A DNA stretch of 64,000 nucleotides from Armatimonadetes bacterium DC (GTDB lineage Bacteria > Armatimonadota > Fimbriimonadia > Fimbriimonadales > GBS-DC): NCBI GenBank assembly GCA_001442985.1, contig LDYB01000018.1, positions 124,001 through 188,000 on the forward strand. Reading direction: 5' to 3'. Shown here piece after piece: positions 1-64,000 of the stretch (its first letter is position 1; every line of letters begins with the position of its first letter). The notes under the pieces are model-generated. The model worked only from the letters and a program-made list of their open reading frames with translations. It was not told the origin of the DNA and ran no database searches. The translations under genes were made by a program, and so were the position numbers.

Positions 1-409
1 GGCGCAGGTTCTGGCGGTTATCGCTTGTCAAGCGAATGCGATCCACGACAGGGTTAAAATCAAACCCGAACTCCACACCGCTCAGCGGCGGGCTAAAGGG
101 CATGCCAGAACCCACAGGCATCGCCATGCCTGTCATCGGGTTGAGCTTGTAAAGCCGATTGGAGCTCCCCAGCGCATAGAGCTCGCCCGTACGCGGACGA
201 AAGTCAATTCCCAGAATCAGCTCGTTTTGCTGAAGGAGCCCGCTGATGGGCACATTCTGGGTCAGCGCCGTCGGGTTCATCGCGTCGAAGGCAATCAGGC
301 GGTTATCCACCGTGACGCCGTAGGTCAGCTGAGCTTCAACACGAGCCACGCTGGTTAGACTAAGCGCGCATACACATCCTGTAAGCCAGGTCATCCATCG
401 GTTCTTCAT
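1..409 (-). CDS. Secreted DUF4394-type protein, 3' end outside the window
   Basis: Reading the minus strand from 409 gives a signal peptide (MKNRWMTWLTGCVCALSLTS, cleavage probably near ARVEA) and then a beta-propeller-like repeat: GIDFRPRTGELYALGSSNRL followed by a second block ending FGFDFNPVVDRIRLTS. Both blocks match the way DUF4394 proteins are built; these are exported proteins of unknown function. The ATG at 409 has a strong GGAGG site 7-11 nt upstream. The frame stays open to the window edge, so only about 136 residues are visible. Family assignment is from remembered motifs. Confidence 0.75.
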   Translation of the reverse strand, partial: MKNRWMTWLTGCVCALSLTSVARVEAQLTYGVTVDNRLIAFDAMNPTALTQNVPISGLLQQNELILGIDFRPRTGELYALGSSNRLYKLNPMTGMAMPVGSGMPFSPPLSGVEFGFDFNPVVDRIRLTSDNRQNLR

Positions 410-510
410 GATGTGGTTCCTCCTCTCTATGAGAGTATGCAGTTCCTCTAACGCGCAGGAGATAAACAGGGGCTTAACGAGACCTGACAGCTCCATAAAC
501 TCTGGGGACG

Positions 511-542
511 AAAAAAAAAAGCGAGAGCCTCGTTGCTCTCGC
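511..542 (-). terminator. Rho-independent terminator of dapB-dapA
   Basis: On the minus strand an 8-bp perfect stem (GCGAGAGC / GCTCTCGC, 521-528 with 535-542, 6-nt loop) is followed by ten T residues (the A run at 511-520). It lies about 30 nt after the dapA stop codon. Confidence 0.9.
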
Positions 543-572
543 AGGAATGCAGGGAACCTGTGGTACAAGCCG

Positions 573-1469
573 TCAGCTCAAGATGCCCATCTCCGCCAGA
601 ATCTGGCGCAGGCGTTCGCGCGTGCGCTCCGAAACGGGCACCAGCGGCAGGCGCAACGATTCCTCAATCAGCCCCATCATCGCCAGCGTGCATTTGACAG
701 GGGCGGGGTTGGTCTCCAGGAAGTTTGCCTGCATCAGCGTCTGCAGTCGGAAATGCCATGTGCGAGCGGTGGGGATGTCGCCCTCCAGCGCGGCGCGCAC
801 CATTTTCGCTGTCCATTCGGGCAGCTGGTTGCCAATCACCGAAATCACGCCGTCGCCCCCCATCAGAATTGTGGGCACGGCGAAAATGTCGTCGCCTGCG
901 TAGACGGCGAATCCTGCGGGGCGGCTCGCCAGAATCTCCAGCGCCTGCGTGATGTTGCCGCTGGACTCTTTGACCCCCACCAGCAGGGGTACCTGCTCGG
1001 CAATCCTGAGAATCGTCTCTGAAGAGTAGTTGCGCCCCGTTCGGGAAGGCACATTATACAGAATGATGGGGATGTCCGCCTTCTCGGCAATTGTGGCATA
1101 GTGGCGCAGCAGCCCTTCAGGTTCAGGCTTGTTGTAATAAGGGGTTACGGAAAGCACGGCGGTCGCGCCCGCGCGTCTGGCGTGCTGTGCCAGGTCCACC
1201 GCCTCGTGGGTCGCGTTGCTCCCTGCACCGGGGATGACAGGCACGCGCCCGTTGGCTTGCTCCAGCACAATATCCATCACGCGGCGGTGTTCTTCGTGAG
1301 TGAGCGTTGCGCCCTCGCCTGTGGAACCGGCAGGTAGCAGTGCGTCCACGCCTGCCTCAATCAGGCGATCTACCAGCGCGCGCAGCCGCGGCTCGTCCAG
1401 TGAGCCATCGGCACGGAACGGCGTGACCATCGCCACGCCCAGCCCTCGAAACGGCATCGTTCGTGTCAT
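573..1469 (-). CDS. dapA: 4-hydroxy-tetrahydrodipicolinate synthase
   Basis: Condenses pyruvate with aspartate semialdehyde in the diaminopimelate/lysine pathway, in the cytoplasm. The 298-residue length is normal for this TIM-barrel enzyme. Visible signatures are GSTGEG near residue 49 (normally GTTGE), SVTPYYNKP with the catalytic tyrosine, YNVPSRTGRN, and VGVKESSGN carrying the Schiff-base lysine. The start ATG follows the dapB stop after one base and its GGAGG site lies inside dapB, so the two genes are translationally coupled. A strong terminator follows. Confidence 0.96.
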   Translation of the reverse strand: MTRTMPFRGLGVAMVTPFRADGSLDEPRLRALVDRLIEAGVDALLPAGSTGEGATLTHEEHRRVMDIVLEQANGRVPVIPGAGSNATHEAVDLAQHARRAGATAVLSVTPYYNKPEPEGLLRHYATIAEKADIPIILYNVPSRTGRNYSSETILRIAEQVPLLVGVKESSGNITQALEILASRPAGFAVYAGDDIFAVPTILMGGDGVISVIGNQLPEWTAKMVRAALEGDIPTARTWHFRLQTLMQANFLETNPAPVKCTLAMMGLIEESLRLPLVPVSERTRERLRQILAEMGILS

Positions 1470-1470
1470 C

Positions 1471-2217
1471 TCAGTCTATCCTCCCTGTGCTTAGAATTTC
1501 GTTCAGAACCTCGTTAAAGGCGAAGAAGCCCTTGCGCCCGCGCAGCCACTCGCTGGCACGCACGGCGCCATAAGCGAACCCCTCACGGTTCTTGGCACGG
1601 TGGGTCAGCTCGATGAAGTCATACGGACCATCCAGCAACAGGCGGTGGGTGCCGAACTCGTGCCCCACGCGCACCGCGCTCACATGGAACTGGTCTTCGG
1701 GCAGGCGTCCCTGTTCGGGCAGGTGGGCGCTCCATGCTTTGCCGAGCGTTTGCTGGAGCCGTTGCGCCAGCGCGCGGGCGGTGCCACTGGGCGCGTCGGC
1801 TTTAGCGCGGTGGTGAATCTCCTCTATCGCCAGATCCCAGCCTTCCAGTTGCAGAAGCCGCGCCGCGAGCGCCACCGCCTGCTCCAGAAACACCTGGACA
1901 GCGATGGAGAAATTGGGGGCATACAACACGGCGCCTCCTGCCTCGCGAACGCGCTGGGCATATTGCTCGCGCTGGGAATCCCAGCCGGTGGTGCCAATCA
2001 CCAGTGGGCGCTGGGTGGTGAGCGCCAGCTCAATATGGTGGGGCACTGCGGTGGCGTGGGAGAAGTCTATCAGCACTTCCGCTTGCTGGGCGAGGGTGAG
2101 GCGCTCTTCGGGTGGGGTCTCACGGCGAATGACGCCCACAACGGTATGACCGCGAGCCTGAGCCACCCGCTCTACCGCCTGACCCATCCTGCCATAACCG
2201 ATGAGTGTGATCCGCAT
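1471..2217 (-). CDS. dapB: 4-hydroxy-tetrahydrodipicolinate reductase
   Basis: NAD(P)H-dependent reductase that acts directly after DapA. The product is 248 residues. The N-terminal Rossmann motif is LIGYGRMGQAV; IGTTGWDSQ, the EIHHRAKADAPSGTA catalytic loop (family form E-x-H-H-x-x-K-x-D-x-P-S-G-T) and FGTHRLLLDGPYD follow. The frame is open far upstream, but the ATG at 2217 is chosen because the Rossmann strand starts there and GGAGGAAG lies 5 nt before it. First gene of a dapB-dapA operon, divergent from trmD. The 294 bp between dapB and trmD show nothing else recognisable. Confidence 0.96.
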   Translation of the reverse strand: MRITLIGYGRMGQAVERVAQARGHTVVGVIRRETPPEERLTLAQQAEVLIDFSHATAVPHHIELALTTQRPLVIGTTGWDSQREQYAQRVREAGGAVLYAPNFSIAVQVFLEQAVALAARLLQLEGWDLAIEEIHHRAKADAPSGTARALAQRLQQTLGKAWSAHLPEQGRLPEDQFHVSAVRVGHEFGTHRLLLDGPYDFIELTHRAKNREGFAYGAVRASEWLRGRKGFFAFNEVLNEILSTGRID

Positions 2218-2498
2218 GGGCTTCCTCCAAAGGGGGACGGCGAGCGAGGCGATGTGCAGTAAAACCACTGCCGAGTAGCGCTCCATCTCCATCACGGAGA
2301 TGACAGTCTGAATGGTGTTCCCATTCAGCCCAACCGCAAGGAAGGCTGGCTTCCTGCGATTTCGGCGGGGAACCCTTTCGCCAGCGATCCTCGGCGCCAG
2401 TCCGCCTCCCGCTGGGTACTCTTGTTCACCCGCGCCTCTACTCGTCCAATCCCAACGCCCGTAGTGTACCCCATAAAGCCTCCGAATTGCAAGTCGGG

Positions 2499-2504
2499 TA
2501 CAAT
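2499..2504 (+). promoter_or_regulatory. -10 box for leaderless trmD
   Basis: TACAAT ends 7 nt before the trmD ATG, the same distance as in six other genes of this window. There is no Shine-Dalgarno sequence and no clear -35 box. Confidence 0.6.
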
Positions 2505-2511
2505 CTCCGCG

Positions 2512-3252
2512 ATGCTCACGATTGATGTCATCACCCTGTTCCCCGAAGTGATTGAGGCGGGCACGCGCTATAGCATCGTAGGGCGTGCGCAGGAGTGGGG
2601 ACTGGTGCAGATTCGCGCCATCCAGCTCCGCGACTTCGCGGAAGGCAAACATCGGAAAACCGACGATGAACCCTACGGGGGCGGCGCAGGGCTGGTGATG
2701 AAGCCAGAGCCGTTTTTCCGCGCGGTGGAGTTCTGTCGGCGTCCCGATGTGCCCGCACGCATCATCCTGTTTGAACCGCAGGGCGTTCTCTACACGCAGG
2801 CAGTCGCGCAGGCGCTGGCAGAAGAACAGCACCTGATCCTGCTCTGCGGGCATTATGAAGGGGTGGACGCCCGCGTGCGCGACTATCTGGCGACCGATGT
2901 GATCAGTATCGGCGACTATGTGCTGACAGGGGGCGAACTGCCTGCGCTGATTCTGATTGACTCCGTGGTGCGCCTGTTGCCCGGAGCCATTCACTCTCCT
3001 GAATCGCTGGTGCAGGACTCCTATGCCGACGGTCTGCTGGGCTATCCGCAATATACGCGCCCGGAGGAGTTTCGGGGCATGCGGGTGCCCCCGGTGTTGC
3101 TCTCGGGCAATCATCAGGCAATTGCCCGCTGGCGTCGCAAGGAACAGCTGCGCCTTACCCGTACCCTGCGCCCCGACCTGTTTGCCAGAGCGTGCCTTAC
3201 GAAAGAAGACCTCAAGCTCCTTCAGGAGCTGGCGGAGTCGGAGTCGCGCTGA
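2512..3252 (+). CDS. trmD: tRNA (guanine-37-N1)-methyltransferase
   Basis: SAM-dependent enzyme that methylates G37 of tRNAs and prevents +1 frameshifting. The 246-residue product shows the SPOUT trefoil-knot signatures: IDVITLFPE at the N-terminus, GGGAGLVMKPEPFF, LCGHYEGVDARV, and ISIGDYVLTGGELPAL. The start at 2512 gives the canonical N-terminus (MLTIDVITLFPE); a longer open frame begins at 2422 but adds residues the family lacks. The 3' end overlaps the convergent Uma2 gene by 41 bp. Unusually it stands alone, without rpsP, rimM or rplS. Confidence 0.95.
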   Translation: MLTIDVITLFPEVIEAGTRYSIVGRAQEWGLVQIRAIQLRDFAEGKHRKTDDEPYGGGAGLVMKPEPFFRAVEFCRRPDVPARIILFEPQGVLYTQAVAQALAEEQHLILLCGHYEGVDARVRDYLATDVISIGDYVLTGGELPALILIDSVVRLLPGAIHSPESLVQDSYADGLLGYPQYTRPEEFRGMRVPPVLLSGNHQAIARWRRKEQLRLTRTLRPDLFARACLTKEDLKLLQELAESESR

Positions 3253-3820
3253 ATAGCGTCTGTGGCTTCAACTCAAGCCCCGACAGTACCTGTGAGGTGA
3301 TGGGGTTTTCGCCTTTGAACCAGCCAATCGTGCGATAGCCCCACGCTTCCCACACCAGCACTTCAATCTCTTCGTTCTGCAGGTCTACCGCCCACACCTC
3401 GCGCACACCAATCTGATGATAGTCGTGCAGTTTATCACGCCACACGCTCACGCTATCGGAAGGCGACAGCACTTCAATCACGAGTTCGGGGGCGATTTCG
3501 GTGCGGGGTTCGTCCAGCAGGTGGGGGTTCTGGGCGAGTTGCTGGGCGGAGAAGAAAAACAGATCGGGCTGGCGCGTGCGCAACGGCGAACGCCGAATCA
3601 CGATATCATAGGGCGCAGTAAACACCTCGCCCAGACGATGCGCTTCCACATAGTTGCCGATTGCCCGATTCAATCGCGTCACCAGCCGCTGATGTTTGAG
3701 GGTGGGGGTTGCCATTTCGTGGACCTCGCCGTCGATGATTTCGTAGCGCTCCTTATCGAGCTGGAGGTACTCTTCCCACGAGAGGCGTTGTTGCGCCTGC
3801 AAAGCCTGCGTGGCTGCCAT
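3212..3820 (-). CDS. Uma2-family (DUF820) putative endonuclease
   Basis: A 202-residue protein of the Uma2 family, which has a PD-(D/E)xK restriction-endonuclease-like fold; cellular role unknown, common in cyanobacteria and other multicellular or thermophilic lineages. Visible family features are LSWEEYLQLDKERYEIIDGE, the RQPDLFFF aspartate, ELVIEVLSPSDS and the downstream lysine in KLHDYHQIGVREVW. A TATAAT box at 3838-3843 lies 17 nt before the ATG. The stop codon lies inside trmD. No partner gene is nearby. Confidence 0.88.
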   Translation of the reverse strand: MAATQALQAQQRLSWEEYLQLDKERYEIIDGEVHEMATPTLKHQRLVTRLNRAIGNYVEAHRLGEVFTAPYDIVIRRSPLRTRQPDLFFFSAQQLAQNPHLLDEPRTEIAPELVIEVLSPSDSVSVWRDKLHDYHQIGVREVWAVDLQNEEIEVLVWEAWGYRTIGWFKGENPITSQVLSGLELKPQTLFSATPTPPAPEGA

Positions 3821-3837
3821 CCGCGTTCACCGTGCGG

Positions 3838-3859
3838 ATTATACCTCAGTCGGTATAAT
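3838..3859. promoter_or_regulatory. Divergent -10 boxes: Uma2 gene (minus) and TPR gene (plus)
   Basis: A minus-strand TATAAT (3843-3838) and a plus-strand TATAAT (3854-3859) are only 10 bp apart, so the two promoters overlap. The plus box ends 7 nt before the TPR gene ATG (leaderless spacing). Neither has a recognisable -35 hexamer. Confidence 0.6.
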
Positions 3860-3866
3860 TCGGGTT

Positions 3867-4634
3867 ATGCGATGTGTTTGCTTGTTGCTTGCGGTTCTGG
3901 TTCTGCTCGCAGGGTGTGGGCGTAAGGAGACGACCTCACCCGCCGAGGTGAGCTTTCAGCAGGGCGTCGAAAAGCTTCAGGCGAAAGACTACACGGGCGC
4001 AGAACAGGCGTTTCATGCGTTTGTCAAACAAAGCCCTGCGCTCAACGCCGCCCTTCAGAGGGTTTTTCAGGCTTATGTGCAGGCAAGGGCATGGGAGCCA
4101 GCCTACCAGTTTTTTGTGCAGTACGAACCTCGCGCGAACGAGATCCCTGTCAAAGTAGATCGCGCTGACTTTTATCGCGTGCTGGGCGACCTTGCCTATC
4201 GCATAGACCGCAAAGAAGAGGCAACACGCTGGTACGAAATCGCGGTGAACATGGACAAACAGAACCACCTCGCGCTCAACAACTATGCCTACACGCTTGC
4301 TGAGCTGGGCAAAGACCTCGAGAAGGCGCTGGAGCTGGTCAATCGTGCCATTGCTATCAAGTCGACTCAAGGTTCGTACTACGATACCCGGGCGTGGGTC
4401 TATTATCAGATGGGACGCTATGAGGACGCGCTTAAGGAGATTCGCTACGCGATTCAGATTGCTCCGGACACAGCGGAGCTGCGCTATCACGCGGCGGCGA
4501 TTTATGCAAAGGCTGGGCTGATTGACGACGCGCTGGTGGAACTGGAAAAAGCGCTGGCATTACAGCCAGGGCACGAGCCTTCCCGCAAACTGCGGCAGGA
4601 ACTTTTGAAGCAACGCCAAAAGAGCCAGCGGTGA
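3867..4634 (+). CDS. TPR-repeat lipoprotein
   Basis: A 255-residue protein with a lipoprotein signal peptide (MRCVCLLLAVLVLLAGC, lipobox LAGC), so probably membrane-anchored on the outside. It then carries helical repeats: an imperfect unit around residues 28-65 and clear TPR units near 100-235 (for example ALNNYAYTLAELGKDLEKAL and YDTRAWVYYQMGRYEDALKE). TPRs bind proteins; no partner can be named. The start is set by the lipobox and by a TATAAT box 7 nt upstream; there is no Shine-Dalgarno sequence. It overlaps the antiporter gene by 4 bp (GTGA), so the two are coupled. Confidence 0.88.
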   Translation: MRCVCLLLAVLVLLAGCGRKETTSPAEVSFQQGVEKLQAKDYTGAEQAFHAFVKQSPALNAALQRVFQAYVQARAWEPAYQFFVQYEPRANEIPVKVDRADFYRVLGDLAYRIDRKEEATRWYEIAVNMDKQNHLALNNYAYTLAELGKDLEKALELVNRAIAIKSTQGSYYDTRAWVYYQMGRYEDALKEIRYAIQIAPDTAELRYHAAAIYAKAGLIDDALVELEKALALQPGHEPSRKLRQELLKQRQKSQR

Positions 4635-6580
4635 GCCAGAGTCGGGAGGTCTGGGGTCTTTGCCGTGGGGCGCTCGTGGGAGTGCTTGCCCTGCTGTTTG
4701 TGGCGGGGTGGAGCGTACAGGTCTCCCTGCCCGGTGTGGCGCTCCAGAATGTGCCCGTGTCTTTCAAAGTGGAGTCTGCGCCTGCAAACAGCCGTGTGAG
4801 CCTGCAGGTGTTCACGGAAACAGGTGAACAAGTATGGCAGGGCGCGTTCACGGTTCCCGATTCGGGCACGCTGGAAACCGAAATCCGCCTGCCACAAACG
4901 GGCAGGCTGAGTTATCGCTGGGAGATAGCAGGTGAAACAGGGGCAGGGCAGGTGCGCGTGTTGCCCGCATGGTGGAGCCTGCTGCCTGCGCTGGTGGCGA
5001 TTGCGCTGGCGCTTGCCCTGCGCGAGGTGGTGCTGGCGCTGTTTGGCGGTATCTGGCTGGGCGCATGGATGGTGTATGGGGGCAACCCGTTCGCGGCGTT
5101 CCTGCGCGTGGTGGACACCTACCTGCTGAACGCCTACGCGGATCGCGACCACCTGCATATTGTGTTGTTCAGCCTGCTGCTGGGGGGCATGATCGGGCTG
5201 ATCACCCGCGCTGGGGGGCTGAAGGCGATTGTGCGCACCGCCAGCCGCTGGGTGCGCTCGGCAACCCGCGCCCAGTGGATGACCTTCCTGCTGGGGCTTG
5301 CCATCTTCTTTGACGATTACGCCAACACGCTCTTCGTCGGCTCCACCATGCGCCCGCTGACCGACCGGTTCCGCATTTCGCGCGAGAAGCTGGCGTACCT
5401 GATCGACTCCACTTCCGCGCCCGTGGCGAATCTGGCGCTCATCAGCACATGGATTGGGTTTGAGGTGTCGGTGATTGCCGAGAGTTTTCAGGCGAGTGGC
5501 GTGCGGCTGGAGCCGTACTGGGCGTTTCTGGTGAGCCTGCCGTATCGGTTCTACCCGATTTTCGCGCTGGTGCTGATTGTGTGGTTAATTCTGCTTCGGC
5601 GCGACTTTGGGGCGATGTATCACGCAGAGGTTCGAGCGCGCACAACGGGCAAGGTGCTTGCCGACACCGCCTCGCCTCTGGCAGATTACGAGAGCCGCGA
5701 CCTGTTGCCCGACGCCCATCAGCATGGCAACCTGTGGGTGGCGCTGGTGCCGCTGCTGACCGCGATTGGAGGCACATTATGGGGGCTGATTAGCACGGGG
5801 GCTGCAGGCTTGGGCGAGGGGGAGCCGCTCACCCTGCGAGGGATTCTGGCGAACGCGAACTCGTATCAGAGTCTGTTGTGGGGTTCCGCGCTGGGGTGCG
5901 CCGTGGCGTTTGTGCTGGCGGTTGCAAGCCGTGCGCTCACGATGCGCACGGCGTTCCATGCGTGGCTGGGGGGTATGCGCACGATGTTTCTGGCGGTGGT
6001 GATACTGGGGCTGGCGTGGGGCATCGGCGCGGTCTGTTCCGACCTGCACACGGCGCGCTATCTGGTGCAGACGCTGGAGGGGAGCCTCTCGCCGATGTGG
6101 CTGCCCGCGCTCACCACGCTCGTGGCGGCGGGTATCAGCTTCGCCACAGGCAGCTCCTGGGCAACGATGAGCATCCTGATGCCCCTTGTGATCCCGCTCT
6201 CGGCGGGGCTAACGCGCTCGCTGGGGGCAGAGGAGCAGACCTTCTACTTGATCGCGTCGCTCTCGTCGGTGATGGCAGGGGCGATTTTCGGCGACCACTG
6301 CTCTCCCATCTCCGATACCACCGTGTTATCCTCTATCTTTTCGGGTTCGGACCACATAGACCATGTGCGCACGCAAATTCCCTATGCACTGGTAACGATG
6401 GGGGTTGCGTGGCTGCTGGGGGATGTCGCCACAGGGTTCGGTTTCCCGGTGTGGCTGGCGCTTGGGCTGGGGACAATTGTATTGGGGCTAATTGTGCATT
6501 TTGTGGGCAAGCCTGTGCCAGAGGCAGCAGATGCGCCCCTGGGAGAATCCCCTCAACACGCCGCTTCAGAGCGTGCGTAG
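4631..6580 (+). CDS. NhaC-family Na+/H+ antiporter with extra N-terminal domain
   Basis: Polytopic inner-membrane protein of 649 residues. Residues 1-40 hold a first membrane segment and 40-115 look like a small beta-rich extracytoplasmic domain (VPVSFKVESAPANSRVSLQV). The rest is the NhaC transporter: FDDYANTLFVGSTMRPLTDR near 225, STSAPVANLALISTW, FATGSSWATMSILMPL and GDHCSPISDTTVLSS, all typical of the family. The transported ion is not provable; Na+/H+ exchange or an amino acid antiport are both known. The GTG start overlaps the TPR lipoprotein stop. An 11-bp inverted repeat (GGGAGAATCCC, 6540 and 6579) spans the stop codon and may act as a 3' hairpin. Confidence 0.88.
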   Translation: MSQSREVWGLCRGALVGVLALLFVAGWSVQVSLPGVALQNVPVSFKVESAPANSRVSLQVFTETGEQVWQGAFTVPDSGTLETEIRLPQTGRLSYRWEIAGETGAGQVRVLPAWWSLLPALVAIALALALREVVLALFGGIWLGAWMVYGGNPFAAFLRVVDTYLLNAYADRDHLHIVLFSLLLGGMIGLITRAGGLKAIVRTASRWVRSATRAQWMTFLLGLAIFFDDYANTLFVGSTMRPLTDRFRISREKLAYLIDSTSAPVANLALISTWIGFEVSVIAESFQASGVRLEPYWAFLVSLPYRFYPIFALVLIVWLILLRRDFGAMYHAEVRARTTGKVLADTASPLADYESRDLLPDAHQHGNLWVALVPLLTAIGGTLWGLISTGAAGLGEGEPLTLRGILANANSYQSLLWGSALGCAVAFVLAVASRALTMRTAFHAWLGGMRTMFLAVVILGLAWGIGAVCSDLHTARYLVQTLEGSLSPMWLPALTTLVAAGISFATGSSWATMSILMPLVIPLSAGLTRSLGAEEQTFYLIASLSSVMAGAIFGDHCSPISDTTVLSSIFSGSDHIDHVRTQIPYALVTMGVAWLLGDVATGFGFPVWLALGLGTIVLGLIVHFVGKPVPEAADAPLGESPQHAASERA

Positions 6581-6605
6581 GGATTCTCCCGGTCGCACCT
6601 TGCCC

Positions 6606-6797
6606 TTACTTGCCGCCGAACTTCTTGTAGGTCGCCTCGTCGACGAACTTGGTCAGCTTCTGACCGTTGTATTCGGCTTTGAGGGCGTAGCGCACCTGCT
6701 TCTTGCCCGACTTGGTGGTGCGCTCATACTTCACAGGCTTCACCTGATTGTCGGGCACCTCCACCATCTTGCGCTCTTTGACGCTGAAGAATTGCAT
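6606..6797 (-). CDS. Small basic conserved hypothetical protein (63 aa)
   Basis: The product is lysine-rich (about a quarter Lys/Arg) and looks folded: MQFFSVKERKMVEVP, then KKQVRYALKAEYNGQKLTKF, a likely beta-rich unit without signal or membrane segment. An AAGGAGGGAGG site directly before the ATG supports it strongly. Upstream are two copies of a GCAGGA sequence (6861-6877). I do not recognise the family; a nucleic-acid-binding role would fit its charge but is a guess. Confidence 0.75.
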   Translation of the reverse strand: MQFFSVKERKMVEVPDNQVKPVKYERTTKSGKKQVRYALKAEYNGQKLTKFVDEATYKKFGGK

Positions 6798-6890
6798 AGT
6801 CCTCCCTCCTTGTCAGTTTTGTTTGCAGGGTACACCCTGCGGTATAGAGGTTTGAGGCACTCCTGCTGGATTCCTGCTATTTTTGCGGGA

Positions 6891-6917
6891 AAATTGGGGC
6901 AAATTCGGGGGGAAATT
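6891..6917. other. Three phased AATT tracts in G-rich DNA
   Basis: AATT occurs at 6892, 6902 and 6914 with G runs between. A similar array is at 58772, 58783 and 58794 upstream of lexA. It lies between ligA and the promoter side of the 63-aa gene. Role unknown. Confidence 0.35.
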
Positions 6918-6954
6918 GAGGCAAAAAGTGGGTACTTTCCCTTCATGATGCCCC

Positions 6955-9043
<2,089 letters not shown>

Positions 9044-9099
9044 TATGCATCGTCCCAGAGAGGGATTGTATGGCTCAGTCTCTGCAAAGGATGCTGAGG

Positions 9100-9105
9100 T
9101 ATACT
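9100..9105 (+). promoter_or_regulatory. -10 box for leaderless M16 peptidase gene
   Basis: TATACT ends 7 nt before the in-frame GTG at 9113. The spacing rule seen at other genes favours this GTG over the ATG that directly follows it. Confidence 0.55.
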
Positions 9106-9112
9106 GTTGCCC

Positions 9113-10357
9113 GTGATGAACCTGCAGGAAGCACGGCTCTCTAACGGGCTACGCATCGTTGGCGAGGTTCTCCCGACGGTGCAGTCGGTGACTTTCAGCA
9201 TCTGGAGCGCGGTCGGCTCGCGTCAGGAAGCCCCTCACCAGCACGGGATGGCGCACTTTCTGGAGCATATGCTGTTTAAAGGCACGCCGACGCGCGACGC
9301 CACCGAAATCGCCCGCGCGATTGAAGGACGCGGCGGCGTGCTGAACGCCTCCACAGGCAAGGAACTCACCTTCTACTACGCCCGCATGCTCAGCGAACAC
9401 CTGCCAATCGCTGTAGAAGTGCTGAGCGACATGTTCCTCAACGCCCGCTTAGACCCCGAAGATATCGAGCGCGAGAAGGGTGTGATTCTGGAAGAGATGA
9501 AGATGATTGAGGACGACCCCGCCGAGTACCTGCACGACCTGCTTCAGGAGACGCACTGGCAGGGGCATCCGCTGGGGCGACGCATTATTGGCACGCCCGA
9601 AACGGTGAGCGCCTTCACGCGCGAGATGTTATGGGAGTTCATCCAGACCCACTATCATCCGCAGAACACCGTGATTGCCTGCGTGGGCAACTTTGAGTTT
9701 GACGCGCTGGTATCGGAGGTGGAGCGATGGCTGGGCGCATGGCATCCGAACTCGGAGCCGCCATGCCAGCAAGTCGCGCCCCCCGTGCATCCAAACGGCA
9801 ATATGGAGCCGATTCTGGTGCCCCGCGAGGTGGAGCAGGTTCACTTCGCGATTGGCGTGGACGGCGTCTCGTTTCGGGATGAGCGCCGCTACGCGCTGGC
9901 GGTGCTGAACACCCTGCTGGGCGGCAGTATGTTCAGCCGCCTGTGGCAGGAGGTGCGCGAGAAGCGCGGGCTGGCATATGAAATCGGCAGCTACGCGATG
10001 CCCATGTCCGACGGCGGGATGTTCGTGATTTACGGCGGCACAGCGGAGTCGGCGTTTGAAGAGGTTTTGAAGCTGGTGAATGCCGAGCTGGAGCGGCTGA
10101 TGGCGGAGCCGCCCGACGAGCAAGAGGTGGAGAGCGCGAAGAACTTACTCAAGGGCGGGCGCGTGCTGGCGCTGGAGTCGACTCAAGCGCGCGCCGAGCT
10201 GATTGGCAGCGAGACCCTGATGCTGGGTCAGGTGCGCCCGATGGAGGAGATTCTGGCGCGTATCGATGCGGTGAACGCCACCGACCTGCACACGCTGGCG
10301 CAGGAACTGCTGCCCCCTGAGCGGCGCACAGTAGTCGCGATTGTGCCAGGTGGCTAA
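9113..10357 (+). CDS. M16-family zinc metallopeptidase (mitochondrial processing peptidase-like)
   Basis: About 414 residues, matching single-chain bacterial M16B peptidases. The inverted zinc site HFLEH with HMLFKGTPTRDATEIA follows near residue 52, and the third ligand glutamate lies in DIEREKGVILEEMKMIEDDP. The C-terminal half has the usual pseudo-repeat with the R/Y pair (LWQEVREKRGLAYEIGSYAM). Substrate unknown; the family cleaves peptides and some leader sequences. The start is GTG at 9113 by the leaderless rule, or ATG three bases later. It ends in a 4-bp convergent overlap with the nicotinamidase gene. Confidence 0.92.
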   Translation: MMNLQEARLSNGLRIVGEVLPTVQSVTFSIWSAVGSRQEAPHQHGMAHFLEHMLFKGTPTRDATEIARAIEGRGGVLNASTGKELTFYYARMLSEHLPIAVEVLSDMFLNARLDPEDIEREKGVILEEMKMIEDDPAEYLHDLLQETHWQGHPLGRRIIGTPETVSAFTREMLWEFIQTHYHPQNTVIACVGNFEFDALVSEVERWLGAWHPNSEPPCQQVAPPVHPNGNMEPILVPREVEQVHFAIGVDGVSFRDERRYALAVLNTLLGGSMFSRLWQEVREKRGLAYEIGSYAMPMSDGGMFVIYGGTAESAFEEVLKLVNAELERLMAEPPDEQEVESAKNLLKGGRVLALESTQARAELIGSETLMLGQVRPMEEILARIDAVNATDLHTLAQELLPPERRTVVAIVPGG

Positions 10358-10932
10358 ACCTGCGTGCTGTCGATGAGCCTGGCGCCTGCGGCTTCCATCT
10401 CGGCGATCGCTTTCGCGCTGTCGTCGGGCTGGAGGTTCACCCCGCGAATCGCGTCGGTCAGCAGGTACACCTCATAGCCGTGCTTGAGCGCGTCCAGCAC
10501 GGAGGCGCGCACGCAGTAGTCGGTTGCCAGTCCGCCCACCAGCAGGCGGCGAATCCCGCGCTCGGAAAGCACCTCATGAAGCGTTTTGCCGTCGTCTGTG
10601 CGCCCTTCAAACGCCGAGTAGCCGTCGTCCTCCTCCGAAGTGCCTTTGGAGATAATCACCGTCCCTTCTGGCAGCTGGAGTTGCGGGTGGAACTCCGCGC
10701 CGGGGGTGTTCTGCACGCAGTGGACGGGCCAGCGTCCGCCGAACTCGGCGAAGTGGCGCGTGGTGCGCGGATGCCAGTCGCGCGAGGCGACCACCAGCCC
10801 GCCCGCCTGAGCCACCTTTGCGGCGACCGCGTTCAGCGGCGGGATCACCGCGTCGCCCTCAGGAACCGCCAGCGCACCGCCAGGGCAGAAGTCGTTCTGC
10901 ACATCCACAATCAACAGCGCCGCGTCCTGCAT
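10354..10932 (-). CDS. pncA: Nicotinamidase (isochorismatase-like hydrolase)
   Basis: Deamidates nicotinamide to nicotinate for NAD salvage. The 192-residue product carries the cysteine-hydrolase triad: Asp in LLIVDVQNDFCPGG, Lys in VIISKGTSEEDDGYSAF and Cys in VGGLATDYCVRASVLDA; metal-binding DWHPRTTRHF is present. The pncB-type gene for the next salvage step lies 2 kb away on the same strand. A TAGAAT box ends 7 nt before the ATG and there is no Shine-Dalgarno site. Confidence 0.93.
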   Translation of the reverse strand: MQDAALLIVDVQNDFCPGGALAVPEGDAVIPPLNAVAAKVAQAGGLVVASRDWHPRTTRHFAEFGGRWPVHCVQNTPGAEFHPQLQLPEGTVIISKGTSEEDDGYSAFEGRTDDGKTLHEVLSERGIRRLLVGGLATDYCVRASVLDALKHGYEVYLLTDAIRGVNLQPDDSAKAIAEMEAAGARLIDSTQV

Positions 10933-10939
10933 AGAAAAG

Positions 10940-10945
10940 ATTCTA
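10940..10945 (-). promoter_or_regulatory. -10 box for leaderless pncA
   Basis: Minus-strand TAGAAT ending 7 nt before the start codon at 10932. Confidence 0.55.
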
Positions 10946-10954
10946 CCTGAACGC

Positions 10955-11485
10955 CTACCAGTCTACAGGCACACGGATTAAGCCGCTGAAGGGGTCTGCA
11001 ATCAGGATGTGGCGGTGGTTGCGTCCGTGTTCGTGCAGTCGGCGCACGATGTCCACATCCTGCTTGCAATAGTCAATCACCCTCTGGAGTTGTCCCTGAC
11101 GGAACCACTGCACCGCCAGCGTGCCATCCCCTGATTTGGCGTCGCCGAGCGTGCCGCGCGCACAGCTCTCCAGCTTCACCCGATGCCCCAGCCGATGGGT
11201 GAGGTCCACAAGGATGTCCAGCGTCGGCAGTCGGTGCAAATCATGCTGCGTGTAGGGGCGCAACACGCGGTAGTCGAATCGGAGGATGTTGAACCCGACC
11301 ACGAGGTCGGCATTCAGCAGGTCGTCAATCAGCCCGTTCACGGTTTGCTCGGTGTAGTGGGCGAAGGTGCCGCGCTGGGTGCTATAGGTCACGGCGACCG
11401 CCAGCCCGAAGCGTTCGATATAGTCCCAGCCTCCCACCTCGTCGGCGAGATGCTTCGTCTCCACATCGAAGTAGACGATGTTCAT
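10955..11485 (-). CDS. Predicted 3'-5' exonuclease, RNase H-like (DEDD) fold
   Basis: A 176-residue protein with the acidic metal-binding positions of the DEDD superfamily: IVYFDVET at the N-terminus (D and E), GFNILRFDYRVL (D, with the N-x(3)-FD pattern) and the C-terminal YCKQDVDIVRRL (D). This resembles short stand-alone RNase_H_2 exonucleases, which may act on DNA or RNA; substrate not inferable. The open frame begins 18 codons earlier, but ATG 11485 has a good AAGGAGAGG site and matches the conserved N-terminal strand. A TATAAT box lies upstream at about 11505-11510. Confidence 0.82.
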   Translation of the reverse strand: MNIVYFDVETKHLADEVGGWDYIERFGLAVAVTYSTQRGTFAHYTEQTVNGLIDDLLNADLVVGFNILRFDYRVLRPYTQHDLHRLPTLDILVDLTHRLGHRVKLESCARGTLGDAKSGDGTLAVQWFRQGQLQRVIDYCKQDVDIVRRLHEHGRNHRHILIADPFSGLIRVPVDW

Positions 11486-11584
11486 GGTGCCTCTCCTTAG
11501 AATGCGCTGATTATACCCGTTAGTGATAAGCAGAGTCAAGAGGGTAGGAGAGGGTGTTCGGAAAAATCCTCTTTTGTGCCAGAT

Positions 11585-11732
11585 GACTGAGGTTCCGTTC
11601 CTATGAGACGAAGCCGACCTGTGTCGGCTAAAAGAGCCAGCGGAGGCTGGTTTTGTTTAGGAGGAACGGCTTCAGCCGTCGCTCTTTCGGGGGCATCGTG
11701 GGTTCCAGAAGGTATCTTTGCAACAGAGCAGA
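11585..11732. repeat. Dispersed modular hairpin repeat, family A, copy 1
   Basis: Outer arms GGTTCCGTTCC and GGAACGGC with CAGCCGTC enclose two hairpins, one built on AGCCGACCTGTGTCGGCT and one on AGCCAGCGGAGGCTGG (outer unit 11585-11680). A shared tail (GGGTTCCAGAAGGTATC, then TTGCAACAGAGCAG) extends to 11732 and recurs at about 61795 and, in part, at 50445. The 11.54-11.83 kb gap holds only this and the pilin promoter. Confidence 0.75.
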
Positions 11733-11780
11733 TTCACCCGTCCTGTTCAGCGGCGATTTTTCGAACACCCTCGCGCCCTC

Positions 11781-11811
11781 TTGACAAAACCTTTTTAACG
11801 CGAGGTATAAT
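11781..11811 (+). promoter_or_regulatory. Promoter of the pseudopilin gene
   Basis: TTGACA (11781) and TATAAT (11806) separated by 19 nt. AGAGGTGA follows just before the ATG, so this transcript has a short normal leader. Confidence 0.65.
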
Positions 11812-11828
11812 AGCAAAGAGGTGAAACC

Positions 11829-12626
11829 ATGCAACGACGCGGATTTACCTTGATCGAGTTGCTCGTTGTGATTGCGATTATCGCCATTCTGGCGGCGATC
11901 CTGTTCCCCGTGTTTGCCCAGGCGCGCGAGTCGGCGCGTAAAACCCAGTGTCTCAGCAACACGCGCCAGATTGGGCTGGCGGTGATGCAATATGTTCAGG
12001 ATTACGACGAGACCCTGTTCCCGAACCCGTGGCCTGGGGGATGTGCGGAGACGGGCTACTTCACGAGCAATCCCAACCATCCACGCCAGCACTGGGCGAC
12101 GGTGATTTACCCGTATGTGCGCAACGGCGGCGTGTTTGACTGTCCCAGCTATGCGGGCACGACCTATATCGCGGCGTATGCGCTCTGGGAGTGCGGGCGC
12201 GGCGTAAACAGTCCCCGTATTGTGCCGTTTGTGGAGTACGGCATCAACGAGGTGATTTTCGGCCACGCTGATGCGAATGGACGCCCCATCCCAACCCCGC
12301 TGGCGAAGCTTCAGGAAGCGGCGAACATCGGCATTATCGCCGACAACAACTACATCTTCAGCTGGCGGGTCTGCCTGATGGGTCCTGCGGATCCTCAAAC
12401 CTTTCGCAAATACTGGCCCGAGGGGCGCAACGGCTGGGAGTTTTATCAGGGCAACCCGCGCCATCAGGGCGGGATGAACTTCGTCTATGCCGATGGGCAC
12501 TCCAAATGGGCGCGGGCAACCAACACGCCCGGCAATCGCCCTGACTATGAGAAGGGCTACTACCCCGTGCTGATGAGCGACGGTCGGTTCGCCACGCAAG
12601 CCGCGTGCGAGCAGTCCCCCGACTAA
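11829..12626 (+). CDS. Type II/IV pseudopilin-like protein with DUF1559-type C-terminus
   Basis: A 265-residue exported protein. It has a short basic leader and a prepilin peptidase site (MQRRG before FTLIELL) and a hydrophobic helix to about residue 32, then [15 protein letters not shown], which is typical of Armatimonadota and planctomycete pseudopilins. The C-terminal half carries the family motif [11 protein letters not shown]. Such proteins are present in many copies per genome in these phyla; function is unproven. It is followed 12 bp later by a small membrane protein gene. Confidence 0.92.
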
Positions 12627-12638
12627 AGGAGGAGGCTC

Positions 12639-12821
12639 ATGAAACAGGAGTTGCCCGGCTGGATGGTGGCGGTGATTATCGCAGGGGTTTTGCTGGTGGC
12701 GGGGTTCTTTCTGTACCGCACTTTCACAACAGGCGGCGTGCAGGGGACAGGAAGACCAGGGGAGGTGCAGGCGGCGCCGCCTGTGCCGACGCAGGGCGCC
12801 CCCCCAACCGCACCCCGCTGA
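12639..12821 (+). CDS. Small single-pass membrane protein (60 aa)
   Basis: MKQELPGWMVAVIIAGVLLV starts a single transmembrane helix (about residues 8-28) followed by a Gly/Pro-rich tail outside or inside. GGAGGAGG lies 5 nt before the ATG and the gene follows the pseudopilin by 12 bp, so an operon is likely. Small membrane proteins of this layout are frequent behind pseudopilin genes in related genomes as far as I recall. An inverted repeat (CTGGGAG / CTCCCAG, 12837-12868) after it may be a weak terminator. Confidence 0.7.
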   Translation: MKQELPGWMVAVIIAGVLLVAGFFLYRTFTTGGVQGTGRPGEVQAAPPVPTQGAPPTAPR

Positions 12822-12875
12822 GAGAGCCGCGTCGCTGGGAGTCTCTGGTAACTCGGAGGCTCCCAGTGGAGCCGT

Positions 12876-14264
12876 TTAGCGCGTCTCCGCCCTTTCTGGC
12901 GTGTCTGCAAGCCGGACCCGTTTCAGGGCAGGGTTCGCGTTCGCCTGGCGCCCCACTTTCGCCATCGGTACCCACTGATCGCCGACTTTGACTTCCACCA
13001 CATCGGCGGTGAAGTCGGTGTTTGTGCCTTCGGCGAAGCTGTTGCTGAAGAAGGAGGAACCGACGCCATAAATATCCACGGGCACGCCTGCTTCTTCAAA
13101 GGCGCGCAGGCGCTCTTCGGAGAAGCCACCCGTGGCGACAATCTGAATCGAGCGGCACCACGCCCGGGCGCGCTCGTGCCACTCAGGGGGCAGGTTCCAC
13201 GACTCCCACGCCCGATCCAAGCCCTCACGCAGAGCGCGGATGAGGGTGGGGTTAACGCCATACAGGTCGGGCGAATCGGGCAGGTGTTGCAGGCTCTTGT
13301 CGCGGAGGTTGCCCGCCGTATCGGGGCGCACGCCGTGCAGAATATAGCGACGCGCGGTGGCTTCGTCGCCGCGCTCTATTGCCTCGCGGTAGCGTTCAAA
13401 AAAGGCGCGCGCCACCGCCTGCGCCGTGCCCACGCAATCGTTCTCAAAGTCCACCAGCGCCACGCGCCGTATTTCGGGGGGCATCACCCGCGCGAAGTGA
13501 AGCATCAACTCCACCGTGTCGCCGAGAAAGCAGGCAATCATCGCGTGCGCCACTGTGCCCACCGCCTGACCGCCCCAGAGGCGTGTTTGCGCGGGCGTGG
13601 AGACCAGCGCGGGAACCTGCTTGCCCGTGTCGGCATTATAGCGCTGGACGCCAATCCAGTAGGCGTAGCCGTCCATCATCTGCGTCTGGGGCAGGTCGTA
13701 GCGAGCGGGGAAAAACAGAATCGGCTTACCCCCTGACGCCTGCAGCATGCGGTAGGTGTTGGTGGCGATTCGGCTCATGCGGGTCAGCACGCCCAGAATC
13801 ACGGTTTCCAGCATGGCGAAGTCGCGATAGCGTCCCCGAATGCGCATCGCGGGCACAACATGCATCGGGTCGCCCTCGTAGGGCGTACATTCGCCGTCCT
13901 CTATCGATTCCACCTCCAGCAGGTGCGCCGTATTGACAAAGCGATTGCCCTGCCAGTAGCCCGTACACTGCTGGAGGATGGCGAGCGCCAGGTCTGTGCC
14001 TGCGACGACGGTGAAGGGCGCCCGCCGCGCGAAAATCTGCATCGTGACCTCCATCTCGCCCACCGAAACAGGCGGGCGCGGTGGCAGTCCCAGCGCACGC
14101 AACCGCTCCGAAAAGCCCTGAAACTGATACCCTTCTTCTGTCAGGCGGCTCAGCAGGGCAACCCCGTTATAAAAGTAGCGGTCGGAGTACTCTCCCCGCC
14201 GGATGCCGTCCCAATCCATCTGCCAGCACGAAGGCGCAATCCGCTTCCCATCAAAGCAAGACAT
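12876..14264 (-). CDS. pncB: Nicotinate phosphoribosyltransferase-family protein
   Basis: A 462-residue enzyme that, by family, joins nicotinate to PRPP to give nicotinate mononucleotide. Visible features are DRYFYNG near residue 29, the GGKPILFFPARYDLP stretch, GTVAHAMIACF (substrate pocket loop, family GTxxH) and VALVDFENDC. The order and spacing match the long bacterial form. With the nicotinamidase at 10.9 kb it forms the Preiss-Handler salvage route. No Shine-Dalgarno site is evident before the ATG at 14264. Confidence 0.85.
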   Translation of the reverse strand: MSCFDGKRIAPSCWQMDWDGIRRGEYSDRYFYNGVALLSRLTEEGYQFQGFSERLRALGLPPRPPVSVGEMEVTMQIFARRAPFTVVAGTDLALAILQQCTGYWQGNRFVNTAHLLEVESIEDGECTPYEGDPMHVVPAMRIRGRYRDFAMLETVILGVLTRMSRIATNTYRMLQASGGKPILFFPARYDLPQTQMMDGYAYWIGVQRYNADTGKQVPALVSTPAQTRLWGGQAVGTVAHAMIACFLGDTVELMLHFARVMPPEIRRVALVDFENDCVGTAQAVARAFFERYREAIERGDEATARRYILHGVRPDTAGNLRDKSLQHLPDSPDLYGVNPTLIRALREGLDRAWESWNLPPEWHERARAWCRSIQIVATGGFSEERLRAFEEAGVPVDIYGVGSSFFSNSFAEGTNTDFTADVVEVKVGDQWVPMAKVGRQANANPALKRVRLADTPERAETR

Positions 14265-14315
14265 AGGCGTCTCAATTTCCGCTCACCCGCCTATAAGGGC
14301 AGGTTGAGCGTATGC

Positions 14316-14340
14316 TATAATTGTACCGTGTAAAGGAGGT
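14316..14340 (+). promoter_or_regulatory. -10 box and ribosome-binding site of the dockerin-tailed gene
   Basis: TATAAT at 14316-14321 and AAAGGAGGT at 14332-14340, 6 nt before the ATG. This is a conventional short leader, in contrast to the leaderless genes. Confidence 0.6.
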
Positions 14341-14346
14341 TATTCG

Positions 14347-15135
14347 ATGAGACTCATGCGCAATCTGCTAACTGCAGGATTGGTGCTTGCGTGGAGTTGT
14401 GCTTTCGCCCAGTTAGCCTCGGTTCTGGAGCGCAACGGCTCGGTTTCGTGGAAGTTCTTGGGCGGACAGTACGAGATTACGGGCGCTGTCAACCTCAGCG
14501 GCAATGTAACGCCGAGCGATCCCCTGGTGTTTTCGTTTCAGGACCTTAACGGCGATGGCGTGGCGCTGGATGTGCGCCTGGATATGACGGAGCTCTTTCC
14601 CGGATTTGGGATCAATTACACCATAGATCTCATTGGTACTGTGCTTTCCGACAGTGCCAGCGAGGCGGATATTCTATGGCGCGCTGCGGATACCCCCAAT
14701 CAATGCGTAACAGTAAATGTTGGCTTTGAGGTCACGGCATTCATCACCTACCTGGAGGGCGGTCTGCGCGGGCGGATTACGCGAATTGAGTGCCAGCCCG
14801 ATCCCTTTGGAGTGCGTGAAGGTCGCGTGACTCTGTATCTCGAGCCCACAGGCGGGGACGACTCCAACTACCTGCTGGCGCAGGGTTATCTTCTCTGCCA
14901 GCAGGACCCCCAATACTTCGCTACTGCTCGAATCTTTGATATGGACTGGCTCGCCTATGGCGGCGGCAGTGCGGGCGGCGATGTGGACAGCAATGGCTGC
15001 GTGGACGATGCGGACCTGCTAAGCGTGTTGTTTAACTTTGGCGGGGGCGAAGGCTGCGCCGATATTAATGGCGACGGCATCGTTGACGACGCCGACCTGC
15101 TGACAGTGCTATTTAACTTCGGCAGCGGGTGCTAA
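14347..15135 (+). CDS. Secreted protein with C-terminal dockerin-like repeats
   Basis: A 262-residue protein with a signal peptide (MRLMRNLLTAGLVLAWSCAF, cleavage near AFAQ). The middle 170 residues are a beta-rich domain I do not recognise. The C-terminus holds two tandem EF-hand-like units (DSNGCVDDADLLSVLFNFG and INGDGIVDDADLLTVLFNFG), the D-x-N/D-x-D/G pattern of type I dockerins. In Armatimonadota and planctomycetes such tails are common on exported proteins and may anchor them; true cohesin binding is not shown. Confidence 0.82.
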   Translation: MRLMRNLLTAGLVLAWSCAFAQLASVLERNGSVSWKFLGGQYEITGAVNLSGNVTPSDPLVFSFQDLNGDGVALDVRLDMTELFPGFGINYTIDLIGTVLSDSASEADILWRAADTPNQCVTVNVGFEVTAFITYLEGGLRGRITRIECQPDPFGVREGRVTLYLEPTGGDDSNYLLAQGYLLCQQDPQYFATARIFDMDWLAYGGGSAGGDVDSNGCVDDADLLSVLFNFGGGEGCADINGDGIVDDADLLTVLFNFGSGC

Positions 15136-15178
15136 TTTGGGAGTGCCCCTGAAGCGAGTGGGAAAACACCCATGCCCT

Positions 15179-15277
15179 GACGGCTGAGGTTCCGTTCCTA
15201 TGAGACGAAGCCGACCTCCGTCGGCTAAAAAAGCCAGCGGAGGTTGGTTTTGTCTACTGGGAACGGCTTTAGCCGTC
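15179..15277. repeat. Dispersed modular hairpin repeat, family A, copy 2 (minimal form)
   Basis: The simplest copy: outer arms GACGGCTGAGG with CCGTTCC, and GGAACGGC with TAGCCGTC, around two hairpins (AGCCGACCTCCGTCGGCT; AGCCAGCGGAGGTTGG). It lies between two convergent genes. Confidence 0.75.
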
Positions 15278-15334
15278 AGGTTTTCAGACAAGGCACGAAA
15301 AACCCATCCATGAACTATGATGGCACAGTGGGTA

Positions 15335-16339
15335 TCACAGGCTCTGCTTGCCCAGCTGGACGGAGAGCTTCACGGAGACGCCCTCACGAATCGCCACAAT
15401 CTCTACCTGCTGGTTGGGTTTCGCCATATAGAGCGCGCGGGTCAGGTCGGCGGCGGAGCGGATGGGCTGCCCGTTGAAGCCTGTGATATAGTCGTTTACC
15501 TGCAAGCCAGCGCGCTGGGCAGGGCTGTTGGGAGCGATGCGCACGATTCGCACCCCTGCGGGCGTACTCTGGTAGTCCACGCCCAGCCACGCGTATTCCA
15601 CGCTACCGCGCGTGCGCAGTTCGTTCACGGCACGCTGGGCAATCTCGCTGGGAATTGCAAAGCCCGTTACGGCAATCGCGGGGCGCACAGGCATCCCTTC
15701 CACGGCTTGCAGGGCGCCCACCATCACGCCGACCACCTGACCCCGTGAATCCAGCAACGGCGCGCCCGGCTCGCCTGCGCCTACCGTGCCGTTGAACTGT
15801 AAGAGGAGTACCACCCGTCCTGTTGTGGGGCGCACGCCCACGCGGTCTTTGCCGCCAATCGTGCCGACGGTCACGCTCCCTTCCAGCCCGCCGCGGTTGC
15901 CGATGAGTATCGCGGTGGCGCCGACGGGCAGGTTTTCGGAGCTACCCCAGCGCAGGCTGGGCAAGCCCGACGCCCCCTCCAATCGCAGCAGTGCAATCCC
16001 TGTGATATTGTCAATTCCCCGCACGCGCGCGGAGAACGCCTGACCGCTGGCGAGATAGACTCGCGCCGAGCGTGCCTCACTAACCCCCTCCGCCGAGCAG
16101 ACGACCCAGCCTGCGGGGTCTATGATGAAGCCGCTGCTGCGAATGGTGCGCCCTCCTGCGAGAACGCCTTCCACCGTCACAATCGCCGGGCGCGCCGATT
16201 CGACCACCTGATTCACTTCTGTGGCAGCGCGTCCCAGCACCGAGTCGGGCACGGGCTGGCTCCACACGCCTGCGAACAGGCAGGTTATCATTAACCCAAT
16301 AAAAAGCGGATTAAAACGAACAGATAATCGCGTTTTCAT
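15335..16339 (-). CDS. HtrA/DegP-like protein with PDZ domain and no catalytic triad
   Basis: A 334-residue exported protein: signal peptide to about residue 27, a trypsin-like domain (about 35-230) and one PDZ domain (about 240-325, LGVDYQSTPAGVRIVRIAPN). The protease positions are degenerate: the region normally reading TNxHVV reads CSAEGV (His lost), the aspartate strand reads ITGIALLR, and the GNSGGP serine loop reads GEPGAPLLD (Ser lost). It is therefore probably a peptide-binding pseudoprotease. The ATG at 16339 has GGAGGGAG upstream and lies 29 bp inside the anti-sigma gene, so it is the last gene of a sigma/anti-sigma operon. Confidence 0.87.
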   Translation of the reverse strand: MKTRLSVRFNPLFIGLMITCLFAGVWSQPVPDSVLGRAATEVNQVVESARPAIVTVEGVLAGGRTIRSSGFIIDPAGWVVCSAEGVSEARSARVYLASGQAFSARVRGIDNITGIALLRLEGASGLPSLRWGSSENLPVGATAILIGNRGGLEGSVTVGTIGGKDRVGVRPTTGRVVLLLQFNGTVGAGEPGAPLLDSRGQVVGVMVGALQAVEGMPVRPAIAVTGFAIPSEIAQRAVNELRTRGSVEYAWLGVDYQSTPAGVRIVRIAPNSPAQRAGLQVNDYITGFNGQPIRSAADLTRALYMAKPNQQVEIVAIREGVSVKLSVQLGKQSL

Positions 16340-17063
16340 CGACTCCCTCCATAGCGTGCTGAGTCTTCGAAGGCATGCCACCTGCCACCACTGCTGCTGC
16401 CGCGGGTTCGCCGTAGCGCACAGGCAGATATTCGGTTTGCGGGGTATCGCCCAGAGGCACAATCGGTTCGGGAGCGAGCATCGTGATTTGGGTTGTAGGG
16501 GGGCGTACCGCGCCGCGCATGGAGGCAGGTTCAGGGGCGCGCGCGATTCGCGTGCGCGCTTCAGGAACTGCTTCTGGCGAGGCTTCAGGCTCACCATCGC
16601 TGTGGGTCGGCTTGGGTTCTGTCAACACGGGTTCAGCAGCGAATGGATGCGCCTCACTACCAGCTGACCTCCAGCGCAGTTCGGTGCGCTCAGGAGAAGC
16701 CGACTCACGCTGGCTTAGCCGAACCGCAGAATCGGGGTTTTGTGTGCGGGGCGTTGTCTGGAACCATAGCCCGATGGCAACCCCAACAGCAAGCATCATT
16801 CCCAGCCCCCACGCCAGTCGGGGCGCCCAGAGGATTCGTCGTTGGGGGCGGGTTTGAAGGCGCAACGCGATTGCCTCCCAGCGCAGCTGGCAGGCGGGCA
16901 CAGGCTCCGAGCGCACCTGCCTCAGCAGCGCACGGTACGCCTGCTCCTGTTGCCAGAGCGCACGACACGCCGCACAACTCTCCAGATGCGCGCGCCATGT
17001 CTCGGTTAGACCGCTCGGCTCGCTCTCAAGCCACCCCGCAAACTGACGACAAAGGTTTCTCAT
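16311..17063 (-). CDS. Membrane anti-sigma factor with zf-HC2 domain
   Basis: A 250-residue protein. The N-terminal cytoplasmic part has the zinc anti-sigma motif H-x3-C-x2-C (HLESCAACRAL, about residues 27-37). A membrane helix lies near residues 80-102 (APRLAWGLGMMLAVGVAIGL), and the C-terminal extracytoplasmic part is Pro/Glu-rich and low in complexity. It overlaps the sigma gene by 4 bp, the usual arrangement for a cognate ECF sigma/anti-sigma pair. Its outer domain may be sensed by the HtrA-like protein encoded next. Confidence 0.88.
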   Translation of the reverse strand: MRNLCRQFAGWLESEPSGLTETWRAHLESCAACRALWQQEQAYRALLRQVRSEPVPACQLRWEAIALRLQTRPQRRILWAPRLAWGLGMMLAVGVAIGLWFQTTPRTQNPDSAVRLSQRESASPERTELRWRSAGSEAHPFAAEPVLTEPKPTHSDGEPEASPEAVPEARTRIARAPEPASMRGAVRPPTTQITMLAPEPIVPLGDTPQTEYLPVRYGEPAAAAVVAGGMPSKTQHAMEGVDENAIICSF

Positions 17064-17692
17064 TCAATCTCACCTATCTGGCGCAATAACGGCTCCAAAA
17101 CAGCTTTGAACGCGCGGCGGGCACGCATCACACGCAGCTTCACCCCGCCCACCGTCGTGTTCAAAATCTCCGCCATCTGTTCATATTCCATCTCTTCCAG
17201 ATCGCGCATCACAATCAGCTGCCGATGGTGTTCGGGCAGGCGGTTGAGCGCGGTGTAAAACGCCTCGTGGAAGGCGTTCTGCTGGACGACCTCTTCGGGT
17301 TCGGGCGGGTTCGGGTGCGTCATCCACGCCAGTTTGTATCCCGCCTCGCGCTGGAGCAGTTCGGCATGTCGCTTCTGGGCGCGGGCACGGTCGGTACACA
17401 GATTTAGCGCAATCCGCATCAGCCATGTGCTGAACCGCGATTGCTCACGGAAAGTGTGCAGGCGCTCAAACGCCTTCAGGAACACTTCCTGCACAATATC
17501 TTCAGCGTCGTCGGCGTTCCCCACAGAGCGATAGACGAGCCGAAACACAGGCTGGCGATAGCGTACAAAAAGCGTTTCCAGCGCATCCGTGTCGCCTTCC
17601 TTTGCACGCGCCACCAGCTGCTCATCACTGAGAGTCGGATACGCCAGCCCCGAAGCGAAGTCGTCCATAGCGACGGTTCCCGCGCGGTTCAT
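17060..17692 (-). CDS. ECF-type RNA polymerase sigma factor
   Basis: A 210-residue sigma-70 family protein of the ECF group. Region 2 reads from ALETLFVRYRQPVFRLVYRS through NADDAEDIVQEVFLKAFERL to FSTWLMRIALNLCTD; region 4 reads LNRLPEHHRQLIVMRDLEEM with MAEILNTTVGGVKLRVMRAR. It overlaps tilS by 4 bp (ATGA) and the anti-sigma gene by 4 bp. The regulon is unknown; it is one of the candidates for reading the GCAGGA-N17-GAA element, though nothing in the sequence proves this. No such element lies upstream of this operon. Confidence 0.94.
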   Translation of the reverse strand: MNRAGTVAMDDFASGLAYPTLSDEQLVARAKEGDTDALETLFVRYRQPVFRLVYRSVGNADDAEDIVQEVFLKAFERLHTFREQSRFSTWLMRIALNLCTDRARAQKRHAELLQREAGYKLAWMTHPNPPEPEEVVQQNAFHEAFYTALNRLPEHHRQLIVMRDLEEMEYEQMAEILNTTVGGVKLRVMRARRAFKAVLEPLLRQIGEIE

Positions 17693-19110
17693 TCTGCATG
17701 GTCTGACGAATCAACGGGAGGGGCGTTTCGCATTAGGCGCACGCGCATCACGCGCTTCGTCTGGGGCGTTACCCGAACGCGGTGGGCAATCGTGTAGTCG
17801 GGAATCCACACGATGCCTGCATCATCACACAACAGGGGCAGGTGGCGGCGCTCTTCAGGCGGAACCTTGCGGTCTATGAAGATTCGGCTCACCTTTTTGG
17901 GGTGCGCCATCCCCAGCGGCTGGAAGCGGTCGCCAGGGCGCCAGTTGCGCACTTTCAGTTCGCCCTGCAGGGCGTCGGCGTCCAGCACGACTTCCTGAAC
18001 GCCTGGCTCGCAGCAGGGTGGCGGTATCGCCTCTGCCGCGCTCCATGCTTCCTCTGTCGCCTCCAGCCACACCCCTGCCTGCGGGATCAGCACGGGCGTG
18101 TCGGGGTAGAGGGGGTACTCGTATTCTGGGGCTTCTTCGCGGGAAGTGGGGTGCATCGTGGCGCCGTGGGGGTCCGTCAGCAGGCGCCATTCCGAGCTGA
18201 TTTCCCATGAAGTAGACCTGCCGTTCACCAGCGCGCGGCGGATGGCTTCCAGAATCTCGTAAGGTGGCATGCTGAGCGGGTCGGCGTGCGCCTGAATCCA
18301 TGCCCGTAGCAGTCGGCGTTGCACCGCAGGATGCTGGCGCTGGAACATCTCGGCGGGCAGGCGCGCCCCACGCTGGAGGTGGTTGCCAAAATGCTCACGC
18401 AGATAGTAGTCCCACCAGCCCTCTTCGTTCTCCACAATATCGGCGAGGCGGAGCAGGTGGCGTTCAAAGGCGGGCGCGAGTTGCTGAAGCAGGGGCACCA
18501 GTTGCGAGCGCACCCGATAGCGCAGCTGGCGCGGGTCCACATTCGTGCGGTCAAACACCGTCGGTAGCCCGTGCGCCGCGCAATAGGCGTGAGTCTCGGC
18601 GCGGGACACATCCAGCAGGGGGCGGATGATGCGCCCGCGCTGGTAGGGGATGCCGCGTAGCCCACGCGGTCCCGTGCCCCGTAAAAGATTAATCAGGATG
18701 GTCTCAATCTGGTCGGTTCGGGTGTGGGCGGTAGCGATGGCGACGGCGCCCAGCGAGTCGGCGAGCCGTTCCAGAAACGCATAACGCGCCTTGCGCCCCG
18801 CCTCTTCGAGGGTGATGCCCTCGGCTTTTGCCAGCGCAGGCACATCTGCCCGCTCCCAGTGGAACGGCACACCCAGCGACTCACACACCCCACGACAGAC
18901 CGCCACATCCGCATCCGCCTCAGGGCGCATGCCATGATGCAGATGCGCCGCATGCACCCGAATCATCAGCTCGCTCTGCAGCTGGGTGAGGATATGAAGC
19001 AGTGCCGTGGAATCGGCGCCCCCAGAGTAGCCCACAATCACGATGCCCCCCTCAGGGGGTATCATCTGCCGTTCCAGAATCGTCTTCCGAACCCGTTCGA
19101 GGGGATTCAT
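17689..19110 (-). CDS. tilS: tRNA(Ile)-lysidine synthase
   Basis: Modifies C34 of the CAU-anticodon isoleucine tRNA to lysidine, using ATP and lysine. The 473-residue product has the PP-loop IVGYSGGADSTALLHIL near residue 25, AHLHHGMRPEADADV, ATAHTRTDQIETILINLLRG (family HxxDDQxET, here with TRTDQIET), and the C-terminal lysine-tRNA domain (RNWRPGDRFQPLGM). It lies 24 bp downstream of an AbrB-like gene and overlaps the sigma factor gene, so tRNA modification and the stress sigma operon are co-transcribed. Confidence 0.94.
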   Translation of the reverse strand: MNPLERVRKTILERQMIPPEGGIVIVGYSGGADSTALLHILTQLQSELMIRVHAAHLHHGMRPEADADVAVCRGVCESLGVPFHWERADVPALAKAEGITLEEAGRKARYAFLERLADSLGAVAIATAHTRTDQIETILINLLRGTGPRGLRGIPYQRGRIIRPLLDVSRAETHAYCAAHGLPTVFDRTNVDPRQLRYRVRSQLVPLLQQLAPAFERHLLRLADIVENEEGWWDYYLREHFGNHLQRGARLPAEMFQRQHPAVQRRLLRAWIQAHADPLSMPPYEILEAIRRALVNGRSTSWEISSEWRLLTDPHGATMHPTSREEAPEYEYPLYPDTPVLIPQAGVWLEATEEAWSAAEAIPPPCCEPGVQEVVLDADALQGELKVRNWRPGDRFQPLGMAHPKKVSRIFIDRKVPPEERRHLPLLCDDAGIVWIPDYTIAHRVRVTPQTKRVMRVRLMRNAPPVDSSDHAE

Positions 19111-19134
19111 TCTGTTTCACGGCGCCGTCTCGTC

Positions 19135-19350
19135 TCAGGAAAATCGTTCCCAGCTCGCGAGACCCACTCGCTGCCACGCAGCGAGCTCTTCCATAGTTTC
19201 CTCAGAGGGCGGCTCGTTCAGAGGGATAATCAGAATTCCCACCTTCGTTTCCACAAGGCGCACAGGGATGTCTGGCTCCAGATGATAGCGTATGCGCATC
19301 TCTTCTGGCACGATCAGCTCGCCGTTTTTGCCGATAATGGCGTGTTTCAT
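19135..19350 (-). CDS. AbrB/SpoVT-like DNA-binding protein (71 aa)
   Basis: The N-terminal 45 residues read as a swapped-hairpin AbrB domain: MKHAIIGKNGELIVPEEMRI with YHLEPDIPVRLVETKVGILI. The C-terminal helix (SEETMEELAAWQRVGLASWE) is typical of the MazE/VapB-type antitoxin arm, but no toxin gene is adjacent, so a stand-alone regulator is as likely. It follows the TIM-barrel gene by 13 bp and precedes tilS by 24 bp. An AAGAGGTGG ribosome-binding site is present. Confidence 0.82.
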   Translation of the reverse strand: MKHAIIGKNGELIVPEEMRIRYHLEPDIPVRLVETKVGILIIPLNEPPSEETMEELAAWQRVGLASWERFS

Positions 19351-19363
19351 TTTCCACCTCTTG

Positions 19364-20299
19364 CTAATAGGCTCGCCAGTAGCGTCGGATCAGGTCGCGT
19401 GTTTTGCGGACGCCTTCAATGGGGTCGCCCTCGCCCATGTATTCGATGGAGAGCGCGCCGCTGTAGCCCGCCAGTCGCAGGTGGCTCAGCAGGCGTCCGT
19501 ATTCCAGCTGGGTCTCCTCGCCGCGCGCGTCGAAGGCGTGGCTTTTGGCATGCACATGGAACGCATACGGCGCGAGCTGGCGGCAGGTCTCGTAGATTCG
19601 CTCGGCGGGCGCGTTTCCAAAATCGAGGCAGGCGCCCACCCAGCGCGAGTCGGTGCCCCGAATCAGGCTCACGAGGTTCTCGGCGCGGTGCGCCACGCCG
19701 TCGCGGTTTTCCAGTGTAATCCGAATCTGGCGTCGGCGTGCTTCGGGCAGCAGCCGCTGAAGGAACAGCCCCGCTCGTTCCAGCAGGTGGGTATCGTCTT
19801 CACGCTCGTTGCCCGAGCCGCCGAGATGGAACCGTACCAGCGGCGCGCCCAGCGTGTAGGCTGCCTGCAGGCACTCCACACACTCGTCCATCTTACGGCT
19901 GAGGTTCGCCTCGTCCTGAATCTGAAGCGGTTCCGAGACCATCAGCCCCGTGATGGCGACACCGTAGCGGGTGAACAGTTCGCGCAGGGGTTCCAGCGTG
20001 CGCGGATGCAGGCTGGGCAGGTGGCGCGTGTGCAGGCTCACCCCCTGAATATCCAGTTCGCGCAGGGTGTGGGGCAGGCTCTCCAGAGTCAGGGCGCCGC
20101 TTTCCAGCAGTTTGTGAAAGGCGGTCGTTTCGCAGCTGAGCAAGGGGAACAGGGGCGCTGGCTTCGGCTCGCCGCGCTCCAGCAGTTCACCCACGCGCTC
20201 CAGCCGCTCAAAAAGACCCCCAAACCCCGCGTTCACCAGCGAGCGCACGCCCTCGCGCAAAAAATCGCGCCGACTGGTGGGACGATCATGCCGACTCAT
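19364..20299 (-). CDS. Sugar phosphate isomerase/epimerase-type TIM barrel with Tat-like N-terminus
   Basis: A 311-residue protein of the xylose isomerase-like/AP endonuclease 2 barrel family. The family's metal-binding run is visible (RITLENRDGVAH, GACLDFGNAP, HVHAKSHAFD, GALSIEYMGEGDP). The N-terminus has SRRDFLREG, a twin-arginine-like motif, although the hydrophobic stretch after it is weak, so export is uncertain. Substrate unknown. The ATG at 20299 is set by the TATAAT box 7 nt upstream; an in-frame extension of 32 codons has no support. Confidence 0.85.
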   Translation of the reverse strand: MSRHDRPTSRRDFLREGVRSLVNAGFGGLFERLERVGELLERGEPKPAPLFPLLSCETTAFHKLLESGALTLESLPHTLRELDIQGVSLHTRHLPSLHPRTLEPLRELFTRYGVAITGLMVSEPLQIQDEANLSRKMDECVECLQAAYTLGAPLVRFHLGGSGNEREDDTHLLERAGLFLQRLLPEARRRQIRITLENRDGVAHRAENLVSLIRGTDSRWVGACLDFGNAPAERIYETCRQLAPYAFHVHAKSHAFDARGEETQLEYGRLLSHLRLAGYSGALSIEYMGEGDPIEGVRKTRDLIRRYWRAY

Positions 20300-20306
20300 C
20301 AAGGGA

Positions 20307-20312
20307 ATTATA
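20307..20312 (-). promoter_or_regulatory. -10 box for the leaderless TIM-barrel gene
   Basis: Minus-strand TATAAT (20312-20307) ends 7 nt before the ATG at 20299; no Shine-Dalgarno sequence. Confidence 0.6.
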
Positions 20313-20330
20313 CCACCCTTGTTGAGCCGT

Positions 20331-20924
20331 TTATTCGTTGCTGAGTGTAGACGCCTCGTAGTCAGACATGCCCGAGTTGTAGTCGTGGAACGCACCGCCG
20401 GAATCTACCCATCCAGGGTTGCCGTCGGGGTCTACATGGGTCGGTTCGGGGTAGTTATCGCCCAGTGCGCGGCTCCACTCTTCTGACCACCAGGAGCGCT
20501 CCGCATCCGACTGGCGCAACGAGTCCATAAAGTCGTCGCTTCCTGTGCTGAGGTCGGGCAGGCTGGAGCTGCCCCCGCTGTCGGGCATAAAATCGGCGCC
20601 GAAACCGGGGCTACTGTAGCCGTAGGGTGTTGCGCCGCCGGAAGCAGGAGGTGCGAACGCCCCGCCCGGGATGCCACCTTCTGGCGCAGGGACAGAAACG
20701 GTGTAAGGGTTAGGCTCACTATTGCTTGCCATCGCGCCAATAATGCCCAGCATTACCAGCGCGCCGCCGCATAGCATGCACATCCCCAGCACGCCCACGC
20801 CAAGCGCAATCCAGACCCATTTCGGGACCCCACTGCGCGACGCCTTTGGCGCACTCCCGACGCCCACACCCTCAGGGGGTGTTGTCGGCTGTGTCCTCTC
20901 GTTTGGATTGGGTAACTCTTGCAT
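20331..20924 (-). CDS. Single-pass membrane protein with Gly/Pro-rich exterior
   Basis: A 197-residue protein I do not recognise. A Pro-rich cytoplasmic head (to about residue 33) precedes one membrane helix (WVWIALGVGVLGMCMLCGGA and following), then a Gly/Ser/Pro-rich stretch and an acidic tail ending in a repeated D-P-D-G-N-P-G-W style segment. The start is ATG 20924 with AGAGGTGA upstream; CATAAT near 20950 may be the -10 box. No functional neighbour. Confidence 0.65.
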   Translation of the reverse strand: MQELPNPNERTQPTTPPEGVGVGSAPKASRSGVPKWVWIALGVGVLGMCMLCGGALVMLGIIGAMASNSEPNPYTVSVPAPEGGIPGGAFAPPASGGATPYGYSSPGFGADFMPDSGGSSSLPDLSTGSDDFMDSLRQSDAERSWWSEEWSRALGDNYPEPTHVDPDGNPGWVDSGGAFHDYNSGMSDYEASTLSNE

Positions 20925-21018
20925 CTCAAAATCACCTCTGGAGTAATTATGCCACATCTGGAAGCAATTCAGCACGCATAAATCCCTGCAGCGAACCTGT
21001 TCGGTTGCAAGAACCTTT

Positions 21019-21106
21019 CCTTAAAGCTCCCCCGCAAGCGAGAGGGCTTCCGTGGGTTTGCAGGCGCCCGCTCGGGGCAGGGTTCGGTTCCCCTTGCGGA
21101 GCAGGG
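21019..21106. repeat. Dispersed repeat, family C, copy 1
   Basis: Two related palindromic halves: CCCCCGCAAGCGAGAGGG near 21029 and GGTTCCCCTTGCGGAGCAGG near 21086, both centred on GCAAGCGAG or TTGCGGAGC. The same pair occurs at 29.9 kb. The 20.93-21.45 kb gap contains this, family A copy 3 and the CRISPR terminator, and no gene. Confidence 0.6.
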
Positions 21107-21158
21107 AGAATCGCACGGCTCAAAGGGGTAGATTTTTTTCATGCCTCCCTGAAAGAGC

Positions 21159-21392
21159 GACGGCTAAAGCTGCTCCCAGTAAACGAAGCCCGCCTGCGCG
21201 GGCTCTTTTAGCCGACGCAGGTCGGCTTCGTTGGGTATGGGCAGGACGGCTAAAGCCGTTCCTAATAAACAAAGCCAGCCTCCGCTGGCTCCCGTAGCAG
21301 GGGCATCCTGCCCCTGTTCACGCACAGGCTGCGCGTGCTACTTCAACCGACGGAGGTCGGCTTCGTTTTATAGGAACGGAACCTCAGCCGTC
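21159..21392. repeat. Dispersed modular hairpin repeat, family A, copy 3 (composite)
   Basis: A mosaic of hairpin modules: GCCCGCCTGCGCGGGC, AGCCGACGCAGGTCGGCT, AGCCAGCCTCCGCTGGCT, a GTAGC...GCTAC-bounded module with AGGGGCATCCTGCCCCT, and the closing GGAACGGAACCTCAGCCGTC. It immediately precedes the CRISPR terminator. Confidence 0.7.
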
Positions 21393-21410
21393 AGAACCTC
21401 ACCCCCCCAC

Positions 21411-21450
21411 AAACAAAAAAACGCCCCTCCCTCGCGCGAGGAAGGGGCGT
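21411..21450 (-). terminator. Rho-independent terminator at the distal end of the CRISPR array
   Basis: Minus-strand hairpin with arms 21421-21428 / 21443-21450 (ACGCCCCT / AGGGGCGT) continued by CCTCGC/GCGAGG, one mismatch, followed by an almost pure T run (21420-21411). It starts 6 nt after the last repeat in the direction of transcription. Confidence 0.85.
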
Positions 21451-21455
21451 CTTCC

Positions 21456-24185
21456 GTTTCAATCCCTCCCAGGTAGGCTACAAACGGGAAGTACGGGCGC
21501 ACGGCCGTGCGCCCCAACAAGGGTTTCAATCCCTCACAGGTAGGCTACAAACCAAGGACAGGTCAACCCCATGGACAGTGATCCCGAGTTTCAATCCCTC
21601 ACAGGTAGGCTACAAACGAGATCATGCGAGCGAACCTGATCTGCCCTCAGTGGTTTCAATCCCTCACAGGTAGGCTACAAACGATTGTAGAAGCAGGGCT
21701 GCCCAACATGTACCAGCTGCTGTTTCAATCCCTCACAGGTAGGCTACAAACGTAATGGCGCACCCAGTAGCCCCAGCGCTGACGCCATGTTTCAATCCCT
21801 CACAGGTAGGCTACAAACTGGTCTCCTGTCAGCTCAATATCTCCACCTGCACGGGTTTCAATCCCTCACAGGTAGGCTACAAACTATAACCGCCGACAGG
21901 CGAGAGTTACTCACCCAGAGTTTCAATCCCTCACAGGTAGGCTACAAACGCGGGTGCAGCCTCGTGCGCCGAGCAACATCGTGCGTTTCAATCCCTCACA
22001 GGTAGGCTACAAACAGGTTGCGGGCATTGACGAAGACGGTAATCCATTCAGTTTCAATCCCTCACAGGTAGGCTACAAACTGTCGAGACAGGATTGGAGT
22101 GGTGTGAGCAGCTCGGTTTCAATCCCTCACAGGTAGGCTACAAACCGGGCGTACGAAGAGTACGCTTTCTATGCAGATGTTTCAATCCCTCACAGGTAGG
22201 CTACAAACGGTCGATGTTGATGGATGTGCGGATGACGCGGTTGAGTTTCAATCCCTCACAGGTAGGCTACAAACCCTCGCGTTCTGGAGCGGGGTCGATG
22301 ATATCCTGCCGTGTTTCAATCCCTCACAGGTAGGCTACAAACGGGTTGCCGCGGTCATCGCGGAAGGAGGCGAAGCGGGGTTTCAATCCCTCACAGGTAG
22401 GCTACAAACTGCCGTGCCTCACCGTTCAACAACTCTCGCACCAGGTTTCAATCCCTCACAGGTAGGCTACAAACGATTTCTCGCGAATTAGCAGAAACCC
22501 GCCCAGAAGAGTTTCAATCCCTCACAGGTAGGCTACAAACTCGGATCCGTATCCGAACGGTCTCCGTTTAGTCTCCGTTTCAATCCCTCACAGGTAGGCT
22601 ACAAACGAACCGGGAGACCACCCCCTTCGCACCGATTCAACGTTTCAATCCCTCACAGGTAGGCTACAAACGCTCAGGCGTCCGAGCGCGCGCAAGAGCG
22701 TGCCCGAGTTTCAATCCCTCACAGGTAGGCTACAAACTTGTCGTGGCGCTCATGAAGGGTCGTTCGAACGCGAGTTTCAATCCCTCACAGGTAGGCTACA
22801 AACTCCCCAGCGCTTATAAGTTGCATGCCCTACAATTTCGTTTCAATCCCTCACAGGTAGGCTACAAACGGTGCGTCGCGACGGATGGATATCCGTCGTG
22901 GCGCGTTTCAATCCCTCACAGGTAGGCTACAAACTCTGACTCGTAGTCAAGGTAAAGAACACTCCCACCCGTTTCAATCCCTCACAGGTAGGCTACAAAC
23001 ATGACGCGCGTCAGCACAGGCTGGCACTGATTTATCGTTTCAATCCCTCACAGGTAGGCTACAAACGCTTGAGAGTCCCTATCACGCTCATCGCTCCACC
23101 TCCAGGTTTCAATCCCTCACAGGTGGGCTACAAACACGGCTCCCTGAAGAACCGCGCGTGCTGAAAATCAGTTTCAATCCCTCACAGGTAGGCTACAAAC
23201 GGAAGATGCTGAATATCAGGCGCAGGTGGAATATACGTTTCAATCCCTCACAGGTAGGCTACAAACTTCTATATCTGGCACGCGAGATGTTGCCTTTTGC
23301 GGGTTTCAATCCCTCACAGGTAGGCTACAAACTGGCGCTGGAGCGATACTCGCCATCCCAACGACGAGTTTCAATCCCTCACAGGTAGGCTACAAACTCG
23401 GCTTGTGTATGGGTGGCATCGGTTAGAAGCCTGTGTTTCAATCCCTCACAGGTAGGCTACAAACGCGATTACTGGCTGGCGAAGATTGTGATTGAGCGCG
23501 TTTCAATCCCTCACAGGTAGGCTACAAACTCAGGCACCTCCTCGGAAAGACCCGCGCGAGGTGAAGTTTCAATCCCTCACAGGTAGGCTACAAACTGCGT
23601 ATTCGGTTATGCATACGGATATTATACCATAGTTTCAATCCCTCACAGGTAGGCTACAAACGGTTAATCCGCTGTTTGAAGAGCACGCGTGCCTCAAGTT
23701 TCAATCCCTCACAGGTAGGCTACAAACGCACGATGAAGTAGATGCAGAGCGCGAGGTAGCCCAGTTTCAATCCCTCACAGGTAGGCTACAAACAGGACAC
23801 GCAACAAACCTTGCTTACCCAGTCACCGGTTTCAATCCCTCACAGGTAGGCTACAAACCAGTGGCTTGCCAGCGACGCGCTGCAGGATAATCGGTTTCAA
23901 TCCCTCACAGGTAGGCTACAAACTTCATCGAGTTGTGGCGTCAGACCGAGAATGCGAGGTTTCAATCCCTCACAGGTAGGCTACAAACGCGCTGCAGGAG
24001 CGTCAGTTGCGCCGCTGATGTCGAGTTTCAATCCCTCACAGGTAGGCTACAAACGGGCAGGTGAAGAGCATGTGTTGCTGATTGGTGAGCGTTTCAATCC
24101 CTCACAGGTAGGCTACAAACGCATGGGCGCGTGCGCCTCGCTGATGACAGTCAAGGTTTCAATCCCTCACAGGTAGGCTACAAAC
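21456..24185 (-). CRISPR. CRISPR array, 42 repeats and 41 spacers
   Basis: The 30-bp repeat starts GTTTCAATCC and ends GGCTACAAAC on the plus strand; read on the minus strand it ends GGGATTGAAAC, giving the ATTGAAAC 5' handle typical of Cas6-processed type I-B and type III crRNAs. Spacers are 33-39 nt, mostly 35-36. Forty repeats are identical. The leftmost one (21456) has an A-to-C change and one near the middle (23106) an A-to-G change. A degenerate left repeat, the right-hand leader with promoter and the left-hand terminator all say transcription runs on the minus strand, so the newest spacers are at 24121-24155 and the oldest at 21486-21522. No cas gene lies in the window. Confidence 0.98.
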
Positions 24186-24493
24186 CAACCCGCTCTTTGC
24201 GGGTCGGTCCCGAAAATGAGTTCAAAACGGTTCCGATTGTCAAGGTTCGGGCGTTGCCCGTTGGCGGGTTTATTATACCCCATCGGTGTGGGTGAAGTCA
24301 AGCTTTGGCGTCGATCGGACTCGGATTTGAACTCAAGTGCCCAAAAGCCGGCGATCGACGCCAAGTGGGTTTTTGGGGTACAGGATGTGGTGTGTGATAG
24401 TGCAGTCAACACGCTACCTGTGGTATATCGTCTTCTCGTTTGTCGTCGAACGAAGGGTTAGTCAAAGAATCGGGCAAAATGAGTTCAAAACGG
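24186..24493 (-). promoter_or_regulatory. CRISPR leader with direct and inverted repeats
   Basis: This 300-bp gap before the sugar operon holds no gene. A hairpin (ACCCGC/GCGGGT) abuts the first repeat. An 18-bp perfect direct repeat (AAAATGAGTTCAAAACGG) lies at 24213-24230 and 24476-24493, with an inverted partial copy (TTTGAACTCA) at 24326. A 13-bp perfect inverted repeat (TTGGCGTCGATCG) at 24305-24317 and 24352-24364 sits just upstream of the leader promoter, the inverted partial copy being in its loop. Confidence 0.75.
24272..24301 (-). promoter_or_regulatory. CRISPR leader promoter
   Basis: TTGACT (24301-24296), 18 nt, TATAAT (24277-24272) on the minus strand. This would start the precursor crRNA about 80 nt before the first repeat. 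A second TTGACA at 24243-24238 lacks a good -10 box. Confidence 0.7.
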
Positions 24494-24572
24494 CTTATGC
24501 TACACGGTGCGCCAGAAGGATGTAAAAGGGCAACGGGCTGGGGTATACTTTTTACGACATGGAGGTCAAACC

Positions 24573-25661
24573 GTGCGAGGCATCATCATCGCGGGAGGCT
24601 TAGGCACACGCTTGCGACCGCTGACCCTGCGCCGTCCCAAGCCGCTGCTGCCGGTGGCGAATCGCCCGTTTCTGGAGTATCAGGTGGCACAGCTGCGGGC
24701 GGCGGGCGTGGAAGAGATTGTGTTCGCCACCAACTATCTGGCAGACCGCATCGAGGCGCACTTTGGGGACGGCAGCCGCTTCGGGGTGCGCATGCGCTAC
24801 GCCCAGGAAAAAGAGCCACTGGGCACGGCAGGCGCCATTCGGAATGCGGTGGAAGGCTTGCCCCCCATGCGCGCGATTGTGTTCAACGGCGACATTCTGA
24901 CCGATTTTGACCTCGGCGCGCTGGTGCGGCTCCATCAGGAACGGGGCGCGGAGGTCTCGCTGACGCTCTATCGCGTGCGACGCCCCCACCCCTACGGCGT
25001 GATTCAGGTGGCGGACGACGGGCGCGTGCAGGCGTTTCTGGAGCCGAGCGAGGAGCAAAAGCGCGCTGCCGACCGCGGCGAACCGATGGAAGGCGACGAT
25101 TTCATCAACGCGGGCATCTATATCATGGAGCCAGAGATTATTCAGCGCATCCCGTTGCGCCCCTGCTCTATTGAGCGCGAGTTTTACCCGCAGATTCTGG
25201 CGGAGGGCGCGCGCGTGTATGGCGCCGAGGGGCGCGGCTTCTGGCTGGACATCGGGCGCCCTGCGCAGTATCAGCGTGCCACCCGCGCCCTGCTCAGCGG
25301 CGAGGTCAAAGCGGCGCTCCCACCGGGCGGCGCCTGCACCACAGAGGGCTATTACATCGACGGCGAAGCCGATATTGCGCCCGACGCCGAAATAGAGCCC
25401 GGCTCGCTGATCGGCAACGGCGCGATTATCGAGTCGCGCGCCCACATCAGCGGGTATACTGTAATTGGCGCAAACAGCGTCATCGGCGCGGGCAGTGCCT
25501 TGCACGGATGCATTCTCGGACAGGGCGTGCAGGTCGGCGATGGCTGCTGCCTCACCGACTGTATCGTGGATGACGGCACGACCATCGAGTCGCATGTGCG
25601 CCTGCGCGGCGCTATTCTCGGCGCGAACTCTCTTCTCCGCGCCTACAGCGCCGCCGAGTAA
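24573..25661 (+). CDS. Sugar-nucleotide pyrophosphorylase with left-handed beta-helix tail
   Basis: A 362-residue nucleotidyltransferase that activates a sugar phosphate (glucose-1-P or mannose-1-P type; exact substrate open). The N-terminal signature is IIAGGLGTRLRPLT with PKPLLPVANRPF; FNGDILTDFDL carries the metal-binding aspartate and FINAGIYIMEP the sugar loop. Residues 265-362 are hexapeptide repeats (IEPGSLIGNGAIIES, GANSVIGAGS). The GTG start at 24573 has GGAGG 7 nt upstream; TATACT at 24544 is a likely -10 box. First gene of the 24.6-29.9 kb sugar cluster. Confidence 0.9.
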   Translation: MRGIIIAGGLGTRLRPLTLRRPKPLLPVANRPFLEYQVAQLRAAGVEEIVFATNYLADRIEAHFGDGSRFGVRMRYAQEKEPLGTAGAIRNAVEGLPPMRAIVFNGDILTDFDLGALVRLHQERGAEVSLTLYRVRRPHPYGVIQVADDGRVQAFLEPSEEQKRAADRGEPMEGDDFINAGIYIMEPEIIQRIPLRPCSIEREFYPQILAEGARVYGAEGRGFWLDIGRPAQYQRATRALLSGEVKAALPPGGACTTEGYYIDGEADIAPDAEIEPGSLIGNGAIIESRAHISGYTVIGANSVIGAGSALHGCILGQGVQVGDGCCLTDCIVDDGTTIESHVRLRGAILGANSLLRAYSAAE

Positions 25662-25687
25662 AACCAGACAAGGAGGACCGAAACACT

Positions 25688-26806
25688 TTGCAAGTCAGGA
25701 TGGCAGATTTAGGCAGCCAGTACCGCAAAATTCGGCACGAGGTGGAGCCAGAGCTCCTCAAAGTGCTGGAAAATGGGCGCTACATTCTGGGCGAGAATGT
25801 GGAGCAACTGGAAGCGGAGATAGCCCACCTGTGTCAGGTACCCTACGCGATAGGCGTCAACTCCGGCACGGACGCGCTGAAGCTGGCACTGCGTGCGCTC
25901 AACATCCAGCCCGGCGATGAGGTCATCACCACGCCGTTCACCTTCGTCTCCACTGTGGAAGTGGTGGTGCATCTGGGGGCAACCCCCGTGTTCGTGGATA
26001 TTGACCCCGAAACTTACAACTTAGACCCCGAACAGGTAGAATCTGCGATTACGCCGCGCACCCGTGCGATTATGCCCGTGGATTTGTATGGGCAATCGGC
26101 GGAGATGCGTGCCCTACGCGAGATTGCCGACCGCCATGGGCTGTATCTGATTGAGGACGCGGCGCAGGCGATCGGCGCCCGCCACTACGAAGCCCCTATC
26201 GGCGCCTACGCCGATGTCGCCACGCTGAGCTTTTTCCCCACCAAGAACATCGGCGGCGCGGGCGACGGCGGCATGGTGCTGACCCACCACGAAGAGGTTG
26301 CCCGCAAAGTGCGCAGCCTGCGCGTACACGGCATGAACGGCGGCTACTACTACGAAGATATCGGCTACACCAGCCGTCTGGACGAGATTCAAGCCGTGAT
26401 TCTGCGTGCCAAGCTGCGCCACCTTGAGGAATGGACTCAGCGGCGGCGCTATCACGCCACGCTTTACCGCACCTTCCTCGCGGAGCTGGAACCTCACCTG
26501 CCCGTCGTGCGCCCCTACAATTACCATGTGTATCACCAGTTCACCCTGCGGCACCCCCAGCGCGACGCGCTTCGGGAACACCTGCGGGCGCGCGGCATCG
26601 AGAGCGCGGTCTACTACCCTCTCCCGCTCCACCTGCAACCCGCGTATCGCTTCCTCGGATATCAGGAAGGCGACTTCCCACGCGCCGAACGCGCCGCGCA
26701 GGAGGTGCTCTCCATCCCCGTCCACTCGGAACTGGGCGAGGACCAGATTACGCTGGTTGCGGAAAGCATCCTTGAATTCGCACGCTCGGAGGTCTCAGTG
26801 CGATGA
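25688..26806 (+). CDS. DegT/DnrJ/EryC1-family PLP aminotransferase
   Basis: A 372-residue sugar aminotransferase, probably transferring an amino group to a nucleotide-linked keto sugar. Visible: GVNSGTDALKLALRAL, TTPFTFVSTVEVV, VDLYGQSAEM, LIEDAAQAIGA and the Schiff-base lysine in FFPTKNIGGAGDGGMV. The TTG at 25688 is taken as start because AAGGAGG lies 11 nt before it; ATG four codons later is possible. It lies 26 bp after the pyrophosphorylase and overlaps the next gene by 4 bp. Confidence 0.92.
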   Translation: MQVRMADLGSQYRKIRHEVEPELLKVLENGRYILGENVEQLEAEIAHLCQVPYAIGVNSGTDALKLALRALNIQPGDEVITTPFTFVSTVEVVVHLGATPVFVDIDPETYNLDPEQVESAITPRTRAIMPVDLYGQSAEMRALREIADRHGLYLIEDAAQAIGARHYEAPIGAYADVATLSFFPTKNIGGAGDGGMVLTHHEEVARKVRSLRVHGMNGGYYYEDIGYTSRLDEIQAVILRAKLRHLEEWTQRRRYHATLYRTFLAELEPHLPVVRPYNYHVYHQFTLRHPQRDALREHLRARGIESAVYYPLPLHLQPAYRFLGYQEGDFPRAERAAQEVLSIPVHSELGEDQITLVAESILEFARSEVSVR

Positions 26807-27849
26807 AGGCGATGATTCTCGCCGCAGGGGTCGGTTCACGGCTGGACCCACTGACCCGCGCCGTGCCCAAACCAATGGTGCCCATCGTGAACCGCCCCGT
26901 GATGGAGCATCTGGTGCAACTACTCAAAAAACATGGGTTCACCGATATTATGGTGAACCTTTATTATTTGGGCGATAAGATTAAGGCTTACTTTGGCGAC
27001 GGCTCGAAGTGGGGCGTTCGCATCCATTATTCGGAGGAAGACCGTCTGTGGGGCGACGCGGGGAGCGTCAAGCGCGTGCAGGACTTTTTCGACGACACCT
27101 TTCTGGTGATTGGCGGCGACGACCTGACTGATTTAGACCTCTCCCGCCTGATGCGCTTTCACAAGGAGAAAAAAGCCTACTGCACGATTGCGCTCTCGCT
27201 GGTGGAAGACCCCTCCGAGTACGGAATTGCCCTGCTCAACGAGAAGGGGCGCATCACGCGCTTTCTGGAGAAGCCCAAGGGCGAGATGATTTTCTCCAAC
27301 GCCGCCAATATCGGGATTTATGTGCTGGAGCCTGCGGTGTTCGAACTCATCCCCAACGGCGTGCCCTACGGCTTCGGCGCGAACCTGCTGCCCCTGTTGA
27401 TTGAGCGCAAACTGCCGCTGTATGGCTTCCTCACCTCCAGCTACTGGAAGGATGTGGGCAACCTGAAGACCTATCAGCAGGCGCACTGGGACGCGCTGGC
27501 AGGGCGCGTGCAAATCCAGATGCCCTACCCCGAACGGCGCAAATATGTGTGGGTCGGCGAGAATGTGGAAATCGCCAAAGACGCCGAGATTGGCTACCCT
27601 GTGGTGATTGGCTCTGGCACGCGAATCGAATCGGGCGCGAAGGTGCTGGAAAACTGTGTGATTGGCGAAAACTGTGTGGTGGAAGAAGGCGCGGTGGTCC
27701 AGGAAAGCATCCTGTGGGATGGCGCGGTCGTGATGCGCGACACGATGCTCGTGCGCTGTGTCGTCGGGCGCGAGTGTAAAGTCAAATCCAATGTCGCCAT
27801 CTTCGACGGCGTGATTGTGGACGCCAACCCTGCCCGAAGCAAAGCGTAG
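26803..27849 (+). CDS. Second sugar-phosphate nucleotidyltransferase
   Basis: A 348-residue protein related to the gene at 24573 (ILAAGVGSRLDPLT, PKPMVPIVNRPV, the GGDDLTDLDL metal site and FSNAANIGIYVLEP), again with a C-terminal hexapeptide-repeat helix (IGSGTRIESGAKVLENCVIG). Two such enzymes in one operon suggest two different activated sugars. ATG overlaps the aminotransferase stop. The TAG stop codon is the first part of TAGCAGGA, the start of the GCAGGA-N17-GAA element. Confidence 0.9.
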   Translation: MKAMILAAGVGSRLDPLTRAVPKPMVPIVNRPVMEHLVQLLKKHGFTDIMVNLYYLGDKIKAYFGDGSKWGVRIHYSEEDRLWGDAGSVKRVQDFFDDTFLVIGGDDLTDLDLSRLMRFHKEKKAYCTIALSLVEDPSEYGIALLNEKGRITRFLEKPKGEMIFSNAANIGIYVLEPAVFELIPNGVPYGFGANLLPLLIERKLPLYGFLTSSYWKDVGNLKTYQQAHWDALAGRVQIQMPYPERRKYVWVGENVEIAKDAEIGYPVVIGSGTRIESGAKVLENCVIGENCVVEEGAVVQESILWDGAVVMRDTMLVRCVVGRECKVKSNVAIFDGVIVDANPARSKA

Positions 27850-27874
27850 CAGGATTTTCCCCTACCATCGCGAA
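27849..27874 (+). promoter_or_regulatory. GCAGGA-N17-GAA element before the first Gfo/Idh gene
   Basis: GCAGGA at 27849-27854 (its first G is the last base of the preceding stop codon), exactly 17 nt, GAA at 27872-27874. The element begins 40 nt before the ATG; a GGGAGG site lies between. Confidence 0.6.
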
Positions 27875-27888
27875 AAGGGAGGCGAACT

Positions 27889-28869
27889 ATGGTCAAGGTT
27901 GGCATCGTTGGGCTGGGCACGATGGGGCGCCAGCATATGGACGCTTACCTCCAGATGCCCGATGTGGAAGTCGCAGGGGTGTACGACCATCATCCGGACC
28001 GCGCGGAGGCGTTCCGTCAACAATACGATGTGCCGGTCGCCTCGTCGTTTAACGCCCTGCTGGAGTGCTGTGAAATCATAGACATCTGCACCCCCACCTA
28101 TCGCCATGCGGAATACGCCCTGCCCGCGATTGAGGCGGGCAAAGCCGTCGTGTGCGAGAAGCCACTGGCGCGCACCATAGAAGACTGCGAGCGCATCGCC
28201 GAGGCGGTTCACAAGCACAACACCCTGTTTATGCCCGCCCATGTGTTGCGCTTCTTCCCGGAGTTCCGCATGGCGCACCAGCTGATTCGGAACGGCGCGA
28301 TTGGCACGCCCGCAATCATCCGCACGCGACGCGGGGGCGACTTCCCCATCACCAAAAGCGACTGGTATGCTGATTTCGAAAAAAGCGGCGGTGTGATTTT
28401 AGACCTCATCATTCACGACTTTGACTGGCTGCGCTGGACGCTGGGCGAGGTGGAGCGCGTCTACGCCAAAGCGCTCACCTTCCGCAAGCTGAATCATCTG
28501 GACTACACACTGGTCACGCTCCGCTTCCAGAACGGCACGATTGCCCATGTGGAGGGCACATGGTGTGATCCGGGCGGCTTCCGCGTGACGCTGGAAGCCT
28601 GCGGCGACGCAGGGATGCTGGAATACGACTCCGCCCAGCAGGTGGCTCTGCGCCTCGCCACCCGCGCCGACGAGGGAAGCGCCGGCGGCGTGCAGGTCCC
28701 CGAAAGCCCCGCTGTGGAGAACCCCTACTATCTGGAACTGCGCCACTTCGTGGACTGCTACAAAACAGGCGCCACACCCGAACTCACCGTAACGGACGGC
28801 GTGGAAGCCGTGCGCATCGCATTAATGGCGATTGAATCCGCACGCACAGGGAGGGTTGTCAAGCGATGA
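27889..28869 (+). CDS. Gfo/Idh/MocA-family oxidoreductase (first of two)
   Basis: A 326-residue NAD(P)-dependent sugar or nucleotide-sugar dehydrogenase. The Rossmann motif is VGIVGLGTMGRQH, the nucleotide loop YDHHPDRAEAF, the family signature CEKPLARTIEDC, and the catalytic region GGVILDLIIHDFDWLRW. Likely role here: oxidising the sugar made by the two pyrophosphorylases so that the DegT enzyme can aminate it. Overlaps the next gene by 4 bp. Confidence 0.9.
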   Translation: MVKVGIVGLGTMGRQHMDAYLQMPDVEVAGVYDHHPDRAEAFRQQYDVPVASSFNALLECCEIIDICTPTYRHAEYALPAIEAGKAVVCEKPLARTIEDCERIAEAVHKHNTLFMPAHVLRFFPEFRMAHQLIRNGAIGTPAIIRTRRGGDFPITKSDWYADFEKSGGVILDLIIHDFDWLRWTLGEVERVYAKALTFRKLNHLDYTLVTLRFQNGTIAHVEGTWCDPGGFRVTLEACGDAGMLEYDSAQQVALRLATRADEGSAGGVQVPESPAVENPYYLELRHFVDCYKTGATPELTVTDGVEAVRIALMAIESARTGRVVKR

Positions 28870-29858
28870 AGGTCAAAGTGGGCATCATGAGTTTCGCGCA
28901 CCTGCACGCCGATAGCTACGCGCACTGCCTGAAAACGAACCCGCGTGCGGAGTTTGTGGGGATTGCCGACCATGACCGCCAGCGGGCGCAGGCGAAGGCA
29001 GAACAGTACGGCGTGGCGCTGTTTGACAGCTACGAGGCGCTGCTGGCTTCTGAGGTGCAGGCGGTGATTATCTGCTCCGAGAACGCCAAACACGCCCAGC
29101 TCGCTCAGATGGCAGCCGCCGCAGGCAAGCACATCCTCTGCGAGAAGCCCCTCATGACCCGTCTGGAAGACGGCAAGGCGATGCTCGCTGCCGCTCAGGG
29201 CGCAGGGGTTCACCTGTTCACCGCCTTCCCATGCCGTTTCAGCCCCGCCTTCCAGAAAATGAAGCAACTGATCGACGCGGGCACAATTGGCGAGCTGCTG
29301 GCGCTAAGGGGCACGAACCGCGGCTCCAACCCCGGCGGCTGGTTCAACGATCTGGAACTGGCGGGCGGCGGCGCCATGATAGACCACACCGTGCATGTCG
29401 CCGACCTGATTCGCCTGCTCACAGGACAGGAAATCGCCACCGTGTACGCCGAGACCAGCAACCAGATGTTTCACGGCAACTACGACGACACCGCCCTGCT
29501 CACGCTGACCCTGCAAAACGAGCTGTTCGCCACGCTGGACGCCAGCTGGTCACGCCCCAAAACCTTCCCCACCTGGGGCGATGTAACGCTCACCGCCATC
29601 GGCACGAAGGGGATTATCGAGATGGATATGTTCGCCCAGTACCTGCTGCATTATGACGACCGCGCGGGGCGCATCAAGCAGGTCTTCTGGGGCGACAACA
29701 TCGACGCGCTGATGATAGACGAGTTCCTGCGGGTGGTGGCAGGCGAGCCGCGCTGTGTGATTGCGACGGGCGAAGACGGCTACCGCGCTGCCGCCGTCGC
29801 GCTCGCAGGCTACGAATCGGTACGACGGGGTGAACCCGTTACCGTTGCGTATGAGTGA
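28866..29858 (+). CDS. Gfo/Idh/MocA-family oxidoreductase (second of two)
   Basis: A 330-residue paralogue-type dehydrogenase. VGIMSFAHLHADSYAHCL replaces the usual glycine-rich GxGxxG loop, so cofactor binding may differ; CEKPLMTRLEDG and MIDHTVHVADLIRLLTG are the conserved catalytic regions. It is translationally coupled to the first dehydrogenase. Divergence between the two suggests successive steps rather than redundancy. Confidence 0.88.
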   Translation: MKVKVGIMSFAHLHADSYAHCLKTNPRAEFVGIADHDRQRAQAKAEQYGVALFDSYEALLASEVQAVIICSENAKHAQLAQMAAAAGKHILCEKPLMTRLEDGKAMLAAAQGAGVHLFTAFPCRFSPAFQKMKQLIDAGTIGELLALRGTNRGSNPGGWFNDLELAGGGAMIDHTVHVADLIRLLTGQEIATVYAETSNQMFHGNYDDTALLTLTLQNELFATLDASWSRPKTFPTWGDVTLTAIGTKGIIEMDMFAQYLLHYDDRAGRIKQVFWGDNIDALMIDEFLRVVAGEPRCVIATGEDGYRAAAVALAGYESVRRGEPVTVAYE

Positions 29859-29888
29859 AAATGGATAGACAGTTTTTGCTTTTGCCCC

Positions 29889-30010
29889 CCTCCTTCAGGT
29901 TCCCCCCGCAAGCGAGGGGAACCGAATTCTGGGGCTTCCGTGTGCCTGTACGCCCTAACGCGCAGCAGGTCTGGTTCCCCTTGCGAAGCAGGGGGAACCT
30001 CACGGAGGGG
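29889..30010. repeat. Dispersed repeat, family C, copy 2
   Basis: TCCCCCCGCAAGCGAGGGGA near 29902 and GGTTCCCCTTGCGAAGCAGG near 29973, related to the pair at 21.0 kb. No gene lies between 29859 and 30084. Confidence 0.6.
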
Positions 30011-30084
30011 GTCAACCCGCTCAGTTTTGTGCAGTGTGCCTCAGCCATTCAGATTCACTGCCTGGTGAGGAGGTGAAAAAACCG

Positions 30085-30318
30085 ATGCTAATCCGAATCT
30101 ATGACGCCGAGACCGGCGCATTGATTGGGACTCTCAACGAGGTGCAGTTCCGCGCCCTGCAGGAAGCGTTTGAGGAGGAAAGCGCCGAGGATCAGGACTA
30201 CTACATCCACCGCGACGCGCTCCACCTGATTCAGGACGATACCGTCGTGGCGCTGCTGACTCAAGCGCTGGGCGACCGGGACGAGATGGACATCCGCTGG
30301 GAGATGGTCTCAGGTTGA
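30085..30318 (+). CDS. Conserved small acidic protein (77 aa)
   Basis: MLIRIYDAETGALIGTLNEV begins a short, acidic protein (EEESAEDQDYYIHRD, then GDRDEMDIRWE). I recognise it as a widespread small family seen in several phyla, sometimes misnamed a galactosyldiacylglycerol synthase; its function is unknown. AGGAGGTGA lies 8 nt before the ATG. One base separates its stop from the ABC permease start. Confidence 0.82.
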   Translation: MLIRIYDAETGALIGTLNEVQFRALQEAFEEESAEDQDYYIHRDALHLIQDDTVVALLTQALGDRDEMDIRWEMVSG

Positions 30319-30319
30319 A

Positions 30320-31213
30320 ATGCGCCTTGAAACCCGCCGCACACTCTACGGCTACCTGTTCGTGCTGCCGTGGCTGACGGGGTTTATGCTCTTCACCCTC
30401 TACCCCATTCTGGCGACCCTCTACTTCAGTTTCACGGACTACCGGGTGCTGGGTGCGCCGCGCTGGGTGGGGCTGGAAAACTATCGCGCTCTGCTCGCCG
30501 ACGCCGACTACTTCTGGCGCTCCGTTGGCAACACGCTGTTTATGCTGATTGAGGTGCCGCTGAGCGTGGTGCTGGGGATAGGACTGGCGCTGCTGCTCAA
30601 TCAGCGTCTGCGAGGACAGGCGCTCTACCGCACGCTCTTCTACCTGCCTTCGGTTGTGCCCGCTGTGGCGACGGCGTTTCTCTGGCTGTGGGTGCTGAAC
30701 CCGCAGAACGGCTTGGCGGTTCCGATGAATCAGGCGCTGACCCAGCTGGGCTTTTCGCCGATTCTGTGGTTCACAGACCCCGCCACTGCCAAGTGGGGCT
30801 TTGTTGTGATGGATTTGTGGGCGATTGGGGGCGTGATGGTCATCTATCTGGCGGCGTTGCAGGGCGTGCCCAGCCATCTGTATGAGGCGGCGCTGCTTGA
30901 CGGCGCTCGCGGATGGCAACTTGTTCGCCACATCACCCTGCCTCAGATTGCCCCCGTGATCCAATACATGGTGATTATCGGGGTGATTGGCGCGTTCCAG
31001 TATTTCACGCAAACTTTTATCGCCACGCAGGGCGGTCCCGAAAACAGCACGCTGTTTTACGCGCTCTATCTGTTCCAGAATGCGTTTCAGTTCTTCCGGT
31101 TCGGGCACGCCTGCGCGATGGCGTGGCTGTTGTTTCTCATCACGCTCGTTGCCACCTACCTGATATGGAAAATTTCCCTCAGCCGCGTGTTTGAGGAAGC
31201 TGTCGGAGATTGA
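30320..31213 (+). CDS. ABC transporter permease, sugar-type (MalF/UgpA-like)
   Basis: A 297-residue inner-membrane permease with six predicted helices (first: YLFVLPWLTGFMLFTLYPIL). The EAA loop that contacts the ATPase is EAALLDGARGWQLVRHITLP. Substrate is probably a sugar or glycerol-phosphate, by family. No second permease, ATPase or binding protein is adjacent, which is unusual. The stop codon overlaps the -35 region of the sulfurtransferase promoter. Confidence 0.9.
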   Translation: MRLETRRTLYGYLFVLPWLTGFMLFTLYPILATLYFSFTDYRVLGAPRWVGLENYRALLADADYFWRSVGNTLFMLIEVPLSVVLGIGLALLLNQRLRGQALYRTLFYLPSVVPAVATAFLWLWVLNPQNGLAVPMNQALTQLGFSPILWFTDPATAKWGFVVMDLWAIGGVMVIYLAALQGVPSHLYEAALLDGARGWQLVRHITLPQIAPVIQYMVIIGVIGAFQYFTQTFIATQGGPENSTLFYALYLFQNAFQFFRFGHACAMAWLLFLITLVATYLIWKISLSRVFEEAVGD

Positions 31214-31238
31214 GTCGCCACCCGTGGAGGGGTATAAT
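31210..31238 (+). promoter_or_regulatory. Promoter of the sulfurtransferase gene
   Basis: TTGAGT (31210-31215), 17 nt, TATAAT (31233-31238), overlapping the permease stop codon. A short dyad (TTAGC-CAC-GCTAA, 31239-31251) follows, then CGGAGGTGG before the ATG. Confidence 0.65.
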
Positions 31239-31265
31239 TTAGCCACGCTAAATATCGGAGGTGGA

Positions 31266-32159
31266 ATGGCAGTGGAGAATCGGGAGACAGTGCTGGTGAC
31301 CACCGATTGGGTGGCGCAGAATCTGAACAATCCGAACCTGCGGATTGTGGAAGTGGATGTGGACACGACGGCGTATGAGCAGGGGCATATCCCCGGTGCC
31401 GTGGCGTGGAACTGGCAAAGCCAGCTGCAGGACCCTGTGCGCCGCGACATTCCTTCTCGTGAGGCGCTGGAGGCTCTGCTGAGCGAATCTGGCATCGGCA
31501 ACGACCATACGATTATCCTGTACGGGGATAACAACAACTGGTTCGCGGCGTATGCCTTCTGGCTGCTGAAACTGTACGGGCATGAGGATGTCCGCCTGAT
31601 GGACGGCGGACGCAAAAAGTGGCTGCTGGAAGGGCGTCCCATCACGCAGGAAGTTCCACAATATCCTCGCACAGAGTATCGCGCGAAGGAGCCGAACTTT
31701 GCGTTGCGTGCCCTGCTCCCGCAGGTGTTTGAGAGCCTGAACCGTCCCGATGTCGTGCTGGTGGATGTGCGCACCCCGCAGGAGTATACGGGCGAGATTC
31801 TGGCGCCACCCGGCTTGCTGGAAACCGCCCAGCGCGGTGGACACATCCCGGGCGCGGTGAACATCCCGTGGGCGCAAGCCGTGCGCGAAGACGGCTCCTT
31901 CAAATCGCCTGAGGAGCTGCGCCAGCTTTACGAATCGCTGGGTGTGGCGCCTGACAAGAAGGTGATTACCTACTGCCGTATTGGCGAGCGTTCCGCGCAC
32001 ACATGGTTCGTGCTGAAATATCTGCTGGGCTATCCCGAAGTGCGCAACTATGACGGCAGCTGGACGGAGTGGGGCAACCTTGTGGGCGCGCCGATTGAGC
32101 GCGAGGCTCCTACCCAGCCCCACGGAGGGCAGTCCACAGCACCCTGTCCACAATCTTAG
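31266..32159 (+). CDS. Thiosulfate/3-mercaptopyruvate sulfurtransferase (two-domain rhodanese)
   Basis: A 297-residue cytoplasmic protein of two rhodanese domains. The N-terminal inactive one contains YEQGHIPGAVAWNW and ILYGDNNNWFAAYAFWLL; the C-terminal one contains VVLVDVRTPQEYTG and the active-site loop ITYCRIGERSAHTWFV with the catalytic cysteine (CRIGERS fits the thiosulfate-type loop). The start at 31266 has GGAGGTGG upstream. Ends in a 4-bp convergent overlap. Confidence 0.92.
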   Translation: MAVENRETVLVTTDWVAQNLNNPNLRIVEVDVDTTAYEQGHIPGAVAWNWQSQLQDPVRRDIPSREALEALLSESGIGNDHTIILYGDNNNWFAAYAFWLLKLYGHEDVRLMDGGRKKWLLEGRPITQEVPQYPRTEYRAKEPNFALRALLPQVFESLNRPDVVLVDVRTPQEYTGEILAPPGLLETAQRGGHIPGAVNIPWAQAVREDGSFKSPEELRQLYESLGVAPDKKVITYCRIGERSAHTWFVLKYLLGYPEVRNYDGSWTEWGNLVGAPIEREAPTQPHGGQSTAPCPQS

Positions 32160-33862
32160 GCGGCTTCCTGGGGCGGTTCGGGGCGGTAGACTTCCACGCG
32201 GTTCCGACCGCCCTGCTTCGCCTGATAGAGCGCCACGTCGGCTTCGTACAGGAGGGTTGCGGGCGAACTGCCGTGCCGGTAGGCGGCGACGCCCAGGCTG
32301 GCGGTAATCGGCGCGTAGGGGTTGATGATGGCGCTAATCTGCTGGCGCAGGCGCTCGGCGACACGCAACGCCTCCTCTAACCCCGTGTTGGGCAGCAGCA
32401 GCGCGAACTCCTCGCCCCCGTAACGGGCAGGCACATCGTAGGCGCGGGCGGAACGCTTCAGCACCTCCGCCACCTGCTTCAACAGTTCGTCGCCCGCAGG
32501 ATGCCCGAAAGTGTCGTTGAACCGCTTGAAGTGGTCCACATCCAGCATAATCAGGGCGAGCGGCTGTCCGAAGCGTTCCGCCATCTTCACGGCGCTGGTC
32601 AGCGCCTCGTGGAACGCGCGGTGGTTTTTCAGCCCTGTCAAGCCATCGGTGGTGGCTGCCAGCGCCAGCACGCGGTTCGCCTCCGCCAGCTCGTGATTCA
32701 GATGTTCCAGCTCACGGTTGGCTGACTGCAGTTGCTGATAGAGCTGCTCCAGCTCCTCTTTTTGCTGTTCAATCTCCTGGCGTTGCGCCGCCTGTTTCTC
32801 AAAGGCGTTCTGGAGCTGGTCTGCCATATGGTTGAACGCGCGTGCGAGCATCCCGAACTCGTCCCGCGCCGGGTAAGGCACACGCACCGACAGGTTCCCC
32901 TGTGCCATCTGGCGCGCCGCCGCCACAAAAGCATGCAGATGTCGCCGTAGCAGGCTGATCATCACAAGGCTGGCGACCACTGTGATCACGAACCCCGCCA
33001 GAAGCAGATACTGCTGGGCTTCCTGTACAGAACGATGGAAATGGTGAACCTGTTCCTGTGGTGGCTGCACATGCAGGTAGCCAATTGGCTGGCGCGCCAC
33101 ATCATAAAGGGGTATCCACGCCTCCACCTGTCCCTCTGGTGAGAGGCTGGGGGCTACCTCTTGACGGCGGGGGTCGCTGCGTCGGGGGGATTGCGTGCGC
33201 AGGGCAACACGGGTTCCCAGGTGTCCCCACAACCGGGTCAGACGCGCGTCGTCCAGACGCTTTGCCATCAGCAGCACGCCCCCCTGCGGCGGGGCATAAC
33301 TTTCGCCCAGCACAGGCGCATAGGCAACCTGATAGATGGAGTAGCCTATTCGCATGTAGCCCACGCCACTGGAGCCTTTCAGTGCCCTGCGGAAAAGGGG
33401 ATACGAAGGCTCCGCCATCGGGCGGGGCAGTATCTGGGTGGAGAGCACCAGCTTTCCCTGCATATCAAACACCGCCACCACATCCAGATAGAAGTGCTGG
33501 TGCGCCCAATCCACGACATTCACACGGAGCCAGCGCCGGTCGCGTTCCAGAATAGCGTCTCGAAATTCCTCCCACACCGAGTAGTCTTCGCAGTTGCGCA
33601 AGAGCGCCTGTGTGTCGTGGTCTAACAGCGCCTGCGCGGTTTTGAGCTGCACCTGCACGGTCATCGCCTGCTGGGTCTGCAGGGCTTGTTTGAAATGGTT
33701 GAGAGTGTACCACTGGTAGGGAAACAGGAGCAGCAGAATCAGCACGAACATCGTCAGCGCAAACCGCTGACCGACAGGCAGCTGCCTCCATCGCAACCCT
33801 AACCGCCACAAGGCGTATCCGATGACGCCTTTCACGACGCGCCATGCTGTGTACCACATCAT
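32156..33862 (-). CDS. Membrane diguanylate cyclase: CHASE4-like sensor, HAMP, coiled coil, GGDEF
   Basis: A 568-residue c-di-GMP synthase. Membrane helix 1 near residues 30-48 (FALTMFVLILLLLFPYQWY), an extracytoplasmic CHASE4-like sensor (to about 280), helix 2 near 285-310, HAMP (RQMAQGNLSVRVPYPARDEF), a coiled coil (about 360-400) and the GGDEF domain with active site RYGGEEFALLLP. An RxxD inhibitory site (RAYD) lies five residues before it, so product inhibition is expected. Start at the ATG-ATG pair, 33862; no Shine-Dalgarno sequence visible. Confidence 0.93.
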   Translation of the reverse strand: MMWYTAWRVVKGVIGYALWRLGLRWRQLPVGQRFALTMFVLILLLLFPYQWYTLNHFKQALQTQQAMTVQVQLKTAQALLDHDTQALLRNCEDYSVWEEFRDAILERDRRWLRVNVVDWAHQHFYLDVVAVFDMQGKLVLSTQILPRPMAEPSYPLFRRALKGSSGVGYMRIGYSIYQVAYAPVLGESYAPPQGGVLLMAKRLDDARLTRLWGHLGTRVALRTQSPRRSDPRRQEVAPSLSPEGQVEAWIPLYDVARQPIGYLHVQPPQEQVHHFHRSVQEAQQYLLLAGFVITVVASLVMISLLRRHLHAFVAAARQMAQGNLSVRVPYPARDEFGMLARAFNHMADQLQNAFEKQAAQRQEIEQQKEELEQLYQQLQSANRELEHLNHELAEANRVLALAATTDGLTGLKNHRAFHEALTSAVKMAERFGQPLALIMLDVDHFKRFNDTFGHPAGDELLKQVAEVLKRSARAYDVPARYGGEEFALLLPNTGLEEALRVAERLRQQISAIINPYAPITASLGVAAYRHGSSPATLLYEADVALYQAKQGGRNRVEVYRPEPPQEAA

Positions 33863-33910
33863 GGGGGTTATGCCATATTCTGGTACGGTTTTTGAGCATG
33901 AATCTCCCCC

Positions 33911-33940
33911 TTGAAACTCCGAGTAGCAGACAGGTACAAT
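33911..33940 (+). promoter_or_regulatory. Promoter of the first STN-domain gene
   Basis: TTGAAA (33911-33916), 18 nt, TACAAT (33935-33940). The 30-nt leader carries AGGGGG before the ATG at 33975. Confidence 0.6.
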
Positions 33941-33974
33941 ACATCAAAATAAAATTTTGCAGGGGGTTCACTCA

Positions 33975-35984
33975 ATGCGACGGTTCTGGATGCTGATAGG
34001 GACGCTAATGCTGGGGGTTGGGCTGGCACAGACGCCTCCCGTCGCCGATTTATCGCAAGACGCCCGCTTGCAGAAGCCCATCACGGTCTGGCTCCGAATT
34101 GAAACGCTCCCCGACGCGCTGAAAGCCATTCAAAAGCAGGTAGGCGTGCCGCTGGTGTGCCCCGACCGCTTTCGGAACGAGAAGGTCGCGATTTTTGTGG
34201 AGAACCGTCCCGCGCATGAGGTGCTGACGATGCTGGCGAAGCTGTTCCGCATGCGCTGGGAGGTTTACGAGGATGGCTATCGGATAGAGCGCCCTTCTGA
34301 AGAGACTGAACTGGAAGAAGAGGCAACCCGCCTCGCGCAGGAAGCCAAACGCAAAGGCGTAGAAGCGTACATAGAAACTGCACGCCGCGTGCTGGCGATG
34401 ACCCCCGAACAGCGCAAACAGCGAATTGGAGCGATTCAAAAGGAACTGGAAAAACAGCAGGGGCGTGCCAGCGAAGCAGCCCTGAGAAGTGAATTTGGTC
34501 ATCTTTCAGCCCTGGAATCATCCGTGGAGGAAACAAGTCTCCTCTTTGCTTTGCTCGGAATCGTTCCACAAGCGCACATTAGCCGTTTGCTCAAAGGTGA
34601 AGTGCTGACTTACAGCACGCATCCGAGCGCAGGGGTCAACGCCATACCGCCTGCTGTTGGGCAGTGGTACGAGACTCAGCGCAAAGCGCAGCTGGAAAAA
34701 CCCAGCACAGAGGAGCAGGAATGGTATCGTGAGTATCTCCGTAACAGGAAAATCCTTCGTTTCAGCGTAGGCTACCGACTCTCGTCCGTTTCGAATGAGA
34801 TTCTTTGCCAGCTGGGGGTGGAGAAGGAGCAGACAATTCAACCAGCCCTGCCGCGGTGCGAACATCGTCTCTTTCAGACCACTGTGTCTCTGGACGAAAT
34901 CGTGTCGGATCGGTCGCGCCTGACGCGGGAGTGGAACCAGTGGAGCGAGTCGTCGGAGTCGTTGCGTGCATGGCTCCAGCGGTTGAAACCTTTGCCGAAT
35001 CGCACGCCGCGCCCACCTGACTGGCAGCCGTTTCAGGAGCAACGATACATGCGTAACTTTGTGATGCCCACTCAGCGACTGGAACTGCTTGCGTGGCAGT
35101 ACGGTCTGCCAATTGTGGCAGATGCGTACCGACTGGGTTTAGAGGTTCTGATTGACACCTCGACCCCTCTCGCTGCCATTCAATCGCTTCAGAATACCCA
35201 CTGGATGCGTCGCGAGGGGGATTATCTTCTGGTGCGTCGCAAGCGATACTGGGAGTGGCGTGCAGTGGAGCCGCCCGAAGCGCCCATTCGCGAGCTGGAG
35301 GCGAAGTTCCAGAAAGAGGGCACGCTTACGATAGACGACTACGCGCGTTTTGTCGCCGCGCTGGATGAGAAGCCGTATCAGTGGTTGCTGGAGAGCAGCT
35401 TTTCCTATGGTCTTTACACTCTCGCCGTGCGCTTCCCCACAGAGCCACTGGGCAACCTGCCCCTGCTGCGTTTCTGGGCGACGCTCACGCCTGCCCAGCG
35501 TCAGGCGGTGCTGGCAGGCGAGTTCCTGCCTTTGCGCACGCTGACCCTCCCACAACGCAAAGCCTTTGAACACGCTCTGGAACCGTTATTCCCGCATCCG
35601 AACCGCCTGCTCGACCCCCCAAGCGAGTGCCGATTCACTACCTTCAGGTGGATATTCCCGGTATGGGACCTCGAAGACACAAAGGCTGCTGTACCTGCGG
35701 AAAGCGGTTTTGGATTGCTGGGAGCGCCCAAAAAGCTGCGCCGCACCGCGCTCTTCACGGACAGCAGCCGAGGTACCCCGATGCTAATCTTTTCGGAAGA
35801 CAGAGGTTCCGACGAGTTGGACACTGCCCAATTCCTGGAAGAAGGCGAAACCCTTTTGAGAAAAGAGAACGCGATTGCCACCGTGTACGGGTTTCGTTTC
35901 TTCATGGCGCCCGGCATGGAGCAAACCTATGAGTTCGGCTACTTTGTGCCGTTGAAAGAGACCCCCCAGAACGGTTCAAAGTAG
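33975..35984 (+). CDS. Exported protein with N-terminal STN-like domain (paralogue 1)
   Basis: A 669-residue protein with a signal peptide (MRRFWMLIGTLMLGVGLAQ). Residues 37-100 resemble the secretin/TonB short N-terminal (STN) domain: ITVWLRIETLPDALKAIQKQ, then VGVPLVCPDRFRNEKVAIFV. The remainder is not recognised. It resembles the gene at 50.5 kb both at the STN part and in a C-terminal motif (ATLTPAQRQAVLAGEF here, SLTPAQRQALLTGES there), so the two are paralogues. Its stop codon lies inside the first of the palindromic repeats that follow. Confidence 0.8.
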   Translation: MRRFWMLIGTLMLGVGLAQTPPVADLSQDARLQKPITVWLRIETLPDALKAIQKQVGVPLVCPDRFRNEKVAIFVENRPAHEVLTMLAKLFRMRWEVYEDGYRIERPSEETELEEEATRLAQEAKRKGVEAYIETARRVLAMTPEQRKQRIGAIQKELEKQQGRASEAALRSEFGHLSALESSVEETSLLFALLGIVPQAHISRLLKGEVLTYSTHPSAGVNAIPPAVGQWYETQRKAQLEKPSTEEQEWYREYLRNRKILRFSVGYRLSSVSNEILCQLGVEKEQTIQPALPRCEHRLFQTTVSLDEIVSDRSRLTREWNQWSESSESLRAWLQRLKPLPNRTPRPPDWQPFQEQRYMRNFVMPTQRLELLAWQYGLPIVADAYRLGLEVLIDTSTPLAAIQSLQNTHWMRREGDYLLVRRKRYWEWRAVEPPEAPIRELEAKFQKEGTLTIDDYARFVAALDEKPYQWLLESSFSYGLYTLAVRFPTEPLGNLPLLRFWATLTPAQRQAVLAGEFLPLRTLTLPQRKAFEHALEPLFPHPNRLLDPPSECRFTTFRWIFPVWDLEDTKAAVPAESGFGLLGAPKKLRRTALFTDSSRGTPMLIFSEDRGSDELDTAQFLEEGETLLRKENAIATVYGFRFFMAPGMEQTYEFGYFVPLKETPQNGSK

Positions 35985-36139
35985 GGGCGCACCACCATGC
36001 GCCCCTACAACAGGGCTTCGTGCCGTTGAAAGAGACCTCCCAGAACGGTTCAAGGTAGGGGCGCACCGCCGTGCGCCCCCACGCGCATGATAAACCCAGT
36101 CCGAATCCAGAGCAAGGACGCACCGCCGTGCGCCCCTAC
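35946..36139. repeat. Tandem copy of the gene's 3' end plus palindromic repeats, family B
   Basis: A 74-bp unit (starting GTGCCGTTGAAAGAGACC) is present at 35946 and again at 36020 with few changes. Each unit ends in a palindrome of the form GTAGGGGCGCAC-N6-GCGCCCC (35981-36007, 36055-36080); a third partial palindrome lies at 36116-36139. The second unit repeats the last codons of the STN gene outside its reading frame's end. Related to CRISPR spacer 1. Confidence 0.8.
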
Positions 36140-36147
36140 AACAGGGC

Positions 36148-37788
36148 TTACGAACCTGCGGGCAGGATGTTTGCCATCAGGTTCACGCGAATCTCGGACT
36201 GCTGGGGGTCATCGGTTTCGATGCGCAGGGTGCGTCGGATCGTGCCCTGCGCCCAGCCGCCTTTATAGCGCAGGATGAACCGATGTTGCTTGCCCTCCGG
36301 GTCTGATTCGTGCTTGACCTCGATATTCGGGTCGTCCACCTCAAACCTTTTCACCTGGAAGCCCCTGTCGCTTCGGGTGAGGGTAACGACTCGCTCAACG
36401 GGCAGGGGCGTGGCGGAGCCAATCGCGCCGAAGAACACAGTGGTCGGCGTGGTCACGATGCCCTTCTCGGTCATCACATTGATATTCACCGCAGGCGCAG
36501 AGGGCAGGTTCGTGCGTGCCATCACCATGAAGCTGCCGCGCCCCACAGGCGCTTCCGGATTCACAGTAATGATGATTTTGGTGGTCTTATCATCCACTTT
36601 CCTAGCTTCGGCTTTGGCGTAGGGCGCGTTCACCACGACCTCCTGCACTTCCAGCGGCTGGTCGGCGTTGGAGACAATCTCCACTTCCTGTACGGTCGGC
36701 TCGCCAGTCTTGAGGCTCATCTGCACGATCTCACTGGGGCGCACTTCCACGGCGGTGCGGATAAACGCGGTCAGGCGCAGGGTAAGGTTCGGCTGGTCGG
36801 GGTCGTTGCTGGTGACCTGAATCGTTTTAATTTGTGCCCCGCGGAACCCTGCAGAATTCAGCTCGGCATCCAGTTTCCCTTCCTGACCGGGCTGGATCAC
36901 GCGGTCATATTGAGGCACAACACAGCCACAACTGGGGCGTGCGGTAATCTCCAGCGGCGCATCGCCCGTGTTGCGGATTCGGAAGGTGAACTTGACCTTC
37001 TCGCCCTGCATGATATTGCCGAAGTCGTGTTCCAGCGGGTCCACCTCAATGCGAGGTTTGGGCATGTAGACCGCCACGCGCCGGCTGGCGAAGTCTATCA
37101 GCTGACTGCGCGCCTGCATGAGCGCCCGCACCGCCTGCACCTCGTTTTCGGCAGGCGCAGTCGGCAGGTCTTCCGTGTTCCACACGGGACCCATAATCTC
37201 GTTGTCTTTTTGCGATTCGCCCAGCCCCAGATAGGTGCCAATTGCCTGCCCAACGAGGTGCGCAATCGCCTTCTCGCTCATGGGCATTTCGGTGTAGGGG
37301 ATGTAGGTCGCAATTCGCGCGCGCACGCGCCGTCGCTCGCCTTTGTCAGGAGGCAACATCAGTTTGGCTTTGCCATGCATCAAGCGGAACTGACCCCCTG
37401 TGATTTCGGCGACATCCTCTTCAAACACAATCTGCACATCGGCGTTCACCTCATCGTCCGTCCACTCGATGCGCGGGTTGCCGCCAAGCGCTTTATTCCA
37501 GTTTTCCACAGCCTGACGCGCGGCGTTGCGGAACGCCTCACGCTGCGCTGCAGGAATGGTGAACCAGCTCGCGTAGACCCGTATCGGGTTCGCGATCTCA
37601 ATTCCTCTCACTAAACGACTGGCTTCCTCAAAGCTGGCTTTGGATAAAAGATTCGCTACTTTCGTTAATTGCTCCGACTCCAGCTTGTGAGTGCTTTCAG
37701 GCAGAACAGGAGCCTTGGGCGGGTTGCCTTGCCCGTACCCAAACCCTACTGCAATCGTGAGTGCTAACATCCAGAGATGTTTCTTCAT
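36148..37788 (-). CDS. Exported DUF1573 protein with degenerate matrixin-like domain
   Basis: A 546-residue secreted protein. Signal peptide at 1-20. Residues 70-215 resemble the M10 matrixin fold (REAFRNAARQAVENWNKALG; NADVQIVFEED), but the zinc helix reads AHLVGQAIGTYLGLG where HExGHxxGxxH is expected, so two zinc histidines and the catalytic Glu are lost. Residues 260-360 are a DUF1573 Ig-like domain (DFGNIMQGEKVKFTFRIRNT; SCGCVVP). A second Ig-like region follows. Start ATG 37788 with GGAGGG; TATAAT at 37815-37810. Confidence 0.82.
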   Translation of the reverse strand: MKKHLWMLALTIAVGFGYGQGNPPKAPVLPESTHKLESEQLTKVANLLSKASFEEASRLVRGIEIANPIRVYASWFTIPAAQREAFRNAARQAVENWNKALGGNPRIEWTDDEVNADVQIVFEEDVAEITGGQFRLMHGKAKLMLPPDKGERRRVRARIATYIPYTEMPMSEKAIAHLVGQAIGTYLGLGESQKDNEIMGPVWNTEDLPTAPAENEVQAVRALMQARSQLIDFASRRVAVYMPKPRIEVDPLEHDFGNIMQGEKVKFTFRIRNTGDAPLEITARPSCGCVVPQYDRVIQPGQEGKLDAELNSAGFRGAQIKTIQVTSNDPDQPNLTLRLTAFIRTAVEVRPSEIVQMSLKTGEPTVQEVEIVSNADQPLEVQEVVVNAPYAKAEARKVDDKTTKIIITVNPEAPVGRGSFMVMARTNLPSAPAVNINVMTEKGIVTTPTTVFFGAIGSATPLPVERVVTLTRSDRGFQVKRFEVDDPNIEVKHESDPEGKQHRFILRYKGGWAQGTIRRTLRIETDDPQQSEIRVNLMANILPAGS

Positions 37789-37820
37789 TCGGAATCCCTC
37801 CATACCCTAATTATAGCCCA

Positions 37821-39812
37821 TCAGAAGGGCAATACGGAGACCGACTTCGCCACGAGCGCCAGCGCGATACCGAGCATGCCGACCAGCCCCATGCCGCAGA
37901 AGAAGCCTGCGAGCAGCACGGGCGCATAGCGGAACCAGTTTTCTTCGCCGAAACGCTTTTTGAAGTAGCGGTGCCCCAGCCATGCGCCCAGCAGGCGCGG
38001 GAGCGTGAAATGGGGCAACTGCCCCACACCGCCCACCAGACCGTAGAAGAGCAGAATGGGCAGCTTGAAGGCGTTGAAGACCCAGAACAACGCCAGCCCT
38101 GCGACGAAGCCTGCGCCGATTCGTGGGATGTTCAGCGCGCCCAGCACCAGATCGCGCATCGCGCTATCGGGTCGGTTAATCTGCTTCCACACCGCCTCCA
38201 TCTGCGCATAGTAGGGCCACATCTTCTGCGCATACGGGAACAGCGTGGACGGGATGGGGCTGGCGCTCCAGAAGAACGACCAGAACAGGAAGCTGGCAAC
38301 CAGAATCACGAAAAACATCGCCACTTCCGCTTTGAAGATGCTGGTAAACTTCGTGCCGGTGAGCTCCACCTCACGGAAGCGTTGCGCCGCCCAGCCGTAG
38401 TCGTAGAGGGGTAGTGGGGCATACCAGATATCCACCTTCGGGTAGCCGCTGCTGATAACCGCCACCTCTTTCAGGAACGGCACCGAAACCCCATGCCCCG
38501 TGATGCCAATCATTCGCGCGGAGACATAACTATTGAGTGGACTCCAGAGCAAGCCGAACACGCCCACAATCCACAGCGGGAAGTCGGGCACAAGCCATCG
38601 GCAGAGCATGATGTAGGCAATCACCGAGACGAACCAGACCCCGATTGGAATCCACAGGGGCGGGTCGCCGCGTCCGGGGGGCGGTGTGGCGCCGCGCGCA
38701 TGCAGGTTCCGCGCCTGACGAAACTCGCGCACGGTTTTAATCACCATCATCACCCCAATCACTGCCACCGCCAGCTGCAGTCCCACAATAATCGCCAGCC
38801 AGAAGTCCAGGTCCGCCGAGAGCCTGGTCTGCAGGGCGGGCGAGTTGGGCTGCCAGCTGGGAATGAGACCTGCACGATACAGGATCGGGTTCGCCACCAC
38901 ATAGGTCAGCACCGAGCTGATGGCAGCGCCAATCAGAATCTGGTAGGGGAGGACAAACCCCACCAGCACCTCACCGAGATTGATGGAAACGCCCACGATG
39001 GCGGTGGGCAGGGCGTTCTCCACATTCTGAGTGAGGTCCAAAAACGGGATAGGGATAAGCGTTACGGCGTTTCCGAATAGCACCCCTGTGAACACGGGGA
39101 TGCCCACATAGAACACGCCGAAGCCCATGCCGATCACCGCGCCTGTGGAGAACACGCCCCAGCGCCACGATTCTTCGCGGCGCCCTGCCTCGGCGAGCGC
39201 CAGAGCGCCGGAGGCTGCCACAGGCGCCAGCGGGAATGGCAGCCGCTCCACATCGGAGGTCGCGCGAAACATCAGGTAGCCCAGGCTCAGCCAGCTCGCA
39301 CGCCCCAGAATCTCTGTAATCAGCAGCACCAGCAGGGGAAGTGCCCACTCAGGGTGAAAGAAGGTGCGCAATCGCAACGCCTCCGAGTCGGGGGCAGGCA
39401 CCGCCCATGCAGGAATCTCCTTGGCAATTGGGGCGGCAGGCGCCGACTGCACAAAGAACTGGTCCCAGATTTTCCACTGGAGCGGACCGCCCGACAAACC
39501 ATACGCGCCCGCGCCCATCGCCGTGAGCGACGCGGCGATGTAGTAGAGCATGTAAATTTCCTGCCTTTTCAGCGGCTGGAGCGAGCGGCGCATCACCTCC
39601 GCAAACAGCACAATCGTGACCCATTCTGCCGCCGCGCCCAAGCCGACGCCCGCCACCAGACCCATGTAGATGCTGCCCGGCAACATCACAAACGCCACAA
39701 ACAGAAGTCCGAGAACGGTTCGGAAAGTGAACCCGTCCTCGAACTTATGTTCTTCGGCGGCGACCTCTTCGGCGGTCTGGCGCGCCTTCTGAAGTTCGTC
39801 AACCACAGCCAT
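37821..39812 (-). CDS. OPT-family oligopeptide transporter
   Basis: A 663-residue polytopic membrane protein with about 14-16 helices. Its pattern (MLPGSIYMGLVAGVGLGAAA, LSLGYLMFRATSDVERLPFP, AVISSGYPKVDIWYAPLPLY) fits the OPT superfamily, which imports peptides or metal chelates; substrate unknown. The cytoplasmic N-terminus is charged (DELQKARQTAEEVAAEEHK). The GCAGGA-N17-GAA element lies upstream and there is no Shine-Dalgarno sequence. No partner genes. Confidence 0.75.
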   Translation of the reverse strand: MAVVDELQKARQTAEEVAAEEHKFEDGFTFRTVLGLLFVAFVMLPGSIYMGLVAGVGLGAAAEWVTIVLFAEVMRRSLQPLKRQEIYMLYYIAASLTAMGAGAYGLSGGPLQWKIWDQFFVQSAPAAPIAKEIPAWAVPAPDSEALRLRTFFHPEWALPLLVLLITEILGRASWLSLGYLMFRATSDVERLPFPLAPVAASGALALAEAGRREESWRWGVFSTGAVIGMGFGVFYVGIPVFTGVLFGNAVTLIPIPFLDLTQNVENALPTAIVGVSINLGEVLVGFVLPYQILIGAAISSVLTYVVANPILYRAGLIPSWQPNSPALQTRLSADLDFWLAIIVGLQLAVAVIGVMMVIKTVREFRQARNLHARGATPPPGRGDPPLWIPIGVWFVSVIAYIMLCRWLVPDFPLWIVGVFGLLWSPLNSYVSARMIGITGHGVSVPFLKEVAVISSGYPKVDIWYAPLPLYDYGWAAQRFREVELTGTKFTSIFKAEVAMFFVILVASFLFWSFFWSASPIPSTLFPYAQKMWPYYAQMEAVWKQINRPDSAMRDLVLGALNIPRIGAGFVAGLALFWVFNAFKLPILLFYGLVGGVGQLPHFTLPRLLGAWLGHRYFKKRFGEENWFRYAPVLLAGFFCGMGLVGMLGIALALVAKSVSVLPF

Positions 39813-39825
39813 AGGTGGGTTCTAT

Positions 39826-39851
39826 TTCGCCAGCGACGGAGGGGTTCCTGC
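39826..39851 (-). promoter_or_regulatory. GCAGGA-N17-GAA element before the OPT transporter gene
   Basis: GCAGGA (39851-39846), 17 nt, GAA (39828-39826); the element begins 39 nt before the ATG at 39812. Between it and the gene there is no obvious ribosome-binding site. Confidence 0.6.
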
Positions 39852-39899
39852 CAACTCGATCCAGCTTGAGGGCGTTCGAAAAGTCCCGTTCTTGTACCT

Positions 39900-40100
39900 G
39901 ACGGCTGAAGCTGCTCTGTCGCAAGGATAGGGGCGTGAGCGTTCCGAGACCCCCTCCTTCAGGTCTTAGGGAGAGGCTTTTTGACAGGCGTGCCGTCTTG
40001 GAACTTGTGCCCTGACGGCTGAAGCCGTTCCTATAAGACGAAGCCGACCTGCGTCGGCTGATAAAGCCAGCGGAGGCTGGCTTTGTCTGTTAGGAACGGG
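39900..40100. repeat. Dispersed modular hairpin repeat, family A, copy 4
   Basis: About 200 bp nearly identical to the first half of copy 5 (61563-61763): CTGACGGCTGAAGCTGCTCT, a G-rich segment, then the AGCCGACCTGCGTCGGCT and AGCCAGCGGAGGCTGGCT hairpins closed by GGAACGG. By eye about ten mismatches in 200. The 39.85-40.16 kb gap holds nothing else. Confidence 0.75.
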
Positions 40101-40156
40101 TTCCCCCACCCAGCTGGGCAGCGATTTGTCTAACACCCCCAGCAAACCTCAGCAGC

Positions 40157-40669
40157 CTACGGGTTCACACTGAGAGGAATGGAAATGTCAATATGCCCGC
40201 CGATGCTTTCTACGGGCTTTCCCTCCACCAGAATCTGCAGTTTACGGATGTCGGGGAAGCCGCGGGCAGTGCGGGTGAGCGCGTTAATCAGCGCCGCCTC
40301 GTCGTCCGAGCCGCCCGCGAAGTTCTCGGTCAACTCTTTAGAGAAATCCAGGATCAGGGTATCGTCGCGGCGCTCGGCGCGGAGCAGGCGTGTGCCCTGT
40401 GGAAAGCCCGACGCATGCTGAAGCAGATATTCAAATGGCGCACGGTAAGGGTCGGCGGAGGGCGAAACGGCAACTTCTTTTGTGTCGTAATCCACCTCAC
40501 CCTGAGGCGAGACTTTGGGCAGATAAACATTAACTTTCGGCGGGATGATTGCCGACTTGGGGGGCGGGGGCGGGGTTAGCCGCAACCAGACCCCCACCCC
40601 GATGGCAACGATGGCGATGATGACTAAAATTATACCCAGATAGCCCTGAACCTGTCGCGCCTGGTTCAC
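40157..40669 (-). CDS. Membrane-anchored GerMN-domain protein
   Basis: A 170-residue protein. Residues 9-33 form an N-terminal anchor (GYLGIILVIIAIVAIGVGVW); residues 60-160 are a GerMN domain (PFEYLLQHASGFPQGTRLLR, LILDFSKELTENF, DIRKLQILVEGKPV), first known from spore germination protein GerM and found in many non-sporulating bacteria, with cell-wall-linked roles proposed. GTG 40669 is taken as the start because it lies 4 bp after the FHA gene stop; earlier in-frame codons lie inside that gene. Confidence 0.85.
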   Translation of the reverse strand: MNQARQVQGYLGIILVIIAIVAIGVGVWLRLTPPPPPKSAIIPPKVNVYLPKVSPQGEVDYDTKEVAVSPSADPYRAPFEYLLQHASGFPQGTRLLRAERRDDTLILDFSKELTENFAGGSDDEAALINALTRTARGFPDIRKLQILVEGKPVESIGGHIDISIPLSVNP

Positions 40670-40673
40670 GGTT

Positions 40674-41558
40674 TTATGCCTCGCTTTGCGGTGTGTCCTG
40701 CGCTGGCGTCGCATCGGCGTCCTCGGAAGGGGCTTCAGGGGTTTCCGCGTGGGTGTTCCACTCTATCACGAACTGGCTCTTGCCCAGCGTGAGCGTGGCG
40801 CCCTGCGGAATGGGCGTGGGCTGATTGGGCACGATGCGCATCTCGTTTATGAAAGTGCCGTTCGTGCTACCTAAATCGGTAATGCGTACCTCGTCGCCCA
40901 CGATTTCAATCGCGGCGTGCTGTCCCGACACATAGGGGTCCGGAATTACGATATCGTTGCCTGCGCGGCGCCCAATCTTCTGGGAGCGTGCATAGAGCGG
41001 GAACCGCTGGCTGGGGTCTTCTTTGTTCACGAGAAAGGCTAACGGCGGGGCAACCTCTTCGGCGACGACGGCGGTGGTGAAGCCTTCGGGCAGCTCCAGA
41101 GTCAGAACCACGCTTCCGAACTGGAGTTCCGCCTGCGGGGGCAACGGCACGCGCTCACCGACTGTAAGGGGCTGCCCGTTGAGTTTCGTGCCGTTGGTGC
41201 TGCCGAGGTCTTCAATAAAGGCGGTATTGTCTTCAATCAGGATTCGGGCGTGGCGTCGGCTCACCGTGCCGTCGGTCAGCAGCACATCGGAGGCGGGGTC
41301 GCGCCCAATCAGGTTTTCGCCCGCTTTCAGCAGGAATTCGCGCCCTGTGGCGTCGCGCAGTTTGGGATAGGCTCCCTGCGGCGCCTGCTCTTCTGGGGGC
41401 GCACTGCTCAACAGGAAGCCGCACTCCACGCAGTAAATCTCGCCGACGGGGTTCACCTGCCCGCAAATGGGACACTGAACGGGAGCTATCGCCTGCGTTG
41501 CGCCCGGAGCCGCCATCGCCTGCGTCGCGCCAACCGCTACCGTCGTTTCGCCTTGCAT
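40674..41558 (-). CDS. Zinc-ribbon protein with two FHA domains
   Basis: A 294-residue cytoplasmic phosphothreonine reader. A zinc ribbon near residues 29-48 (CPICGQ with CVECGF), FHA 1 about 75-155 (LIGRDPASDVLLTDGTVSRR; DLGSTNGTKLNGQPL) and FHA 2 about 180-260 (IGRRAGNDIVIPDPYVSGQH; DLGSTNGTFINEMR). Both keep the G-R, S-x-x-H and N-G residues, so both may bind phosphopeptides. No kinase is adjacent. It is followed by the GerMN gene in the same transcript. Confidence 0.9.
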   Translation of the reverse strand: MQGETTVAVGATQAMAAPGATQAIAPVQCPICGQVNPVGEIYCVECGFLLSSAPPEEQAPQGAYPKLRDATGREFLLKAGENLIGRDPASDVLLTDGTVSRRHARILIEDNTAFIEDLGSTNGTKLNGQPLTVGERVPLPPQAELQFGSVVLTLELPEGFTTAVVAEEVAPPLAFLVNKEDPSQRFPLYARSQKIGRRAGNDIVIPDPYVSGQHAAIEIVGDEVRITDLGSTNGTFINEMRIVPNQPTPIPQGATLTLGKSQFVIEWNTHAETPEAPSEDADATPAQDTPQSEA

Positions 41559-41586
41559 AGCGGTTATAAGTGTACCCCATCAAGCG

Positions 41587-41619
41587 AAACCGCCCCGTGG
41601 GGGAAGGACGGGGCGGTTT
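41587..41619. terminator. Intrinsic terminator after the E2 gene
   Basis: A perfect 11-bp stem (AAACCGCCCCG / CGGGGCGGTTT) with an 11-nt loop. It lies 28 bp after the stop of the E2 gene and just before the FHA promoter on the minus strand. The T run is short (TTTC), so the strand is not certain. Confidence 0.7.
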
Positions 41620-41646
41620 CTTTGGGGGACGGGTCGGATGGAAGGC

Positions 41647-42975
41647 TTAACGGAAGAACTCAAACTCTTCAATTGCCCGCTTGATGCGTTGCAGAAACCG
41701 CCCCGCGTACATGCCATCAATCAGGCGGTGGTCATAACTGAGGCAGAGGTTCATGATGGGGCGGATGGCAATCATATCGTTAATCACGACGGGCTGCTTG
41801 ACAATCGCGTAGGTTCCCAGAATCGCGGTCTGGGGATGATTGATGATGGGCGTGCCAATCAGCGCACCGTAGCTCCCGGGGTTGGTGAGCGTGAAGGTCG
41901 CGCCCTGCACATCGGCGACGCCGATTGTTTTGTTGCGCGCCCGTTTTGCAATATCTTCCAGGTCGCGGGCGATGTCAATAATGGACTTCTTATGCACATC
42001 GCGAATCACGGGCACGATTAAGCCTTCCTCGCCCTTTTCGCCCAGCGCGACGGCGACGCCCATATGCACATAGTGGCGCACGATAATCTGGTCGTCAATC
42101 AGCGAGGCGTTCATCATAGGGAACTCCAGCAGGGCGTCGGCAGCCGCCTTCACGAAGAAGGGCGTGTAGGTCAAGCGCACGCCATACTGCTGCTGGAACG
42201 CCTCTTTGTTGCGCTCGCGGAACTCCACCATGCGCGACACATCCACCTGAATCACGGTGGTTACATGCACGGCGGTGTGATAGCTTTTGGTGAGGTGTTC
42301 CGCAATCGCTTTGCGCATGCCCACCAGCGGGATGACTTCTTCGCCCTCTTTGGGCTGGACGGGCGCAGGTGCGGGGGTAGTGGGGATTGGCGCAGGCGCA
42401 GGTTCAGGGGCGGGTGTCGTGGGCGCGGTGCGACGCTGGGCAATGTAGCGTTCAATATCGGCGCGGGTTACGCGCCCCCCTGTGCCTGTGCCGGGGATGC
42501 GCATCAGCTCATCCTGCGAAATCCCGTGTTCGGCAGCGATTTTTGCCACAACGGGGGAGATAAAAGCGCGTCCCGGGGCGCGCGTGCGCCCGTCGCCAGC
42601 GGTGGGCGTCGGTGCGGGCGCAGGGGCAGGCGCAGGCGCGGGGGCTGGAGCGACGGGGGCAGGCTCCTCATGCCCTCCGTAGAAACCCACCTCCGCCACA
42701 GGAGGCGGTCCAGAGGGCGCGGGCGATTCGGCACGCGCCTCGGTCTCAATCCATGCCAGCTCCTGACCGACTTTTACAGTGGCGCCTGCGGTTGCCAGAA
42801 TCTGTTTCAGCACGCCGCTGGCAGGCGCGGGCAGCTCCGTGTTGACCTTATCGGTCATAATTTCCACCAGCGGCTCGTCTTCCTTGACCAGATCGCCCTC
42901 TTGCTTGAGCCAGCGGACGATGGTGCCTTCCACGATGCTCTCGCCCAGTTCGGGCATAATCACAGCCACAGCCAT
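41647..42975 (-). CDS. Dihydrolipoamide acyltransferase (E2) of a 2-oxoacid dehydrogenase complex
   Basis: A 442-residue E2 core subunit. Lipoyl domain at residues 1-80 with the lipoylated lysine in EIMTDKVNTELPAPASG; a Pro/Ala-rich linker; the E3/E1-binding domain (about 135-170: FISPVVAKIAAEHGISQDEL); then the catalytic domain ending in SYDHRLIDGMYAGRF (HxxxDG). It transfers the acyl group to CoA. The E1 beta gene ends 13 bp upstream. No lipoamide dehydrogenase (E3) gene is in the window. Confidence 0.94.
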   Translation of the reverse strand: MAVAVIMPELGESIVEGTIVRWLKQEGDLVKEDEPLVEIMTDKVNTELPAPASGVLKQILATAGATVKVGQELAWIETEARAESPAPSGPPPVAEVGFYGGHEEPAPVAPAPAPAPAPAPAPTPTAGDGRTRAPGRAFISPVVAKIAAEHGISQDELMRIPGTGTGGRVTRADIERYIAQRRTAPTTPAPEPAPAPIPTTPAPAPVQPKEGEEVIPLVGMRKAIAEHLTKSYHTAVHVTTVIQVDVSRMVEFRERNKEAFQQQYGVRLTYTPFFVKAAADALLEFPMMNASLIDDQIIVRHYVHMGVAVALGEKGEEGLIVPVIRDVHKKSIIDIARDLEDIAKRARNKTIGVADVQGATFTLTNPGSYGALIGTPIINHPQTAILGTYAIVKQPVVINDMIAIRPIMNLCLSYDHRLIDGMYAGRFLQRIKRAIEEFEFFR

Positions 42976-42988
42976 CGGTATGCCTCCC

Positions 42989-43975
42989 TCAGTAGTGCGC
43001 CAGCTGGCGCGCGGTGTAAACGATGTCGTCGACGCTGGGCAGTACGAACTTCTCCAGCGGTTCGGCGAACGGCACGAAGCTGTCTTTGGCGGCGACGCGC
43101 ATCACGGGGGCATCCAGCCACTCGAAGCACTCTTCGGTGATGCGTGCCGAAATCTCCGCGCCCACGCCCCCTGTTCTCGGCGCCTCATAGATCACCAGCA
43201 CCTTGCTGGTCTTGCGCACGGAGTTATAAATGGTCTCCATATCCAGCGGCTTGATGGTGCGGAGGTCTATCACCTCCATCGAGATGCCCTCCTGCTCCAG
43301 CATGCGGGCGGCGTCCAGCGCGAAGTGAACCATCGCGCCGTAGGTTACCACCGTGAGCGTATCGCCCGGACGGCGGATGCGCGCCTCGCCTAACTTAACG
43401 ATGTAGTCCGCCTCGGGGTTCGGAATCGTGCCCTTGATTCGGCGGTAGAGATACTTATGCTCCAGAAAGATGACGGGGTTGTTGTCGCGGATGGAGGCTT
43501 TCATCAGCCCATAGGCGTCGTCTGGGAAGGCGGGCTGTACCACCTTGAGACCGGGCACATGGAAAAACCATGCCTCAAACTGCTGGCTATGATACAGGCT
43601 TCCGCCGACATAGCCGCCTGACGGACCCCGCACCACAATCGGGATGCTCACCTGACCGCCCGAACGATACAGATAGGTCGCGGCGACATTCACCACCTGG
43701 TCAAACCCGTAGGAGATGAAGTCGATAAACTGCATTTCGGCAATGGCGCGCTTGCCCGCCGCCGCGGCGCCGATTGCCACGCCGATAATGGCGGTTTCAG
43801 AGATGGGGGCGTCCACCACGCGATCAAACCCGAACCGCTCCTGAAAGCCAGTGGTCACGCCGAACGCGCCGCCCATCTTGCCGATATCTTCGCCGATGAG
43901 AAAGACATTCGGGTCGCGCTCCATCTCTTCCCAGATGGCGGCGCGAATCGCCTCCAGAAAGGTCACTTCCCTCAT
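42989..43975 (-). CDS. 2-oxoacid dehydrogenase E1 component, beta subunit
   Basis: A 328-residue subunit pairing with the alpha subunit encoded directly upstream (4-bp overlap). Visible: VFLIGEDIGKMGGAFGVTTG, FGFDRVVDAPISETAIIGVA (TPP-binding Glu), IVVRGPSGGYVGGSLYHSQQ, and LEHKYLYRR (branched-chain-type). Substrate is most likely a branched-chain 2-oxoacid, pyruvate being the alternative. Confidence 0.93.
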   Translation of the reverse strand: MREVTFLEAIRAAIWEEMERDPNVFLIGEDIGKMGGAFGVTTGFQERFGFDRVVDAPISETAIIGVAIGAAAAGKRAIAEMQFIDFISYGFDQVVNVAATYLYRSGGQVSIPIVVRGPSGGYVGGSLYHSQQFEAWFFHVPGLKVVQPAFPDDAYGLMKASIRDNNPVIFLEHKYLYRRIKGTIPNPEADYIVKLGEARIRRPGDTLTVVTYGAMVHFALDAARMLEQEGISMEVIDLRTIKPLDMETIYNSVRKTSKVLVIYEAPRTGGVGAEISARITEECFEWLDAPVMRVAAKDSFVPFAEPLEKFVLPSVDDIVYTARQLAHY

Positions 43976-45024
43976 CGCGACACCCCCGCGCTCTCATCGT
44001 AGATATCTTCCAGCGCCGTGTGCGGTTCAGGGTCCGGGCTCTGGATGGCGTACTCGACGGCGTTCTGAATCTGCTCCACAATATCCGCAGGAGGTTCGGG
44101 CAGCTCGGCTTCGGTGAACAACCCCGTGGTGAGCAGATACTCGCGGTATCGGACGATGGGGTCGCGTTTTTCCCACATCTCAATTTCCTCGACGGGGCGG
44201 TACTGTCGGGCGCGGGTCTCGTCGTGGTCGGCGTGCCCCTGCAGGCGGTAGGTCTTGCACTCGATCAACACGGGACCCTTGCCTGCCCGCGCATATTCGA
44301 GCGCCTCGCACATCGTGTCGTACACTTCCAGCACATCGTTGCCGTCGATGGAGTAGCCCGGAATCCCATACCCCTTCGCGCGGTCTGCCACCGTCGGAGT
44401 GGGCACCTCCAGTTCCACAGGCGTGGAGTAGGCGTACTGATTGTTCTCCACCACGACAATCAGGGGCAGTTTGTGGACGGCGGCGTAGTTCAGACCCTCA
44501 TGGAAGGGTCCTGTGGCGGTTGCGCCCTCGCCCAGATAGGCGACGCACACACGGTCGCGATTGCCGTCCAGCCGCTGCGCCCACAACACCCCACACGCCA
44601 CCGGGATGGTAGAGCCCAGCATGCTGGTGGAGTGGATAATGCCCAACCGCATATCGCCCATGTGGCTCCATGAGTCTTTGCCGCGTGTGGGGGCGTTCGC
44701 CTTCCCCCACACCTGGCACATCACCTGCTCCACCGTCATGCCCCGAAACACGAAGATGGGCATATCGCGGTGGATGGGGGAGGTGAAGTCGTCGGGGCGG
44801 AGGGGATAGGTCGTGCCTACCTGAATGGCTTCCTGCCCGCGCGAGCCATACACATTCCCGCGCCGCAGACGCCCTTTTTTCTTCATATCGTACAGCGTCT
44901 CGTCAAAAACCCGCGCGAACCAGAGTCGGCGATAAATCTCCAGTAAATCGTTTTTCGTCAGGCGATCCCGATAGCGTATCGCTCCATCCTGTTTTACCCG
45001 TCGGTTGCGTACTGTGGTGCTCAA
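43972..45024 (-). CDS. 2-oxoacid dehydrogenase E1 component, alpha subunit
   Basis: A 350-residue thiamine-diphosphate enzyme subunit. The TPP motif begins YLGEGATATGPFHEGLNYAA and ends in VVVENNQYAYSTP; RGQEAIQVG and the phosphorylation-loop-like region AIRYRD are typical. TTG 45024 is chosen as start: GGAGGACGCGCC lies before it, and a TATACT -10 box is further upstream. The 371-residue open frame would run through that promoter. Confidence 0.92.
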   Translation of the reverse strand: MSTTVRNRRVKQDGAIRYRDRLTKNDLLEIYRRLWFARVFDETLYDMKKKGRLRRGNVYGSRGQEAIQVGTTYPLRPDDFTSPIHRDMPIFVFRGMTVEQVMCQVWGKANAPTRGKDSWSHMGDMRLGIIHSTSMLGSTIPVACGVLWAQRLDGNRDRVCVAYLGEGATATGPFHEGLNYAAVHKLPLIVVVENNQYAYSTPVELEVPTPTVADRAKGYGIPGYSIDGNDVLEVYDTMCEALEYARAGKGPVLIECKTYRLQGHADHDETRARQYRPVEEIEMWEKRDPIVRYREYLLTTGLFTEAELPEPPADIVEQIQNAVEYAIQSPDPEPHTALEDIYDESAGVSR

Positions 45025-45047
45025 GGCGCGTCCTCCTTGTTCCACAA

Positions 45048-45083
45048 AGTATACCCTATCGGTCAGGGCGCAGGCGGTATAAT
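45048..45083. promoter_or_regulatory. Divergent promoters: E1 alpha (minus) and coiled-coil gene (plus)
   Basis: Minus-strand TATACT at 45053-45048 serves the E1-E2 operon; plus-strand TATAAT at 45078-45083 ends 7 nt before the ATG at 45091 and implies a leaderless mRNA. Confidence 0.6.
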
Positions 45084-45090
45084 ACACTCG

Positions 45091-45942
45091 ATGCGGAACC
45101 TGTTTCGGTGGGAGACTATCGCGGGCGCTATCATCGGGGCGGTGGGAACGTTTTTGCTTTACGCCATTCCGGGTTATGCCTCACCCCAAGATTTACTGTT
45201 TCTTAGCGGTGCAGGGGCTGTGGTGGGAGGCGCCATCGGGGGGTTGGTGCGCTGGTGGCGTCAGCGGCGGGATTCTTACATGCTCCCGTTTTACCGCAAG
45301 GAGCATCTGCGCCTGCGTCAGATTGCCCAGCAGATTCGGAGCAACCTCCAGCGCATGACGGGGATTCGGGGGGCGTACCCGGAGTTAGACGAGATTCTGC
45401 GCAAGGACGCCGAGTTGCGGTGTCAGGCGTCGCGCCTGCGGATGACCATCGAGCGCGAGGCGCGTCGGGGGCTGTCGTGGTTAGACCATCTGGCGGTTGC
45501 CTCCGAAGCGCTTTATGAGGGGCTAAGCGGAGGCGGATTTCGGCGTGTGGATTGGGCATGGCGGGCGTATCGGGCGAAACTGGAGCGCGAGCTGAACGCG
45601 CTCGGACGCCGGCTGGAACGCAATCGCGACCCCTTGCTGGAAAGCTCGCTCAATCGCGCCTATCGCCAGAAAGCGCGCGAGCTGGCAAGCTTCCAGCAGC
45701 TTGAGCGCACCCTGCAAACGCTCGAAAACGAGTGCGCCACAATTGCCACCGGGCTGGAGAGCCTGCTGGTGGAGACGATTCGGCTCAGCACCGCGCCCCA
45801 CCCGATTGCCATCCCCACAGAGAACCTGCTGGAACCCCTGCGCCAGCAACTGGCAGCGTTTGAGCAGGCGCTCAAGGAGGCGTATCAGCCCACGCCCGAC
45901 ACCCAGGTGTTTCTGGACACTACTGATTCGCCCGCACGATAG
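45091..45942 (+). CDS. Membrane-anchored coiled-coil protein
   Basis: A 283-residue protein I do not recognise. Two short membrane segments at residues 9-28 and 36-54 ([36 protein letters not shown]) are followed by a long, basic alpha-helical region with heptad-like spacing ([38 protein letters not shown]). The start is leaderless. It ends in a 23-bp convergent overlap with mreB. Confidence 0.7.
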
Positions 45943-46924
45943 CGTCTAACTCTTCCAGCGCGCGCCCTGTGCCAATCGCGACGCAGGAGAGCGGGTCTTC
46001 GGCGATATACACAGGGATGTTGGTGGCGTGCGAGAGCAGTTTATCGAACCCGCGCAGCAGCGCACCGCCGCCGGTCAGCACAATCCCGCGCTCGATAATA
46101 TCTGCCGCCAGTTCGGGGGGTGTCTCTTCCAGCACCGAGCGCACCTTCTCCACAATCTGGTTCACCGGTTCTGCCAGCGCGCTCCGAATCTCTTCGGAGT
46201 GAATCACCACCGTTTTGGGCAGACCCTCCACCAGATCGCGCCCGCGCACTTCCATCGTCAGTTCCTGTGGCAGGGGGTAAGCGGAGCCGATTTTGATTTT
46301 GATTTCTTCCGCGGTGCGCTCGCCTATCATCAGGTTATGGGCGACGCGCACATGGCGCATAATCGCCTCATCAAACTTATTGCCTGCAACGCGAATACTG
46401 CGACTAATCACAATCCCGCCCAGCGAAATGACCGCAATATCGGTTGTGCCCCCGCCAATATCCACCACCATGTTGCCTCCGGGCTGGCTGATGGGCAATC
46501 CTGCACCGATGGCGGCTGCCATCGGCTCTTCAATTAGATGCACTTCGCCTGCACCTGCCTCTTTAGCCGCTTGAATCACCGCGCGGCGTTCCACATCCGT
46601 CGCGCTGGAGGGCACGCACACCAGCATGCGTGGATTGAAAAAGCGCCGCCTGCCCAGCACTTTGTCAATCACATAGCGGAGCATCTCCAGGGTGATGGAA
46701 TACTCGGCAATCACCCCGTTTTGCAGGGGGCGGATGGCGACGATGTTGCCTGGGGTGCGTCCCAGCATCAGGCGCGCCTCTTCGCCCACTGCCAGCACCT
46801 TGTTGGTGGTTTGCGAGATGGCGACCACCGACGGCTCGCGGAGCACAATCCCGCGCCCCCGCTGATACACCAGCAGGTTCGCCGTACCGAGGTCCACGCC
46901 CAGTTCGGCTTGCAATCGGAACAT
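45920..46924 (-). CDS. mreB: Rod shape-determining protein MreB
   Basis: Bacterial actin homologue that guides lateral wall synthesis. The 334-residue product shows the ATPase motifs: [14 protein letters not shown] (phosphate 1), [16 protein letters not shown] (phosphate 2), [20 protein letters not shown] (connect 1) and [17 protein letters not shown] (adenosine). The GTANLL-type loop matches MreB/Mbl. The ATG overlaps the murA stop by one base (TGATG), so cell-wall precursor synthesis and shape control are translationally coupled. mreC and mreD are not adjacent. Confidence 0.95.
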
Positions 46925-48219
46925 CAGGCTTCTGACGCCTCCCCTAAAGGTGTTGCGACGGCGTATGGGTAGACACGCTGAATTTGCGCCCCTAAGGATT
47001 GCAGCTTGGCTTCCAGATTCTCGTAGCCCCGATCGATGTGGCTAATCTCCTGAATCCGGGTTGTGCCCGTCGCGGCGAGAGCCGCCACCACCAGCGCCGC
47101 GCCGCCGCGCAGGTCCGTCGCGCGCACAGTCGCCCCGCGCAGCTGCTTGACCCCATTAATAAAAATCGTGCGCCCCTCCGCCACGATGTCCGCACCCATT
47201 TTACGCAGCTCGGGCACATGCTGGGTGCGGTTTTCGTAGATGGTCTCCAGCACTTTAGACGCGCCCTGCGCCATGGTCAGATAGGCGCACATGGGTTGCT
47301 GCAGGTCGGTGGGGAATCCGGGGTAGGGCATCGTGCGGATATCCACGCCCTGCAGCGGGTCGCGCGCACGGATTCGGGCACTGTCTTCGCTTTCTTCAAT
47401 CTCCACGCCCGACTCGCGGAGTTTCGCAAACAGCGCGTGCAGGTGTTCAGGAATAATATGCTCCAGCGTGATGTCGCCGCGCGTGATGGCGCCCGCCAGC
47501 ACGAAAGTGCCCGCCTCCAGCCGGTCGGGGATGACCGAAAACTCCACATAGGGCTTCAATCCCGTGACTCCCTCGATATAAATCGTGCTGGTGCCTGCGC
47601 CCTCAATTCGGGCGCCTGCCGCGTTCAAAAAGTTCGCCAGATTGACCACTTCGGGTTCCATCGCGGCGTTTTCAATAATTGTCAGCCCGTCCGCCAGCAC
47701 GGCAGCGGTCATCAGCTGCTGGGTGGCACCCGCGCTGGGCATATCCAGATAGATTCGGGCGCCTTTCAGACGCGAGGCGGTGGCGCGATAGAGAGACTCC
47801 GACTCCTCAATCGTGGCGCCCAGCTCGCGCAAGCCCCGGATGTGGAAGTTGACCGGACGCGCCCCAATCTGGCAACCGCCCGGATGCGGCATGTTCGCAT
47901 AGCCCAGCCGCGCCAGCAGGGGACCAAAAATGTAAAACGACGCCCGCATGCGATTAACCCGCTCCGGGTTCGGACTGGCGTGCGACAGCGAGCGCGTCTC
48001 CATCCACAAACTATTCCCCTGCCACTCAAAACGCACCCCCAGATCAGCGAGCAGCGCCATCATCGTCTCCACATCCTCTATTCGGGGCACATTGTGGAGC
48101 AAGACCTCGCCGTTAATCAGCAACGCGCCCGCCATCAGAGCCAGTGCGCCGTTTTTGCTGCCACTGATAGAGACGCTACCTTTTAAAGGAACTCCGCCGT
48201 GAATTTCGTAAATTTCCAA
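46924..48219 (-). CDS. murA: UDP-N-acetylglucosamine 1-carboxyvinyltransferase
   Basis: First committed step of peptidoglycan synthesis (enolpyruvyl transfer from PEP). The 431-residue product has [15 protein letters not shown] near residue 20, the catalytic cysteine loop [14 protein letters not shown] (Cys, so fosfomycin-sensitive type), and [18 protein letters not shown] 48219 is taken as start because AAGGAGGA lies 7 nt before it and the product then begins at the conserved first strand. TATAAT at about 48266 may be its promoter. Confidence 0.95.
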
Positions 48220-48293
48220 CCTGTCTCCTCCTTGCGCGTGGTGTGCCTCCTGCATGGATAGTATGATTATACCTGTTCTCGTTTCACGGCTTT

Positions 48294-49301
48294 TCACGCG
48301 AGGGGTGCGCTGGCGCAGGCATCGAGGTCATAATCGTCGCGCTCGCCGCGTTTCAGGCGGAACCAGCCCGCCAGCGCAATCATCGCCGCGTTGTCCGTGC
48401 AGTAGCGTGGGGGTGGAATCAAGACTTCGATCCCCGCCTCGTGGCACGCTTCGCGGATTTGGGTTTGTAAAGCGGAGTTTGCCGCGACGCCGCCCACTAC
48501 GGTCAGCACGGAGACGCCTTCTGCCTGCGCGGCGCGGACAGCTTTGCGCACCAGCACCTCCACCACCGCCTGCTGAAACGAGGCGCATAAATCCGCGAGT
48601 GTCTGCTCAGAAAGGGGCTTGGGCAACGCCTCCACCGTTCGCAACACGGCGGTTTTCAAGCCGCTGAAGCTGAAGTGGTGCGTGCCTTCCAGCCATGCGC
48701 GGGGAAATCGGAAGGCGTTCGGGTCGCCCCGTTTCGCCCAGCGGTCAATCGCGGGTCCGCCGGGGTAGCCCAGCTCCAGCAGGCGCGCCACTTTATCAAA
48801 CGCCTCGCCTGCGGCATCGTCCAGCGTGTGCCCCAGCAGCTGGTAGTCGCCGTGTCCGTGAACCTTGACCAGCTCGGTGTGTCCTCCCGACACAATCATG
48901 GCGAGATGTGGGAACGGGATGGGGCGCTCTGGCTCGGTGAGAAACGCCGAGTAAAGATGCCCCTCCAGGTGGTGAACCCCCACAAACGGGATATTGAGCG
49001 CGAATGCGAGCGCTTTGGCGCAGGCAAGCCCCACCACCAGCGCGCCCACCAGTCCGGGGCGATTGGTGACGGCAATCCCTTCAATCCGGGCGAGCGGGAT
49101 GCCCGCCTCGTCCAGCGCCTGCTGAAGCACGGGGTTCATGCGTTCCACATGCTGGCGTGCTGCCGCTTCGGGCACAACCCCGCCCCAGCGGGCGTGCAAA
49201 TCTGCCTGCGACGCCACCACACTGGAGCGCACATAACGCCCCTGCAAAACCGCCGCTGAGGTCTCGTCGCAACTGGTCTCGATGCCCAGAACCCAATCCA
49301 C
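48294..49301 (-). CDS. tsaD: tRNA N6-adenosine threonylcarbamoyltransferase
   Basis: Forms t6A37 on ANN-decoding tRNAs with TsaB and TsaE. The 335-residue product has VLGIETSCDETSAAV, the HxxxH metal motif in EAAARQHVERM and GVHHLEGHLYSAF, PHLAMIVSGGHTELV, and VVGGVAANSALQTQI. The start is GTG 49301: TATAAT lies 6 nt before it, a leaderless arrangement. tsaB and tsaE are not in the window. Confidence 0.95.
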   Translation of the reverse strand: MDWVLGIETSCDETSAAVLQGRYVRSSVVASQADLHARWGGVVPEAAARQHVERMNPVLQQALDEAGIPLARIEGIAVTNRPGLVGALVVGLACAKALAFALNIPFVGVHHLEGHLYSAFLTEPERPIPFPHLAMIVSGGHTELVKVHGHGDYQLLGHTLDDAAGEAFDKVARLLELGYPGGPAIDRWAKRGDPNAFRFPRAWLEGTHHFSFSGLKTAVLRTVEALPKPLSEQTLADLCASFQQAVVEVLVRKAVRAAQAEGVSVLTVVGGVAANSALQTQIREACHEAGIEVLIPPPRYCTDNAAMIALAGWFRLKRGERDDYDLDACASAPLA

Positions 49302-49307
49302 ACCAAG

Positions 49308-49313
49308 ATTATA
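49308..49313 (-). promoter_or_regulatory. -10 box for leaderless tsaD
   Basis: Minus-strand TATAAT (49313-49308) ending 6 nt before the GTG start; it lies inside the end of the neighbouring gene on the same strand. Confidence 0.55.
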
Positions 49314-50265
49314 CTGCTTCGCGGTCGTGGGCGCGGCGGCGATACTCCTCGACGCGTTTCAGGAGCCAGAAACTGCTACGCGCCAGCGCGTCGTCGCCGC
49401 ATTCAGGGGCGATGGGTTCGGGCGTGCGCCCCATCGCCAGATCGCGCATAAACTGCTCCACAAGGCGAAGACACTCTTCCATCTGCCGAATGTAATGCTG
49501 AGCCTGCTCATACTCTGTGAGGGAGGGATTGGGCGTCCTGGATACCTGGCGCAGACGCGCTCGGAGACGCCGGGCAGGCAACACCCAACGCCAGTATAGC
49601 AGCGTGAAGAGACCCAGTAATCCCGATACGCTCATGACGCCGTATTCCCCCAGCTGGCGGTACAGCGCGTTCTGCTTCTGCACTAAGAGGGTTTCCAGCG
49701 AGCGGTGCAGGTCGCCCAGCGCCCGGTTCAGGTTGTCCTGCGAATCGTGCCGAAAGGCGCGCAGGGTGGGCAGGTTCGGCGGCTGCTGGGCATCGGAAAA
49801 TGCCAGAAACTCGCCCAGAATCGAGTCGATGCGTCGCCACTCGGTACACACGCGCGTGAGGTTCCAGAAAAACTCTGGCGAACCGCCCGTGCTTTCCCAC
49901 ACCTGCAGCTGTTCCAGCATCGCTTGTGAGGCGCTCTCCATTTCAGCAAAAGCCTCCTTGAACTCAGCGCGAATCGCGTCGGGATTGTAGCCTGCGGTAC
50001 GCACAGCGTCATGCTGGGCAGACGCCAGCTCCAGCAGGAGCCGCTCGGTGTTCAGGAGCGCGCGCTCAAACTGATTCAGAGTGCTGAAGGTGTGCAGGCT
50101 GTCGTCATAGAGGCGCTGAAGCTGCTGCAGGCTCTGGAAGACGCCCGTCAACCCCACTCCGCACAGCACCACCATAAAAGCCCACAGCGCGGAGTACCCA
50201 GCACGCCTGTACCGTTGCCACATCCCAGTAAGGGGGTTGTTCCATACCCGGCGCCAATTTTGCAA
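49309..50265 (-). CDS. Membrane protein with sensor-like helical exterior
   Basis: About 304-318 residues, unrecognised. Helix 1 near residues 24-45 (SALWAFMVVLCGVGLTGVFQ), an extracytoplasmic helical bundle with hydrophilic heptads (YDDSLHTFSTLNQFERALL and following), and helix 2 near 208-228 (VMSVSGLLGLFTLLYWRWVL) leading to a charged coiled tail. This resembles the sensor half of chemoreceptors or kinases but no output domain follows. The start is uncertain: TTG 50265 is used here, ATG 50223 is the other option; neither has a clear ribosome-binding site. Confidence 0.7.
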   Translation of the reverse strand: MQNWRRVWNNPLTGMWQRYRRAGYSALWAFMVVLCGVGLTGVFQSLQQLQRLYDDSLHTFSTLNQFERALLNTERLLLELASAQHDAVRTAGYNPDAIRAEFKEAFAEMESASQAMLEQLQVWESTGGSPEFFWNLTRVCTEWRRIDSILGEFLAFSDAQQPPNLPTLRAFRHDSQDNLNRALGDLHRSLETLLVQKQNALYRQLGEYGVMSVSGLLGLFTLLYWRWVLPARRLRARLRQVSRTPNPSLTEYEQAQHYIRQMEECLRLVEQFMRDLAMGRTPEPIAPECGDDALARSSFWLLKRVEEYRRRAHDREAV

Positions 50266-50530
50266 AGGGAGCGCGTGCTATTCCCCTGTGCGTACTCTGC
50301 TGGTTTCTGCCGCGTGGGCGCGGCGCCCCTCCTCTCATACTTTGTAAGGGACGCAGGAACCGCCTCCACACAGGCATGCGTAGGGGCGCGGTTGCCGCGC
50401 CCTGCGTGGCGAAACCCCCAGCGCCAGGAAAGCGATATGAGCATCCTTGCAACAGAGCAGGGGCAGCTTCCACTGGCAAGCACGCACGCTTTTACGATTT
50501 CGCGGCTTGCTCGTGTTCTGAAACAGCCTC
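50266..50530. other. Gene-free gap with hairpins and a family A tail fragment
   Basis: Between the membrane gene and the second STN gene. A GC-rich inverted repeat (GGGGCGCGGTTGCCGCGCCC, 50382-50401) and a fragment of the family A tail (TTGCAACAGAGCAGGGGCAG, 50447-50466) are visible; nothing else. Confidence 0.6.
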
Positions 50531-52696
50531 TCAGGGGTCCTCTGAAGCGTCTCTGAAGAAACGCCGCTTATGCTCTTCCACCTGCTTTCGGAACTCTTCG
50601 GGCAGGTTCTCCAGCGTGAACGGATCGACGCCCGCCACCCGCTCAAAATCGGTCAGCCCTGTGTCCCGTTCGCTGACACTTATCGTGAAGGCGCCAACGC
50701 GCACAGTGAGCGCGTATCGCTTTCGATTCGCCAGTAGCATCACTGTCGCACGATACCGTTCATATTCCTGCTGAGAGAAGTCGCTGAGCAATTGAGAGGA
50801 CGATTCATATTTGGCGAATCGTTCTGTCATTGCGAAGCGCAGAGCATCATGAAACGAGGACCATACCCCCGCACGGCGTTCCGTGAAAGCACCGAGTTTC
50901 GTTCTTGCTGAAAGCGAAATTTGGGCATCTTCCGGGATGCCGTTTGGAAAGAGCGGGTGAAGCCAGCCGTACCTCAGGATGCCCGCAGCCTCTGGCACGC
51001 GCGCGTTGGTTCCTTGCTCTTGCGTTACGGAGATGTATTTGTAAACATAATACAGTTCCCGGAACAGCTGCTCTCGCGATGGTCGTGAGAGCTGATTCAA
51101 CGCGATGCTTTCGCCTGTTAGCAGCGCCTGACGCTGGGCTGGAGTCAGGCTCAGCAAAAAAGCGGTCGCTCGCGGCGACATAAAGGAAAATTCCCTGTCG
51201 AGAAGTTGAACATAGGTATACGCCACGCTTTGCCGACGCTGGTGTGTTATCGCGGCGAACTCCAGAAAGTGTTGCAGGCGCAAGTGCTTGTCCTTCAGAA
51301 TCTGGTGCATCAGGCGGCTCAGGGCAATCCGATCTACGCGTGGCAACCAGCCATAAGAGGACCACTTCGGTCTGAGGGAAACAGCCTTCTCCGTTTCGCG
51401 CTCTTCGTAAGTCGTCATCAGCGTGCGCACATAGAGGTTGAGTGGGGTTTGCCCTTCAATGTAGTCTTCTATCAGATTCGCCAGCGACTCGTTCACCAGC
51501 GCAACGAGGTTTTTTTTCTTGTGCTGGGCATAGGTCAGCAACACATCGGAAGGGACGAGCGTGAGCGGCTCTGTGCGGGCAGGGTCCAGCAGAGCGGGCA
51601 ACGCCTCAGCTTCCGCCATGCGGAAAAACGCGCGCGCGGCGTCCCCAAACTGGCGCGTCTGCTCACTCCACTCAATTTTGTCAATAGCAGGGAGCTTTGG
51701 CTCGTCCAGCGCTTCCTGAAGCACCAGAATCTCCTCGTTGAGGAACGCTGCGAGGCGAATTGCCTGCTGGCTCTCGTCGGTGAGCAAGAGCGTTATCCAC
51801 AGAGACGCAACGCCGTAACGCTCCACCTCAAGGTAGACACAGCTGTAAATGCCTTCCGCTTCCATCGCTTCACGCGCGTCGGAGTGACTGAAAAAGTGGG
51901 AGCGATAGCGCGACTCGAATTCGTTCCAGAGTCCCTCGTCGAACCCCTCGGCGGAGCGCCAGAGGGTGCGCAACAATTCCCGTTCGCGCAGGTACTGCTC
52001 CAGAAGGGGTTGAACGGAGAAGCCAAAGGGGGTCAGGTAGCGCCCTGGTACATTACTGAACACGCGCTTCTCGCCCACAGGAATCTCCAGAAAGCGTTTC
52101 AGGTCTATCTGCTGGAGCAGGCGCGCAATCAGGCGGTATTCCGGATTCATTGCGTTGAAGGCTCTCTCTACGGTCCTGTGCGTGTCGCTATCCAGCTCTG
52201 TTTGCGTCGGATCGTGTTTATCAAGGGCATTTCTGATAACCTGTCTTATCTGGCTGAACTGGGTGCGCAGCTGTTCAGCAGTCAACGGCTCGGCGAGCGC
52301 TCGGAACCGCTCGCTGAAAAAGAGTTCGCGCCACCGTTGCAGAATCTGGGCGTCGTCTTCGGCGCGGCGACGCTGGGCGACGCGCGGCGTGCGCGTGAGC
52401 CGATGGCTCCCATCCTCTTGCTCCACCCACTCGCCGTCGGTTACATACGCCAGATGCTCCATCAACTCCTTGAGCGGCATCGCCTCCACCGCCACCAGCA
52501 CGAACTCGTCGCGAATGGGCGGGGCGGCAGTCAGGCGCACGCCCGTTTGTCGGGAAAGCGCCTCCAGCAACTGCTTGACGGTAATTGCAGACTGGCGGAA
52601 GGTGATGGGCTGTTCAAAGTCTGCCACCTGAGGCGACGCCAGTGCGAAGAAACTCACCATTCCCCACAGAACCGTGCCACGGCACGATAGGCGCAT
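50531..52696 (-). CDS. Exported protein with N-terminal STN-like domain (paralogue 2)
   Basis: A 721-residue exported protein: signal peptide MRLSCRGTVLWGMVSFFALA, an STN-like domain about residues 30-100 (ITVKQLLEALSRQTGVRLTA; MPLKELMEHLAYVTDGEW), then a long region without recognisable domain. Shares the C-terminal LTPAQRQALLTGE motif with the gene at 33975. AGGAGG lies 9 nt before the ATG; a GCAGGA sequence is 51 nt upstream but without the GAA partner. Confidence 0.8.
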   Translation of the reverse strand: MRLSCRGTVLWGMVSFFALASPQVADFEQPITFRQSAITVKQLLEALSRQTGVRLTAAPPIRDEFVLVAVEAMPLKELMEHLAYVTDGEWVEQEDGSHRLTRTPRVAQRRRAEDDAQILQRWRELFFSERFRALAEPLTAEQLRTQFSQIRQVIRNALDKHDPTQTELDSDTHRTVERAFNAMNPEYRLIARLLQQIDLKRFLEIPVGEKRVFSNVPGRYLTPFGFSVQPLLEQYLRERELLRTLWRSAEGFDEGLWNEFESRYRSHFFSHSDAREAMEAEGIYSCVYLEVERYGVASLWITLLLTDESQQAIRLAAFLNEEILVLQEALDEPKLPAIDKIEWSEQTRQFGDAARAFFRMAEAEALPALLDPARTEPLTLVPSDVLLTYAQHKKKNLVALVNESLANLIEDYIEGQTPLNLYVRTLMTTYEERETEKAVSLRPKWSSYGWLPRVDRIALSRLMHQILKDKHLRLQHFLEFAAITHQRRQSVAYTYVQLLDREFSFMSPRATAFLLSLTPAQRQALLTGESIALNQLSRPSREQLFRELYYVYKYISVTQEQGTNARVPEAAGILRYGWLHPLFPNGIPEDAQISLSARTKLGAFTERRAGVWSSFHDALRFAMTERFAKYESSSQLLSDFSQQEYERYRATVMLLANRKRYALTVRVGAFTISVSERDTGLTDFERVAGVDPFTLENLPEEFRKQVEEHKRRFFRDASEDP

Positions 52697-52746
52697 CTCA
52701 GCGACCTCCTGTGGGACAATTTAGGACAGGTACTGGAAAAATCCTG

Positions 52747-53970
52747 CTACTTTCGTCCCAGAATGTTTTTGAGAATCACGGCGCCGCCCGCGTCGCCTTC
52801 CACATTCACCATCGTGCGGAACATGTCCAGAATGCGGTCTACCGCCAGAATCAGCCCGATGCCCTCAATCGGCAGGTTGACGGCTTGAAGCACAATCACC
52901 ATCGTGAACAGTCCCGCGCTGGGGATGCCCGCCGCGCCAATCGCTGCGAGAGTCGCCGTAAAAAGCACCACAATCTGCTGGGCGAAGGTGAGTTCAATCC
53001 CGTAAGCCTGCGCAATAAACAGCGCGGCGACCGCCTCATAGAGCGCCGTGCCGTCCATGTTCACCGTCGCGCCAATCGGGATGCTGAAACGGCTGATGTA
53101 GGGGGGCACTTCCAGCTCATTTTCCACGACGCGCATCGTGACGGGCAGGGTGGCGGCGCTGGAGCTGGTGGTGAGCGCAGTCAGCATCGCCTGCGCGATT
53201 CCTGCGAAAAAGCGCCACGGGGGCATGCCTCCCAGCAGCCACACCAGCGCAGGCAGCACCACCAGCCCGTGAAACGCCAGCCCGCCCAGCACCACGCCCA
53301 TATATTTCGCCAGCGGGAGGAGCGCGTCCGTGCCCGCCTGACCCAGCGTGCGCATCAACAGCAGCGCGACCCCGACGGGCAACAGGCGCAATACCCAGCG
53401 CACCACCACCATCGCCATCTCAAGCACCTCGTCCACGAAACGGCGCACCGTGGCGCTACTGTCGCCCATCAGGTTCAGCGCAATCCCCACAATCAGGCTG
53501 AAACTGATAATCTGGAGCATGTCGCCCCGCGCGAGGGCGTCTATCGGGTTTGCAGGGATGAGGTTGCGCAATAAGTCGGCGAAGGTGGGCGGCTGTCCCT
53601 GCGCAATCTCTTTGGGCAGTTCCGATTTCGCCAGCGTTGCCCCGATGCCAGGGTCAAACAGGTTCACAATCACCAGTCCCAGCGCCGCCGCCAGCACGGT
53701 GGTACTCAGATAGTAAGTGAACGCCAGACTTCCCAGGCGCCCCAGATAGCGCGTGTCCAGGCTGGCTGCGGCGCTAATCAGCGACGCCATAATCAGGGGC
53801 ACGATAATCATGCGCAGTAGCCGAATAAACAAATCCGCCCCAAGCGCTACCACAGCATACTGGGGCGACTCCACACCAACCGTTTTGTTCAACACCAGCC
53901 CGCCAACTAAGCCAACGAGGATGCCTGCCAACACCCAGCGTACCGATACGAACTCGCCGCGCTTACTCAT
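52747..53970 (-). CDS. Dicarboxylate/amino acid:cation symporter (DAACS family)
   Basis: About 407 residues, polytopic, GltP/DctA type. The family signatures are present: the serine-rich TSSSAATLPVTMRVVENELE loop and the NMDGTALYEAVAALFIAQ motif that lines the Na+ and substrate site. Glutamate, aspartate or C4-dicarboxylates are the usual substrates. ATG 53970 is preferred (TGAGG six nt before it); an in-frame GTG at 53982 is possible. It follows the GHMP kinase by 25 bp. The stop codon begins a TAGCAGGA sequence. Confidence 0.93.
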   Translation of the reverse strand: MSKRGEFVSVRWVLAGILVGLVGGLVLNKTVGVESPQYAVVALGADLFIRLLRMIIVPLIMASLISAAASLDTRYLGRLGSLAFTYYLSTTVLAAALGLVIVNLFDPGIGATLAKSELPKEIAQGQPPTFADLLRNLIPANPIDALARGDMLQIISFSLIVGIALNLMGDSSATVRRFVDEVLEMAMVVVRWVLRLLPVGVALLLMRTLGQAGTDALLPLAKYMGVVLGGLAFHGLVVLPALVWLLGGMPPWRFFAGIAQAMLTALTTSSSAATLPVTMRVVENELEVPPYISRFSIPIGATVNMDGTALYEAVAALFIAQAYGIELTFAQQIVVLFTATLAAIGAAGIPSAGLFTMVIVLQAVNLPIEGIGLILAVDRILDMFRTMVNVEGDAGGAVILKNILGRK

Positions 53971-53995
53971 CGTTTGCCTCACATAACGGGGAAAC

Positions 53996-54997
53996 TCATG
54001 TAATCAACCCCGGCGCGAAGGGCGCCAGCGGGATGATTTTATCCGCGTGTGGTTTGAGCGCGCTGAGCGTCTTTTCGGGTTCCAGCGTGAGCAGGATAAT
54101 CGTGCCCCCTGCACCGCCTGCGCCTGCCAGTTTCGCGCCCAGCGCCCCATGCGCCCGCGCCACCTCCACCAGTTTGTCCAGCGACTCGCCGCTGCCGCCC
54201 AGCGAGCGAATGATAGCATAGTTCTCATTCATCAGCTGGGCTAAGGTGTGCCAGTCCTGCTCCAGCAGGGCGGTGCGTCCGCGCCGTGCCAGACGCGCAA
54301 TCTGTGCCATGCCCTCCACGACGGCGGTTTCGCCCGATTCCCAGCGTTCGCGCAGGGAGCGATGCACCGCGCCCGAAAATCGGGTACCGCCCGTGGTCGC
54401 CAGCCAGAGCGGGAGCGCGACACCCCGCAAGTAGGGCTGCAGCGATTCGACGGTCGCCAGCGGCTCGTCGGCGTCGCGCCCCAAGCCCTCCTTATCCCGA
54501 AAGTCCATCAGATTGATGCCGCCAAAGACCGCCATATAGAAATCCTGATAGCCGCAGGCAACCTTGAGCAGTTCCGCTTCCACGCGGCGCACGCGCTCCG
54601 CCAGATGGTGCGGTGAGCGCCACAACTCATTCTGCGCCTGAAGCAAGCACGCCACAATCGCGGTCAGCAGCGCCGACGAGCCAGCCAGCCCCGACTGCGG
54701 GGGAATGTCGGTCTCAATGCGCAGGGCAAAGCGGGCACTCTCTGGCGTAAAGCCCAGTGCCATGAGCGCCACCCGACACACATCAAACTCGTCCCCCTGA
54801 AGCTCCAGTGTGTCGGGCACGACGGTTCGCTGGGGCGACTGGAACAGCAGATGTTCCGCTGGCTCCAGCGTACAGCGGGCGCGCAGGGGGATGGCGCACG
54901 AAATCACCGTGCCCCCATACATGTCGCTGGGGTTGCCGATAATCCCCGCGCGCCCGGGGACCGAACAGCGTATCGGCTGGCTCAGCGAGAGGCGCAT
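53996..54997 (-). CDS. GHMP-family kinase, glucuronokinase-like
   Basis: A 333-residue small-molecule kinase. The N-terminal CSVPGRAGIIGNPSDMYGGT resembles glucuronokinase and similar sugar-1-kinases; the ATP loop is IPPQSGLAGSSALLTAIVAC and the C-terminal motif KLAGAGGAGGTIILLTL. The natural substrate (a uronic acid, mevalonate-like compound or heptose) cannot be decided. It lies 3 bp after the amidohydrolase stop. Confidence 0.85.
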   Translation of the reverse strand: MRLSLSQPIRCSVPGRAGIIGNPSDMYGGTVISCAIPLRARCTLEPAEHLLFQSPQRTVVPDTLELQGDEFDVCRVALMALGFTPESARFALRIETDIPPQSGLAGSSALLTAIVACLLQAQNELWRSPHHLAERVRRVEAELLKVACGYQDFYMAVFGGINLMDFRDKEGLGRDADEPLATVESLQPYLRGVALPLWLATTGGTRFSGAVHRSLRERWESGETAVVEGMAQIARLARRGRTALLEQDWHTLAQLMNENYAIIRSLGGSGESLDKLVEVARAHGALGAKLAGAGGAGGTIILLTLEPEKTLSALKPHADKIIPLAPFAPGLIT

Positions 54998-55000
54998 GGC

Positions 55001-56332
55001 TCACTCCTTCGGGCGCTTGCGATAGCGCTCATAGAGGCGAATGTGCTTGCTGGTCATCTCAATCGGGCGTCCGCCAATCCAGACCTGCACCACCTGTGTG
55101 CGGATGTCCAGCGGGTCGCCCGTGGTTAGCATCAGGTTCGCGTCTTTGCCTGGCTCAATCGTGCCGAGCCGATGCTCCAGCCCCAGAATGCGGGCAGGGT
55201 AGAGCGTGATGGCTTTCAACCCCTCTTCGTAGGGCAGTCCGTAGGCGACGGCTGTCGCCACATGGTAGGGCAGGTTGCGCACATTGCTGGCGTCCCGACT
55301 GCCGATGCAGAACAGCACGCCTTTTTCATGGAGCTGTTTAGCAACGGTGAACGGCTGGTCGTAGGGGCTATCTTCGCTGGCGGGCATGTTGTGAACGCCT
55401 TCCAGAATCACGGGCACGCCCTTTTCGCGGAGCAGGTCGGCAACTTTGGGCGATTCGGCACCGCCCACAATCACGATTCGTACTTTCTCCTCTTCTGCCC
55501 AGCGGACGGCAGCCTGAATTGCGAGCGCTGTGCTGGCACGCACGAAGCACGGCAGTTCGCCTTTGAGGATGGGAATCATCGCCTCGAAGCGGGGATCGCG
55601 TTCGTGGGCGGGCACACCTGCCTGACCGCGCGCCTCGTGAGCGCGCATGTAGCGCCGCGCGTTCTCAAAAAACTCTTTGAGCGGGCGCATGCGGGCTTCC
55701 CAATCGCGTCGCCGCGCCTCCGCCGACTGCGACGCATCGCCCGACGGCGCGGGGAAGTTCACAAACAGCCCAATCGGCGTTTTAATCACCATCTCTTCCC
55801 ATGTCCAGCCGTCGAGGTTCATCACACAGCCCATGCCCGACAAAATGCCCCCCGTGGGCGCGGTCAAAACAGTCGTGATGCCATTCACCCGGGCAACAGG
55901 AATCAGCTCCGAATCGGGATTGATGGCAATTTCGGCGCGCACATTCGGGTTGAAACTGCCTGTTTCGGTGGTGTCTATGGTGGCGGCGATGGAACCGATT
56001 TCGGTCAAGCCAAGCGTTGTGCTGGCGTCAATCAGCCCGGGGTAGAGATGTTGCCCTTTTGCGTCGTAGACCTGCGCCCCGCGGGGGATGGACACATTGC
56101 GCCCCACCGCCTCGATGCGCCCGTCTTTAATCAGCACAGTGGCGCCCTCAAGCGGTGCGCCGCGCATGGTGTGAACCGTCGCGTTGCGGATGGCATAAAC
56201 GCCGCGCGTTTTCACAGGGCGCTCCAGAGAAGCGGAGTAGACGGGCGAGAGCGCGCCGCTCAGCGCCTTCTCGCCCGCAAACGCCACAATCGCTATCAGA
56301 ACCCATAGCCCAACGCCAACAAGTTTTCGCAT
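55001..56332 (-). CDS. Exported amidohydrolase-fold protein lacking the HxH metal motif
   Basis: A 443-residue protein with an N-terminal signal or anchor (VGLWVLIAIVAFAG). The composite amidohydrolase frame is clear: GVYAIRNATVHTM, VLIKDGRIEAVGRNV, LYPGLIDASTTLG and the closing LGTIEPGKDANLMLTTGDPL. But the site that reads PGxxDxHxH in active enzymes reads PGLIDASTTLG, and the usual late aspartate region reads GSRDASNVRNLP. Either the metal centre is altered or it is non-catalytic. The GCAGGA-N17-GAA element lies upstream. Confidence 0.87.
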   Translation of the reverse strand: MRKLVGVGLWVLIAIVAFAGEKALSGALSPVYSASLERPVKTRGVYAIRNATVHTMRGAPLEGATVLIKDGRIEAVGRNVSIPRGAQVYDAKGQHLYPGLIDASTTLGLTEIGSIAATIDTTETGSFNPNVRAEIAINPDSELIPVARVNGITTVLTAPTGGILSGMGCVMNLDGWTWEEMVIKTPIGLFVNFPAPSGDASQSAEARRRDWEARMRPLKEFFENARRYMRAHEARGQAGVPAHERDPRFEAMIPILKGELPCFVRASTALAIQAAVRWAEEEKVRIVIVGGAESPKVADLLREKGVPVILEGVHNMPASEDSPYDQPFTVAKQLHEKGVLFCIGSRDASNVRNLPYHVATAVAYGLPYEEGLKAITLYPARILGLEHRLGTIEPGKDANLMLTTGDPLDIRTQVVQVWIGGRPIEMTSKHIRLYERYRKRPKE

Positions 56333-56345
56333 ACCGCGCAGGGGA

Positions 56346-56371
56346 TTCGGGCTATGGGGAGGGGTTCCTGC
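56346..56371 (-). promoter_or_regulatory. GCAGGA-N17-GAA element before the amidohydrolase gene
   Basis: GCAGGA (56371-56366), 17 nt, GAA (56348-56346); 39 nt before the ATG. The preceding TA belongs to the efp stop codon (TAGCAGGA), as it does at 27849. Confidence 0.6.
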
Positions 56372-56943
56372 TATGAACCCGCCTTGCGCACGCGCTCGAC
56401 ATAAATCCCTTCGCGCGTGTTGACCTTCAGCACATCGCCGACCTCGATATGGAACGGCACCTGAATCACGGCGCCCGTCTCCAGTTTTGCGGGTTTGGAG
56501 CCGCCCGACGCCGTGTCGCCCCGGAAGTTCGGATCGGTCTCGGCTACAGCCAGCTCCACGAATTCGGGCACTTCCGCGCCCACAATCTCATCGTTGTGGT
56601 AGAGCAGGTACACATCCATGCCGTCTTTGATAAACTTCGCGCCCTCCCCGAACTGGCTGACAGGTACATGAATCTGGTCAAAGGTGTGGGTGTCCATCAC
56701 CACCCAGTCGTCGCCGTCGCGGTAGAGGGTCTGCATCTGCTTGCGCTCCAGAATCGCTTGAGGGAACCGCTCGCCCGACTTGAAGGTGCGCTCGAAAATC
56801 GCGCCGTCGCGCAGGCGTTTCAGGCGCACGCGCACAATCGCGCTCCCGCGCCCCTGATGCGATTGCTGGTACTCCAGTATCGTATGGATTTCGTTATCGA
56901 TAATGATATTCAGTCCACTGCGGAAATCGCTGGTGTCTACCAT
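56371..56943 (-). CDS. efp: Translation elongation factor P
   Basis: Relieves ribosome stalling at polyproline. The 190-residue product has the KOW-like domain 1, OB domains 2 and 3 (VPFHIEVGDVLKVNTREGIY at the C-terminus). The domain 1 tip, usually PGKG with a modifiable lysine, reads SHQGRGSAIVR, so the tip residue is arginine and the flanking proline is lost. Arginine-tip EF-P proteins are rhamnosylated in some bacteria. GGAGGTTCATCA precedes the ATG; a TACAAT box is at 56985-56980. Confidence 0.95.
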   Translation of the reverse strand: MVDTSDFRSGLNIIIDNEIHTILEYQQSHQGRGSAIVRVRLKRLRDGAIFERTFKSGERFPQAILERKQMQTLYRDGDDWVVMDTHTFDQIHVPVSQFGEGAKFIKDGMDVYLLYHNDEIVGAEVPEFVELAVAETDPNFRGDTASGGSKPAKLETGAVIQVPFHIEVGDVLKVNTREGIYVERVRKAGS

Positions 56944-57000
56944 TGATGAACCTCCTTCGTTTTTGAGTTTGGCACCAAGATTGTACCCGACAGAGCAAGG

Positions 57001-57006
57001 TACAAT
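57001..57006 (+). promoter_or_regulatory. -10 box for leaderless galT
   Basis: TACAAT ends 7 nt before the ATG at 57014; divergent from the efp -10 box (56985-56980). Confidence 0.6.
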
Positions 57007-57013
57007 TGCACCG

Positions 57014-57988
57014 ATGTCGGAATTGCGCTGGCACCCGCTACTGCAGGAATGGGTTATCACGGCGACCCATCGTCAGGAGCGCACCTTCCACCCGCCGCCG
57101 GAATACTGCCCGCTCTGCCCCACAAAACCGGGCGCGATAGAGACCGAAGTGCCTGAACCCGATTATGAGATTGTGGTGTTTGAGAATCGCTTTCCGTCGC
57201 TGTTGCGCGAGCCGCCCCCGCCGAGTGTGGCGCCTGCGCCGTTTTCGCCCGTGCGCCCTTCGGAAGGCGTCTGCGAGGTGGTGCTTTACACCCCTGACCA
57301 TCACGCCAGCCTGACCGACCTGCCCGTAGAGCGCATCGAGCAGCTTATCTGGGTATGGCGCGACCGCTACGCCGCGCTGAGCGCACGCCCCGAAGTGCAG
57401 TATGTGTTTGTCTTTGAGAACCGCGGGCGCGAGATTGGCGTAACCCTCAGCCACCCGCACGGTCAGATTTACGCTTACCCCTTCATTCCCCCCAAACTGG
57501 AGCGCGAGCGCGACGCCCAGCGCGACTATTTCGCTCAACACGGCAGATGCCTGCTCTGCGACATCGTGGCATACGAGCTGGAATCGCAGGCGCGTCTGGT
57601 GGAGGTCAACGATTTATGGGTGGCGTTCGTGCCCTTCTTCGCGCGCTATCCATATGAGGTCTATCTTGTGCCCCGTCCGCATCGGGGCGACCTGCTTGCC
57701 CTGGATGAGGATGAGATTAGCCAGCTGGCGCGCCTGCTCAAGCGCGTGCTGTTGCGCTATGACCATCTCTGGGGCTTCCCGATGCCGTATGTAATGGCGC
57801 AACATCCCTGCCCCTGCGACGGCAGGGACTACCCCGAATGGCATTTTCATATTGAGTTCTATCCGCCCTATCGCACGGCGGATAAGTTGAAGTATCTGGC
57901 AGGCTCCGAGTCGGGCGCGGGCACTTTTATTAACGACACCCTGCCCGAAGAGACTGCCCGCCAGCTGCGCGAAGTACCGATTGATTAG
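57014..57988 (+). CDS. galT: Galactose-1-phosphate uridylyltransferase
   Basis: Leloir-pathway enzyme exchanging UMP between UDP-glucose and galactose-1-phosphate. The 324-residue product has HPLLQEWVITATHRQERTFH, the zinc-site CPLCPTKPG, FENRFPSLL, and the active-site SHPHGQIYAYPFIPP (His-Pro-His). The start at 57014 gives the canonical N-terminus and matches the leaderless spacing. 4-bp convergent overlap with lexA. Confidence 0.92.
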   Translation: MSELRWHPLLQEWVITATHRQERTFHPPPEYCPLCPTKPGAIETEVPEPDYEIVVFENRFPSLLREPPPPSVAPAPFSPVRPSEGVCEVVLYTPDHHASLTDLPVERIEQLIWVWRDRYAALSARPEVQYVFVFENRGREIGVTLSHPHGQIYAYPFIPPKLERERDAQRDYFAQHGRCLLCDIVAYELESQARLVEVNDLWVAFVPFFARYPYEVYLVPRPHRGDLLALDEDEISQLARLLKRVLLRYDHLWGFPMPYVMAQHPCPCDGRDYPEWHFHIEFYPPYRTADKLKYLAGSESGAGTFINDTLPEETARQLREVPID

Positions 57989-58620
57989 ACGCCCATCTGC
58001 CCGTAGTCGCGAATCAGCCCTATCACCTTGCCAATCACCCGTGCCTCTTCAGGGCGCACATAGATGGGTTCGTACGCGGGGTTGGCAGGCTGGAGGCGCA
58101 CCCGGTCTTTTTCAAAATAGATGCGCTTGATGGTCGCCTCGTCGTTGACCAGCACCGCCACCAGCTCGCCGTTGTAGGCGGTCTCCTGCGGTTTAATCAC
58201 CACCAGGTCGCGCGGCAGGATATGCTCGCCCGTCATACTGTCGCCTTTGACCCGCAGCAGGAAAGCGTTTTCCACATTGCGCACCATATCGGCAGGCACG
58301 GGGATGAGGTCTTCAATATTCTCCTGCGCGAGGATGGGCGTTCCTGCGGCAATATCGCCCACGAGGGGCAGGAGCCGCACACGCTCCGAGTCGGGCTGAT
58401 AGTCGGGGTGCAGGATTCGGATGGAGCGCGCCTGACTGCCACGCTCGATGTAGCCTTTGCGCTGGAGGGCGTCCAGGTGAATGGCGACCCCACGCAGGCT
58501 TTTCACGGTGCCTGAATGCTGCTGAATCTCGCGCAGGGTGGGCGGATAGCCATGCTCGCGCGTATACTCCACGATGAACTGCAGTATCGCCTTCTGTGCC
58601 TTCGTCAAACCCTTTGCCAT
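57985..58620 (-). CDS. lexA: SOS repressor LexA
   Basis: Represses DNA-damage genes and self-cleaves when RecA is activated. The 211-residue product has an N-terminal winged helix (LTKAQKAILQFIVEYTREHG; LREIQQHSGTVKSLRGVAIH), the Ala-Gly cleavage site in GDIAAGTP, the serine of GDSMTGEHI and the lysine of NDEATIKRI as catalytic dyad. GGAGG precedes the ATG. A 100-nt leader with a hairpin and a dyad over the promoter lies upstream. Confidence 0.95.
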   Translation of the reverse strand: MAKGLTKAQKAILQFIVEYTREHGYPPTLREIQQHSGTVKSLRGVAIHLDALQRKGYIERGSQARSIRILHPDYQPDSERVRLLPLVGDIAAGTPILAQENIEDLIPVPADMVRNVENAFLLRVKGDSMTGEHILPRDLVVIKPQETAYNGELVAVLVNDEATIKRIYFEKDRVRLQPANPAYEPIYVRPEEARVIGKVIGLIRDYGQMGV

Positions 58621-58642
58621 GGTGAACCTCCTCAGGGTGTGC

Positions 58643-58748
58643 GCCCTCCCCTTATTGGGGAGGGCAATCGCGCTTCGCTCGAACGGCGTATGAAACGGTG
58701 GCTCGCACCTGGTAGAATATTTTACACCATCATTTGTCTACCTGTCAA
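58643..58748 (-). promoter_or_regulatory. lexA promoter, overlapping dyad and leader hairpin
   Basis: TTGACA (58748-58743), 18 nt, TAAAAT (58724-58719). The -10 box lies in a near-palindrome, GTAGAATATTTTAC (58712-58725, one mismatched pair), and the promoter is flanked by GGTAGA/TCTACC (58711 and 58737), both possible LexA binding sites. Downstream, a 9-bp perfect stem (GCCCTCCCC/GGGGAGGGC, 58643-58665) stands in the 5' leader near the ribosome-binding site. Confidence 0.55.
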
Positions 58749-58785
58749 GGGTTTGGGGGTTTTAAGGGGCAAATTGGGGGTGAAT

Positions 58786-59184
58786 TCAGGGCGAATTTCC
58801 CGGAGTCGCCTGATTCTCCTTACGCATCACGAAAACCTTGCGAGCAGGGTCCCAGCGCAGAAGGTGTCCGTGCTTTGCATACCACTCTTTCCATAACCTC
58901 CCGACACGCTTGCGCTGGTCGGTGGTGGTGCCGTCCCTGCTTGAGAAGCCAATCTGATCGTCCACCCCATCTCGTATTGTCGAGAGAAGCACCAGGCGCA
59001 CACAGTCGCTGACCGTGCTGACATCGTTGTATCGGAAAGCTTCCCAGCTGTCCGCTGCCCGATTGCGCAGGCATACTGTACGAACCTTCACAGGGGTCGT
59101 GTTGTCGGCTTCCTCAATCAAATAGGGCAGATACCAGCACAACCGTCTCACGACAACCCATCGCCCCAGAAGCCGCTTAGCCAC
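58786..59184 (-). CDS. Hypothetical protein (132 aa)
   Basis: No recognised domain, signal or membrane segment. The protein is basic and its middle (VRLVLLSTIRDGVDDQIGFS) and C-terminus (LWKEWYAKHGHLLRWDPARK) look helical. It overlaps the upstream gene by 37 bp, so the pair is probably one transcript. The start (ATG 59184) has no strong ribosome-binding site. Base use is slightly lower in GC than its neighbours, so acquisition by transfer is possible. Confidence 0.55.
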   Translation of the reverse strand: MAKRLLGRWVVVRRLCWYLPYLIEEADNTTPVKVRTVCLRNRAADSWEAFRYNDVSTVSDCVRLVLLSTIRDGVDDQIGFSSRDGTTTDQRKRVGRLWKEWYAKHGHLLRWDPARKVFVMRKENQATPGNSP

Positions 59185-59609
59185 TCAAGCATGTCGTCTC
59201 CCATGCGTTTTGGCACCCGACGCCACCACCAGCGCTCCAGGGAACCCTCAGCGAGCGGCGAGATGGGAATGGGCACTTCAAAAGTCGCTTGCACAAACCG
59301 CTCGTCTATCGGCGCTAATAGCTCAGCATATGCTTTTCGCCCCGCCTCTGAAAGCAGTTGCATCACTTCGTCGATGTCATCGCGCCGCCAGATGTCGTTC
59401 TCATAGTCTTCAATCGTGAGGTTATATCCGCGCTCGATGTACGCCACCACATCAGACCAGTTTTCAAGCAAGCCTATCAGGTAGGACTCAGGCTCGCCCG
59501 AAAACACGACCTCATTCCCCAGGCAATCCACCCACTGCTTCTGGGACAGCCACGCTCGAACGCGCTCTTTATCTTCTGGGGTAAGGGTTAGTTCGTATTG
59601 CATGTTCAT
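59148..59609 (-). CDS. Hypothetical protein (153 aa)
   Basis: An acidic protein without known domain: MQYELTLTPEDKERVRAWLS, then DIWRRDDIDEVMQLLSEAGR, ending in a tryptophan-rich stretch (SLERWWWRRVPKR). No signal or membrane segment. ATG 59609 is preferred; an open frame with GTG at 59645 exists and AAGGAG lies between the two, so the start is uncertain. It forms a pair with the gene at 58786, unrelated to lexA or the dehydrogenase beside it. Confidence 0.55.
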   Translation of the reverse strand: MNMQYELTLTPEDKERVRAWLSQKQWVDCLGNEVVFSGEPESYLIGLLENWSDVVAYIERGYNLTIEDYENDIWRRDDIDEVMQLLSEAGRKAYAELLAPIDERFVQATFEVPIPISPLAEGSLERWWWRRVPKRMGDDMLEWLSGFWGDGLS

Positions 59610-59661
59610 CCCCCACAATCTGATTGGCACTCCTTTCGGAGGCACTCACATCCCAACCCCC

Positions 59662-60696
59662 TCAATCGGGAATCAACATGCTCTTTACGGTGCGCCGTTC
59701 TTGCATTGCGTGGAACGCCTCGCGCCACTGGCTCAAGGGGAAGACGCGCCGCATCGGGGCAAGTCGCAGGTGCTGGCTCGCCATTAACTGAAGCACGCGC
59801 TCCCATGTCGCCCATGTGTGGCTGAAGGAGCCCTGCAGGCGCACCTGCTTGCCCACCAGCGGGTCTAAGCTGAACCCCAGTGGTTCGGGACCCCAGCCGA
59901 CCTTGGTGATTTGCCCGTCGGGGCGCACCACGCGCAAACATGGCTCCAGCACGGCAGAAGTGCCCACGGCGTCTATCACCACATCCGCGCCATAGCCGTC
60001 CGTGTGACGGCGCACCCAGCCCTCAAGGTCGTCGCGGTCGGCGAACAGAATAGGCGCCACCCCCACCGATTCTGCCATCTGCAGGCGCGCGCCATCGGTG
60101 GAGAGCGCCACCAGCGCCGCCCAGCGCGGACTGCACAAACGCGCCATCTGATAGCACAGCAATCCTATCGGACCGCTGCCGAACACCACCACCGTGTCGC
60201 CCGGCTTGATACGGCTCAGCTCCAGCACGGCGTGCGCCGCCACCGCGCACGGCTCCGCCATCGCCGCGTCTTCAAACGAGACGGTTTCGGGAACGCGGTG
60301 GAGCAGTCGCGCGGGCACTCGCACATAGCGCGTCATCGCCCCATGCGTGCCGTAGCCGAACCCCAGCCGATGCGGGCACAGGTTATAGCGCCCACTGCGA
60401 CAGTAGACGCACTGCTCGCAAATCACGGCGGCGGTTTCGCTCACCACCCTGTCGCCCACCTGCCAGCCCTGCACGCCCTCGCCAACTGCCTCAATCACGC
60501 CCGTAAACTCGTGCCCCAGCACCACCGGATAGTTCACCCGCCACGAGTGCGTGCCGTGATACTGGTGCAGGTCGGAGCCGCACACGCCCACAGCCCGCAC
60601 GCGCAGAATCACCTCGCCCGCGCGGGGGGTTGGCTCGGCAATCTCCCGCAACTCCACACTGCCCGGTTCCGGTGCGTAGTTCACCACCGCTTTCAT
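59662..60696 (-). CDS. Zinc-dependent alcohol/sorbitol dehydrogenase
   Basis: A 344-residue medium-chain dehydrogenase. Catalytic zinc ligands in VGVCGSDLHQYHG and LGHEFTGVIEAVGEG, structural four-cysteine zinc loop CEQCVYCRSGRYNLC, and the Rossmann motif VVVFGSGPIGLLCYQMA. It oxidises an alcohol or polyol with NAD(P); pairing with a sugar isomerase (4-bp overlap) suggests a sugar or polyol substrate. Confidence 0.92.
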   Translation of the reverse strand: MKAVVNYAPEPGSVELREIAEPTPRAGEVILRVRAVGVCGSDLHQYHGTHSWRVNYPVVLGHEFTGVIEAVGEGVQGWQVGDRVVSETAAVICEQCVYCRSGRYNLCPHRLGFGYGTHGAMTRYVRVPARLLHRVPETVSFEDAAMAEPCAVAAHAVLELSRIKPGDTVVVFGSGPIGLLCYQMARLCSPRWAALVALSTDGARLQMAESVGVAPILFADRDDLEGWVRRHTDGYGADVVIDAVGTSAVLEPCLRVVRPDGQITKVGWGPEPLGFSLDPLVGKQVRLQGSFSHTWATWERVLQLMASQHLRLAPMRRVFPLSQWREAFHAMQERRTVKSMLIPD

Positions 60697-61481
60697 GCCA
60701 TCTGCTCCCGGAGAAACTGCGCGCACTTCGGCAGTTCGGTGCTCGGGTCGCCCGCGATGCCGCACTCCAGCGCCATATAGCCCGTGTACCCAATCGCTTT
60801 CAGCGCGTCAAAGCAGGCACGAAAGTCGGTATGTCCCTGACCGGGCAACAGGCGATTGCTGTCCGCCAGATGCACATGGGCGATATACCGCCCTGCCTGC
60901 CGAATCGCTTCGGGCATATCCGCCTCCTCGATGGACATATGGAACAGGTCTGCCATGATTTTGATGTGGGGATGCCCAACTTTCTCGCATATCGCCGCCG
61001 CCTGCTCCAGCCGACGAAGGAAATGGGTTTCGTAGCGGTTGAGCGGTTCCAGCAGGATGGAAGCCCCTGCTTTTTCGGCGGTGGGCGCCAGTTCACTGAG
61101 CAGTTTGCAGAGCAGTTCGGTTTCCAGCGCTTCGGGGCTGGCGAGCGGGCGCAGGTCGGGAAGGCGCGGCGCTCCGAAAATCGGCACGGTAATCACCCCG
61201 ACAGCGCCCAGATCGCCTGCCATAAACAGCAGGTCGCGCAGGTCTTGCATGGCGAGCGCCCGTTCGTGGGGGTTGGCGTCCAGCAGGCATCCGCGATAGC
61301 CCGCGCATATCGTGCTGACCTTGAACGCCGTCTGCTGGAGCGCGCTCTGCACCTCCGCGAGGCGTTCCCGCAAGCCCCCGCCCCACAGCTCAATCGCCTC
61401 GTAGCCCCACGCCGCAAGGCGCTCCATCCGCTCCTGCAGGCTGTTGCCCGGAACGAGATTCTCCTGACAGGCAAGTTTCAT
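60693..61481 (-). CDS. Hydroxypyruvate isomerase-like TIM-barrel enzyme
   Basis: A 262-residue member of the xylose isomerase-like barrel family. Visible: EAIELWGGGLRERLAEVQSA, the metal-binding ILLEPLNRYETHFLRRLEQA, IKIMADLFHMSIEEADMPEA and HVHLADSNRLLPGQGHTDFR. Substrate could be hydroxypyruvate, or a ketose or inosose. MKLACQEN at 61481 is chosen as the start: ATG 14 nt after the GAA of the upstream element; an in-frame ATG 21 nt earlier lies inside that element. Confidence 0.88.
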   Translation of the reverse strand: MKLACQENLVPGNSLQERMERLAAWGYEAIELWGGGLRERLAEVQSALQQTAFKVSTICAGYRGCLLDANPHERALAMQDLRDLLFMAGDLGAVGVITVPIFGAPRLPDLRPLASPEALETELLCKLLSELAPTAEKAGASILLEPLNRYETHFLRRLEQAAAICEKVGHPHIKIMADLFHMSIEEADMPEAIRQAGRYIAHVHLADSNRLLPGQGHTDFRACFDALKAIGYTGYMALECGIAGDPSTELPKCAQFLREQMA

Positions 61482-61492
61482 AGATACTTCTG

Positions 61493-61518
61493 TTCCCTGC
61501 ACACCTCACGATTCCTGC
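61493..61518 (-). promoter_or_regulatory. GCAGGA-N17-GAA element before the sugar isomerase gene
   Basis: GCAGGA (61518-61513), 17 nt, GAA (61495-61493); 37 nt before the ATG. Here the preceding dinucleotide is AG instead of TA. Confidence 0.6.
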
Positions 61519-61562
61519 CTTACAGGCTATTCAGGAAAATGAGCAAGTCGCGGTTCGTGCCT

Positions 61563-61970
61563 GACGGCTGAAGCTGCTCTGTTGCAAGGATAGGGGCGTG
61601 AGCGTTCCGAGACCCCTTCCTTCAGGTCTTAGGGGGCAGGCTTTTTGACAGGCATGCCGTCTTGGAACCTGTGCCATGACGGCTGAAGCCGTTCCTATAA
61701 GACGAAGCCGACCTGCGTCGGCTGATGAAGCCAGCGGAGGCTGGCTTTGTTTATTAGGAACGGCTTTAGCCGTCGCTCTTTTGGGGCATCGTGGGTTCCA
61801 GAAGGTATCTTTGCAAGAGCCGCTTTAGCCGTCTCATTTCCCCAACGAAGCCGACCTGCGTCGGCTGAAGTAGCAAGCGCATCCCTGCGCTTGAGTTCGG
61901 GCAGGATGCCCAGGCTACGAAGAACCAGCGAAGGCTGGCTTCGTTTCATAGGAACGGAACCTCAGCCGTC
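61563..61970. repeat. Dispersed modular hairpin repeat, family A, copy 5 (largest)
   Basis: Two units joined. The first 200 bp match copy 4 at 39.9 kb; the second half has the copy 1 tail (GGGTTCCAGAAGGTATC), another AGCCGACCTGCGTCGGCT hairpin, and a GTAGC...GCTAC module with AAGCGCATCCCTGCGCTT and GGGCAGGATGCCC, closed by GGAACGGAACCTCAGCCGTC. The 540-bp gap from 61482 to 62023 holds this, the element at 61493-61518 and no gene. Confidence 0.75.
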
Positions 61971-62023
61971 TGGCGTCAACGCGGTGTAATTCTGTCGCTT
62001 GCTCGCTTTCACTGGATAGCCTC

Positions 62024-62872
62024 TTATGGCCAGTTGTGATAGACCCCCGCCACCTGTTCCACAAAGGGTTTCGCGCGTTGTTCCATCGCACGCATCGTTT
62101 CAGGAGGGAGTGGCTTGAAGGTGCGCGCCGCCTCAATCAGCTCGCGCAGCTGGCGCATGTCGCCGGGCACAATCACGGCAGTATGAATCGGGTAGCTCAG
62201 CGCATAGTGGAGCAGTTCCGCCGCCGTGAACTTGCCCTCGCCCACCAGACGCCCCAGCCCCACCACTTTCATCACCGCCAGCCCAATCCCCAGCTTTTGG
62301 GCGAAGGGCAAAAACTCGCGGGTGAAACTGCGCGGGTGATGCACTTCCGACGGATTCAGCGGAAACAGCACCATATCAAAAGGAAACCGCTCCAGCATCG
62401 TTTTGAGAACCTGCGGGTCGTTGTGCCCCGAAACGCCGATAAAGCGCACCACCTTCTCCGCTTTGGCTTTTTCAAAGGCTTTCAAGGCGCCGTCTTTGGC
62501 GAACAGGCGCTCCACCTCGTGCGGATAGGAGACATGGTGGACAATCCACTGATCCAGCGTGTCGGTGCGGAGGTTTTTAAGGCTGGTCTGCAGGTCGCGC
62601 ATGGCGCCGTCGTAGTCGCGGGCGTCGCTTTTGGTGCTGAGGAACACTTTGTGGCGCATGCCTGCAATCGCCTCGCCGAAAATTTGCTCGCTGGCGCGGT
62701 AGTTGCGGGCGGTATCCAGATAGTAGACGCCTGCCTCGATGGCTTCCCGAATCATGGCAATCGCGTTCGGTTTGTTGTTGGGGTCTTGCAGCGCATACGC
62801 GCCCCCCAGCGAAAACACAGGCATCTGCACGCCCGTCTTGCCGTAAGCACGCTTCGGCATCGTCTGCACCAT
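62024..62872 (-). CDS. Aldo/keto reductase family protein
   Basis: A 282-residue barrel oxidoreductase. The catalytic tetrad can be placed: Asp and Tyr in YLDTARNYRASEQIFGEA, Lys in VFLSTKSDARDY and His in LDQWIVHHVSYPHEV. NADPH site in the C-terminal IHTAVIVPGDMRQLRELIEA. Substrate unknown. TACAAT lies 6 nt before ATG 62872, so the longer open frame from 62917 is not used. Confidence 0.9.
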   Translation of the reverse strand: MVQTMPKRAYGKTGVQMPVFSLGGAYALQDPNNKPNAIAMIREAIEAGVYYLDTARNYRASEQIFGEAIAGMRHKVFLSTKSDARDYDGAMRDLQTSLKNLRTDTLDQWIVHHVSYPHEVERLFAKDGALKAFEKAKAEKVVRFIGVSGHNDPQVLKTMLERFPFDMVLFPLNPSEVHHPRSFTREFLPFAQKLGIGLAVMKVVGLGRLVGEGKFTAAELLHYALSYPIHTAVIVPGDMRQLRELIEAARTFKPLPPETMRAMEQRAKPFVEQVAGVYHNWP

Positions 62873-62878
62873 ACCCTG

Positions 62879-62884
62879 ATTGTA
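62879..62884 (-). promoter_or_regulatory. -10 box for the leaderless aldo/keto reductase gene
   Basis: Minus-strand TACAAT (62884-62879), 6 nt before the ATG. A second, plus-strand TACAAT (62913-62918) serves the next gene, so this 60-bp gap is a divergent promoter. Confidence 0.55.
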
Positions 62885-62933
62885 CCCTTTATTTATCAGA
62901 ACTGGCGTCAGGTACAATAAAGCGGGAGGGACG

Positions 62934-63623
62934 ATGCCGATTTTCAGGCGCGGGTGTCGCTGGGTACGCCGACAGCGGTGGCGCTATCTGGATCAAACGC
63001 TCTCGGAGTCGGAACGCGCGGCTGTGGAACGCCATCTGAGCACATGTATTGCATGCCGTGCGCTTATCGCTGAAGCCCAGCTGGCGCTGGAGATGCTCAA
63101 AAAGGGGCAGCCGCTGCCGCCGAATCTCAAGCAGAAACTGGAGCCGCCGCGCACGATAAGTCTCGTGCGGATTGCCCTCGTGCTAATCGTGCTGGCACTT
63201 GGGGCAGGAGCCGTCTACTGGTCGTTCTCCCCTGAGGCGAAAGCGTGGATTCTGAGGCAGGAAGTCGTGTTCCCTGAGGTGGCGCCTGACGCGCCGAAGC
63301 CTCCTGTGGCGGTTCTGGAGCCATCCCCTCAATCAGCCCCGCCTGAGACGCCCCAACAGCCCCCTGCGGAAGACCCGAAGCCCCAGCCGAAGCTGTCGGA
63401 AACACCCAAACCTGTCGCTAAGCCTGCGCCCCCTGAGCCTGCTCCAGAACCTGCACGAAAGCCTGCCCGAAGACCCGCCGTGCGTCGGGAACCGCCCCAG
63501 CGCAACCCCGCCCCAAAAGAGCGTGCCACTCAGCCCACTGCCCCGCCCGAAGGCACAATTGAAATCTACGACGCCGAGGGCAACCTGATTCGACGCCAGA
63601 AAATACAGGAGGAACGCCGATGA
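62934..63623 (+). CDS. Membrane zf-HC2 protein with Pro/Glu-rich exterior
   Basis: A 229-residue protein built like an anti-sigma factor: N-terminal HLSTCIACRALIAEAQLAL with the H-x3-C-x2-C zinc motif (about residues 33-52), a membrane helix near 77-97 (VRIALVLIVLALGAGAVYW), then a long Pro/Glu/Lys-rich exterior. But no sigma factor gene is adjacent; the STN gene overlaps its stop by 4 bp. GGGAGGG precedes the ATG. Confidence 0.82.
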   Translation: MPIFRRGCRWVRRQRWRYLDQTLSESERAAVERHLSTCIACRALIAEAQLALEMLKKGQPLPPNLKQKLEPPRTISLVRIALVLIVLALGAGAVYWSFSPEAKAWILRQEVVFPEVAPDAPKPPVAVLEPSPQSAPPETPQQPPAEDPKPQPKLSETPKPVAKPAPPEPAPEPARKPARRPAVRREPPQRNPAPKERATQPTAPPEGTIEIYDAEGNLIRRQKIQEERR

Positions 63624-64000
63624 GACGCCTTCAGGAAGAGCCGCGCATCACTCTTGAGGCACAGGGCAAAGATGCTCGCGAGGTCTTTGCCGAACTGTTC
63701 GCGCAGGCGCAGAAAAGTTTCGTGGTGAATGTGGCGGTGGAGCGCAAGGTCTACCTGAGCCTGAAGGAGGTGCCCTTCTTTAATGCGCTCAAGCTGCTCT
63801 GCGAGGCGACGCAGACCCGCTTTGCGGTTCGGGATGGGGTCTACTACATCGAGCCGCTGGGCGCGAGCCTGCCTCCCGAATCGCCCCCGCCTGCTGAAGC
63901 GAAGCGCATACGGCTGGTGGGCACGGCGATACCCCTGCGTACCGTCGCTCGTGAGATAGAAAAGCAGGCAGGGATGCGCGTGGAGGTCGCACCCGATGTG
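63620..64000 (+). CDS. Protein with repeated STN-like domains, 5' end only
   Basis: ATG 63620 overlaps the upstream stop (ATGA); AGGAGG lies 9 nt before it. The first 127 residues contain two STN-like units: ITLEAQGKDAREVFAELFAQ with SLKEVPFFNALKLLCEATQT, then IRLVGTAIPLRTVAREIEKQ. There is no signal peptide at this start. It may be a third relative of the STN proteins at 34.0 and 50.5 kb. Continues beyond the window. Confidence 0.8.
   Translation, partial: MRRLQEEPRITLEAQGKDAREVFAELFAQAQKSFVVNVAVERKVYLSLKEVPFFNALKLLCEATQTRFAVRDGVYYIEPLGASLPPESPPPAEAKRIRLVGTAIPLRTVAREIEKQAGMRVEVAPDV

Follow-up and report, generated by a model that had tools for sequence, protein, structure and literature searches.

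The window, by which we mean the whole stretch of 64,000 nucleotides that we analysed, contains a CRISPR array at 21456-24185 on the (-) strand. The array consists of 42 repeats of GTTTGTAGCCTACCTGTGAGGGATTGAAAC with 41 spacers between them and is transcribed leftwards. Of the 42 repeats, 40 are the same. Two differ, one through an internal substitution and the other, the terminal repeat (21456-21485, (-) strand), through a single A>C change at 21469 on the + strand, which reads T17G in crRNA orientation. A region of more than 300 nt on the right side of the array recurs ahead of four other arrays of the genome, and we therefore take it (24186-24515, (-) strand) to be the leader. Directly to the left of the last repeat, a hairpin of 17 bp and a T run (21415-21455, (-) strand; fold of -30.8 kcal/mol) together resemble an intrinsic terminator; since they are found again after arrays on other contigs, we consider them to be the trailer. 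The orientation of the array is fixed by the conservation of both the leader and the trailer.

These elements are seen at several arrays in the genome. The window regions 24186-24515 and 21345-21455 and the loci L078, L080, L081, L082, L077 and L079 belong to arrays with a common leader that is at least about 300 nt long. The arrays of the same genome (L077-L082) also have the conserved terminator-like trailer, with more repeat sequence past it, and it looks as if cassettes of leader, array and trailer had been copied around the chromosome. One of these loci (L077, contig C12) contains at 5528-5659 a mini-array of two repeats with a partial leader ahead, and the sole spacer of this mini-array starts with 21 nt, GAAAACTGCGCGTTCGCGAAA, that are identical to the DNA after the last repeat. 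Another dispersed repeat type, GACGGCTAAAGC..TTCC..AACGAAGCC, has several copies at 21150-21375 of the window and is also found past array trailers.

Spacer 1 (21486-21522, (-) strand) is the 41st spacer from the leader. With the leader to the right of the array and the trailer to the left of its last repeat, both conserved at other arrays, this spacer is leader-distal and presumably the oldest. It is 37 nt long (GGGAAGTACGGGCGCACGGCCGTGCGCCCCAACAAGG; guide strand CCTTGTTGGGGCGCACGGCCGTGCGCCCGTACTTCCC), which fits the range of 33-39 nt in the array, and it is bounded by the substituted repeat copy at 21456 and by an intact copy at 21523. Positions 21495-21514 of the spacer form a perfect palindrome of 20 nt. 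A first-pass annotation of this DNA had already placed a perfect palindrome in the spacer at the leader-distal end and had noted its resemblance to palindromic repeats at 35981 and 36055. Both statements were borne out: the palindrome is real and well defined, the position follows from the fixed orientation, and the resemblance extends to a further copy at 36112.

What is conserved around the palindrome can be seen from an alignment of 128 loci in both orientations. The feet of the stem are conserved (G 84, T 75, A 82 and G 78%), while from position -6 outwards the composition is that of the background. Since nothing is conserved beyond the feet, the unit is 28 nt long, GTAGGGGCGCACGGCCGTGCGCCCCTAC, that is, a stem with 4-nt GTAG/CTAC feet (GTAG-GGGCGCACGGCCGTGCGCCC-CTAC). 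The foot is exactly GTAG in 157 of the 272 oriented copies; the copy in spacer 1 has GTAC and GTTG. This copy (21491-21518, no strand assigned) reads GTACGGGCGCACGGCCGTGCGCCCCAAC, or GTAC-GGGCGCACGGCCGTGCGCCC-CAAC, and agrees with the GTAG...CTAC consensus at 26 of 28 positions. Under a uniform base model, the chance that any of the 144 spacers of the genome contains a 28-mer with at most two mismatches to the unit is about 7e-11.

The exact 20-nt core of spacer 1 occurs in at least 119 stretches of public genomes from many phyla (Chloroflexota, Omnitrophota, Acidobacteriota, Cyanobacteria, Nitrospirae, Deltaproteobacteria and others). This is a warning for the matching of spacers to hosts and viruses, as an exact match of 20 nt points here to dozens of unrelated genomes. 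Matches limited to the GC palindrome in unrelated genomes, without any identity in the flanks, had been named in advance as speaking against a relationship. Our result comes close to this, in that the core is found in many unrelated phyla and nothing is shared past the 4-nt feet; yet the feet of spacer 1 match those of the unit at three of four positions on each side, and for this reason we regard spacer 1 as a copy of the whole unit, beyond a mere GC palindrome. On the other hand, GTA and C.AC, which had been taken as an independent flank, are the conserved feet of the unit in the 128 loci.

In the genome itself we see nine related copies of the stem GGGCGCAC-N4-GTGCGCCC, not counting the spacer: three in the window and six elsewhere. 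Their sequences diverge outside GTAG...CTAC, and the form with the GGCC loop is found nowhere in the assembly besides spacer 1. No strand is assigned to the three window copies. The first (35981-36008) supplies, with its GTAG, the TAG stop codon of the ORF at 33957-35984; the second (36055-36082) lies within the stretch 35980-36140, in which the tail of this gene and the palindrome are partly duplicated in tandem; the third (36112-36139) has a degenerate left arm (GCAAGGACGCAC...). Two details of the first-pass annotation need correction here. The copy at 35981 has ATGCGCCCC and not GTGCGCCCC. The supposedly shared flank 'ACAACAGGG' follows two of the copies, at 35981 and 36112, both part of a single local duplication, and is missing behind the third at 36055; in spacer 1 the corresponding text comes after CCCC and a gap of 3 nt. 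The window copies, which are grouped, lie at or after gene ends, as does a phage copy described below, and the unit is probably mobile.

Short palindromes whose foot is the tetranucleotide GTAG, the GTAG REPs, are known from several phyla including Chloroflexi and Cyanobacteria, and 24 families have been published (Di Nocera et al. 2013, PMC3733652). Our unit resembles them in its size (28 nt, within 20-40 bp), in its GTAG or near-GTAG foot, in its occurrence in several phyla and in the position of the window copies, which are grouped after a gene end. It differs in that its foot is symmetric, with GTAG and CTAC pairing, whereas the REP tag is unpaired and present at one end only, and in that there are about nine related copies in 2.85 Mb as against hundreds. 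The genome has one Y1 gene, and no unit was found beside Y1/RAYT-like genes when flanks of Y1 loci of this genome and its relatives were scanned. By general features, rather than family by family, the unit resembles a REP and may plausibly act like one, though we do not file it as such.

How well does the host genome match the whole spacer? When the 41 spacers of the window were compared with the own genome by BLAST, spacer 1 alone had matches outside the array at E < 0.004 (best 2e-4), all of them on the palindrome; for 27 spacers tested from other arrays, there was no match in the own genome outside arrays below E = 0.13. The best match to the entire spacer 1 in the own genome is 31/37 (C16:63905), with mismatches at guide positions 2, 5, 17, 29, 34 and 37, and no near-perfect protospacer was found outside the arrays of this assembly, which is 95% complete. 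The best match among all copies compared is 32/37 (L206 and L043); as these two come from a Desulfobulbus and from a distant genome of the same phylum, they show no special kinship. An exact 37-nt protospacer was found in none of 84,980 genomes. The proposed alignment of spacer 1 with the repeat copies therefore holds for the unit but does not extend to the whole spacer, and the suggestion of a potential self-target has to be dropped for the present genome: judged by its sequence, spacer 1 appears to be no current self-target in the usual meaning. Tolerance of self-targeting spacers through RNA targeting, partial match or mutation has been discussed (PMC6990116). Spacer 1 is similar to such spacers in that it resembles host chromosomal DNA, and dissimilar in that it has no close protospacer in the assembly.

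It may be that spacer 1 was nevertheless taken from the cell's own copy of the palindrome, since lost or unassembled, and that it has been tolerated as a silent self-target. We consider this possible but rather doubtful. The nine related copies in the genome fit such an origin, as do the much higher frequency of the unit in cellular genomes compared with IMG/VR contigs and the fact that one window copy, fused to the stop codon of a gene, is plausibly transcribed. However, the mismatches of the best own copy lie on both sides of the palindrome and in its loop, and the GGCC-loop form is not seen elsewhere in the assembly. With the repeats of the array hardly mutated (40 of 42 intact), a drift of six bases in the spacer is unlikely. 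Moreover, random sampling of the own genome would hit the palindrome with a frequency of about 1e-4 (some nine copies of 28 nt in 2.85 Mb), and a hit in only about one of 10,000 self spacers disfavours plain accidental self-acquisition. The source copy would, in any case, be absent from the assembly.

To an origin from an invader, that is, from a phage, plasmid or integrated element with a foot-degenerate copy of the palindrome, we give an even chance. One phage contig (L035), with genes for a major head protein, a portal, a terminase small subunit and an integrase, carries an exact 28-nt unit at 4169-4196, 15 nt after the stop of the major head gene; another GTAG palindrome is found at 5239 of this contig. 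Invaders can therefore carry the unit. It also agrees with such a source that none of the other 40 spacers of the array has a strong self match. Against it, only two IMG/VR contigs have a footed unit, the full GTAG...CTAC feet were seen in one contig, and no IMG/VR contig with the unit exceeds 30/37 to spacer 1. Searches of IMG/VR with partial patterns of spacer 1 gave no match, and neither the whole array against phages nor single-sequence queries against phages and plasmids gave anything useful, apart from weak partial matches in plasmids. The version with a phage as the source is weakened, since the unit is rare in IMG/VR and common in cells. The first-pass annotation had also considered that a mobile palindromic repeat and an invader share ancestry. 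This is possible, as spacer 1 is a copy of a dispersed repeat that is also present in at least one phage.

We also see an apparent excess of the looser stem GGGGCGCAC-N4-GTGCGCCCC in viral contigs, with 22 matches versus 6 for a scrambled palindrome. We discounted it, because 20 of the 22 are without GTAG/CTAC feet. Most of these 20 contigs (L264-L284), and many of the 22 matches, have TTCG/CGAA loops with T/A runs as is typical of terminators, and the footless viral stem would seem to be a common terminator-like hairpin of viruses.

Three further readings concern the palindrome as such. As the unit is dispersed and probably mobile, it could have been inserted into a pre-existing spacer, but a 28-bp insertion would give a spacer of about 64 nt and spacer 1, with its 37 nt, is within the normal range; on this ground of length we reject the insertion and give it next to no credence. 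A strong hairpin adjoining the end of the array might instead have a structural job there, stopping transcription or stabilising the RNA. This we find highly improbable, given that no T run follows the hairpin of spacer 1, that the terminal spacers of the arrays on contigs C17, C18 and C1 lack this palindrome and that a separate terminator-like hairpin already follows the last repeat, for which reason a terminator role of spacer 1 was dismissed. Finally, adaptation could have captured the palindrome for what it is, as a hairpin DNA intermediate or a stalled-fork product of a mobile REP-like unit. Perfect stems of at least 8 bp are in slight excess among the spacers of the genome (4 of 144, versus 0.7% of random 36-mers of the window), which speaks weakly for it. 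We think such a capture improbable as well, though if it were true, old spacers could record the movement of REP-like units.

The effect that spacer 1 might have depends on the interference machinery. Contig C12 encodes Cas10, Csm3, Csm4, Csm5 and Csx1 (type III-A) and contig C5 encodes Cas10, Csx10, Csm3-like proteins and Csx19 (type III-D); Cas10 is thus accompanied by RAMP effector genes of the Csm or Csx10 type, as in type III systems. For Cas3 of type I there was no match above the cut-off in the own genome, and type III effectors are the only ones found in the assembly. The system is like type III-A (Csm) and III-D (Csx10/Csx19) systems in these operons and in a repeat that ends in the ATTGAAAC tag. 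It is unlike them in that the effector operons are not adjacent to the arrays examined and in that Cas1 was not found in the assembly, although the genome has about 156 repeats and effector operons of two type III systems. Since three contigs begin inside arrays, genes may be missing, and Cas1 may sit in an assembly gap; the cell may or may not be able to acquire spacers at present. Type III complexes recognise RNA and use complementarity to the handle instead of a PAM. Such RNA targeting by handle complementarity has been discussed, together with evidence that some systems have an RNA PAM (PMC6990116). As only type III effectors were found, which read RNA, a check of the PAM side as the first-pass annotation had advised is largely moot.

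We see no evidence in the sequence of active autoimmunity by spacer 1. For the suggestion that the substitution in the terminal repeat disables the crRNA we find no support: in the transcript this repeat is on the 3' side of spacer 1, and on the transcribed (-) strand it is the intact repeat at 21523 that provides the 5' handle. The predicted fold of the repeat is also unchanged, and the identical variant is found internally in an array of a relative (G171). Upstream of the host copies, no more than four of eight bases agree with the ATTGAAAC handle, so these copies would not be excused as 'self array', and the silence of spacer 1 towards them would be due to mismatches, to folding or to a lack of transcription. 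With the palindrome in its middle, the guide has a predicted folding energy of -18.5 kcal/mol, lower than that of any other among the 144 spacers, which suggests that the crRNA is probably a poor guide.

Taken together, the results make it likely that spacer 1 is an old spacer of the ordinary kind, that its protospacer was part of a copy of the dispersed, REP-like palindrome of 28 bp with GTAG feet, and that its crRNA is largely inert. The source copy may have been on an invader or on the DNA of another cell, or it may have been a host copy that has been lost since or is unassembled. Today the crRNA would be largely inert as guide and target fold into the same hairpin; the nearest host copies, with at least six mismatches, would add to this, and a type III complex would act on transcribed targets only. 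In a setting of this kind, in which RNA is read by type III complexes, a spacer that looks like self may be harmless. Spacer 1 is a clean example of an entry in CRISPR memory that coincides with a dispersed palindromic repeat of many phyla, which is also carried by at least one phage.

Two observations on other spacers may be added. A locus in another genome (L131, contig C117 of G161) has five consecutive spacers in common with positions 1-416 of L077 on contig C12, two of them with 1-2 mismatches, and the genome that shares these spacers is listed in a different genus. In the window array, the first 24 nt of the spacer at 23465-23499 match a host gene (C19:88587-88610) at 23 of 24 positions with the reading frame kept (DYWLAKIVIER versus DYHLAKIVIER), which suggests that the target of this spacer has a homologue in the host or in a prophage.
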